NCBI GenBank assembly: GCA_029935315.1
Contig: JAOZKN010000012.1
Coordinates: 1 to 38,689 of the forward strand
Source of the DNA: Desulfocapsa sp.
Lineage (GTDB): Bacteria > Desulfobacterota > Desulfobulbia > Desulfobulbales > Desulfocapsaceae
Length of the DNA: 38,689 bases
Direction of reading: 5' to 3'
Shown one piece after another: positions 1-38,689 of the stretch. Every line of letters starts with the position of its first letter. The first letter of the stretch is position 1. The notes beneath the pieces were generated by a model that made no database searches, was not told the DNA's origin, and saw only the letters and a list, made by a program, of their open reading frames with translations. A program made the translations under genes and the position numbers.

Positions 1-16
1 CTGAGCTACACCCACC
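1..16 (-). tRNA. tRNA-His, 5' end only (cut by left edge)
   Basis: Read on the minus strand, the first 16 bases give GGTGGGTGTAGCTCAG. This matches a tRNA 5' end: acceptor strand, invariant U8-A9 and the D-stem start GCTCAG. The only register that puts T at position 8 leaves one extra G before a GTGGGTG acceptor strand, and a G at position -1 is the hallmark of bacterial tRNA-His. The rest lies outside the window, so the anticodon is unseen and the His assignment is inferred from the 5' end alone. Confidence 0.65.
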
Positions 17-33
17 GCCGAAAATTTGCGCTC

Positions 34-64
34 ATTTTATACCCTGTAGCAAGGGATAGCGCAA
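34..64 (-). promoter_or_regulatory. sigma70-type promoter for the tRNA
   Basis: On the minus strand, TTGCGC (64-59) is followed after exactly 17 bases by TATAAAAT (41-34), about 18 bases before the tRNA 5' end at 16. The same stretch contains the inverted repeat TTGCGCT (26-32) / AGCGCAA (58-64), which could also act as a weak terminator for the upstream minus-strand gene ending at 81. Confidence 0.6.
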
Positions 65-80
65 GGGGAAAATGGTATCT

Positions 81-731
81 TTACAAGTCAGCCTTGCAAT
101 GGAGGCATTTTCTGGCCTGAGCTTTGATAATTTCAGTACAAAAAGGGCATTCTTTCTTGTAATTCTTTTCAAGAAGTTTCGCTATAATCATATCTGTTGC
201 CTGTTTAAATGCAGTTTTCTTAAATGTATGGTTACGGATTGCATCAATACAGGAAAGATCATCAAAAAAGATCAGCATTTCAACTGCACGTTGGCGAGGT
301 TCGGGGGTTGCAGCTTCATCGAGGATAAGTGTCATTACCGGCTGTATATCATTTTTTTCCAGACAGGTTTCCAGAGCCTTTGTTGCCGCCTTCTCGTTTT
401 GGTACCGTTCATTTTGTTCCCTAAGCTGTTTGACATCTATAATTGAACCGGTAAATGCAATTTCGGAGGCAACCATCATCACATTCTGCTCGATGGAGCC
501 TGGAAGTTGCATATTGCGAAACGTCCCCTTATGGCCATAGTTGACATCTACCTTCTGCCAGCCAGTCTTAAAAGGTGGGCACTCATTGTTGAGGCAGATA
601 AAAAGTATTTCCGAGCCCCAACCAAGTCCGTCTCCTACATGAACTGGAGGAGCCTCACAGGCGACCATTTTTGCATCACAGTCCGGGCAGATATGTTCTT
701 CGTCCAAGACGCTTAAATCTTTAATATTCAT
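81..731 (-). CDS. zinc-ribbon protein with two Cys4 ends, function unknown
   Basis: This 216-residue protein has a cysteine cluster at each end. The N-terminal one is C15xxC18 with C46 and C51; the C-terminal one is C195PFC198 with C209LHC212, a typical zinc-ribbon spacing. The middle (about 100-190) is predicted helical and resembles HEAT-like repeats, with an acidic hydrophobic segment around 130-160. There is no signal peptide or membrane segment, so it is probably cytoplasmic. The start is supported by AAGGAG seven bases upstream of the ATG. It is the last gene before the tRNA and follows the aromatic-synthesis gene on the same strand after a gap. I do not recognise a specific function; zinc-mediated protein or nucleic-acid contact is a guess. 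Confidence 0.8.
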   Translation of the reverse strand: MNIKDLSVLDEEHICPDCDAKMVACEAPPVHVGDGLGWGSEILFICLNNECPPFKTGWQKVDVNYGHKGTFRNMQLPGSIEQNVMMVASEIAFTGSIIDVKQLREQNERYQNEKAATKALETCLEKNDIQPVMTLILDEAATPEPRQRAVEMLIFFDDLSCIDAIRNHTFKKTAFKQATDMIIAKLLEKNYKKECPFCTEIIKAQARKCLHCKADL

Positions 732-852
732 TGTAATACTCCTTGGTATATGTGTTTAAAACTTATTTTTTTGGTATATGGGGTGTCGTTGCTGCCTGAA
801 AAGTGTCTGGTACAGCACACTGTGTTCCTTCTGACCGAAGAAACGAAGATCC

Positions 853-975
853 TCAGCCGCCACCTCCGCGCAAGGTGACAAAGAGAATAAAGAACAGCCA
901 GCAGGAGATGATAAGCATGAATGTTTTGTTGATGCCATTCTTCTGGTTGTTCTGCTCTTCTTTTGTTCTTTTCAT
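853..975 (-). CDS. 40-residue single-pass membrane peptide
   Basis: Four bases after the stop of the prephenate dehydratase/dehydrogenase fusion (stop 980-982), an ATG at 975 opens a 40-codon frame. The first 18 residues are polar and basic (MKRTKEEQNNQKNGINKT). Next comes a hydrophobic helix of about 17 residues (FMLIISCWLFFILFVTL), and the tail is RGGGG before TGA. This is the layout of a small N-in membrane protein. The tight spacing suggests translational coupling to the gene before it. No strong ribosome site is visible apart from a GGTTGAG stretch overlapping the upstream stop. Function is unknown; the length falls below usual gene-calling cut-offs, so it is easily missed. Confidence 0.55.
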   Translation of the reverse strand: MKRTKEEQNNQKNGINKTFMLIISCWLFFILFVTLRGGGG

Positions 976-979
976 GTTC

Positions 980-2665
980 TCAACCATTTGGCCTGGACAA
1001 TACAGAATCAACGGCTTTGGATTGCTTCATGTGTTCTGCTAAAAACTGCGGACTAAGGTGTGATTTGCTCTGGTCAATAACATCACAAAGCCCTTTGATA
1101 TCATGTCCTTCTGCCATATCCACAACACGCAGCAGATTTTCGGCGAAACTACGTACAATCTTTCTCCCATCACCACCGGTGGACATGATCTCTGCATAGG
1201 TACGTGGATTCTGGTTATGAATTCGTGCCATGGCCAGAATCCCGTAAAGAGATGTGAGGGTAGAGTGGGTTCCAATATCGGAGCAGGCAATTTTATGTTG
1301 TTTGAGGGTCATGGCCAGGGCTGTGGAGATAGTCGTAGGAAGTTTCTGGCCGACTCCCATAAGCAGATCATGGGTATTGGGGCTGTCCTGGGAAATCACA
1401 GCACCATGTTTATATAAAAAGGCTTCAAATTCTGAGCAGAAGGAACCACTGCGCGGTGTGCGGACAACGCTTGCATTTTTATCTTTCATGGTGAGGGTCT
1501 GCGGGCCCCACAGATTATGAACAAGCATCAGCTCAACGCCCTTGCTTATGGTGTCATTTGCAGCGAATAGAGTTTGTTCAGATTCTCCGGCCAGCAGGAT
1601 AAGTGCCTGTCCATCCTCTAACAGGGGCCCATATTTCAAAATGGCCTCGACGGTGACAGAAATAGGGACACAAATCATGACAACATCAACTTTTGGAATC
1701 ATCTCTTCAGGAGACATGGTCGTGGATCTTCCAGTCATAAAGGTTTGATAGCCTTCGTTTTCAAGACGGTCAGCGAACCATTCACTCATTGAACCAGTCC
1801 CGACAAAGCCAAACGAACGAATTTTCTTCACCCGCATGTCAACGCGAGGAAAAGACCCAAGGAGGCGGAGACTGTTTTCTTCTTTGATAACATCCTTCTC
1901 AATACATTTTAATGCATCCTGAAGAAGTTCATTTCCGATATGGCCTTCAATTTCGAGATAGATCTGCAGCTTCTGGGTCTTGATATCATTTTCTGAACGC
2001 AGATCAAGGATGTTGATGCCGCGCCTGGTGAATTCACTGAGGATATCAACCAGCATTCCCACTCGATCTTTCAGGGGACGGGTGATAATGGCAGTCGCGT
2101 CATAACCGGTTTCCCCGCTGAGGTTTCCACCAATGATTGCAAATCGGGTACGATTGTAAGCGGCAATTTCACGATCAACAATCTCAAAACCATGTTCAAG
2201 GAGAAGCTCTTCAGAGTCAACAATTGCATAGTCGAGACGTTTGTTGTTTTTGATATCTTCCATGGCTGTACCAATATCAGGTACAGTCAGGAGTGTTGCC
2301 TCAGGGTAATGTTCGCTGATATAATCTTCGCACTGTTTAAAAACAGAGCCACGGCCAATGATTTTGGCAGGGATAAAACTTAAAGTCTCTTGTTGCAGAC
2401 ACCCAAAAGAGAGGTGGATTGGCAATACCAGGTTGTCCTCCCAGTAGCCATCATCCAGTAATTCCTGTAGGCGGAAGTATTCCTTAATTTCACCTTCCCT
2501 GGTGTTGTAAATAGGGACAAAGGCAAAATCTGCTTCTTCTTTTAAGAAGGCATTTATAATATCAGGAATACGGTTAAACAGAAGTACTTTCGCGTCAGGT
2601 GAATACTGCATTGCTGCCCGGTATCCGTCTGAACCCTGAGGTCCTAGTGTGGCTATGGTGATCAT
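980..2665 (-). CDS. tyrA: prephenate dehydratase-like / ACT / prephenate dehydrogenase fusion
   Basis: This 561-residue protein joins three modules of phenylalanine/tyrosine synthesis. Residues 1-180 have the two-lobed prephenate dehydratase fold, with the start ATLGPQGSDG, VPIYNTREG (47-58) and the catalytic-type TRF at 173-175. Residues 190-260 form an ACT domain. Residues 283-561 form a prephenate dehydrogenase with the NAD-binding GTGSMS (289-294), the catalytic His in VHNLWGP (H383) and SPNTHD (H432). The dehydrogenase half looks fully functional. The dehydratase half departs from family motifs: PIENS is PIYNT, the SHPQ motif is absent (GRGSVFKQC), and the Phe-binding ESRP of the ACT domain is RSEND. 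It may be an altered dehydratase or a regulatory relic. No chorismate mutase domain is present. The start lacks a clear ribosome site. Confidence 0.85.
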   Translation of the reverse strand: MITIATLGPQGSDGYRAAMQYSPDAKVLLFNRIPDIINAFLKEEADFAFVPIYNTREGEIKEYFRLQELLDDGYWEDNLVLPIHLSFGCLQQETLSFIPAKIIGRGSVFKQCEDYISEHYPEATLLTVPDIGTAMEDIKNNKRLDYAIVDSEELLLEHGFEIVDREIAAYNRTRFAIIGGNLSGETGYDATAIITRPLKDRVGMLVDILSEFTRRGINILDLRSENDIKTQKLQIYLEIEGHIGNELLQDALKCIEKDVIKEENSLRLLGSFPRVDMRVKKIRSFGFVGTGSMSEWFADRLENEGYQTFMTGRSTTMSPEEMIPKVDVVMICVPISVTVEAILKYGPLLEDGQALILLAGESEQTLFAANDTISKGVELMLVHNLWGPQTLTMKDKNASVVRTPRSGSFCSEFEAFLYKHGAVISQDSPNTHDLLMGVGQKLPTTISTALAMTLKQHKIACSDIGTHSTLTSLYGILAMARIHNQNPRTYAEIMSTGGDGRKIVRSFAENLLRVVDMAEGHDIKGLCDVIDQSKSHLSPQFLAEHMKQSKAVDSVLSRPNG

Positions 2666-2780
2666 AAAATCATATGCTTGTTTGATTTATCAACGACAAT
2701 AAGAGCAGTAGCGTATTTTATAGTTTATTAACACTCGGCAAATGTAGTCACTATCAGGCGTTTAGGCAATAGTGCTCAAT

Positions 2781-2815
2781 GAAAATAAAAATGCCACCCC
2801 CGGAGAGGGTGGCAT
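2781..2815 (-). terminator. intrinsic terminator after the SH3 gene
   Basis: ATGCCACCC (2791-2799) pairs perfectly with GGGTGGCAT (2807-2815) around a 7-base loop. Read on the minus strand, the stem is followed by TTTTTATTTT (2790-2781). It lies 32 bases past the SH3 gene stop, so it ends that transcript before the aromatic gene. Confidence 0.9.
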
Positions 2816-2846
2816 TCTATTTGTCTGAAAAGTACTATGAAAAGGA

Positions 2847-3302
2847 TTAAGGCCAGAGAAGGGATGAGTAAATCCAGCCAATAGTTCCCTGGCTGTGTTT
2901 CACTTTAGTCCATTTCCCCTGGGTTGAGAGTTTGGTGAGTACAACACCTCTATCCACGGTGGCGACAATGGCTGCGTCTGTGGATGCCTTGGTACGCATA
3001 TTGATAGTTTTTTTCCCATTGGCCATAACGGTACTGCCGGGAGTCACAAGCTTGCCGTATATCCAGCCTTTGTCATTCTCAAAATCGCTGATTTGCAGCC
3101 AGTCACCCTTTTTTTGGAGGACCTTTAACGGGTAGCCCTTAAAAAGTTCCATATACACAGGGAAATCTGTTCCTGGTCCGGTTCTCACATTTACATTATC
3201 TTTTTTCACACTGACTATCTGTTCTGCAAAAGCTACAACTGGTATAATGAAAAGTACAATAAGAATAATCCCGATCGTATGGGCACAATGTTTATAATTC
3301 AT
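2847..3302 (-). CDS. exported protein with two bacterial SH3 domains
   Basis: This 151-residue protein starts with a signal peptide (basic MNYKHC, hydrophobic core IGIILIVLFIIPVVA, cleavage near AFA-E27). Two SH3b repeats follow. The first (about 30-88) has VNVRTGPGTDFPV and GWIYGKLV; the second (about 92-150) has INMRTKASTDAAIV and GWIYSSLL. SH3b domains usually bind peptidoglycan or act as adaptors for envelope enzymes, so a periplasmic, wall-associated role is likely. There is no catalytic domain. The ATG has AGGA six bases upstream. It is a one-gene transcription unit, with a strong promoter at 3377-3405 and a terminator at 2781-2815. Confidence 0.85.
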   Translation of the reverse strand: MNYKHCAHTIGIILIVLFIIPVVAFAEQIVSVKKDNVNVRTGPGTDFPVYMELFKGYPLKVLQKKGDWLQISDFENDKGWIYGKLVTPGSTVMANGKKTINMRTKASTDAAIVATVDRGVVLTKLSTQGKWTKVKHSQGTIGWIYSSLLWP

Positions 3303-3661
3303 AATAATCCTGCCAGGTAATGTGGTGGTGAGAGAATAATCGTCTCCATGATTTTATTCCGGTTTCTAAGGGGGAGATCATAGCATCAAAGAAAAATGAA
3401 GTCAAACAGGATGGCAGCTTTCGTGGTGGGTTTATAGTTCGATTTGCTTATTTTCAAAAGTTCATTGACCATATAAACTATCCTGCTTCAGGCTAAGGTC
3501 TTTATTCATCGGAGGATTAGCATCCCCTTGTTCGAAAATATCCATTTTTAAAAACATCTTCGAAAAAAAAGGCTGCGAGGAATTATTGCAGTTGCTGGAT
3601 GTTTAAAAAGTGGTCATTTTCAAAATCCCTGGTGTGTTTTCAATTGAATGGAGTCAGGCTG
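3303..3661. other. 359-base intergenic stretch
   Basis: The right-hand part beyond the SH3 promoter (3406-3661) is AT-rich with no convincing gene, RNA or terminator. It separates the sensor kinase gene (stop at 3662) from the SH3 promoter, so kinase transcripts must end or run through here. I see no hairpin with a U-tract for them. Confidence 0.6.
3377..3405 (-). promoter_or_regulatory. sigma70 promoter of the SH3 gene
   Basis: On the minus strand, TTGACT (3405-3400) and TATGAT (3382-3377) are separated by exactly 17 bases. Both are one base from consensus. Transcription would start near 3370, giving a leader of about 70 bases before the ATG at 3302. Confidence 0.8.
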
Positions 3662-5497
3662 TCAAATATGTGAAGCATTATACTGCTCTTCAGACAGAGG
3701 GAGGGTGAAGCGAAATGCAGTTGTGCCGTCTGCGTTGTTCTCTGCCCATATGGCAGATTGGTGGGCTTCCAGGATTTGTTTCGATATGGCAAGTCCAAGT
3801 CCAGTGCCACCAGATCCTGACTCTGTTACCGAGGATTGGGTAAACTGAATGAAGATTTCACTCAATTCATCTTCCGGTATAGAGATACCATGATTGAAAA
3901 CACTGATCATTAGTTTTTCCGTGCCATCCTCTGCAGTGATAACCTTGCTGTCGATTTGTATTTTCTTTCCTACGTAACTGAATTTGACGGCATTAAAAAA
4001 CAGATTCTGAAGAACCTGTGTAATTCTTTCCTTATCACAGAATGCAGAAGTAGCACCATCCCTGCAATTAATGATAAAAGACAAATCTTTTTCCATGGCA
4101 ATGGGAGAGAGTGCGATGCTGACCTGGTTAATAAGTGGTAAGAGATTGCACGATGCCATATTATAGCGCATCTTGCCAACTTCCAGCCTGGAAAAATCCA
4201 GCAAGTTATCCAGGAGCCGCATAAGTCGGTTGGCTGATTCTTTAATAAGGGTGAAGTATTCGTTGACCTTCTCTTTTGGGAGTACATCTGATCGCTTAAT
4301 GCCAAGGGTGGCATAGCCCAGAATTCCATGCATTGGTGTTCGAATTTCATGGGAAATATTGGCAAGGAACTCTGATTTTGCATAGTTTGCAGCATGCATT
4401 GCCTCTTTTGCCTTCACCTGTAAAGTGGTGTCACGAACAGTTGCGATAATGACATAACTTTTCCCCCACAATGTTTTGTGAAGGTTTACCTGCACTACAA
4501 ATTGTTGTTGAGCAACCCCTTTTGTCGCATACCACTGAAACTCCTGATCCTCCCCGGCAAGAACCTTTTTCCAGATGGCAGGCAAGTCTGCATTCTTGTT
4601 TATGGTGGATGCTGCAATAAATGAAATGTCATATTGGAGTGCATCCTCTCTTTTTATTTCAAAGGTTTCCAATGTGGTATTATTCACATCTATTACCTGA
4701 CCGTCCAGTCCAAATATAAAAATGGCATCGTGGGCTGAGTTATATATATCCTCAAGCTTTTTACGGCTGATTGCAATTTTACTGGCAGTTTGTTTATGGT
4801 CTGTTATTTCCTTGGCCAGTTGTTCGTTCAGGTCTTCCAACTCCCTTGCATTTTTCTGTATCAGAAATGTATTGGCAAGGGAAACCCAGTAGTGCCTATT
4901 CCAGTGTTTCGTCTGTACCAGGTTGAAAACAAGAAAGATCAAGATGGCTGTGCCAATGGGGACCGTAACACTATTTCCAACATAAAATTCAGTGAGTATT
5001 GACGGGCCAAGAATGATCAGAAGATAGCCATAAGAGAGATTCTTCCAGATAGAATATGTAGCCATGGCGCCTCCACTGATACCAGCCAGTAGTATAATGA
5101 TAAGCGTAACAGACAATGTGTCGTGATAAAACAGCACACTGGAGGCAGCAAACACACCCCAGACAGCACCAATAAGTATGTTGGACCAGAAAAAGACAGG
5201 CAGCCATATATGCTCTTTAAAAAGTCCTTTCCTGGTGAATACATAAATGGACGCAAGTCTTAGGAAAATACAGATACTGAGAATGGTGGCCAGAAAATAA
5301 AATAAAACACAGTGCTCCTGGGAGTATTTGGTGATGATGCCACCAATAAAAAAGGCCAGAGGGACAATAAATGCACCGGCAATATTCCTGTTTTTCAGAT
5401 CAATAACAGATTGCTGTAAAATTTCGCGAGACTCTGTGGCGTTGATTTTTTTTCCATCACGCTCACAGTAGTGTTTGATTTCTTGTTGAAAGAACAT
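3662..5497 (-). CDS. membrane PAS sensor histidine kinase
   Basis: This 611-residue kinase has six hydrophobic helices between about 40 and 195, forming a membrane sensor. A short coiled stretch (210-240) leads to a PAS domain (about 243-360), a HisKA dimerisation domain with phospho-acceptor H383 in SHEIRTP, and a HATPase_c domain (about 480-600). The N box (N502 in NLFFNAVKF) and the G2 box (GSGGTGLGL, 561-569) are intact. The G1 box usually reads DxGxGI, and here it is N535-H-G-I-S-I, so the adenine-contacting Asp is Asn and one Gly is Ser. It starts 20 bases after the receiver-kinase gene in the same direction, so the two are probably co-transcribed. The ligand is unknown. Confidence 0.88.
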   Translation of the reverse strand: MFFQQEIKHYCERDGKKINATESREILQQSVIDLKNRNIAGAFIVPLAFFIGGIITKYSQEHCVLFYFLATILSICIFLRLASIYVFTRKGLFKEHIWLPVFFWSNILIGAVWGVFAASSVLFYHDTLSVTLIIILLAGISGGAMATYSIWKNLSYGYLLIILGPSILTEFYVGNSVTVPIGTAILIFLVFNLVQTKHWNRHYWVSLANTFLIQKNARELEDLNEQLAKEITDHKQTASKIAISRKKLEDIYNSAHDAIFIFGLDGQVIDVNNTTLETFEIKREDALQYDISFIAASTINKNADLPAIWKKVLAGEDQEFQWYATKGVAQQQFVVQVNLHKTLWGKSYVIIATVRDTTLQVKAKEAMHAANYAKSEFLANISHEIRTPMHGILGYATLGIKRSDVLPKEKVNEYFTLIKESANRLMRLLDNLLDFSRLEVGKMRYNMASCNLLPLINQVSIALSPIAMEKDLSFIINCRDGATSAFCDKERITQVLQNLFFNAVKFSYVGKKIQIDSKVITAEDGTEKLMISVFNHGISIPEDELSEIFIQFTQSSVTESGSGGTGLGLAISKQILEAHQSAIWAENNADGTTAFRFTLPLSEEQYNASHI

Positions 5498-5517
5498 CTG
5501 CTGATTCTCAGGAAGGG

Positions 5518-6582
5518 TTAGTTGACCACTGTGGAAAGAGGTAGGCTAAATATAAAGGTGGCCCCATGACCGAAGATGCTTTCAACACGCAAGTCACCCT
5601 TGTGGAGTTCCATTATTTTTTTACTGATGGCAAGGCTCAATGCGGTACCTTTGGTATGGTTCTCAATTTGCTGGGAATAAAACTCGTCAAATATTTTTTC
5701 TGTGAGCATTGGGTCAATTCCCGGACCCTGATCACTCACACGAAAACAAACATTCGTTGTATCGCAGGTTGCCGAAATAGTCACTGTACAGTGCTGCGGA
5801 GAAAACTTTATCGCATTATCAATTACGGCCGACATGGCTTCGTGGAAAAGCTTCCAGTCAACTTCAAGGCTGAAATCAACCGGACAGTCAAGGTGTAAAG
5901 AGCATGCTTTATTTGAGTCATGTTCCTGCTGGTTCACTATCGCCTGGAGATATGTCAAGACTGATTGTTGGCCAAAATTGAGTGGGCGACGGTTTTTCAG
6001 ACTAGAGAGAAACAGGATTTTCTGTACCAGATCATGGATCCGTTCTCCTGAGATTTTGATCAGTTTTGCATATTCTATGATCTTATCAGGCAGGCCGTCA
6101 GTATCAAGGATCAACTGACTCCCAAGCAGAATACCGTTTAACGGTGTTCTGGTCTCATGGGAAAAGAGTTGTAAGATTCCTGTTTTTAACTCATCAATTT
6201 CTTCAGTTTTCTTTAACTTTGAAAACACCTTCAGCTTGGCCAGAAGTTCGTCGTCCACAAAGGGTTTTGTGATATAATCATCCGCCCCTGCTTCATAGCC
6301 CTGCAGGCGTTCTTCCACCATGGCTTTACCGCTTACCATGAGGACTTTTGCAAATTTATGTCTGCCATCATTTTTTATTCGTCTGCAGACTTCGTATCCA
6401 TCAATACCGGGCATCATAATATCAAGAATGATAATATCAGGATGATAACTATTGAGCATGGAAAGAGCTGTGGCTCCATCGGGAGCGGTCTTGCTTTGAA
6501 AACCTTCCTCATATTCGAGGATCTCTTCGATCAGCTTGATATTAATGGGTTCGTCGTCAACAATAAGAACTTTGATAGCCAT
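5518..6582 (-). CDS. receiver-histidine kinase hybrid (REC-HisKA-HATPase)
   Basis: This 354-residue soluble protein opens with a receiver domain (1-120) with the acidic pair D9/D10, phospho-acceptor D54 in IILDIMMPG and K106 in ITKPF. It continues into HisKA with H142 in SHETRTP and a HATPase_c domain (about 235-350). The N box (DNAIKFS) and the DQGPGI box are intact, but the G2 lid, normally GxGLGL, is GTALSL. The domain order is REC before kinase, so it may be driven by phosphotransfer from another kinase, the obvious candidate being the membrane kinase encoded 20 bases downstream. No DNA-binding output domain is present. Confidence 0.87.
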   Translation of the reverse strand: MAIKVLIVDDEPINIKLIEEILEYEEGFQSKTAPDGATALSMLNSYHPDIIILDIMMPGIDGYEVCRRIKNDGRHKFAKVLMVSGKAMVEERLQGYEAGADDYITKPFVDDELLAKLKVFSKLKKTEEIDELKTGILQLFSHETRTPLNGILLGSQLILDTDGLPDKIIEYAKLIKISGERIHDLVQKILFLSSLKNRRPLNFGQQSVLTYLQAIVNQQEHDSNKACSLHLDCPVDFSLEVDWKLFHEAMSAVIDNAIKFSPQHCTVTISATCDTTNVCFRVSDQGPGIDPMLTEKIFDEFYSQQIENHTKGTALSLAISKKIMELHKGDLRVESIFGHGATFIFSLPLSTVVN

Positions 6583-6731
6583 ACAAAAACCTGATGTTAA
6601 TATAAGAGGATGTACAGGTAAGGTTGAAATTTTTTAAATCTTATAGGTAAATCAATATAATGTAAATATTTTATAAGCACTGTTGGATGACAGAGACGTT
6701 TTCATTTATTTACAGTCAGCTTATCACTGTG

Positions 6732-7796
6732 TTAAGGGCTTGAAAAAAGATCTATGGCCGCATCTACCACTGTAGGGTCATATAATTTTCCTCTGTTTAT
6801 TTTTAATTCATCCATGGCAGTGTCAATCCCGAGACCGGAACGGTATGGGCGAGGCGTTGCGATAGCTTCGATAACATCAGCTACTCCCAGAACCCTTGAC
6901 TCAATCAGGATGGCATCACCTGCTATTCCAAAAGGGTAGCCCGAGCCATCGAGCCGTTCGTGATGTTGCAGAACGGCTTCAGCAACAGGTGATTTGAATT
7001 CGATATCTTTTAATATACCATAGCCTGTCTCAGGGTGTGACTTAATAAGAGAGAATTCTGTTGTACTAATTTTACCAGGTTTACTTAATATGGAGGTAGG
7101 AATACAGATCTTACCTAGATCGTGAACTGCACCAGCCATGCCAATGCCAGTTATCTGTTCATTGTTAAGCCCCATACTCCTGGCAATATCTTTAGCTATA
7201 ATCATTGTTCTCTGCTGATGCCCTGCTGTATATTGGTCTCTGCTCTCCATGGTTCTGCTTATGGCATTAATGGTATTCTGAAGACTTTTTTCCTGCTTTT
7301 GCATGGATTCTTCAAGTTCTTCTGTGACGAACATGTGTTCGGTTGTTTCTTTGTATATCATTGCAATGGTCCTGGGAGTACCGTCATTGTCCCTTGAAAA
7401 AACCTGGGCCTTTCCCATCAAGGACTTCTCGGTCCCATCGTCAGTAACCATTTTCACTTCATGCTCCTTGATATTGTCCTCAAACAGGGCTCTTTTGATC
7501 AGACATTCAGACTGCTCGTTGCACAACCATACAGGGGATGAGTAAACATCATAACAATGCTTGCCAACCATATCCTTGCCGAAAAGATCCCGAGCTTTCT
7601 CGTTAGCCCATAAAACCTTCAAGTTTCTACTGACCAGGCTTACATGGCTATCAACCAAATTTAGAATGGCGCAGGATTCTGGATAATTCTTAAAATGAAT
7701 ATCCTCATTGCAATCGAAAATGGCAGGCATTTTTAAAGTATCCAATTTTGCGATTTTCCTGGATAATCCTTCCTGTATCTGTTGCCCTATTTTCAT
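6732..7796 (-). CDS. PAS-HD-GYP cyclic-di-GMP phosphodiesterase
   Basis: From the ATG at 7796 the protein has 354 residues. A PAS domain (about 37-152) carries a cysteine-rich segment (CYDVYSSPVWLCNEQSEC) like the PAS variants of anaerobes that may sense redox state or a metal. A short coil (155-180) leads to an HD-GYP domain with HD at 225-226 (VHDLGK) and HHERLDGSGYP near 278-288, the signature of c-di-GMP hydrolases. An ATG 39 bases upstream (7835) has no ribosome site, while 7796 has AAGGAGAG correctly placed. No membrane segment is seen, so it is cytosolic. It lies between the kinase pair and the MerR-type regulator on the same strand, with a separate promoter candidate. Confidence 0.88.
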   Translation of the reverse strand: MKIGQQIQEGLSRKIAKLDTLKMPAIFDCNEDIHFKNYPESCAILNLVDSHVSLVSRNLKVLWANEKARDLFGKDMVGKHCYDVYSSPVWLCNEQSECLIKRALFEDNIKEHEVKMVTDDGTEKSLMGKAQVFSRDNDGTPRTIAMIYKETTEHMFVTEELEESMQKQEKSLQNTINAISRTMESRDQYTAGHQQRTMIIAKDIARSMGLNNEQITGIGMAGAVHDLGKICIPTSILSKPGKISTTEFSLIKSHPETGYGILKDIEFKSPVAEAVLQHHERLDGSGYPFGIAGDAILIESRVLGVADVIEAIATPRPYRSGLGIDTAMDELKINRGKLYDPTVVDAAIDLFSSP

Positions 7797-7800
7797 TGTT

Positions 7801-7808
7801 CTCTCCTT
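7801..7808 (-). promoter_or_regulatory. ribosome binding site fixing the HD-GYP start
   Basis: AAGGAGAG on the minus strand, with its GGAG core six bases before the ATG at 7796. The alternative upstream ATG at 7835 has only AT-rich sequence before it. Confidence 0.75.
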
Positions 7809-7871
7809 CTGCCTGGCGGTATTATTTTTAGACATAAATCTTATCTAATTATTATTTCGGGGATTCAATAC

Positions 7872-7900
7872 ATTAAAACCTGTCAAAGTCTTACGTTCAA
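7872..7900 (-). promoter_or_regulatory. candidate promoter of the HD-GYP gene
   Basis: On the minus strand, TTGAAC (7900-7895) and TTTAAT (7877-7872) are 17 bases apart, just downstream of the regulator gene stop (7941). A small hairpin CCTGGA (7908-7913) / TCCAGG (7919-7924) sits immediately upstream and lacks a U-tract. Confidence 0.45.
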
Positions 7901-7940
7901 CTATGAGCCTGGACGAGCTCCAGGGTTTCCATTTAATTGG

Positions 7941-9494
7941 TTATTTCGATGTTCGTTCTGTTATTTCAGTGATTGCAAGGTTGGTAATTGGTTCAAAAGC
8001 CATACTGGCACCATTTTCTGTGGCGATAAGGTCTGCAGGCAGGGCAAAAGCGTCTAGTTGTAATGTCATTCCTTTACCCTGATTTCTGTAAACACCGAAT
8101 GTTAATTCCTGTCTGTCTTCAACCGGCATTTTACAAATCAAGTCTTTTGTAGCCCAGATTTCTCCATTACTGGCAAATTCTGAAAGTTGTCTGGCCACCT
8201 TGACAGAAGTGCCAAGGGCTGTAAATTCAACATGTCCGCCGGAACGTATAGCTCCAAAATATTCTCGACCCTCATGGACAACTGCGATATTGAGGAAAAG
8301 TTTATGGCTCAATCCTTTTTGAAGGACAAATTCACTCATAAACTTGTTCACAACTTTACGAAGTTCCATAGCACAGTTAATGGAATGAAGGAGGTAGGTG
8401 TCGTCGTGGTCTTTAATGAAATAATAGAGCATCTCATTTCCAGCATGCCTGCCGTAAGTGCCATAATATTTATCAAACACCGGGCTTGCCACCTGCCAGA
8501 GATCATTGATGAATTGAAAGTACTGACAGGGGAGCAATTCTGTACATATTTTTTCTAAATTCTGAACCGACGCAACCAGAGTGCAGAGGGAAACCATAGA
8601 AGGCATTCTGTTATCAAGCAATTCTTTGATTATTTTCTCACGCTGGGTAAGCATGTTAATAACAGAAGAACTGTTTTCATCTGCTGGTACAAAAACCACC
8701 AAGGTGCCTTCACGATAGGTTTCACTGTGGACCAGGAAATTTTCTAATGAGTCAGGGCTTTTACCGTTAAGAGAAAATGGTTGGTGGTAAAGGTTGTCTG
8801 TCGCTAAAGGTTGCCTGTTCTTATAAGCTTTTAAAAGAAGAGTTGTTTCATCAGAAGTGATTCCGGTATAGGTCTGAGCGAAGTCGCCACCAGGCATATT
8901 TCTTTGAAGAAGTGTACAGTGGAGACCAACCAGTTCCTTCCAGTTTTTGATATTGCGGTGAAGGGCAGGGGAGAACAGGAATTTAAATATATTACGGGAC
9001 TCCACGTCACCAATCGAATTGATTTCCTGGTTGAAAATTACTTGTTCGGCCTGTTTGTTAACCCATTCAATTTCAAGATTGTTATTTATCAAATAAGCAG
9101 GTGACGTGAGATTCTCAATTGTTACTTTCAGGGTCTTTTGTTCGTTGCGCCGCCTGTGTTTTAGCCTCGGGCCAGGCACATCTTTTTGTTCCTCGTCGGT
9201 ATCAGCAGGTACTTCCTGTACGACTCGGAGCCCTTCCACCCAATTTTTATCTTGAAACAGTTCAGTAATCTCTTCCATGGATTTACCTTGCTGTTTCAAT
9301 TTCTTGACCTGTTTTATCCACTGCAATGATTCTATGGGAAAATAACCAATTTGCTTAACGCCTTCCTGATCAGGGCCAGGGCGGCTGACAACTGGGCGGG
9401 GAAGGATTCCAAACTTAATGTAATTATTAAGCGTAGCTCTTGAGATGCCGGCCTGTTCAAGTATTTCTTTGCTTGTTATTAAGTTATTATTCAT
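7941..9494 (-). CDS. MerR-type regulator with PAS and degenerate class III cyclase domain
   Basis: This 517-residue protein begins with a MerR-like winged helix (residues 4-80: SKEILEQAGISRATLNNYIKFGILPRP, then the IGYFPIESL wing). A basic linker (110-118) leads to a PAS-like domain (about 120-260) and a C-terminal domain (about 295-480) resembling class III adenylate/guanylate cyclases. The cyclase match rests on YYGTYGRHAGNEMLYYF (about 343-359), where family members have GD, and FTALGTSVKVARQL (424-437), matching the ytviGxxVNxAaRL strand. The metal Asp of the second motif is Asn353 and no Asp is seen in the first (VSLCTLVAS), so catalysis is unlikely and a sensory role is inferred. The start has no clear ribosome site. 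It is divergent from the cobalamin operon across a repeat-rich region. Confidence 0.8.
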   Translation of the reverse strand: MNNNLITSKEILEQAGISRATLNNYIKFGILPRPVVSRPGPDQEGVKQIGYFPIESLQWIKQVKKLKQQGKSMEEITELFQDKNWVEGLRVVQEVPADTDEEQKDVPGPRLKHRRRNEQKTLKVTIENLTSPAYLINNNLEIEWVNKQAEQVIFNQEINSIGDVESRNIFKFLFSPALHRNIKNWKELVGLHCTLLQRNMPGGDFAQTYTGITSDETTLLLKAYKNRQPLATDNLYHQPFSLNGKSPDSLENFLVHSETYREGTLVVFVPADENSSSVINMLTQREKIIKELLDNRMPSMVSLCTLVASVQNLEKICTELLPCQYFQFINDLWQVASPVFDKYYGTYGRHAGNEMLYYFIKDHDDTYLLHSINCAMELRKVVNKFMSEFVLQKGLSHKLFLNIAVVHEGREYFGAIRSGGHVEFTALGTSVKVARQLSEFASNGEIWATKDLICKMPVEDRQELTFGVYRNQGKGMTLQLDAFALPADLIATENGASMAFEPITNLAITEITERTSK

Positions 9495-9548
9495 GTTGGT
9501 CGGTACATTAATTTTAAATATTGAAAGTTGATTGGCGTGTCGGGTCGA

Positions 9549-9591
9549 GTTCTATTTAGACAGGTGTCAAGCCTTACTGTCTAAATAGAAC
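9549..9591. repeat. 15-bp perfect inverted repeat, likely operator
   Basis: GTTCTATTTAGACAG (9549-9563) is repeated in inverted orientation as CTGTCTAAATAGAAC (9577-9591) with a 13-base spacer. It lies 55-100 bases before the start of the MerR-type gene (ATG at 9494), where an autoregulatory operator would sit. There is no U-tract, so it is not an obvious terminator. Confidence 0.75.
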
Positions 9592-9698
9592 CATGTGAAG
9601 GTGGTGATGTCAAGGAGTAAATACACACGTACCTTAATTAAACCACGAGCTGTGCCTTTCAACCTATGTATAGTGTTGATGTGGCGACTATTTACGGA

Positions 9699-9715
9699 CT
9701 AGACCAAGTGTCTAG
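9699..9715. repeat. second TAGAC/GTCTA inverted repeat
   Basis: CTAGAC (9699-9704) and GTCTAG (9710-9715) are separated by five bases. The core is the same as in the larger repeat at 9549-9591. Further single half-sites lie at 9730 (GTCTAAAA), 9782 (TGTCTATC) and 9814 (TTAGACA). Confidence 0.55.
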
Positions 9716-9964
9716 GTAGTAGATTGAAGTGTCTAAAAGAGTGCCGACAACCAGTACTTCCCTGGAGTTGGCTCTGTTAAATGTCTATCGTGTCGTGTAT
9801 TAAATCATGTCGATTAGACACCTTAGTGTCAAGTTGTAGATGGGGGGATTATAGTAGACTAGAGCGAATTTGAGCGTCAAAGTATTGCTTTTGTGACCTC
9901 TCTTTTCAGGGGTGAGGATGATCAAAAAGTTTTTCAGAATATGTCCCATCCTCTTTGGATTTAT

Positions 9965-9994
9965 TTGTAAAATCCACTTAAGAACAATCATAAT
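9965..9994 (+). promoter_or_regulatory. candidate promoter of the cobalamin operon
   Basis: TTGTAA (9965-9970) and CATAAT (9989-9994) are 18 bases apart. The inferred transcription start near 10001 would give a leader of about 195 bases before the GTG start of cobC at 10196. Confidence 0.4.
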
Positions 9995-10055
9995 GTCATG
10001 CAGGTGATTACCCTTAAGATAGCTTGTAGGAGAATTGCAGGGAGTGTTTTCCCCC

Positions 10056-10099
10056 CTTGTGTTTTTCAAATGATCTGGTTACCATTTAAAAAACACAAG
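10056..10099 (+). promoter_or_regulatory. stable hairpin in the putative cob operon leader
   Basis: CTTGTGTTTTT (10056-10066) pairs with AAAAACACAAG (10089-10099). Inside, AAATG and CATTT can extend the stem. The resulting arm of about 16 bp encloses a loop of roughly ten bases. It has no U-tract, and it matches no riboswitch class that I recognise. Confidence 0.5.
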
Positions 10100-10195
10100 C
10101 AACGGTCATTAAAAGTGGCTCCATTTCTTTATCCTGAAAGATTCCATGATTACACCAAAGTGCTGCAGGAATATGTACAAACCGGATGTATCTTC

Positions 10196-10783
10196 GTGAG
10201 TGAAAAAAAACAGCTTATTCTTTTGCGTCACGGGAAAACAGATTGTCCAAATCGTTATGTGGGCTCCCGTGATGTACCCCTTTCTCCCCAGGGTGTCAGC
10301 CAGATCAAAACACTGGAAAACATTCTGCATGACATGGAAATTAATAGGATTATTTCAAGTCCTATGTTGCGGTGCAGGCAAAGCTGTGAACTGTTATTTG
10401 CTGGCCGTCCTGTTCGTTATGAAGAGAATTTACGGGAAATTGACTTTGGTCGCTGGGAAGGGATGACTTTTGCTGAAATTGCTGAAAGCGATCCTGCTCT
10501 TGTTGAACAGTGGGCAGACTGGTCCCTCGACTTTTGTTTTCCCGGAGGGGAATCCATTGGCCATTTTGTGGATCGGGTAACAAAAACGGCACAACTCCTT
10601 GCTGGCTTACAGGAAAAAAATGTTATGCTTGTCTGTCATGGTGGTGTAATACGAGCATTGCTCTGTTATTATCTTGGCCTTGGTCCTGAAAATTATCTTC
10701 TTTTCCAGATAGAAAAAGGTAACTTTTCCACCCTTGACCTGTATGGTGAACGTGGTGTGTTGACTGGTCTAAATCTTGGGTAA
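10196..10783 (+). CDS. cobC: alpha-ribazole phosphatase (histidine phosphatase family)
   Basis: This protein removes the 5'-phosphate from alpha-ribazole phosphate or adenosylcobalamin phosphate in the last steps of cobalamin assembly. From the GTG at 10196 it has 195 residues, the usual family length. [10 protein letters not shown] contains the phospho-histidine. Further signatures are [25 protein letters not shown] and [11 protein letters not shown] with the second catalytic His. The frame is open upstream to an ATG at 9998, but that extension of 66 residues has no ribosome site, shows no homology I recognise, and would cover the leader hairpin. I therefore prefer the GTG, although its own ribosome site is weak. 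It heads the cob operon, and cobU follows after 5 bases. Confidence 0.85.
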
Positions 10784-10788
10784 ATTAT

Positions 10789-11334
10789 ATGTCAAAGCTC
10801 ATACTTATTACAGGTGGCGCCAGGAGCGGAAAAAGTAATTACGCTCAGTTGCGTGCTGAAGCCATCGAAGGCGAGCATTTTTTTGTCGCCAGTTGTCCCG
10901 TTGTGGATAGTGAAATGGACGAAAGGATCCGTCGCCACAAAAAGGATAGGGCAAACGGCAAATGGAAGACAGTCGAAGAGGAGTTGGATTTGTCAGGGGT
11001 TATTGACAGACTGCCAACTGCTTCTGTCTGCCTTGTAGATTGTCTGACCCTATGGGTTAACAATCTTATGTATCAAGCTGAAATGTCGAAAAACCGATTT
11101 GCCGAAGATGAAATGCAAGTACAGGCCAAACTGTTTCTGCAATCTGCTCTAAACTTCACTGGCACGCTTATCTGTGTAAGTAATGAAGTAGGGATGGGAG
11201 TGGTACCCGAAAACCCTCTGGCAAGAAAATATCGTGACTGTGTTGGCAGGTGTAACCGGGTGATTGCCGCTGCAGCCGATGAAGTGATCCTTGTGAGTTG
11301 TGGATTACCACTTTTTTTAAAGCAATCCACTTAA
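10789..11334 (+). CDS. cobU: adenosylcobinamide kinase / guanylyltransferase
   Basis: CobU phosphorylates adenosylcobinamide and then transfers GMP to make adenosylcobinamide-GDP. The 181-residue protein has the P-loop GGARSGKS at residues 9-16, the guanylylated His region [10 protein letters not shown] (H50), [11 protein letters not shown] (about 83-93) and [10 protein letters not shown], all classic for the family. Length is normal. It follows cobC by 5 bases and precedes cobT by 12, inside one transcription unit. The start ATG is backed by the short distance and conserved N-terminus rather than a strong ribosome site. Confidence 0.95.
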
Positions 11335-11346
11335 TCAGTAAATTTT

Positions 11347-12423
11347 ATGGAAAAAGCAATGAGCTTACTTAAAGAAACAATACAAAAGATATATCCCCAG
11401 GACAGTGAATCCCGTGATCAGGCCAAAGAGCGCCTTGATCAACTCGCCATCCCCCCCTGGGCTCTTGGTGATCTTATGGATCTCAGTATCGATCTTGCGG
11501 GTATTTGTCGTTCTGTGAAACCTGTGGTAACAAAAAAAGCCATTGTCACCATGGCAGGAGATCATGGAGTGGTAGCAGAAGGGGTTAGTAAATTTCCCCA
11601 GGAAGTCACTCCCCAGATGGTATATAATTTCGTTCATGGTGGGGCTGGAATCAATGCCCTTGCCAGACAGGCTGGTGCTGAGGTTATTGTTGTGGATATG
11701 GGTGTTGCCGCCGATCTGAGTGATCTTGCCAAAGCTGGGAAGATCATCGATAAAAAGATTGGGAATGGTACCAGCAATATCGTAAAAGGGCCGGCCATGT
11801 CCATGGCCAACGCCATCAAATCCGTAGAGGCAGGAATATCCATTGCCATGGACCTTGATCAAAAGGTCGATGTTTTTGGCACAGGAGACATGGGAATTGG
11901 GAATACTACTCCTTCAACGGCAATTGCTGCGGTCATCACTGGTAAATCCGTAGAAGAACTTACTGGACGTGGAACCGGACTCAATGACGAGCAACTGGCT
12001 CACAAGCAACAAGTTGTAAAGAATATTCTGTTGAGACATCAACCGGATCCCAAAAACGGTCTGGAAGTCCTCAATTGTGTCGGTGGGTTTGAGATTGGTG
12101 GTATTGCGGGATTGATCCTTGGGGCAGCAGCGTTGAAAAAACCCGTTGTGGTTGACGGTTTTATTTCCACCGCCGGAGCACTGATAGCTGTAGCTATTGA
12201 ACCCTTCGCCAGGGATTATATTATATGTGCCCACCGCTCTATGGAACCGGGACATAAGGCCATGCAGGAAAAACTTGGTTGTCGTCCCTTACTTGATTTG
12301 AACCTGCGCCTTGGCGAAGGCACCGGGGCTGCCCTTGCCATGAATCTTGTGGCGGCAGCTGTTGCCGTACTTACAGAAGTTGCGACTTTTGAAGAAGCTG
12401 CAGTGGCCGGCGCTGATAAATAG
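11347..12423 (+). CDS. cobT: nicotinate-nucleotide--dimethylbenzimidazole phosphoribosyltransferase
   Basis: CobT activates the lower-ligand base (dimethylbenzimidazole or another base) to alpha-ribazole phosphate using nicotinate mononucleotide. The 358-residue protein carries GDHGVVAEGVS (71-81), GTGDMGIGNTTPSTA (178-192) and the catalytic Glu in RLGEGTGA (E324). Length fits the family. A second ATG four codons in (11359), preceded by GGAAAAAG, is an equally plausible start. It follows cobU directly and its stop lies one base before the cobS ATG. The base used by this organism cannot be read from the sequence; no bza or bluB gene is nearby. Confidence 0.95.
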   Translation: MEKAMSLLKETIQKIYPQDSESRDQAKERLDQLAIPPWALGDLMDLSIDLAGICRSVKPVVTKKAIVTMAGDHGVVAEGVSKFPQEVTPQMVYNFVHGGAGINALARQAGAEVIVVDMGVAADLSDLAKAGKIIDKKIGNGTSNIVKGPAMSMANAIKSVEAGISIAMDLDQKVDVFGTGDMGIGNTTPSTAIAAVITGKSVEELTGRGTGLNDEQLAHKQQVVKNILLRHQPDPKNGLEVLNCVGGFEIGGIAGLILGAAALKKPVVVDGFISTAGALIAVAIEPFARDYIICAHRSMEPGHKAMQEKLGCRPLLDLNLRLGEGTGAALAMNLVAAAVAVLTEVATFEEAAVAGADK

Positions 12424-12424
12424 T

Positions 12425-13225
12425 ATGACCGATTGCAACAAACCAGAGTATTCCTTGCGTGTTGCATTTGGCTCGCCTCTGCAATCCTTCCTCACCGCAT
12501 TGCGCTTTCTTACAGTTATTCCTGTTTCCTGGAAACAGAGTGAAGATGGTATTTTCTTTCAGGCAAGTGTGATCTGGTTTCCACTTATTGGCCTGATCAT
12601 AGGTGCTGTGACTGCTTTCCTTGTCTCGCTTGTCTATCCCTGGCTTTCTCCAGCTGTTATTGCTGTTTTTGCACTGCTTATTCTTGGTGGAATAACCGGC
12701 TTTCTCCATCTTGATGGTGTAGCTGACAGTGGCGATGGCCTCCTTTCCAGCCGACCAAAAGAGCAGGCACTGGACATTATGCGTGATAGTCGTAGTGGTG
12801 CCATGGGAGTTATCTGTTTACTCTTTTTGATCCTTGGCAAATACGCTGCTCTTTCAAGTTTATCCATTGAAACCTTGATCCCTCTGCTTATTCTTATGCC
12901 CGTAGGAGGACGTACTGCCATTCTTTTCAGCATGGCTATTCTTCCCTATGCCCGGGAGAACGACGGCTTAGGGCGTTTGTTTTATAGTACTGAACGCTAT
13001 TACATCGCTATTCTTGCCCTGTTCTTTTTTATCCTTATCTCCTGCTATGTCTCGCTGTCCTTAACGCTCTTTGTTTTCCCGGCGCTTCTGATTGCTGTGT
13101 TACTTTTCTCCCGCTGGTGTTTTGTAAAACTCGGAGGCGCCACTGGAGACACCCTTGGTGCTGTGTGCGAGTTTTCCGAGCTCTCCATAGCGGTGGCTGC
13201 AGTTTGTTTTCAGGGCACTGTTTGA
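12425..13225 (+). CDS. cobS: adenosylcobinamide-GDP ribazoletransferase (cobalamin synthase)
   Basis: CobS is the membrane enzyme joining adenosylcobinamide-GDP to alpha-ribazole (phosphate). From the ATG at 12425 the protein has 266 residues with several hydrophobic helices. Family motifs are HLDGVADSGDG (95-105), which binds metal, and DSRSGAMG (121-128). The open frame extends upstream into cobT, but the ATG one base after the cobT stop gives the normal N-terminus (SFLTALRFLTVIPV) and the normal length. Its stop is one base before the cobD-cobQ start, so translation is likely coupled. Confidence 0.95.
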   Translation: MTDCNKPEYSLRVAFGSPLQSFLTALRFLTVIPVSWKQSEDGIFFQASVIWFPLIGLIIGAVTAFLVSLVYPWLSPAVIAVFALLILGGITGFLHLDGVADSGDGLLSSRPKEQALDIMRDSRSGAMGVICLLFLILGKYAALSSLSIETLIPLLILMPVGGRTAILFSMAILPYARENDGLGRLFYSTERYYIAILALFFFILISCYVSLSLTLFVFPALLIAVLLFSRWCFVKLGGATGDTLGAVCEFSELSIAVAAVCFQGTV

Positions 13226-13226
13226 T

Positions 13227-15800
13227 ATGATGACAGAGCCAAATCCTTCTTATACCCATGGCGGAAATATTCAGGCCGCCGCCAGAGAAACTTCTCTCAA
13301 CATATCTCAAATCCTTGATTTCAGTGCAAACATTAATCCCCTTGGTCCGCCGGAATGGTTGCGCCCCTGTATCAGTAGTAGTCTCGATACCGTATTGCAT
13401 TACCCGGATCCTTATGCCAGCGAATTAAAAGAAATTATTGCGGCTCGATATGCTTGTGATGCGGACACTGTTATTGTGGCCAATGGTTCCACTGAACTTC
13501 TCTATCAGTTGCCCAATGTCCTAGATTGCAGGCGGGCTGTCATTCCTGTTCCATCCTATATTGACTACTGTAAGGTGATGGAACTTGCCGGTATTCCCGT
13601 ACTCCAGCTTCCCTTGAATGAAAAACAGGATTTTGTTCCGGATCTAAACGATATAGAGAGGGTGCTTGTCCCTGGTGACATACTTATTTTAGGAAATCCC
13701 AATAATCCCACCGGTGCACTGCTTGATACCGTTGCATTTAAAAACCTTGTCAGCCGACATCCTGATGTGACATTTCTACTGGATGAGGCCTTTCTTGAGT
13801 TTGTGACAGGCGAAAAAAGTCTTGCCGGAAACAGCGAAAATTTAATAACCCTTCATTCGCTGACCAAATTTTATGCAATCCCTGGATTACGGCTGGGATT
13901 TGGGGTCTTTCCCCGTTCCATAGCCTTAAAACTGCAGAAGCATCTTCCACCCTGGACGGTGAATAGTCTTGCTCAGGAAGTTGGCAAGAGGGCAGTAGGG
14001 GACAGTGAGTATCAGAATAATTCCAGAAAATACTTTCAAAGCTGCAAAGATCTTTTTTTGCGAGGCCTCGGTCGTTTTTCAGATCTTCATATTTACCCTT
14101 CGGCAGCCAATTACCTTCTTATTCGACTGCAGGGGAGTTTGTCCGTAAGCAGTCTTGCCCAGCAATTAGGAAAGAAACAAATATTAATTCGGGACTGTGC
14201 TAATTATTCTAGTCTTGGTAAGGAATTCTTCAGGATAGCCGTTCGTAGCAAGGAAGAAAATAAAAATTTTCTGCAGGCGCTTGGGCAAATCCTCTCCCCC
14301 TTACACAAAAGGAGCAGCAAACAAAAAACACCGGCCATCATGTTCCAGGGTACTTCCTCAAATGCCGGAAAATCAGTTCTTACAGCAGCCCTGTGTCGGA
14401 TCTTGTTGCAGGATGGAGTCCGTATCGCACCCTTTAAGGCACAGAACATGTCTTTAAATTCATATGTTACCCATGACGGCCTTGAAATGGGCAGGGCACA
14501 GGTCGTACAGGCGCAGGCGGCCCGACTTGATCCTGATGTACGTATGAACCCGATATTGCTCAAGCCAAACTCAGATACCGGCAGTCAGGTTATTGTAAGG
14601 GGAAAACCCCTGGGCAATATGGCGGTGATGGATTATGTGAAATACAAGCAAAATGTGATGACAGATGTGTGCAACTGTTATGATGATCTTGCTGATGAGT
14701 TTGATGCCATAATTCTTGAAGGCGCAGGCTCTCCCGGGGAAGTTAATCTCAAACGTCATGATATCGTAAATATGCGGATGGCACGTTACGCAAAATCCCC
14801 TGTAATCCTGGTGGGCGATATCGACAGGGGCGGAGTGTACGCTTCCTTTGTAGGAACAATGGAAGTGCTCAACAACTGGGAACGTGCACTTGTTGCAGGT
14901 TTTCTGGTAAACAGATTTCGTGGTGACAGTGCTCTTTTACAGGATGCACACGATTACGTCCGGATGCATACAACTAAAAATGTCCTTGGCGTAATTCCCT
15001 ATATCCATAATCATGGCATTCCTGAAGAGGATTCTGTGTCCTTTAAAGATGGACTGTTTGCATGTGCTGAACCGCAACAGGATCATATAGAAATTGTAGT
15101 TATCAGCCTTCCTCATATTTCCAATTTTACAGATATCGAACCATTTGCAGCGGAACCGGATGTCTTTTTGCGAATCATTGATCAACAGGAAGACATTGGC
15201 AACCCGGACGTAATTATTTTGCCGGGCTCAAAAAATGTAATCGGTGATTTGCAGGCCCTGGTGAAATCTGGTCTTGCAGCTGAAATTATGGAAAAAGCAC
15301 GAAACGGCACTGAGATTGTAGGGATCTGCGGCGGATATCAAATGCTTGGCAAAAGTATCAAAGATCCCCTTGGTATTGAGTCGAAGCAGGGTGATATTCA
15401 AGGACTGTCCCTACTCAACATGCATACTGAACTTGCTGCGGCAAAAGTACTGCGACGCAGGACAGGAATACATATTGAGTCTGCTCAATCCGTGGTTGGC
15501 TACGAGATTCATCATGGACTGACCCGGACAGACGAGGCTCCCCTGTTTACATATGATGATCAGAGTTGTTGTGGTACTGCATCCAAAACTGATACAATAT
15601 GGGGGAGTTATCTCCACGGACTCTTTGATTCTGACTCCTTTCGTCGCAGTTTTATCAACAATGCCCGAAGACGTAAGGGGTTGGAAGAGTACAAGGGGAC
15701 ACAGGTCTGTTATGATCTTGAGCCCGCTTTTGATCGTCTGGCAGATGTCGTACGGGCAGGTCTTGATATGGATTATGTCTATAAGCTCCTCAACCTATAA
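13227..15800 (+). CDS. cobQ: threonine-phosphate decarboxylase / cobyric acid synthase fusion (CobD-CobQ)
   Basis: This 857-residue protein contains two usually separate enzymes. Residues 1-360 are a class I/II aminotransferase-fold CobD, with GNPNNPTG (156-163) and the PLP lysine K214 in HSLTKFYAIPG. It makes aminopropanol phosphate from threonine phosphate. Residues 368-857 are CobQ/CbiP, with the ATP loop FQGTSSNAGKS (373-383), KAQNMSLNS, the glutaminase nucleophile C701 in GICGGYQMLG and H797 in WGSYLHGLF. It amidates adenosyl-cobyrinate a,c-diamide to cobyric acid. The linker around 361-367 is short and basic. All catalytic residues checked are present, so both halves should be active. 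The products of the two halves (aminopropanol phosphate and cobyric acid) are the two substrates of the CbiB encoded next. Confidence 0.93.
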   Translation: MMTEPNPSYTHGGNIQAAARETSLNISQILDFSANINPLGPPEWLRPCISSSLDTVLHYPDPYASELKEIIAARYACDADTVIVANGSTELLYQLPNVLDCRRAVIPVPSYIDYCKVMELAGIPVLQLPLNEKQDFVPDLNDIERVLVPGDILILGNPNNPTGALLDTVAFKNLVSRHPDVTFLLDEAFLEFVTGEKSLAGNSENLITLHSLTKFYAIPGLRLGFGVFPRSIALKLQKHLPPWTVNSLAQEVGKRAVGDSEYQNNSRKYFQSCKDLFLRGLGRFSDLHIYPSAANYLLIRLQGSLSVSSLAQQLGKKQILIRDCANYSSLGKEFFRIAVRSKEENKNFLQALGQILSPLHKRSSKQKTPAIMFQGTSSNAGKSVLTAALCRILLQDGVRIAPFKAQNMSLNSYVTHDGLEMGRAQVVQAQAARLDPDVRMNPILLKPNSDTGSQVIVRGKPLGNMAVMDYVKYKQNVMTDVCNCYDDLADEFDAIILEGAGSPGEVNLKRHDIVNMRMARYAKSPVILVGDIDRGGVYASFVGTMEVLNNWERALVAGFLVNRFRGDSALLQDAHDYVRMHTTKNVLGVIPYIHNHGIPEEDSVSFKDGLFACAEPQQDHIEIVVISLPHISNFTDIEPFAAEPDVFLRIIDQQEDIGNPDVIILPGSKNVIGDLQALVKSGLAAEIMEKARNGTEIVGICGGYQMLGKSIKDPLGIESKQGDIQGLSLLNMHTELAAAKVLRRRTGIHIESAQSVVGYEIHHGLTRTDEAPLFTYDDQSCCGTASKTDTIWGSYLHGLFDSDSFRRSFINNARRRKGLEEYKGTQVCYDLEPAFDRLADVVRAGLDMDYVYKLLNL

Positions 15801-15805
15801 GCATT

Positions 15806-16816
15806 ATGTTCCTCTTTGACTTCCAGTTGCTGGCAGCCCTTATTCTCGATATTGTGTTTGGTGATCCCGTATGGTTTCCCCATCCGGTACGAATCATAGG
15901 CTTTTTCTGCAATAAATTCGAGACAATTTTCCGCCACATGTTTTCATCAGAGTATGTGGCTGGCCTTCTAAGCTTTATCAGTGTATTAGCGGTTACAACA
16001 GGAGGGACAGCTCTTTTACTTTACCTGATATATACCTTCTCACCTTTGCTGGCACAGTGTTTTGCTGTATTTCTTCTCTATACAAGTGTTGCCATACGAG
16101 ATCTGGTCATTCACTCTAAAAGGGTTTATAAGCAATTAAAGAGCAATGATTCCGTTTCCCTTGATCCTGCCAGAAAAGCAGTCGCACAGATAGTAGGACG
16201 TGACACCGCCGCCCTCGATCAAGAGGGAATCATCCGTGCAACCGTTGAAACGGTTGCGGAAAACATGGTTGACGGGGTAACAGCGCCACTGTTTTACGCA
16301 GTTCTTTTTACCTTCCTTGCACCATTTACCGGAATTAACCCCGTCTTTCTTGCAGTTGCAGGTGCCATTGGCTACAAAGCTGTAAACACCATGGATTCAA
16401 TGTTTGGCTATAAGAACGACAAATATCTCTTCTTTGGCAGAAGTGCAGCACTTACAGATGATTTTTTCAATTTTATTCCTGCGCGACTCAGCGGTGTTAT
16501 CCTTGTCCCTGCCGCCGCGCTATGTGGGTATAACTGGCAAAATGCCTGGCAGGTATTCAGGCGAGACCGACTGGCCCATGCCAGTCCCAATGCAGCCCAT
16601 GCAGAAGCCGCTGTGGCCGGCGCGCTTGGCATTGAACTTGGTGGCGTTTCACAATACTTTGGCCAAAAAACAGTGAAACCGCTTATTGGCCGGGATGATA
16701 GAAAAATCGATAAGGACGATATCTTACGTACCAATCGACTTATGCTGCTTGCTTCCTTTCTTTTTCTGGTGACAATGCTTTTTGTTAGATTTCTGTTTTT
16801 GCTGATCTTTCAGTGA
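15806..16816 (+). CDS. cbiB: adenosylcobinamide-phosphate synthase
   Basis: CbiB (CobD in Pseudomonas nomenclature) is the membrane enzyme attaching aminopropanol (phosphate) to adenosylcobyric acid. The 336-residue protein has the family start LLAALILDIVFGDP, HPVRIIG, the conserved TVAENMVDGVTAPLFYA segment (about 147-165), GYKAVNTMDSMFGYKN and SPNAAHAEAAVAGALGIELGG. At least four hydrophobic helices are visible. It is the last gene of the cob operon, starting five bases after cobD-cobQ. No terminator hairpin is obvious in the 256 bases that follow. Confidence 0.95.
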   Translation: MFLFDFQLLAALILDIVFGDPVWFPHPVRIIGFFCNKFETIFRHMFSSEYVAGLLSFISVLAVTTGGTALLLYLIYTFSPLLAQCFAVFLLYTSVAIRDLVIHSKRVYKQLKSNDSVSLDPARKAVAQIVGRDTAALDQEGIIRATVETVAENMVDGVTAPLFYAVLFTFLAPFTGINPVFLAVAGAIGYKAVNTMDSMFGYKNDKYLFFGRSAALTDDFFNFIPARLSGVILVPAAALCGYNWQNAWQVFRRDRLAHASPNAAHAEAAVAGALGIELGGVSQYFGQKTVKPLIGRDDRKIDKDDILRTNRLMLLASFLFLVTMLFVRFLFLLIFQ

Positions 16817-17072
16817 TTGCACAATCATCATTTCTTGTAAATGAATCCGGTAGCTGTATATTGAAGAAAATCATGGATTCTGCACTGTAGAAAACTGATA
16901 GGGAAGGGACCTCAAGCACTCTGAGTTTATTTTTTTTCCAGAGACACTTGAGCAATCGGACGAAAGTACTTATTGTATTGTGGTATCCTTACAGAATTTG
17001 CCCTGGCAGAAAAAATGGCCCTGCTATTTCAGTGGTCATTGCAAATTTCTTCTTCTAACTGAGTTGATCATA

Positions 17073-17576
17073 ATGAATAACATCAGTCACATATGTGTAT
17101 TTTTATTGGCACTCCTTGTATGTTGCGTATCACCTGTAACAGCCAGCCAAACAGAACAGAGGTGTTTTACCTGTGAAGCTGTACAGCATGCCGCCAGTCT
17201 CAGTGTTATAGAAAAACGTCTGCAGCAGAGTGATCCGCAAACCATTGAAGCCCTCAATGATGAGGCAAAGGAATGGTTTGCCACCTTTCAAAAAGGCGGG
17301 ATGTTTTTTGATGGCTGGAAGGAAATCAGTGATGATGTTGTGGGGAAAGTTCCTAATGAAAAGAAGATCAGCACCAAAATCATCATGTTGGCCCTTGGAG
17401 TACGCATTGGTTGTGAGTGGAGTAAAGACAATGACATCAGAAAGATTTCCACAAAGATGTTGAAAAACTGGGGAGGGCTGTTACGTGAAACGGTGGATAA
17501 ACGCCCTGGTAACATTCCCCATGTTATTCGAGATATCGAAACCGAAGTTGATACACTTCTTGCTAGTCAGTCGTAA
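17073..17576 (+). CDS. exported CxxC protein, function unknown
   Basis: From the ATG at 17073 the protein has 167 residues and starts with a signal peptide (NNISHICVFLLALLVCCVSPVTA, cleavage near residue 25). The mature part begins with C31FTC34, a thioredoxin-like or metal-binding pair, and is otherwise polar and helical, with DKRPGNIPHVIRDIETEV near the end. An upstream ATG in frame at 16980 would hide the signal sequence and is unlikely. The last 14 bases overlap the 3' end of xseA on the other strand. I do not recognise a family; a periplasmic role is inferred only from the signal peptide. Confidence 0.7.
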   Translation: MNNISHICVFLLALLVCCVSPVTASQTEQRCFTCEAVQHAASLSVIEKRLQQSDPQTIEALNDEAKEWFATFQKGGMFFDGWKEISDDVVGKVPNEKKISTKIIMLALGVRIGCEWSKDNDIRKISTKMLKNWGGLLRETVDKRPGNIPHVIRDIETEVDTLLASQS

Positions 17577-18915
17577 GGACTTCGCAGTTTAGCTTACCTT
17601 TATGCAGGCGAATTTCAAGCCTGTCTCCTGCTTTTGTACAACCACTATCCTGTAAAACTGTTTTTTGACCATTTCCAGGGTCAATTCTACTCGAAATCGA
17701 ATAGCCTCGTGCCAGTGTTGCCAGAGGGCTTACGGCATCCAGCAGTGCTACCTGGCGGCCAAGTTGTGTTTCTCTGCTTTCCATTGATTTTGTAAAGAGG
17801 ATGAGAAATTTGTCTCTGGTAAATTCAAGGCGTTGCTGTTGGATTTTGAGTTTTGCCATTGGTGAGCAATTCTGCAGCCTTGTAAATAGTTCATTACACT
17901 GGAGCTGCTCAGAGTCAAGTCTGTCAGCTATGATTTTGTGTAATTTCTGGCTTACATGGTCAAGGCGAAGTGAAGCATTTGTGAAAAGAAAATCCATATC
18001 CCCAAGTAAACGACGATTTTGTTTCACCTGGTATTCATAATCCTCTATGGAATTATAAATTGAAGTTGTGATGGCGTCCTGGAACCTGCGGATCTGTTTG
18101 CGCAGGCCCACCGCATCTGGAATCAACGCTTCGGCTGCAGCAGTCGGTGTCGCAGCACGAAAATCTGCACAAAAGTCGCTGATGGTAAAATCCACTTCGT
18201 GACCAATTGCTGAGACCACTGGGAGTTTTGATCGTGCAATTGCGCGGGCAAGGACTTCTTCATTAAAGGCCCACAAATCCTCTAGGGAGCCACCACCCCG
18301 ACAGAGAACCACCATATCGCATTGTGAGAATTCTCTGTTAACAGTTGTCAATGCGTTGGCTATTTCAGTTGCAGCTCCTGTGCCCTGTACCCGAACAGGA
18401 AAAATGGTGATATGGGTTGGAAACTCTCTTTGCCGCCAGATCTTTAAAAAATCATGGATAGCAGCTCCGCTTGGCGAGGTAAGGATAACGATTTCCCGGG
18501 GAAATTGCGGCAGGTCTTTTTTTCGTTCAGCAGAAAACAGACCTTCTTCAGACAAGGTGCTTTTGAGCTTTTCAAAGCGCTGCTGCAAAAGTCCTGCACC
18601 ATGAAAATCAACACTGTCCACAATAAGCTGGTAATCACCTCGTGGCTCGTAGATAGAAATCCGACCGTGACACACTACCTGCTGTCCATCCTCAATACTT
18701 TGTTCGAGGTAGCGGGCAGTTCCCTTAAAGAGAACGCTTTTAAGTTGTGCCTTGCTGTCTTTCAGGGTGAAATAGGCATGCCCGGAAAATGGACGTTTGA
18801 GACTGGAAATTTCACCTTGCACACTGATAAAACGATATTTTTGTTCCACCAGATTTTTCAGTTCTCTGGTCAAACTGCTCACAGAATATATGGGATTGTT
18901 TGTGTTGAGAATCAT
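17563..18915 (-). CDS. xseA: exodeoxyribonuclease VII large subunit
   Basis: XseA is the catalytic subunit of the enzyme that degrades single-stranded DNA to oligonucleotides. The 450-residue protein has an N-terminal OB-fold (YSVSSLTRELKNLVEQ, then GEISSLKRPFSGHAYFTLKD). Its catalytic core carries TSPSGAAIHDF, CRGGGSLEDLWAFNEE and GHEVDFTISDFCADFRAATPTAAAE, followed by the long helical region typical of the family. Length is normal. The small subunit gene xseB is not in the window. It runs tail-to-tail into the exported CxxC gene with a 14-base overlap. Confidence 0.95.
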   Translation of the reverse strand: MILNTNNPIYSVSSLTRELKNLVEQKYRFISVQGEISSLKRPFSGHAYFTLKDSKAQLKSVLFKGTARYLEQSIEDGQQVVCHGRISIYEPRGDYQLIVDSVDFHGAGLLQQRFEKLKSTLSEEGLFSAERKKDLPQFPREIVILTSPSGAAIHDFLKIWRQREFPTHITIFPVRVQGTGAATEIANALTTVNREFSQCDMVVLCRGGGSLEDLWAFNEEVLARAIARSKLPVVSAIGHEVDFTISDFCADFRAATPTAAAEALIPDAVGLRKQIRRFQDAITTSIYNSIEDYEYQVKQNRRLLGDMDFLFTNASLRLDHVSQKLHKIIADRLDSEQLQCNELFTRLQNCSPMAKLKIQQQRLEFTRDKFLILFTKSMESRETQLGRQVALLDAVSPLATLARGYSISSRIDPGNGQKTVLQDSGCTKAGDRLEIRLHKGKLNCEVLTTD

Positions 18916-18953
18916 TTAGGTTCTGCTGTCTGAGGGTTGTGATTTAGAAAACC

Positions 18954-18962
18954 TGATATAAT
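18954..18962 (+). promoter_or_regulatory. extended -10 promoter element for the TPR-panC unit
   Basis: TGATATAAT: a perfect TATAAT (18957-18962) preceded by the TGn extension. No good -35 box is present, which is common for extended -10 promoters. It lies about 130 bases before the TPR gene start. Confidence 0.45.
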
Positions 18963-19092
18963 CGTCTTTGATAATAGACATGGGTGTCAGGATAGGGTAA
19001 ATTAATCCCACTGGAGTCTTATGTCGTTTCGCTAGTGGTATAGGATTTGACCAAAAAGTAAAGCAAAAAGAGAATGAGGGCAGGGAGAAAAT

Positions 19093-19788
19093 ATGAGTGA
19101 GCAGAGTAGTTTTAATCTGAAGCAGGCTTCAGAAGAGGCCTATGTAGAACCAAGTGGGATACTGGATCAATTAAATCTTTCACCAGCGATTGTATCTTTT
19201 CTTCGTGCAAATAAACGAATACTTCAGGTATCAGCCGTCGTTACTGTTGTTCTGGTGGTTGCTATCTCTTCATACAAAAGTTATCGACAAAACAAGCTGG
19301 AGAGTGCTGCCAGCAGTCTTGCCATCTCAATGGCTGCCGAGGGTGAAGCAAAGGTCACGGCCCTTGAACATGTTGTCAGCGATTTTTCCGGAACACCATC
19401 GGCACTTTGGGCTGCCACTGAGCTTGGCCATATGTCCATGAAAGATGAGGCGTATACCAAAGCTGCCACTCAATATTCACAAGTAAGAGATAAAATATCT
19501 GATTCCAGTCCCATGTACGGATTGCTGACATTTGGCGCCGCTCAGGCCTATGAGGCTGGAAAAGAGTACAGCAAAAGCTCAACTGCGTATTCCGCCCTAA
19601 AAGATATCGCAGGATACAGCGATGAAGGATATATGGGAATGGCCAGGGTACTTGAGGCCCAGGGTGAAAACAATAAGGCCCTTGCCGTGTATGAAGAATA
19701 TCTCGGCACTTTTCTTGGTGAAAACGCCAATGAACGTATCACAACAATGATTCAGGAGAAAATCACCAGGTTGCGTGCCCAGAAGTGA
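19093..19788 (+). CDS. membrane-anchored tetratricopeptide-like protein (YfgM-like)
   Basis: This 231-residue protein has a polar N-terminus of about 40 residues, one membrane helix (ILQVSAVVTVVLVVAISSY, about 43-61) and a C-terminal helical-repeat domain (about 75-230) with TPR-like units such as ALWAATELGHMSMKDEAYTKAA and EGYMGMARVLEAQGENNKALAVY. This layout resembles YfgM, a periplasmic chaperone-associated protein anchored near the Sec translocon; the match is by architecture only. GGGAG upstream of the ATG supports the start. The stop overlaps the GTG of panC, so the two are translationally coupled although functionally unrelated. Confidence 0.8.
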   Translation: MSEQSSFNLKQASEEAYVEPSGILDQLNLSPAIVSFLRANKRILQVSAVVTVVLVVAISSYKSYRQNKLESAASSLAISMAAEGEAKVTALEHVVSDFSGTPSALWAATELGHMSMKDEAYTKAATQYSQVRDKISDSSPMYGLLTFGAAQAYEAGKEYSKSSTAYSALKDIAGYSDEGYMGMARVLEAQGENNKALAVYEEYLGTFLGENANERITTMIQEKITRLRAQK

Positions 19789-20639
19789 AAATTGTCACCA
19801 GTCCCGCTGAGATGCAATCCATTGCTCTTGATCTGCGTCAGCAGGGGAGAACTGTTGGGCTTGTTCCAACCATGGGCTGGTTTCATGAAGGACATCTTTC
19901 TCTTATGCGTAAGGCCAAAGATGTGGCCGATTCTGTGATCACAAGTCTGTTTGTGAACCCCATACAGTTCGGGCCGTCAGAAGATCTTGATAATTACCCT
20001 TATGATCTGGAAAGAGATAAGGCACTTGCAGCAGCTACGGGTGTTGATTTCCTCTATGCTCCAGAGAAAGACTCCATGTATACGGATGCATTCTCAACAA
20101 CTGTGCACGTTGAAGGAGTGTCTGAAGGGCTTTGCGGTGATGCTAGGCCTGGTCATTTTGATGGTGTGACAACGGTAGTGGCAAAACTCTTTAACCAGAC
20201 TTTGCCCCATTTTGCTGTTTTTGGTCAGAAGGACTTTCAGCAGCTGGCAGTTATCAGGCAAATGGTACGAGACCTTGATTTTCCCATAGAAATAATTGCC
20301 CATCCTATTGTTCGGGAATCAAGTGGGCTGGCAATGAGCTCTAGAAACACCTACCTTAAAGATGAAGATCAGGATGCTGCTCTTTCCTTATCTCGTGGTA
20401 TTGCAAATGCGAAAGAACTGGCTGCAGATCGTTCTGCCACTGTTGAAAAGATAAAACAGAGTGTGCAGCAGGATATTGAAAAACATCAGGCATGTGAAGT
20501 TGAGTATATCGAGATTGTCAATGCAACGTCCCTGGCAGTCTGTGATAACATCGATTCTGAGAGTGTCATCCTGCTCGCCGTGAAAATTAATAATTCTATA
20601 CGTTTAATAGATAATTCGTTCTTGCTTGCAAGTTCGTAA
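19785..20639 (+). CDS. panC: pantothenate synthetase
   Basis: PanC condenses pantoate and beta-alanine with ATP, the last step of pantothenate synthesis. The 284-residue protein has PTMGWFHEGHLSLM (29-42) with the nucleotidyl-transfer HxGH-type motif, SLFVNPIQFGP, FGQKDFQQLAVIRQM and the KMSKS-like AMSSRNTYL. Length is normal. It starts with GTG, overlapping the TPR gene stop by four bases (GTGA). Note W-F where many homologues have A-L before HEGH, a tolerated variation. panD follows after 94 bases. Confidence 0.95.
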   Translation: MKIVTSPAEMQSIALDLRQQGRTVGLVPTMGWFHEGHLSLMRKAKDVADSVITSLFVNPIQFGPSEDLDNYPYDLERDKALAAATGVDFLYAPEKDSMYTDAFSTTVHVEGVSEGLCGDARPGHFDGVTTVVAKLFNQTLPHFAVFGQKDFQQLAVIRQMVRDLDFPIEIIAHPIVRESSGLAMSSRNTYLKDEDQDAALSLSRGIANAKELAADRSATVEKIKQSVQQDIEKHQACEVEYIEIVNATSLAVCDNIDSESVILLAVKINNSIRLIDNSFLLASS

Positions 20640-20733
20640 CCACCTAAAATTCAGAAGGCTAAGCAAAGAGCTCTTTATACGTTGTGAAGAAGCAAACTGA
20701 AGACTTTTTTGATGCCAGCATTGGATAACTGAT

Positions 20734-21096
20734 ATGAATCGTCAGATGTTGAGGGCTAAGTTACACCGAGCCACAATCACTGAAGCCAATCTTGACTATG
20801 AAGGCAGCCTGACCATCGACAAGGATCTTCTCGATGCCGTTGGCATCATTCCTTTTGAGCGGGTGAAGGTCTACAATATTAACAACGGTGAACGCTTTGA
20901 CACCTACGCCATTGAGGGAAAACGCGGCTCTGGTGTTATCGGTTTAAATGGTGCTGCGGCCAGAAAGGGGATGGTTGGAGATTTGATCATCATCGTCACC
21001 TTTGGGTTCTATGGCGAAGACGAACTGGAGAAATATCATCCCAATATTGCTCTTTTGAATGAACAGAACAAAGTCAAAGAGATGCTGTACAGATAG
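20734..21096 (+). CDS. panD: aspartate 1-decarboxylase
   Basis: PanD makes beta-alanine for PanC and is a self-processing pyruvoyl enzyme. The 120-residue proenzyme has the cleavage site G24-S25 in DYEGSLTID; Ser25 would become the pyruvoyl group. NINNGERFDTYAI and the GSGVIGLNGAAARKG segment are also conserved. Length matches the family. An alternative start is Met5. It is downstream of panC in the same direction, most likely the same transcript, and converges on the SleB-like gene. Confidence 0.95.
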   Translation: MNRQMLRAKLHRATITEANLDYEGSLTIDKDLLDAVGIIPFERVKVYNINNGERFDTYAIEGKRGSGVIGLNGAAARKGMVGDLIIIVTFGFYGEDELEKYHPNIALLNEQNKVKEMLYR

Positions 21097-21108
21097 ACCA
21101 GAATATTC

Positions 21109-21471
21109 TTATTTATAGAATTTATGACTGCCGTACTGGTCGACAAAAGTATACTCAGACGCCCAGTACGGGTTGATATTGTCTAAGTGATAGTAGGTAG
21201 AACCTGCAGTGAAATCCGTTGAGTTTAACGCGATATAAACTGATTTCATGCACTGGATAAAAGCCTGGGGATCTTCTGGAAGATAGGACTTCTTCTGCTT
21301 GATCCAGCTGAACTGATACGGTTGTTTAACAACATTTTCAATACTCAGGTCTCTTTTTGCTGCCCGATTCAGAGTAACGTGAGCAACAGCTACCTGTCCA
21401 ATCTCGGATTCAGATCGTGCCTCATGATACACATTCAACGTCAGCCACAATAATCCTTCAAGAAATGTCAT
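21109..21471 (-). CDS. SleB/Hydrolase_2-type cell wall hydrolase
   Basis: This 120-residue protein is nearly all one SleB-type lysozyme-like domain. NVYHEARSESEIGQVAVAHVTLNR carries the catalytic-type Glu in HEA and the family's G-x-x-A-V-x-x-V-x-L-N-R pattern, and the C-terminal part has STYYHLDNINPYWA. Such domains cut peptidoglycan glycan strands. There is no signal peptide or membrane segment, which is usual for phage-type versions that rely on a holin. No other phage genes are nearby, so it is either a domesticated enzyme or a phage remnant. It lies between panD (convergent) and recD2 (divergent). Confidence 0.8.
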   Translation of the reverse strand: MTFLEGLLWLTLNVYHEARSESEIGQVAVAHVTLNRAAKRDLSIENVVKQPYQFSWIKQKKSYLPEDPQAFIQCMKSVYIALNSTDFTAGSTYYHLDNINPYWASEYTFVDQYGSHKFYK

Positions 21472-21527
21472 AATATTTATCCTTGTTTAGTGGTGTAGAT
21501 GAGTGTTGAGCCTGGTTTTTTTCTGTT

Positions 21528-21571
21528 ATGTAAAAATGGGTATTTTCTCTGAGCTTCTCCCATTCTTACAT
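21528..21571. repeat. 13-bp inverted repeat between the hydrolase gene and recD2
   Basis: ATGTAAAAATGGG (21528-21540) and CCCATTCTTACAT (21559-21571) are inverted copies with one mismatch and an 18-base spacer. They lie in the 239-base divergent region. It may be an operator for one or both genes or an RNA hairpin; no U-tract follows on either strand. Confidence 0.55.
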
Positions 21572-21710
21572 GATAATCATTTCTGGTCAAGTAAAAACTT
21601 AAGTTGTTTTCAGGGTTTCAATCAAGTCTCCACGCTAAGTCCCTAATATGATAAAGTTTGCTATTAATACGGAAAAATATCCCATTTAAAGGTAGTTAAA
21701 GAGATCAGAT

Positions 21711-24176
21711 GTGACCCGAACTGGTATTGAAGAGAGCATCCAGGGTATTGTTGAACGTGTTACTTTCCATAATGAAAGTAATGGCTGGAGTGTACTGAAG
21801 GTCAAATGTTTTAACGATTTTGACGTCACCAGCGTTATCGTCCATCAGACCAAAGTTTTCGCCGGAGCTACCATGAAGTTTTCCGGGCACTGGTCTAATC
21901 ACCCAAAATTCGGAAGACAATTTACCGCATCTCGCTCTGAAGAACAAAAACCCGCCTCAAGTGCAGCACTGGAAAAATATCTTGGCTCCGGTCTTATCAA
22001 AGGAGTCGGCCCTAAAACTGCTAAAAGAATCGTCTCTCATTTTGGAAAAAAGACCTTAACTGTCTTTGAAGAATCCATTGGAGATCTTGTTCAGGTACCG
22101 TTAATTGCAGAGAAAAAGCTGGAAACCATACGAAAAGCCTGGGAAGAACATAAATCCATCCGCGATGTGATGCTCTTTCTCCAGGGGCATGGTATCTCAA
22201 CCCTGTTTGCTGTACGTATTTTTAAAAAATATGGACAGCAGGCCATCGACAACGTCACCCGCAATCCTTACCGTCTGGCCAATGATTTTTATGGGATAGG
22301 TTTTTTTTCTGCTGATAAAATTGCCTTATCATTTGGTATTGCCCCTGATGCGCCCATACGTGTTTTTGCAGCAATCAGGCATGTCCTTGCTGCCTCAAGA
22401 GAACAGGGGCACTGCTATCTTTACTTTGAACAAATCGCCGGCTCAATAAAAGAACTCCTTGAACTCGACATTTCTCCGGTACTCCCCAGATTCCTGGAAC
22501 AGATGGAGGAGCAGATGCTCCTCAAAAAAAGAACGTTGGTCAATGGCAGTGGTGAGCCACTGGTCTGTTATTATTCCAAAACCCTCTATTTTGATGAACA
22601 GAATTGTGCGGATCTGATAACAAAACTCTGTCGTCCTATTGCTATTGACAAAGCCAGGGTTCAACAATGGATCACAAAATATAACAGCCAGCAAGAATTC
22701 AGCTTAAGCAATGAGCAGACTGCAGCCGTGAGCGGATTGATAACCCATGGTTGTGGAATCCTTACCGGAGGCCCGGGTTGCGGGAAAACGACCACCACTA
22801 AGACCCTCGTCAATCTATTTCTTGCCATGGGAAAGACAGTGCTGCTTGCGGCTCCCACTGGGCGAGCTGCTCAGCGAATGGAGGAAGTTATATCCCTGGA
22901 GGCAAAGACCATTCACCGACTGCTGGAATTTCAGAATGGTTCATTTAAACGAAACCGCGATAATCCACTGGACTGCGATGTACTTGTGGTGGATGAGTGT
23001 TCCATGCTTGATATCAGCCTCAGCTCTTCCTTACTCTCTGCAATTCCTGAGCATGGGCAGCTGATTCTCATTGGAGATGCAGATCAGCTGCCATCAGTGG
23101 GACCTGGCAATGTGCTTTCCGACTTGCTTGGCTCAAAGCGTGTGCCATCGCACCACTTACGAACTGTCTTTCGTCAGGCACGTGAATCTCGAATTATCTC
23201 CTATGCCCATGCGATTAACAGCGGTACAGTTCCCCATATATCCTCTCCCTTTAAATTTCCCGAGCTCTGGAAACAGCAGTGCGATTGTCTCTTTATTGAC
23301 TCCAATGAGGCAACCATGGAACAGTTGCGCATCGTAAAACGTGTTAAAGAACAGATTGCCCTTGAAAAAAGAGAAGAAGTTTTTGGGGAGAAGACACTTT
23401 ACCTGGAAAGTGATATGCTGCACAAAGAAGTGAAACATAAACAATTCACCATACCAGAAAAATTTGAGCATATCGATTTTGGTTTACTCCAGACTGCAGA
23501 GAGTACAGCCGATGAATTGCGGGCAGTACTCAAAAAAGTTCATCCCTGGTCTTCACTTTACTATGGATTAACCGCAGGTCAGGTTGTTTTACGATTATAC
23601 TCTGAATGGATTCCAAAATACTTTGGTGATGCTGCAGAAATTCAGGTGCTGTCTCCCATGACCCGTGGAAGCCTGGGAACAGTAAAACTCAACCAAAGCC
23701 TGCAAAATTGCGTAAACCCTGAGTCTGCTGACAAGGCACAGATAAGCCTTGGTGAGCGTGTCTTTCGCGTGGGGGACAGAGTTATTCATCGAAAAAACAA
23801 TTACGACCTTGGTGTGTATAACGGAGATATCGGTGTCATTTCTACCATTAATTCCATAGAGTTGACCTGTACCGTAAGATTCCTCTCGGACCAACGTCAG
23901 GTAGAATATCAGAAAGAACAGATCAGTGAGCTGGATCTTGCCTATGGGATTACCATTCATAAATCACAGGGCAGTGAATTTGACTGCGTGATCATTCCCC
24001 TGGTATCGCAGCACTTTAAAATGCTCTTCCGCAATCTTCTCTATACCGGGCTGACACGTGCGAAAAAACTCGCTGTTTTTGTGGGAACCCGTCAGGCCTT
24101 GGGGATGGCGGTACGAAATGTTGAAATTGCAAAACGCCAGACTGCCCTTGGCACATTATTGAAGGGCCTTAATTGA
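21711..24176 (+). CDS. recD2: RecD2-type ATP-dependent DNA helicase
   Basis: RecD2 is a 5'-3' superfamily 1B helicase that acts without RecBC. The 821-residue protein has an N-terminal OB-like domain (about 8-75), helix-hairpin-helix motifs (LIKGVGPKTAKRIVSHFG, 95-112), Walker A GGPGCGKTTT (353-362), Walker B VVDECSML (426-433), GDADQLPSVGPG (455-466) and the C-terminal SF1 motif YGITIHKSQGSEFD. About 100 residues between 530 and 630 (charged, helical) separate the two motor domains and look expanded compared with short homologues. It begins with GTG after GAGATC. It is the first gene of a plus-strand run with the PPC and DarP-like genes. Confidence 0.93.
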   Translation: MTRTGIEESIQGIVERVTFHNESNGWSVLKVKCFNDFDVTSVIVHQTKVFAGATMKFSGHWSNHPKFGRQFTASRSEEQKPASSAALEKYLGSGLIKGVGPKTAKRIVSHFGKKTLTVFEESIGDLVQVPLIAEKKLETIRKAWEEHKSIRDVMLFLQGHGISTLFAVRIFKKYGQQAIDNVTRNPYRLANDFYGIGFFSADKIALSFGIAPDAPIRVFAAIRHVLAASREQGHCYLYFEQIAGSIKELLELDISPVLPRFLEQMEEQMLLKKRTLVNGSGEPLVCYYSKTLYFDEQNCADLITKLCRPIAIDKARVQQWITKYNSQQEFSLSNEQTAAVSGLITHGCGILTGGPGCGKTTTTKTLVNLFLAMGKTVLLAAPTGRAAQRMEEVISLEAKTIHRLLEFQNGSFKRNRDNPLDCDVLVVDECSMLDISLSSSLLSAIPEHGQLILIGDADQLPSVGPGNVLSDLLGSKRVPSHHLRTVFRQARESRIISYAHAINSGTVPHISSPFKFPELWKQQCDCLFIDSNEATMEQLRIVKRVKEQIALEKREEVFGEKTLYLESDMLHKEVKHKQFTIPEKFEHIDFGLLQTAESTADELRAVLKKVHPWSSLYYGLTAGQVVLRLYSEWIPKYFGDAAEIQVLSPMTRGSLGTVKLNQSLQNCVNPESADKAQISLGERVFRVGDRVIHRKNNYDLGVYNGDIGVISTINSIELTCTVRFLSDQRQVEYQKEQISELDLAYGITIHKSQGSEFDCVIIPLVSQHFKMLFRNLLYTGLTRAKKLAVFVGTRQALGMAVRNVEIAKRQTALGTLLKGLN

Positions 24177-24200
24177 AAAATTCTCAAAGGAAAACATATT

Positions 24201-24638
24201 ATGGAGTATAGAACAGGATCAATAGGGCGCGTGCTAATGATTCGCTTTGACGACGGGGATGATGTTCTTGAGGGATTGAAGGATATTGTTATCAAAGAGC
24301 AGATAAAAAGTTGCTGGTTTCAGATTTTGGGTGGCATTCGTCATACCAGGGCTGTCACGGGACCTGAGAAACCGGTTATGCCGCCGACTCCTGTGTGGTG
24401 TGAAGTTGATGGCGCCAGGGAAGCAGTGGGCACAGGATCTATTCATTTTGAAGGTGACGAACCTCGAATACACCTTCACTCGGCCCTTGGTCATCACGGA
24501 GAGACCATGACGGCCTGTATAAGGGAACACACTAAAGTCTATTTGATCCTTGAAGTCATGCTTTTTGAACTGAATGATCTTGACGCCAGTCGTCCATGGT
24601 ACGAAAAGGGTGGCTTTAACAGGCTTACTTTTTCTTAA
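24201..24638 (+). CDS. PPC/DUF296-domain protein
   Basis: This 145-residue protein is a single PPC (DUF296) domain, the fold found in plant AT-hook proteins and as stand-alone bacterial proteins. Matching features are the start MEYRTGSIGRVLMIRFDDGDDV, a central FQILGGIRHTRAV and the metal-binding-type HLHSALGHHGETMTACIREH (about 91-110), which clusters four histidines. The bacterial role is not established; trimer formation and a metal site are known in the family. AAAGGAAAA before the ATG supports the start. It lies 24 bases after recD2. Confidence 0.85.
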   Translation: MEYRTGSIGRVLMIRFDDGDDVLEGLKDIVIKEQIKSCWFQILGGIRHTRAVTGPEKPVMPPTPVWCEVDGAREAVGTGSIHFEGDEPRIHLHSALGHHGETMTACIREHTKVYLILEVMLFELNDLDASRPWYEKGGFNRLTFS

Positions 24639-24704
24639 TAAGGTATGTGTATATATTCCATTGCCCACTAACAAAACTCATTAATATTTAACAAAAATAA
24701 TACA

Positions 24705-25250
24705 ATGGTAGACTATTTAAGCAGATCAGAAAAAAAACGTATCTATAAGCAGGTAGGAGAACTGGCCAAGGAAGTTGCCGCTCTCTCAGATAAAGAGTTA
24801 AAAACATTTCCTGGCGGGCCGGTGATCCATGAAGAAATCATTGCCACAAGAGGACTCAAAGGGGGGGCTCTCAACCGCCAAGTCAAATATCTTGCCAAGG
24901 TATTACGTCAGGGGCCTCTGGAAGAAATGTATCTGTTCGTAACCAACAGAAAAGGCTCCCAGCTCCATTCAAAAAAACAGTTTCACACCGCCGAGCGAAT
25001 GAGGGACACCTTAATTAATGAAGCGATGGAGAGCCATCAGAAGTGTCTCAAGGAGCAGCGTGTTTTTGAACCGGGCTGGGACAGCTTTTATATCGCTGAT
25101 GCCATAGAGAATTACCCAAATCTTGTCGAATCTGAAATACGACAGTGCATCTATCAATATGTAACCACGCACAATAAACAACACTACCGAGAACTGTTTA
25201 GAATGATGAAATCAGCTGTGGAACGGAAAGAACGTCTACAAAAAAGCTAA
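24705..25250 (+). CDS. darP: DarP/YjgA (DUF615)-like ribosome assembly factor
   Basis: This 181-residue protein resembles E. coli YjgA, now DarP, which helps mature the 50S subunit. The match runs from SRSEKKRIYKQVGELAKEVAALSDKEL to YLAKVLRQGPLEEM and the helical FHTAERMRDTLINEAM, the same order as [22 protein letters not shown] and IGKMLRQRDVEPI in YjgA. The C-terminal third (RQCIYQYVTTHNKQHYRELFRMM) fits the family. The protein is entirely helical, basic and cytosolic. The ATG has only a weak ribosome site. Assigned by recalled motif order, not by alignment. Confidence 0.75.
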   Translation: MVDYLSRSEKKRIYKQVGELAKEVAALSDKELKTFPGGPVIHEEIIATRGLKGGALNRQVKYLAKVLRQGPLEEMYLFVTNRKGSQLHSKKQFHTAERMRDTLINEAMESHQKCLKEQRVFEPGWDSFYIADAIENYPNLVESEIRQCIYQYVTTHNKQHYRELFRMMKSAVERKERLQKS

Positions 25251-25269
25251 GGCAGGGGAGGGAAAAGCG

Positions 25270-25296
25270 ACTGCTCAGAATATGTTACTGAGCAGT
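25270..25296 (-). terminator. hairpin terminator after folE2
   Basis: ACTGCTCAG (25270-25278) and CTGAGCAGT (25288-25296) form a perfect 9-bp stem with a 9-base loop, seven bases past the folE2 stop (25303). On the minus strand it is followed by CGCTTTTCCC, a short U-rich tract. It could also stop the convergent darP transcript. Confidence 0.6.
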
Positions 25297-25302
25297 TAAC
25301 CC

Positions 25303-26040
25303 TTACCGTATTTCATTGGAATCGACATAGGCATACGCGCTATGTTTGTGGATGGATTCAAAGCTTTCAACGCTTGCAGAAAACCAGGTGATTTTGGGAT
25401 CCGCAAGGGCTGAAACTGCAACTTTTCGTACCACATCCTCGACAAACATGGGGTTGTTGTAGGCTTTTTCAGTTACATATTTTTCGTCGGGACGTTTCAG
25501 CAGTGCCCAGAGTTCACAGGATGCGGACTCTTCAATCATGCGAATCAGATCTTCAACCCAGATAAATTTTTTAAATTTTACATTGAGGGTGACTTCTGCA
25601 CGTTGATTATGCGCTCCTGCGGCGCTGATCTCTTTTGAACAGGGACAAAGTGTGGTAACAGGCACTGTTACGGTGAGGACAAAATCATTATCTGTCCCGA
25701 CCTCGCCAGTAAAGCTACAATCATATTCCATTAAACTGCGAGTACCGCTCACCGGTGCTTTTTTCTCGACAAAATAGGGGAAGGACATTTTAAGCCGGGC
25801 ACTTTCTGCCCGTAGATCCTCTTTTACCTCATTGAGCAGCTGGGGGAAGTTTGTCACACTCATTTCATCCATATACTTATTCAGGACGGTGGTGAAGGTG
25901 TCAACACAGGATTGTGAGTATTCACCGGGCAGACTAACCTGGAGACTCACCCTGGCAACACTGTTTTGCAGGCCGCCATTCTTCTCACGGATGCGTACCG
26001 GTATCTGAATATCCTGAATACCAACTGATTGTATCTTCAT
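25303..26040 (-). CDS. folE2: GTP cyclohydrolase FolE2 (type IB)
   Basis: FolE2 converts GTP to dihydroneopterin triphosphate, the first step of folate synthesis, and can use metals other than zinc. The 245-residue protein carries the metal-site motif TLCPCSKEIS (C132, C134) with GAHNQR (142-147), and the tail SFESIHKHSAYAY. Length is typical. It follows metF by 11 bases on the same strand, so the pair form a one-carbon/folate unit read from the promoter at 26987-27015. Confidence 0.93.
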   Translation of the reverse strand: MKIQSVGIQDIQIPVRIREKNGGLQNSVARVSLQVSLPGEYSQSCVDTFTTVLNKYMDEMSVTNFPQLLNEVKEDLRAESARLKMSFPYFVEKKAPVSGTRSLMEYDCSFTGEVGTDNDFVLTVTVPVTTLCPCSKEISAAGAHNQRAEVTLNVKFKKFIWVEDLIRMIEESASCELWALLKRPDEKYVTEKAYNNPMFVEDVVRKVAVSALADPKITWFSASVESFESIHKHSAYAYVDSNEIR

Positions 26041-26051
26041 AAGAACAGATT

Positions 26052-26939
26052 TTATCGCAGTTGACTGGAGTCTTTCACCCCAAGTGACTGGTAAATCTCC
26101 ATTGTTGCGGCAGAGGAGTTGAGAGTGAAAAACTGGATTCCGCGAACATCGTTATCAAGCAGATCTCTGATCTGCTCAGTTGCCCAGTGGATTCCTACTT
26201 TTTCAACGTAATCATCGTTTTCAGCACGGGAAACCGCTTTCAGCAGTCGTGCGGGAATTCTGGCGCCCGCTGCCAGTTCTGCAGTTCTTTGCAGTCCGCT
26301 TTTGGTATTTACCGGCATTATGCCTGCAATGTTTGGAACATGAATTCCGGCAAGTTCACAGCGTTCGCAATAGTCGTAAAAATCTCTATTTTCGAAAAAC
26401 AGCTGGGAGACAATGTAATCGGCTCCGGCATCTACTTTTTGTTTCAGGTATTCAATTTCCTGAAGTCTGTTTGGGGTTCCGGGATGCCCTTCAGGAAAAC
26501 CGGCAACACCAACACACATTTCGGGAAAATGCTTTTTTATATAGGAAACAAGATCTGCAGCATAGGCAAAGCCATCTTTGGGATGAATGAAATCTTCTTC
26601 ACCCTTTGGGGCATCGCCACGCAGTGCAAGAATATTTTGAATTCCGGCTTCCTGATATTTCTCAAGAATTGAATGCATTTCACTGCGACTGGATCCAACA
26701 CAGGTGAGATGAGAGACAACCGTCATGTCTGTTTGCTCTTTAATCCGAACCACCAAATCGTGTGTCCTGTCCCTGGTTGTTCCACCGGCACCGTAAGTAA
26801 CACTCACGTAGGAGGGGGCAAGAGGCATAAGATTGGCAATGGTCTGCAGGAGTTTGTCCGCAGCGGCATCTTCCTTGGGAGGGAAGAACTCAAAACTAAA
26901 GGTCGTCTTCTGACTTTTAAGCAGGTCTTTAACAAGCAT
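26052..26939 (-). CDS. metF: 5,10-methylenetetrahydrofolate reductase
   Basis: MetF is the flavoenzyme that reduces methylene-THF to methyl-THF for methionine synthesis and, in acetogenic-type pathways, C1 flow. From the ATG at 26939 the protein has 295 residues with the family hallmarks FSFEFFPPK (14-22), YVSVTYGAGG, HLTCVG, NILALRGDAP, GVAGFPEGHP and ADYIVSQLFFE. The frame is open further upstream to 27029, but the ATG at 26939 has AAGGA five bases ahead and gives the normal N-terminus. It is the first gene of the metF-folE2 unit. Confidence 0.95.
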   Translation of the reverse strand: MLVKDLLKSQKTTFSFEFFPPKEDAAADKLLQTIANLMPLAPSYVSVTYGAGGTTRDRTHDLVVRIKEQTDMTVVSHLTCVGSSRSEMHSILEKYQEAGIQNILALRGDAPKGEEDFIHPKDGFAYAADLVSYIKKHFPEMCVGVAGFPEGHPGTPNRLQEIEYLKQKVDAGADYIVSQLFFENRDFYDYCERCELAGIHVPNIAGIMPVNTKSGLQRTAELAAGARIPARLLKAVSRAENDDYVEKVGIHWATEQIRDLLDNDVRGIQFFTLNSSAATMEIYQSLGVKDSSQLR

Positions 26940-26944
26940 ATGGA

Positions 26945-26949
26945 TCCTT
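26945..26949 (-). promoter_or_regulatory. ribosome binding site fixing the metF start
   Basis: AAGGA on the minus strand, five bases before the ATG at 26939; the upstream in-frame ATG at 27029 has no such site. Confidence 0.65.
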
Positions 26950-26986
26950 ATGGCAATAATTTGTACTGTTTTTTTTAAGACTGCAA

Positions 26987-27015
26987 TATGTACACTTTTT
27001 TGGGTTCTTTCACAA
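26987..27015 (-). promoter_or_regulatory. candidate promoter of metF-folE2
   Basis: On the minus strand, TTGTGA (27015-27010) and TACATA (26992-26987) are separated by 17 bases. The predicted start near 26980 leaves a leader of about 40 bases. It overlaps the 5' end of the longer metF frame, which is another reason to reject that start. Confidence 0.5.
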
Positions 27016-27059
27016 CATACAAATGGCATGGAGCTGTGCTCTGAGAATCATTCTGCGAT

Positions 27060-27075
27060 CTTTTCATGTGAAAAG
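27060..27075. repeat. palindromic site CTTTTCA-TG-TGAAAAG
   Basis: Perfect 7-bp arms around TG in the divergent region between metF and the S4-domain gene. Its right arm overlaps the only plausible -35 (TGTGAA, 27067-27072) for a TAAAAT box at 27090-27095 reading toward the purine genes. Repressor binding is inferred from position alone. Confidence 0.4.
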
Positions 27076-27140
27076 TTTAATAAAAAGTGTAAAATGCCTC
27101 GTTCACTCAGATGTGTTTACAGAAAAAGACATGGATTCAG

Positions 27141-27533
27141 ATGGTTAATCAGGAACTACACGTACGTATTGACAAATGGCTTTGGGCCGCACGATTTTTT
27201 AAAACAAGAAGTCTTGCATCCAGGGCAGTTTCAGGCGGTAAGGTGACCATCAATGGACAACGTGTAAAATCTGCCAAAACTGTAGTTCTGGATAATATAA
27301 TAACTATTCGTAAAGGACAGGTTGAACAAACTGTCACGGTGCTGGGCCTTGCTGAAAAAAGAGGCCCAGCAAAAATAGCCCAAACACTGTATGAGGAATC
27401 TGCAGAATCTATAATGCAAAGAGAAGCTGACAGGCAGGAACGATCGCTCTTTTTTGCCGGACAGCAGATGCCTGCCAAAAGACCTGGCAAGAAAGATCGT
27501 CGTAAAATAAGAGAATTTATCCGAAAAACATAA
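27141..27533 (+). CDS. hslR: S4-domain RNA-binding protein, Hsp15-like
   Basis: Hsp15 binds free 50S subunits carrying nascent chains after heat stress. From the ATG at 27141 the protein has 130 residues. The S4 fold is visible as [36 protein letters not shown] (about 8-43), with the conserved [15 protein letters not shown] basic tail ([18 protein letters not shown]) follows. An in-frame ATG ten codons upstream is possible but less like the family. The gene lies 25 bases before purH and is probably co-transcribed with the purine genes. Confidence 0.85.
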
Positions 27534-27558
27534 AACATATAATGAAGAGGTAGGTACA

Positions 27559-28173
27559 ATGGCTAAAATTGAAAGGGCTTTAATCAGCCTTACTGATAAA
27601 TCCGGAATTGAGGATTTCGCCCGGGCGCTTTCTGATCTTGGTGTTGAAATTCTTTCCACCGGTGGTACTGCTGCCAAAATGAGAGAAGGTGGTATCGAAG
27701 TGATGGATGTCTCCGAATTCACCGGCTTTCCTGAAATGCTTGATGGCCGGGTGAAGACTCTGCATCCTAAAGTACACGGTGGTATTCTCAATCAGCGGGC
27801 AAACCCCGATCACCAGAAGCAGTGCGCTGAAAATGGTCTGAAAAATATCGATCTTATCGCCGTGAATCTTTACGCTTTTGAAAAAACCGTAGCCGATCCT
27901 GACTGCAGTCTTGGTGATGCCATAGAGAATATTGATATCGGTGGCCCAACCTTGCTTCGTGCCTCTGCAAAAAACTTTCATGACGTTACCGTTATCGTTG
28001 ATCCTGCCGATTACCCCCAGGTTTTAAAAGAGATGAAAGAGACAGGAAATACGACCCTTAAAACCAGATTTCGTCTGGCAGCAAAAGTATTTGCACTGAC
28101 TTCTACCTACGATACCACCATATCCAACTGGCTCGAGAAGGTGGACGTGGAAAGTAACGACTACTTTAAATAG
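27559..28173 (+). CDS. purH: stand-alone IMP cyclohydrolase (PurH N-terminal domain)
   Basis: This protein closes the ring of FAICAR to IMP, the last purine step. The 204 residues correspond to the N-terminal MGS-like domain of bifunctional PurH, with [17 protein letters not shown] (32-38), [16 protein letters not shown] (K66) and [15 protein letters not shown]. The AICAR transformylase domain (about 320 residues) is absent. The stop at 28173 is followed immediately by purN, so this is not a frameshift within the window: no transformylase-like sequence follows. A separate transformylase (or PurP) must exist elsewhere. AGAGGTAGG upstream of the ATG gives a plausible ribosome site. Confidence 0.93.
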
Positions 28174-28186
28174 GGAGAATTTCAGG

Positions 28187-28768
28187 ATGCTTAAGATGGC
28201 GGTTCTTCTTTCCGGCAGCGGACGGACACTTGACAATTTTCATGAACGCATTGAGCAGGGGAGTCTTCATGCCAGCATTAAGGTTGTTGTTTCCAACGTG
28301 GACGATGCCCTTGGACTCAGTAAAGCTGAAAAATACGGGTATCCCGCATTCCATGCTGAAAACAACGACGATATCAACACGATTCTCAAACAATATGACC
28401 TCGATATTATTGTCCTTGCAGGTTTTCTGAAGCTATACACACCGCCATCAGCCCTTACAAAAGCAGTTCTGAATATTCATCCCTCCTTAATTCCAGCTTT
28501 TTGCGGTGACGGCTTTTATGGATCTATTGTCCATAAGGCTGTGAAAAAACGAGGCTGCCTGATAAGCGGCTGTACTGTGCATTTTGCCAATGAAGTGTAC
28601 GATGAAGGCCCTATTATTCATCAACAAAGTGTCGCCCTTGATTACGATGACAATCATCATGTTATTGGCGATAAGGTTTTTGCCGCTGAATGTGAAGCCT
28701 TTCCCGAAGCAATTAACAGGGTGGATGCCAAAGGGATTGATTTCTTTTGGCACAGAAGTGAGGGCTGA
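28187..28768 (+). CDS. purN: PurN-type phosphoribosylglycinamide formyltransferase
   Basis: This 193-residue formyltransferase-fold protein likely formylates GAR with 10-formyl-THF. The catalytic set is present: NIHPSLIPAF (Asn and His), GCTVHFANE and DEGPIIHQ with the catalytic Asp. The phosphate loop reads SGSGRTLDNF instead of the E. coli-type SGNGSNLQA, so the Ser-Asn pair is Arg-Thr; this GRTL variant occurs in a recognisable PurN subgroup. It is 13 bases after purH and two bases before pyrR, in one operon. GAR as substrate is inferred from family and context. Confidence 0.88.
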   Translation: MLKMAVLLSGSGRTLDNFHERIEQGSLHASIKVVVSNVDDALGLSKAEKYGYPAFHAENNDDINTILKQYDLDIIVLAGFLKLYTPPSALTKAVLNIHPSLIPAFCGDGFYGSIVHKAVKKRGCLISGCTVHFANEVYDEGPIIHQQSVALDYDDNHHVIGDKVFAAECEAFPEAINRVDAKGIDFFWHRSEG

Positions 28769-28770
28769 GG

Positions 28771-29301
28771 ATGAAATCCAATACACTTTTAAACAGTGAT
28801 GAGATTCGTCTGGCTGTGAATCGCATCAGCCTGCAGGTGCTCGAGAAAAACCATACTCCTGACAATCTGGCAATTATTGGTATTCATACCTGCGGTGTAT
28901 TTCTTGCCCAGCGTATACGCAAGGTCATTGAGGAACAGACTTCTTTTGTCCTTCCTTACGGCAATCTTGATATCAACTTATATCGTGATGACTGGTCTTT
29001 AGTTACTCAAAATCCCGTGGTAAAAACCACCGATATAAGTTTCTCCGTGGAAAATAAGGACATCATCCTCGTAGATGACGTCCTCTTCAGTGGTCGTACC
29101 ATACGCGCCGCCATGGAGGCCTTGTTCGATTTTGGCCGTCCCCGCACCATACAATTGGCGATCCTTGTTGACAGAGGTGAGCGTGAGTTGCCTATCCAGG
29201 CAGATTACGTTGGCCTTACCACCACCGTCCGCTCAGATGAGCGAATACAGGTTATGCTCCAGGAACACGATGGAGAAGACAGAGTAATCTTACAAAGTTG
29301 A
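28771..29301 (+). CDS. pyrR: PyrR bifunctional regulator / uracil phosphoribosyltransferase
   Basis: In Gram-positive bacteria PyrR binds pyr leader RNA when UMP is high; it also has uracil phosphoribosyltransferase activity. The 176-residue protein has the PRPP loop ILVDDVLFSGRT (99-110), GRPRTIQLAILVDRGERELPI and IIGIHTCGVFLA, all diagnostic. No pyrimidine synthesis gene and no PyrR-binding leader is evident next to it, so it may serve mainly as a salvage enzyme here or act in trans. It starts two bases after the purN stop and U32 follows after four bases. Confidence 0.92.
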   Translation: MKSNTLLNSDEIRLAVNRISLQVLEKNHTPDNLAIIGIHTCGVFLAQRIRKVIEEQTSFVLPYGNLDINLYRDDWSLVTQNPVVKTTDISFSVENKDIILVDDVLFSGRTIRAAMEALFDFGRPRTIQLAILVDRGERELPIQADYVGLTTTVRSDERIQVMLQEHDGEDRVILQS

Positions 29302-29305
29302 ATCT

Positions 29306-31498
29306 ATGGAATTATTAGCCCCAGCTGGAAACACCGAAAACTTTATTGCTGCCATGGAGGCAGGTGCGGATGCCGTGTATGTTGGCGCACCTTCTATGAA
29401 TGCCAGGAATCTTGCCCGTGATCTGCGCATGGAAGAGATTTTTGCCATGGTGGATTACTGCCATAGAAACGGCAAAAAAATCTATCTCGCTGCCAACAGT
29501 CTGATCAGAGAGCAGGATCTTTCCCATTCCATCAAAACCCTGGCGACTCTGGAATCTCTCGAAACCGATGGGCTGATTGTTCAGGATCTTGGTCTGGTTC
29601 GGCTTATCCGTACATATTTTCCAGATATTCCCTTACATGCCTCGACTCTTCTCTCTGCCAATAATTCCATGGCTCTTCACGGTTTCAAGGAACTTGGATT
29701 TGAACGAGTCGTTCTTGCCCGCGAGTTAACCCTTAAAGAAATTGAAACCATCTCACAACAGTCAGATATTGAAATAGAGGTTTTTGTACACGGAGCCATG
29801 TGCTTCTCCTATTCCGGTCTCTGCCTCTTCTCTTCTTTTCTGGGTGGCAAAAGTGGTTTGCGTGGCAAATGTGTGCAGCCTTGCAGGCGTCATTACAGTT
29901 ACAGTGACCATGGAAAAGGGAAAAACAAAGCAGCTAAAGGGAAGTATCTTTTTTCAATGAACGATCTTTCCGGGCTTGCTGTCGTTCCAGAGCTGCGAAA
30001 GGCAGGGGTGACCTCATTAAAAATTGAAGGACGATTGCGTTCAGCAACCTATGTTTCCCATATTGTCCAGGCCTACCGAATGGTTATGGATGCGGAACCT
30101 GCAGAATTTCAAACTGTTCTTGCAGAAGCAGAAAAGTTGAAAGATTTTGCCATGGGTCGCAACACCTCTTCCGGCTACTTTCTTTCTCCCCAGCCAGTAG
30201 ATGCTATCACTCCCCATCACTCCGGTAATATGGGAGATTTTCTTGGCCGCCTGGGTGGGGCAAAACCATTCGAGGACAGACTTTATGCCAGACTGACTTT
30301 AAAGACAGCTCTTGGTGAAGGAGACAGGTTGCGTTTGCATGCAGAACCATCAGGAGAGCGACTTGCCTTTACTGTAAAAGAATTGCGTATGGATAATATG
30401 CAGGTCCAGCAAGCGGAAGCTGGCAGCAAGGTGCAGATTCTTGTCCCTGACTGGGAGCATCTTTTTCATTCAAAGCGTATAGATGTCTATCGTGTTGATG
30501 TGAAGAAAGCGGCCAGGGCGAAACCTACAAAGTTACTCGCACTGGAGGCCTGTAAAAAATCATTACGTACAATAGAGCAAAATAATAGCGCTTTTATCGA
30601 GGAGGTTCTCTCTGACGCTGTTGTACCTTTTGAAGATGGTGAGCTCACTGAGATGCGAGCAAAGCGTCCGGTACTCGGCAAAAAAGGAGGGAAGAGCGGG
30701 AAGAAGAACAAGTTCCCCCTTGAATTCTGGCTGCGAACAGATTCTGCCAGGATTTTACTAGGCAAGCTCCCCTTTGTACCCGATCGTTTTTTGTTACCAA
30801 TTACCAGGGAAAACCTTTCACAAACAGGGCAGTTAAAAAAGTATCTGGGCAAACGGATGCGTGATCTTACCTGGTGCCTGCCTGCAATTGTCTTTGAAAC
30901 AGAGCAGGTACGTCTCAAAAAGCAGATCAACCAGCTTGTCAGGGCAGGTTTTAGAAGCTTTCAAATAGGACATATCACCCAGTTTACTCTTTTCGGCAAA
31001 GAACGTGTCTTTCTTTCATCGGACTACACCGTAAGCCTGCTCAACAGTCAGGCGACCAGGTTAATGGAGGAGGGGGGCATGGAGTATGCACAGCTTTCAA
31101 TTGAAAGTGACAGGAGAATAGTCTCAGAACTTATTGCGAGAAACCGAAAGAGACATAATAACGTCAAGCTCGGTCTCACTGTATATGGTGCACCGGCACT
31201 ATTCACTGCACGCCTTGCGCCTGAGCATTTTAATTATAATAAAACAATAAATAGTCCGAAGCAGGAGCAATTTAGCCTGATTAAAAAAGATAATATTACA
31301 GCGACAGTACCTGTTCGCCCTTTTTCACTGCTTCCGTATTTGCACGATCTGAAGGCAGTGGGGCTTGATTATGCTGTGGTTGATCTGAGCAATATGACTG
31401 CGGGTAAAAAACAATTGGAGGAACTGGCGGGAAGACTTTCAGGGAGTGGTAAATTCTCAAAACTCCCAACCTTTAATTACCTTGGCACGCTGGAATAA
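29306..31498 (+). CDS. U32-family peptidase-like protein (RNA hydroxylation type)
   Basis: This 730-residue protein has the U32 N-terminal TIM-barrel domain (MELLAPAGNTENFIAAMEAGADAVYVG) and the signature EVFVHGAMCFSYSGLCLFSS with GLRGKCVQPCRR (about 156-195), whose cysteines probably hold an iron-sulfur cluster. The C-terminal half (about 300-700), with a basic Lys/Gly-rich linker near 455-470, matches the large U32 proteins such as RlhA, needed for 5-hydroxycytidine in 23S rRNA, more than short YegQ types. The exact substrate is not readable. It ends the purH-purN-pyrR unit, and a convergent hairpin follows at once. Confidence 0.88.
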   Translation: MELLAPAGNTENFIAAMEAGADAVYVGAPSMNARNLARDLRMEEIFAMVDYCHRNGKKIYLAANSLIREQDLSHSIKTLATLESLETDGLIVQDLGLVRLIRTYFPDIPLHASTLLSANNSMALHGFKELGFERVVLARELTLKEIETISQQSDIEIEVFVHGAMCFSYSGLCLFSSFLGGKSGLRGKCVQPCRRHYSYSDHGKGKNKAAKGKYLFSMNDLSGLAVVPELRKAGVTSLKIEGRLRSATYVSHIVQAYRMVMDAEPAEFQTVLAEAEKLKDFAMGRNTSSGYFLSPQPVDAITPHHSGNMGDFLGRLGGAKPFEDRLYARLTLKTALGEGDRLRLHAEPSGERLAFTVKELRMDNMQVQQAEAGSKVQILVPDWEHLFHSKRIDVYRVDVKKAARAKPTKLLALEACKKSLRTIEQNNSAFIEEVLSDAVVPFEDGELTEMRAKRPVLGKKGGKSGKKNKFPLEFWLRTDSARILLGKLPFVPDRFLLPITRENLSQTGQLKKYLGKRMRDLTWCLPAIVFETEQVRLKKQINQLVRAGFRSFQIGHITQFTLFGKERVFLSSDYTVSLLNSQATRLMEEGGMEYAQLSIESDRRIVSELIARNRKRHNNVKLGLTVYGAPALFTARLAPEHFNYNKTINSPKQEQFSLIKKDNITATVPVRPFSLLPYLHDLKAVGLDYAVVDLSNMTAGKKQLEELAGRLSGSGKFSKLPTFNYLGTLE

Positions 31499-31505
31499 AC
31501 TAGTT

Positions 31506-31548
31506 AGTGTCTGTCCATTAATGAGTATTTTTGCTATGGACAGGCACT
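31506..31548. terminator. hairpin between convergent genes
   Basis: AGTGTCTGTCCAT (31506-31518) pairs with ATGGACAGGCACT (31536-31548), 13 bp with one G-T wobble and a 17-base loop. It lies directly after the U32 stop and overlaps the stop codon of the convergent cyclic-nucleotide-fold gene. TTGCTTTT follows on the plus strand, so it may stop both transcripts. Confidence 0.55.
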
Positions 31549-32644
31549 AGTTGCTTTTCGCTCTCCCTTCATCAAGACGTCGCATACCTTCCATTAGCAG
31601 TTTCATAAAATAGCCAATTTCCGGAACTTCAAAATCTTCCGTGGGTATTCCGGGTGTAAACCTGAACCGACCTTCCTGTTCTTTCAGGATCTCATAGAAC
31701 GCTGTTTCACCAATATGGGTATCATACTTTGCCTTAATCAGTGAACCTTGTCTAAAAGAAAAACGGGCGGTTCCTTTCTGTAAATGGTTAATTGTCAAGA
31801 TACCGGTCTTATTGTTCATATTAAGGGTCTGAAAGAGGGCTTCCGCAGGGATTTCTGCAAGATTTCCTATCATTCCCGAGGAGAGATCTTTGCCGCGGAT
31901 GGTGTTGGAGGTTGTCAGACGCTTTGCCAGCAGGCGAGTGAAATAGAGCTGAACAGCTGGATATTGTTCAAGAATTTGCTGGAAGTTTTTTCTGTCAATA
32001 TAAAGAATTGATGACGGCTCCTGCACCTGAATGGTTGCTCCCACACAATCATTACAGATCAGGCTCATTTCCCCAAACACATCGCCTTTCGACAGGCTTG
32101 AGATAGACATGCCACGGTCATTAATAACGTTAACAGACCCGCTGACGATAATGTAAAAATTACCACCAGGGTCACCTTTACGTATGACGATATCGCCTTT
32201 GTCAAGCTTGTTCACTTTGAAAAAGTTAACAACCTTTTCCAGGTTGTTTGCATCTATATTTTTAAAAAAGGCAAAATCAGAAAGGAGGTGAATCATGGAG
32301 CTCAGTTCATTGGAGAAACCATCCTCGGCAGCATCCTCGGCAAGTATCAGCTCTTTTTTATATTCAAGCCGGAGAGACCCTGTACAACCACTGCAACTGA
32401 CCATGCAGACGGGAATTTTATCTGCGCGTTCATACTGGACAATGATTCTTGTAAGATCACCATTTAAGATTTTACATTTTTCTTTTTCTACGGGTGAGTG
32501 AATAATGGCAGTGACAACAAAGGTGTTCTCTTCATTGGAGTTCATCGCAATGGTAATACCCATCACTGAAAAAGCATCCCCAAAAGAATAGAGAGGACAT
32601 TTTGTAGTTTCAGAAACTGTAAAGACCGCCTTAGGGAAAGCCAT
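31547..32644 (-). CDS. cyclic-nucleotide-fold / DUF4388 protein
   Basis: This 365-residue protein has three parts. Residues 1-105 are an unassigned N-terminal domain with three clustered cysteines (CMVSCSGC). Residues about 120-235 form a cNMP-binding fold, with the phosphate cassette GDVFGEMSLICNDCVGAT. The C-terminus (about 255-345) is a DUF4388 domain (MIGNLAEIPAEALFQTLNMNNKTGILTI), common in deltaproteobacterial signalling proteins. The cassette lacks the Arg that contacts the cyclic phosphate (RxAT is VGAT), so it may not bind cAMP. No DNA-binding helix-turn-helix is present. No ribosome site is clear at the start. Confidence 0.83.
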   Translation of the reverse strand: MAFPKAVFTVSETTKCPLYSFGDAFSVMGITIAMNSNEENTFVVTAIIHSPVEKEKCKILNGDLTRIIVQYERADKIPVCMVSCSGCTGSLRLEYKKELILAEDAAEDGFSNELSSMIHLLSDFAFFKNIDANNLEKVVNFFKVNKLDKGDIVIRKGDPGGNFYIIVSGSVNVINDRGMSISSLSKGDVFGEMSLICNDCVGATIQVQEPSSILYIDRKNFQQILEQYPAVQLYFTRLLAKRLTTSNTIRGKDLSSGMIGNLAEIPAEALFQTLNMNNKTGILTINHLQKGTARFSFRQGSLIKAKYDTHIGETAFYEILKEQEGRFRFTPGIPTEDFEVPEIGYFMKLLMEGMRRLDEGRAKSN

Positions 32645-32845
32645 AGCAGAACCAATGTTAGAAAAAGATGAAACCCTTCAAGATATTAATACATAACTTA
32701 AGTAGAATATATCGACAAAGTGGTATAAGTCAAATTTAAAGTTAGCTGCCTGTCATGAAATTAGACAAAATAGCATCCATTACTTTCTCTTAAAAATTAA
32801 TATGTAGTTGCTAACATGGATTCTGCAAAGAATTTGTGAAATCTA

Positions 32846-32874
32846 TTGACTTTACTCCATGGTCCGATTAAAAA
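32846..32874 (+). promoter_or_regulatory. candidate rpsT promoter
   Basis: TTGACT (32846-32851) is followed after 17 bases by TAAAAA (32869-32874). The -35 is near consensus; the -10 is weak, and a better TATACT at 32875-32880 would need a 23-base spacer. Confidence 0.4.
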
Positions 32875-32928
32875 TATACTCCTTTTTGTTATCGATACTT
32901 ACAATTAGGGTAAAGTATAAAATAATTT

Positions 32929-32944
32929 CCGGTCTTTTGACCGG
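32929..32944 (+). promoter_or_regulatory. hairpin in the rpsT leader
   Basis: CCGGTC and GACCGG form a perfect 6-bp GC-rich stem with a TTTT loop, 25 bases before the Shine-Dalgarno sequence AGGAGG (32970-32975) of rpsT. No U-tract follows. S20 is known to autoregulate its translation in E. coli, so a regulatory role is possible. Confidence 0.45.
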
Positions 32945-32980
32945 TTATGGATATGTTAGCGAACATTACAGGAGGTATTC

Positions 32981-33253
32981 GTGGCCAATCATAAATCTGC
33001 TGAGAAACGTAACCGTCAGTCTCAGGTACGTCGTATACGCAACCGTGCAAATAGAACTCGCATGAGAAGTGCTGTTAAAGCTGTGGACAGCGCAATTGCA
33101 ACCGGAGCTCAGGCTGATGCCGTTGCAGCTCTTAACATTGCCATTCCGGTAATTGCAAAAACAGCAAGCAAGGGAACAATTCACAAGAAGAATGCTTCCA
33201 GAAAAGTTTCTCGCTTAACCAAACGTGTGAACAAGATGCAGGCTGCTGCCTGA
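32981..33253 (+). CDS. rpsT: 30S ribosomal protein S20
   Basis: S20 binds the 5' and 3' minor domains of 16S rRNA. The 90-residue basic protein has ANHKSAEKRNRQSQVRRIRNR at the N-terminus, the central TRMRSAVKAVDSAI and the conserved KGTIHKKNASRKVSRLTKRVN near the end. It starts with GTG preceded by a strong AGGAGG five bases away; in E. coli rpsT starts with TTG, and a poor start codon is part of S20 autoregulation. It is a one-gene unit closed by an intrinsic terminator. Confidence 0.97.
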   Translation: MANHKSAEKRNRQSQVRRIRNRANRTRMRSAVKAVDSAIATGAQADAVAALNIAIPVIAKTASKGTIHKKNASRKVSRLTKRVNKMQAAA

Positions 33254-33303
33254 TAGATACCTTCCGTATTCTACAAGCAGCCCGATTCTAATGTTTAAGG
33301 AAA

Positions 33304-33339
33304 GGCCATAACGTCTCAGGACTTTATGGCCTTTTTTTT
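33304..33339 (+). terminator. intrinsic terminator after rpsT
   Basis: GGCCATAA (33304-33311) pairs with TTATGGCC (33324-33331), extendable by A-T pairs, with a 12-base loop and eight consecutive T (33332-33339). Confidence 0.93.
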
Positions 33340-33408
33340 ATTCTATGGTACAGTAGCCCCAGGCAGAATGGTCCAACAACTGACTTATCTCTTTCATTTA
33401 TACTATTC

Positions 33409-34905
33409 ATGACTCACTTTCCTGACGAACAGACTTTTGGTAGCAAAAGCAAGAACTCATGTCTGGTTCCCGTATACAGAACGATTATCTCTGATCTCGA
33501 CACGCCCCTTACACTTTTTGCTAAAATTTGCGAGGGCCGGGAGCATAGTTTCCTCTTTGAGTCAATGGAAGGAGGGGAGAAGTGGGGACGCTATTCCTTC
33601 CTTGGTTATGACCCTCTGCTCACCTTCGAATCAAAGGATTCAAAAATATCCATAAAGTCTTGTTCAGCAGCTTTTTCCGACAGTGAGGTGTCCTGTGACG
33701 ATCCTCTGGATGCACTGAAAACAATCCTCGCTGACGTTAAGGCTGCAGAAGATGAGAACCTGCCAAAGTTTTGCGGAGGGGCCGTCGGCTTTCTTGGCTA
33801 TGATATGGTCAGGTTTATGGAAGAATTACCCGAGGGCAGAAAGAGGGCCGGGTTTCCTGACTCTTCTTTTATTATTCCCCGGATTGTTCTGGTTCATGAT
33901 AGTTTTAAGCAAACCGTAACTGTTGTGTGCTGGGTTCCCTGTGTGCCTGGCCAGGAGAACAGCTCGACCTACAAGGAAGCCACCCTGAAGATTGATTCTG
34001 TAGTGGAGACGCTTCGCACACCCGTTCCAGCTTCTTTTCATAAGTCCAGCAGTAAGGGATGTGCGGAAAAACATGTTTTTGAATCCAACATGGACAAAGA
34101 TGCTTTTTATTCCATGGTTGAAAAGGCCCGTGAGTATATAAAGGCCGGTGACATTATCCAGGTCGTCTTGTCGCAACGATTTCATACCAAAACAGATATT
34201 GACCCGCTGGTGTTATATCGCGCCTTGCGCCATATTAATCCAAGCCCTTACCTTTTCTTCTTAAAGCTTGGAAGTATCGTCCAGATTGGCTCGTCTCCAG
34301 AAATTCTTGTCCGAAAGGAAGAAGAAGTTATAGAGCTGCGTCCCATTGCCGGAACCCGGGTACGAGGGAAAACTGAAGAAGAAGATCTTGCCCTTGAAAA
34401 AGAACTCCTCGAAGACCCTAAAGAGACAGCGGAGCACCTGATGCTCGTCGACCTTGGCCGTAACGATGTTGGAAGAATTGCAAAGTATGGAAGCGTAGAG
34501 GTGACAGATCTTCTGGTAGTAGAGCGTTACAGTCATGTCATGCACATTGTTTCCGGCGTCCAGGGGATAATTGCTAAAGACAAAGACCAGTTTGATGTGA
34601 TGAGAGCCTGTTTTCCTGCAGGAACCGTCAGTGGGGCACCTAAAATACGAGCCATGGAAATCATTGATGAGCTTGAGCCTGAAGGTCGTGGCCCCTATGC
34701 TGGTGCTGTCGGCTATTTTGGTTTTTCCGGAAATATGGATTTTTGCATCACCATCAGAACATTTGTAATGCAGGATGATAACCTCTGGGTTCAGGCAGGG
34801 GCAGGGATTGTGTATGACTCACAACCGGACAAAGAATACGAAGAAACAATCAATAAATCCATGGGCCTGCGCCGTGCACTTGAGCTTGTAGAGAAGGGGT
34901 TTTAA
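33409..34905 (+). CDS. trpE: anthranilate synthase component I
   Basis: TrpE converts chorismate to anthranilate using ammonia from TrpG. The 498-residue protein has the Trp-feedback segment [19 protein letters not shown] (a variant of LLES), [43 protein letters not shown] and [12 protein letters not shown], the full catalytic set. The ATG has no Shine-Dalgarno; TATACT ends only four bases before it, so the mRNA might be nearly leaderless or translation may start differently. No leader peptide with Trp codons is visible between the rpsT terminator and the ATG (69 bases). It heads trpE-G-D-C-F. Confidence 0.95.
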
Positions 34906-34907
34906 CC

Positions 34908-35510
34908 ATGCTTGTGATCATAGATAATTACGATTCCTTCACTTATAATATTGTCCAGACCATCGCTGGTAATTTTCTCGACGATGGTGAGCAGGGTGAT
35001 ATTCGTGTGTTTAGAAATAACAAGATCAGTGTTGAAGAAATCAGCGCATTAAGTCCTGATCAAATCCTTATCTCCCCCGGCCCTTGTACACCTGCCAAGG
35101 CCGGTATTTCCATTGCCACCATAAAACATTTCAGCGGGAAAGTGCCCATCCTTGGAGTGTGTCTTGGCCATCAGTCCATTGCAGAAGCCTTTGGCGCTAA
35201 TGTTATTCGAGCCTCACGAATTATGCATGGAAAAACCTCTCCTGTTTATCATGACAATAAAGGCGTATTTGCTGGTCTGGCCAATCCTTTTGATGGTATG
35301 CGTTACCATTCGCTCATCGTCGAAAAAGAGAGTGTCCCGGACTGCCTTGAGGTCTGTGCATGGACGGAAGAAGGTGAGATCATGGGCCTGCGTCACAAGG
35401 AATTAAATGTTGCAGGAGTGCAATTTCATCCGGAATCGATAATGACCCCGGAAGGCATTCAACTGCTGAAAAATTTTATCAGCCTGAATACAACAAACAA
35501 CGAACAATAG
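34908..35510 (+). CDS. trpG: anthranilate synthase component II (glutamine amidotransferase)
   Basis: TrpG supplies ammonia from glutamine to TrpE. The 200-residue class I amidotransferase has the N-terminal [14 protein letters not shown], the nucleophile C85 in GVCLGHQS, and the catalytic pair H174/E176 in VQFHPESI. It is not fused to TrpD, unlike in enterobacteria. It starts two bases after the trpE stop. The same subunit may also serve 4-aminobenzoate synthesis; no separate pabA is seen. Confidence 0.95.
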
Positions 35511-35521
35511 CGGAAACAAAT

Positions 35522-36556
35522 ATGGATATTAAACAGGCCATTGCCAAAGTTGTAAGCAATAAGGATCTCAATGAAGATGAGATGATTGATGTGATGAATC
35601 AAATCATGGGAGGGGAGGCGACTCCTGCTCAGATTGGATCATTTATTACAGCGCTTCGTATGAAAGGTGAGACCGTTGATGAGATAAGTGGTGCTGTTCG
35701 TGTGATGCGGGAAAAAGCTACTTCCATTGCAGCCGGCGTAAACCTTGACCAGGGTGATGTACTTGTTGATACCTGTGGTACCGGTGGTGATGGATCCGGT
35801 ACGTTCAATGTCTCCACCACAACCGCTTTTGTTGTTGCCGGTGCCGGACTTCCTGTTGCAAAACACGGGAATCGTTCTGTCTCCAGTAACTGTGGAAGCG
35901 CTGACGTTCTTGAAGCAGCAGGAGTATCCCTCGATATCACTCCTGAAAAAGTTGGCGAATGTATACGTGGAATTGGCATAGGTTTTCTTTTTGCCCCAGC
36001 TCTACACGGTGCCATGAAGCATGCCATCGGCCCCCGAAAGGAACTTGGGATTCGGACAATTTTTAATATTCTTGGCCCGCTGACAAATCCTGCCGGCGCC
36101 AATGTCCAGATACTCGGTGTCTTTGATGAGAATCTTATCGAGCCGCTTGCTCTGGTTCTTGCTAAATTAGGTTCTAAACGTGCCCTCGTGGTGCATGGTG
36201 AAGGCAACCTTGACGAACTGACAGTCACCGGAGAAACCAAAGTTGCCGAACTGAATGATGGAAAAGTTACCTGTTACAGCATAACACCAGAAGAACTTGG
36301 CTTGGAACGTGCCACCATACAGCAGTTACAGGGTGGTGCTGATGCAGCTGAATCTGCACAACAGATGAGAGCCATCCTGAGTGGTGAAAAAGGTGCAAAA
36401 CGCGATATGGTGCTTCTGAATAGTGGCGCCGCTCTGATGGCAGCCGGGGTATGTGATGACTTGCAGGCTGGGATTGCACGTGCCGGCGAAGTTATCGATT
36501 CCGGGAAAGCTCTGGCCAAACTTGACGAACTTATAAGCCTCACTCAAAAGAAATAG
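35522..36556 (+). CDS. trpD: anthranilate phosphoribosyltransferase
   Basis: TrpD joins anthranilate and PRPP. The 344-residue protein has the PRPP loop [17 protein letters not shown] (83-99), [58 protein letters not shown] and [12 protein letters not shown], all typical. Length is normal. It follows trpG by 11 bases and precedes trpC by 12. Confidence 0.96.
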
Positions 36557-36568
36557 AAATTCAATATC

Positions 36569-37351
36569 ATGCCCCATATCCTTGATGTAATAGTTGAACG
36601 AAAGCAGGAGGAGGTCAGTCTTCTTCGTACTCGTGGTATCCGGGTCCCGGCTCCTTATGACGATACAGTCATTGCACCGCCAAGGGGATTTCGCCAGGCC
36701 CTCATTGACTATCCCGGAGTAGCCATCATAGCAGAAGCCAAAAAGGCATCCCCCTCAAAGGGTCTCATCTGTCCCGACTTTGATCCTGTTGAAATTGCAA
36801 AGAATTACGCAACAAATGGGGCACAGGCAATATCAGTACTCACCGATGTTGATTTTTTCCAGGGCTCTCTTTTGTATTTATTACAGGCGCGAGAAGCTGT
36901 GTCAATTCCCGTGCTTCGCAAGGAATTTATCATCGATTCACTGCAGATTGAAGAGGCCCACGTCTGTGGTGCTGACGCAATACTTCTGATGGCCTCAATA
37001 TTAGATAAACAGCAGCTTATTGACTTTCAGGACCAGGCAGCAGAGTACAGGATTGATTGCCTCGTTGAAGTACATGACCAGGAAGAGCTGGAGACCGTGC
37101 TTTTGACTCAGGCAAATTTAATAGGGATCAACAACCGGAACCTGAAAGACTTCTCCATGGATACAGAGACAACTTTCAGGCTGAAAAAGATGATTCCAGA
37201 CGATATTGCCGTGGTTGGGGAGTCAGGTCTTAAAACAGCCGATGACATCCGTCGTCTACAGGAGGCTGATGTCACTGCTGCCCTCATAGGAGAAACCCTG
37301 ATGCGGGGCGAGAATGGTGGTAACAGCCTGCAAGGTATGCGAGGCCTATAA
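36569..37351 (+). CDS. trpC: indole-3-glycerol phosphate synthase
   Basis: TrpC closes the indole ring from carboxyphenylamino-deoxyribulose phosphate. The 260-residue TIM barrel carries IIAEAKKASPSKG with catalytic-type E56 and K58, VLTDVDFFQGS, VLRKEFIIDSLQIEEA, GINNRNLKDFSMD and VGESGLKTADD. It is separate from trpF, unlike the enterobacterial fusion. trpF follows after three bases. Confidence 0.96.
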   Translation: MPHILDVIVERKQEEVSLLRTRGIRVPAPYDDTVIAPPRGFRQALIDYPGVAIIAEAKKASPSKGLICPDFDPVEIAKNYATNGAQAISVLTDVDFFQGSLLYLLQAREAVSIPVLRKEFIIDSLQIEEAHVCGADAILLMASILDKQQLIDFQDQAAEYRIDCLVEVHDQEELETVLLTQANLIGINNRNLKDFSMDTETTFRLKKMIPDDIAVVGESGLKTADDIRRLQEADVTAALIGETLMRGENGGNSLQGMRGL

Positions 37352-37354
37352 GCA

Positions 37355-38011
37355 ATGAAAGTACTGCGCAGAACACGCATTAAAATGTGCGGCCTTACCC
37401 GAGAGAAGGATGTTATCGCAGGTATTGATGCTGGTCTTGATGCCCTTGGTTTTATTTTTTATGACAAAAGTCCCAGAAATGTTGAACCTGACTTTGTCAA
37501 ATCCATGGTTGCCCGGATGCCACCGTTTACTGAATGCGTCGGGGTTTTTGTCAACTGTGGACGTGAAGAAGTAGGGGAGATTATCGAATATTGCGGTTTG
37601 TCTTACGCCCAACTACACGGAAATGAAAACCCGAAATTTTGTGAACGGGTGGAACGTCTGGTTTCACCTTGTCGGGTCATTAAGGCCTTTCGGGTGAGTG
37701 AAGAGAGTAAGGTGGAAGATTTCACTCCCTATGCATCGGTTATCCATGGGTATCTACTCGATACCTACAAGAAGGGAAATGCAGGTGGAACGGGTGAAAC
37801 ATTCGACTGGAACATTATAAATCGTTTACATCTTCAACGTCCCATGATTCTCGCGGGCGGACTCACTCCTGAAAATGTAGAAGAGGCGCTCTCCCAGGTA
37901 CAACCATTTGGCATTGACGTGAACTCAGGCGTGGAAATAGAACCAGGGATTAAGGATCACGCCAGACTGCAGGAATTTGTAAACAAAGTTCACCTTAACG
38001 GGCCAGGATAA
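37355..38011 (+). CDS. trpF: phosphoribosylanthranilate isomerase
   Basis: TrpF performs the Amadori rearrangement preceding TrpC. The 218-residue TIM barrel has the catalytic C12 in KMCGLT and D136 in LLDTYKKG, with GGTGETFDW and LAGGLTPENV at the phosphate site and GIDVNSGVE near the end. It is the last trp gene here: instead of trpB and trpA the next gene is rlpA on the other strand, whose 3' end overlaps trpF by 17 bases. Confidence 0.96.
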   Translation: MKVLRRTRIKMCGLTREKDVIAGIDAGLDALGFIFYDKSPRNVEPDFVKSMVARMPPFTECVGVFVNCGREEVGEIIEYCGLSYAQLHGNENPKFCERVERLVSPCRVIKAFRVSEESKVEDFTPYASVIHGYLLDTYKKGNAGGTGETFDWNIINRLHLQRPMILAGGLTPENVEEALSQVQPFGIDVNSGVEIEPGIKDHARLQEFVNKVHLNGPG

Positions 38012-38689
38012 AAGCTCCCTGATATCCCTTCTCAAGCAAGGCTTTTTCGCTCCTGCGTGCCCCGTTCAATGTCTTTCCCACATACACCTGTACCCTGTAG
38101 AAAAGCTTCCCCTTAATCTCTGCCTTTGTAATTATTGTTTTGTGGCTTGCCCTGGTAAATTTATCCTGTAGTTTTGTGGCGTTGTATTTTTGCAGAAAGG
38201 CACCAATCTGGACAAAATACTCACCCATGTGCAAGTTCACATGTTTCTTGAACTTTATGCCCCCTCTGCTGGTCTTCTTTCCTTCTCCTAAGGCAGTAAT
38301 TTTCACCCGTGCAATTCCTGAAGGAATTAGTCCAATCTTTTTAGCTGAACCGTAGCTGAGATCAATAATACGTCCCCTAATAAATGGTCCACGATCGTTT
38401 ACCCGAACTATGGTCTGCTTGCCATTGTCAAGGTTTTGTACCAGCAGCATGGTATGCATGGGGAGTAATTTATGGGCAGCAGTGATTTCATGCATATTAT
38501 ATGTTTCACCGTTTGACGTAGACCGACCGTGAAAATCACTTCCATACCATGAGGCAATACCTGATTCCACAAAGCCTTCAGCTGAAGGAAGTGGATAGTA
38601 CGTTCGATTATTTATTTTATAAGGGCGCTGTGTAGCCGCAAGCTTTCCTTTTCCGGCAAATGTATTTGTGCTGCTGATCAAGCCATGGC
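37995..38689 (-). CDS. rlpA: RlpA-like lytic transglycosylase with SPOR domain, 5' end cut off
   Basis: RlpA cuts peptidoglycan strands lacking stem peptides and acts at the division site. The visible 231 codons contain the double-psi barrel (SGIASWYGSDFHGRSTSNGE, LLPMHTMLLVQN, VRVNDRGPFIRGRIIDLS, about 40-135) with the catalytic-type His and Asp. A C-terminal SPOR domain (YFVQIGAFLQKYNATKLQDKF to YQGAFIL, about 155-228) binds denuded glycan. The frame stays open to the right edge, so the true start, with the expected lipoprotein signal, lies outside; a TTG at 38681 is only a nominal start. The 3' end overlaps trpF tail-to-tail by 17 bases. Confidence 0.9.
   Translation of the reverse strand, partial: HGLISSTNTFAGKGKLAATQRPYKINNRTYYPLPSAEGFVESGIASWYGSDFHGRSTSNGETYNMHEITAAHKLLPMHTMLLVQNLDNGKQTIVRVNDRGPFIRGRIIDLSYGSAKKIGLIPSGIARVKITALGEGKKTSRGGIKFKKHVNLHMGEYFVQIGAFLQKYNATKLQDKFTRASHKTIITKAEIKGKLFYRVQVYVGKTLNGARRSEKALLEKGYQGAFILAR

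Follow-up and report, generated by a model that had tools for sequence, protein, structure and literature searches.

A probable autoregulatory region of palindromic half-sites upstream of a MerR-type, cyclase-domain regulator gene in Desulfocapsa

The regulator and its cyclase-type domain

The window analysed here, a stretch of 38,689 nucleotides from a Desulfocapsa genome, carries on the minus strand, at 7941-9494, the gene of a 517-aa regulator in which a MerR-type HTH (about residues 7-82), a low-confidence linker (about 92-120), a PAS-like region (about 121-285) and a class III nucleotide cyclase domain (about 297-480) follow one another. Downstream of it, on the same strand, lies a PAS/HD-GYP gene (6732-7835; Pfam HD_5 and PAS_9) whose HD...HHERLDGSGYP signature is intact. 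Its pairing with the regulator recurs in the nearer homologues from the same order and is missing in most others. Upstream, beyond a cluster of short repeated words at 9549-9861, begins the divergent cob operon cobC-U-T-S-CobDQ-CbiB.

The winged HTH at the N-terminus is matched by PF13411 (MerR_1) at 27.2 bits, against a Pfam cut-off of 21.6, and a MerR-type match with E up to 0.01 is found in 40 of 56 homologues. In the AlphaFold2 model (mean pLDDT 87) the long antiparallel dimerisation helix sought after the HTH was not found; this monomer model has only a short helix at 83-91, followed by pLDDT below 50 at 92-120. The next region consists of strands and helices and has weak Pfam matches to the ligand-binding domain of other regulators, and our reading of it, based on the model, is that of a PAS-like domain.

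The cyclase fold at the C-terminus is shared with the class III adenylate cyclases CyaB (3r5g) and CyaC (1wc1), which Foldseek retrieved with the model at E 2e-9 and which a family profile search of the PDB recovered by sequence at 1e-16; neither matched structure has a MerR head. Guanylate_cyc (Pfam) is matched in 55 of the 56 aligned homologues, the sole exception being the regulator of the window. The catalytic positions were assigned by alignment with the residues that we take to be those of CyaC, namely the two metal Asp, the Lys/Thr pair of base specificity and the Asn/Arg pair. The family retains these metal Asp, Lys, Thr, Asn and Arg positions, with D309 and D353 present in all 55 other aligned homologues and K349, N432 and R436 in nearly all. 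The window's copy reads S309, R349, N353, T425, K432 and Q436, so that five of the six are lost, which is seen in this copy alone among the 56, as is the replacement of D, D and G by S309, N353 and E354. This protein is probably not an active cyclase, to judge from its residues, and with the catalytic residues gone its cyclase domain would serve only as a pseudo-enzyme or a dimerisation module.

Half-sites in the window and upstream of homologues

The elements pointed out in the initial annotation are all there. The 15-bp inverted repeat is exact (9549-9563 and 9577-9591, with a 13-nt spacer); a second group of words occupies 9699-9738 (CTAGAC at 9699, facing GTCTAG at 9710, and TGTCTA at 9709 and 9730); and more distal copies lie within 9782-9820 (TGTCTA at 9782, TAGACA at 9815). 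The recurring word GTGTCAAG stands at 9564 and 9826, with a third TGTCAAG at 9608. Six of the 15 copies of TGTCTA/TAGACA in the window fall within 264 bp (9557-9820), and this word ranks first among the 6-mers of the window by local clustering (Poisson tail 1.5e-8, a per-word value with about 2,000 words compared). None of 5,000 order-1 Markov simulations of the intergenic region reached six copies of it, the simulated maximum being four; at least six copies of any word, not chosen beforehand, appeared in about 1% of such simulations.

The copies thus stand, and the description of them as a 6-bp word is better replaced by that of half-sites of a 17-bp near-palindrome, AWTTAKACWGTMTAAWT, which emerged from a seeded motif refinement over the regions upstream of homologous regulators. 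The inverted repeat carries the two best half-sites of the window, one per arm (9554-9562 and 9578-9586), each reading TGTCTAAAT on its own strand. The half-sites here are mostly single, and the full palindromic model gives the two best ones modest scores; only two intergenic sites exceed 7, and equal or higher scores occur elsewhere in the window, as do half-model clusters of similar size. The weight of the argument therefore falls on comparing genomes. We also looked for a dominant spacing between half-sites and found none.

This comparison used two sets of homologues, the first being the best 80 of 271 relatives, taken from named genomes, and the second coming from the order of the window, where 16 of 258 genomes carry a homologue (within its genus and family, only the window's own genome). 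For 76 homologues, from several proteobacterial classes, Desulfobacterota and other groups, at least 300 bp of upstream sequence was available. Around these genes the density of TGTCTA/TAGACA is 4.45 per kb in the 450 bp upstream, versus 0.19 per kb in the remainder of these loci, with a peak of 12.6 per kb at 50-100 bp from the start codon. At least one copy is found within the 450 bp in 66 of the 76, and at least two in 47; the word is present in 13 of 14 representatives below 50% identity. Next to cyclase relatives that lack the MerR head it has a density of only 0.16 per kb, i.e. background. The palindromic model yields 257 sites in 75 of 78 regions and a free model 316 sites in all 78, and the refined models give 479-516 matches as against about 30 in Markov sequences; because these models were trained on the very upstream regions in which they were then counted, the independent measure is the density of the 6-mer.

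The same region contains a promoter-like element. On the strand of the regulator GTGTCAAG reads CTTGACAC, which includes the -35-like box CTTGACA (9565-9571, minus strand), about 70-77 bp upstream of the regulator ATG and inside the inverted repeat, where the two best half-sites flank it; further copies on the minus strand are at 9608-9614 and 9827-9833. Upstream of homologous regulators CTTGAC is found 66 times in the sense direction versus 5 in the antisense, mostly at 60-165 bp. In the window, no good -10 box is evident at the right distance downstream of the proximal CTTGACA. We compared the arrangement with that of the MerR regulator family, in which the operator lies between -35 and -10 boxes spaced 19-20 bp apart; the spacing after CTTGACA, judged by eye, is variable and mostly about 14-18 bp.

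We considered whether a rearrangement left the inverted repeat behind at its junction, as a mobile-element end or as a structural hairpin. The locus has indeed been rearranged (see below) and the repeat would form a perfect stem of 15 pairs, but the genome has no second copy of the region, ATTTAGACAG occurs six times, two of those here, and the same word stands before homologues in unrelated surroundings, so that we find this origin very improbable. Some microRNA matches on the repeat were weak, below the curated cut-off, and were discarded as artefacts of the palindrome.

Conservation of the half-sites and CTTGACA in front of the regulator extends to distant bacteria, without cob genes there, and this supports the autoregulation that had been suggested for the adjacent regulator: the half-sites, whose absence from the upstream regions of orthologues would have spoken against it, follow the regulator gene across phyla. 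We therefore consider it quite likely that 9549-9861 is the regulator's own control region.

The neighbouring cob operon

It had also been suggested that the same sites might control cobalamin synthesis, and here the comparison is not favourable. A divergent cob operon was found beside none of the 80 homologous regulators (the best 80 of 271 relatives); at one locus cobT is in tandem with a regulator homologue. Conversely, cob loci of the same genus carry 0-1 copies of TGTCTA/TAGACA per about 1.65 kb, with no cluster.

The neighbourhood itself has a history. In two same-genus genomes the genes cbiG-cbiH-cobC-U-T-S-CobDQ-CbiB are divergent from a hybrid kinase gene, the counterpart of which is at 5518-6582 in the window, with the regulator and the HD-GYP gene sitting between the kinase and the cob operon. 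At the cob position of the window cbiG is missing, and of cbiH there is only a remnant, the decayed 3' end at about 10068-10197 (plus strand), recognised by blastn and by DNA alignment to the cbiH 3' ends of relatives, continuing across the start of cobC. None of 200 shuffles reached the score of this alignment in 14 of 18 loci; the DNA alignment is significant, and a tblastn comparison of CbiH with the remnant is not significant by itself. The homology in same-genus genomes begins within the remnant, where there are stops, and the CobC match runs from 10205. It is likely from this that cobC (alpha-ribazole phosphatase; 10198-10783, plus strand) starts at GTG 10198, and that the ORF call from ATG 9998 is about 200 bp too long. 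The adjacency of regulator and cob operon looks like the outcome of a local rearrangement that removed cbiG and the greater part of cbiH from this position.

That the regulator also controls the divergent operon cobC-U-T-S-CobDQ-CbiB appears unlikely to us. The half-sites do reach 9820, toward the cob side, and an operon deprived of its upstream part needs some promoter; but distal sites are seen before the homologues as well, their density declining out to about 400 bp, and about 380 bp separate the closest exact copy of the word from the probable cobC start, which is itself some 200 bp farther off than the ORF call had placed it. The proposed cobalamin control is thus not supported beyond the adjacency, which in our view reflects the rearrangement. 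A B12-sensing regulator of the CarH/LitR type, acting on the cob genes, might come to mind since a MerR-type HTH adjoins them, but the protein ends in a cyclase fold and gave no Pfam match to a B12-binding domain; this domain content contradicts such an assignment, which we regard as having practically no chance of being right. No Rfam family is present in the window, and no cobalamin riboswitch was found before the cob operons of relatives.

In the genome of the window CbiC and other corrin-ring genes are on contig C61, and CbiH was not found above the curated cut-off (contigs concerned: C50, C61 and C33), an absence that is provisional in a draft assembly of 257 contigs. This Desulfocapsa genome may lack part of the de novo cobalamin pathway. 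Within the operon, 13227-15800 encodes a CobD-type aminotransferase fused to a cobyric acid synthase (857 aa), and a similar fusion exists in same-genus relatives.

Mode of action, targets and known systems

We propose that the regulator, presumably the protein that recognises these words, adjusts transcription of its own gene by binding half-sites of AWTTAKACWGTMTAAWT that surround its sigma-70-type promoter (CTTGACA...); the downstream HD-GYP gene is probably adjusted with it. Binding may repress, as the sites overlap the -35/-10 region in many homologues, and the PAS-like and cyclase-type domains would carry the signal.

The set of targets suggested by our searches is narrow. The pattern CTGTMTA-N0-30-TAKACAG has few matches in 12 regulator-bearing genomes, and five of about ten, located by contig coordinates or by sequence, are at the regulator's own promoter. 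The window's own genome has no match to this pattern and shows no enrichment of the single palindrome (27 places versus 51 for the reversed control), so that no wider regulon could be named.

Several known systems offer partial parallels. GlnR and TnrA also have a MerR-like wHTH without the classical coiled coil and a compact two-fold operator, and GlnR has a flexible linker between the head and the part that contacts the effector (PMC9249791), like the linker of the present regulator. However, their operator, TGTNA-N7-TNACA, differs from AWTTAKACWGTMTAAWT, they sense glutamine synthetase and they have no cyclase domain. BldC resembles the regulator in its MerR-like head, in the variable number of sites before target genes and in the lack of the MerR coiled coil (PMC5859096). 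It is a protein of 68 aa that binds AATT-type direct repeats head to tail (PMC5859096), whereas the window's regulator has 517 aa in several domains (PAS-like and cyclase-type) and its family motif is palindromic; we do not place it in this family of HTH-only proteins acting on direct repeats.

For the combination of a MerR-type head with a class III cyclase domain we found no dedicated NCBIfam model, and our full-text literature search returned no relevant paper; a testable operator can now be proposed for this architecture. A broader idea, possible in our opinion though rather doubtful, is that of a widespread and undescribed family of DNA-bound adenylate cyclases, in which the MerR-type head would hold the cyclase on its own promoter and thereby join signal input, cyclic nucleotide synthesis and own expression into a single loop, other targets being few or absent; the member in the window would have lost catalysis and be a regulator only. 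More generally, guessing targets from a neighbouring pathway operon, as is commonly done, can mislead where the neighbourhood has been rearranged.

Two other genes of the window may be mentioned. The product of 31547-32644 combines a cyclic nucleotide-binding domain with DUF4388 and is possibly a cAMP-responsive protein, and 980-2665 joins prephenate dehydratase, ACT and prephenate dehydrogenase-type parts in a single ORF.
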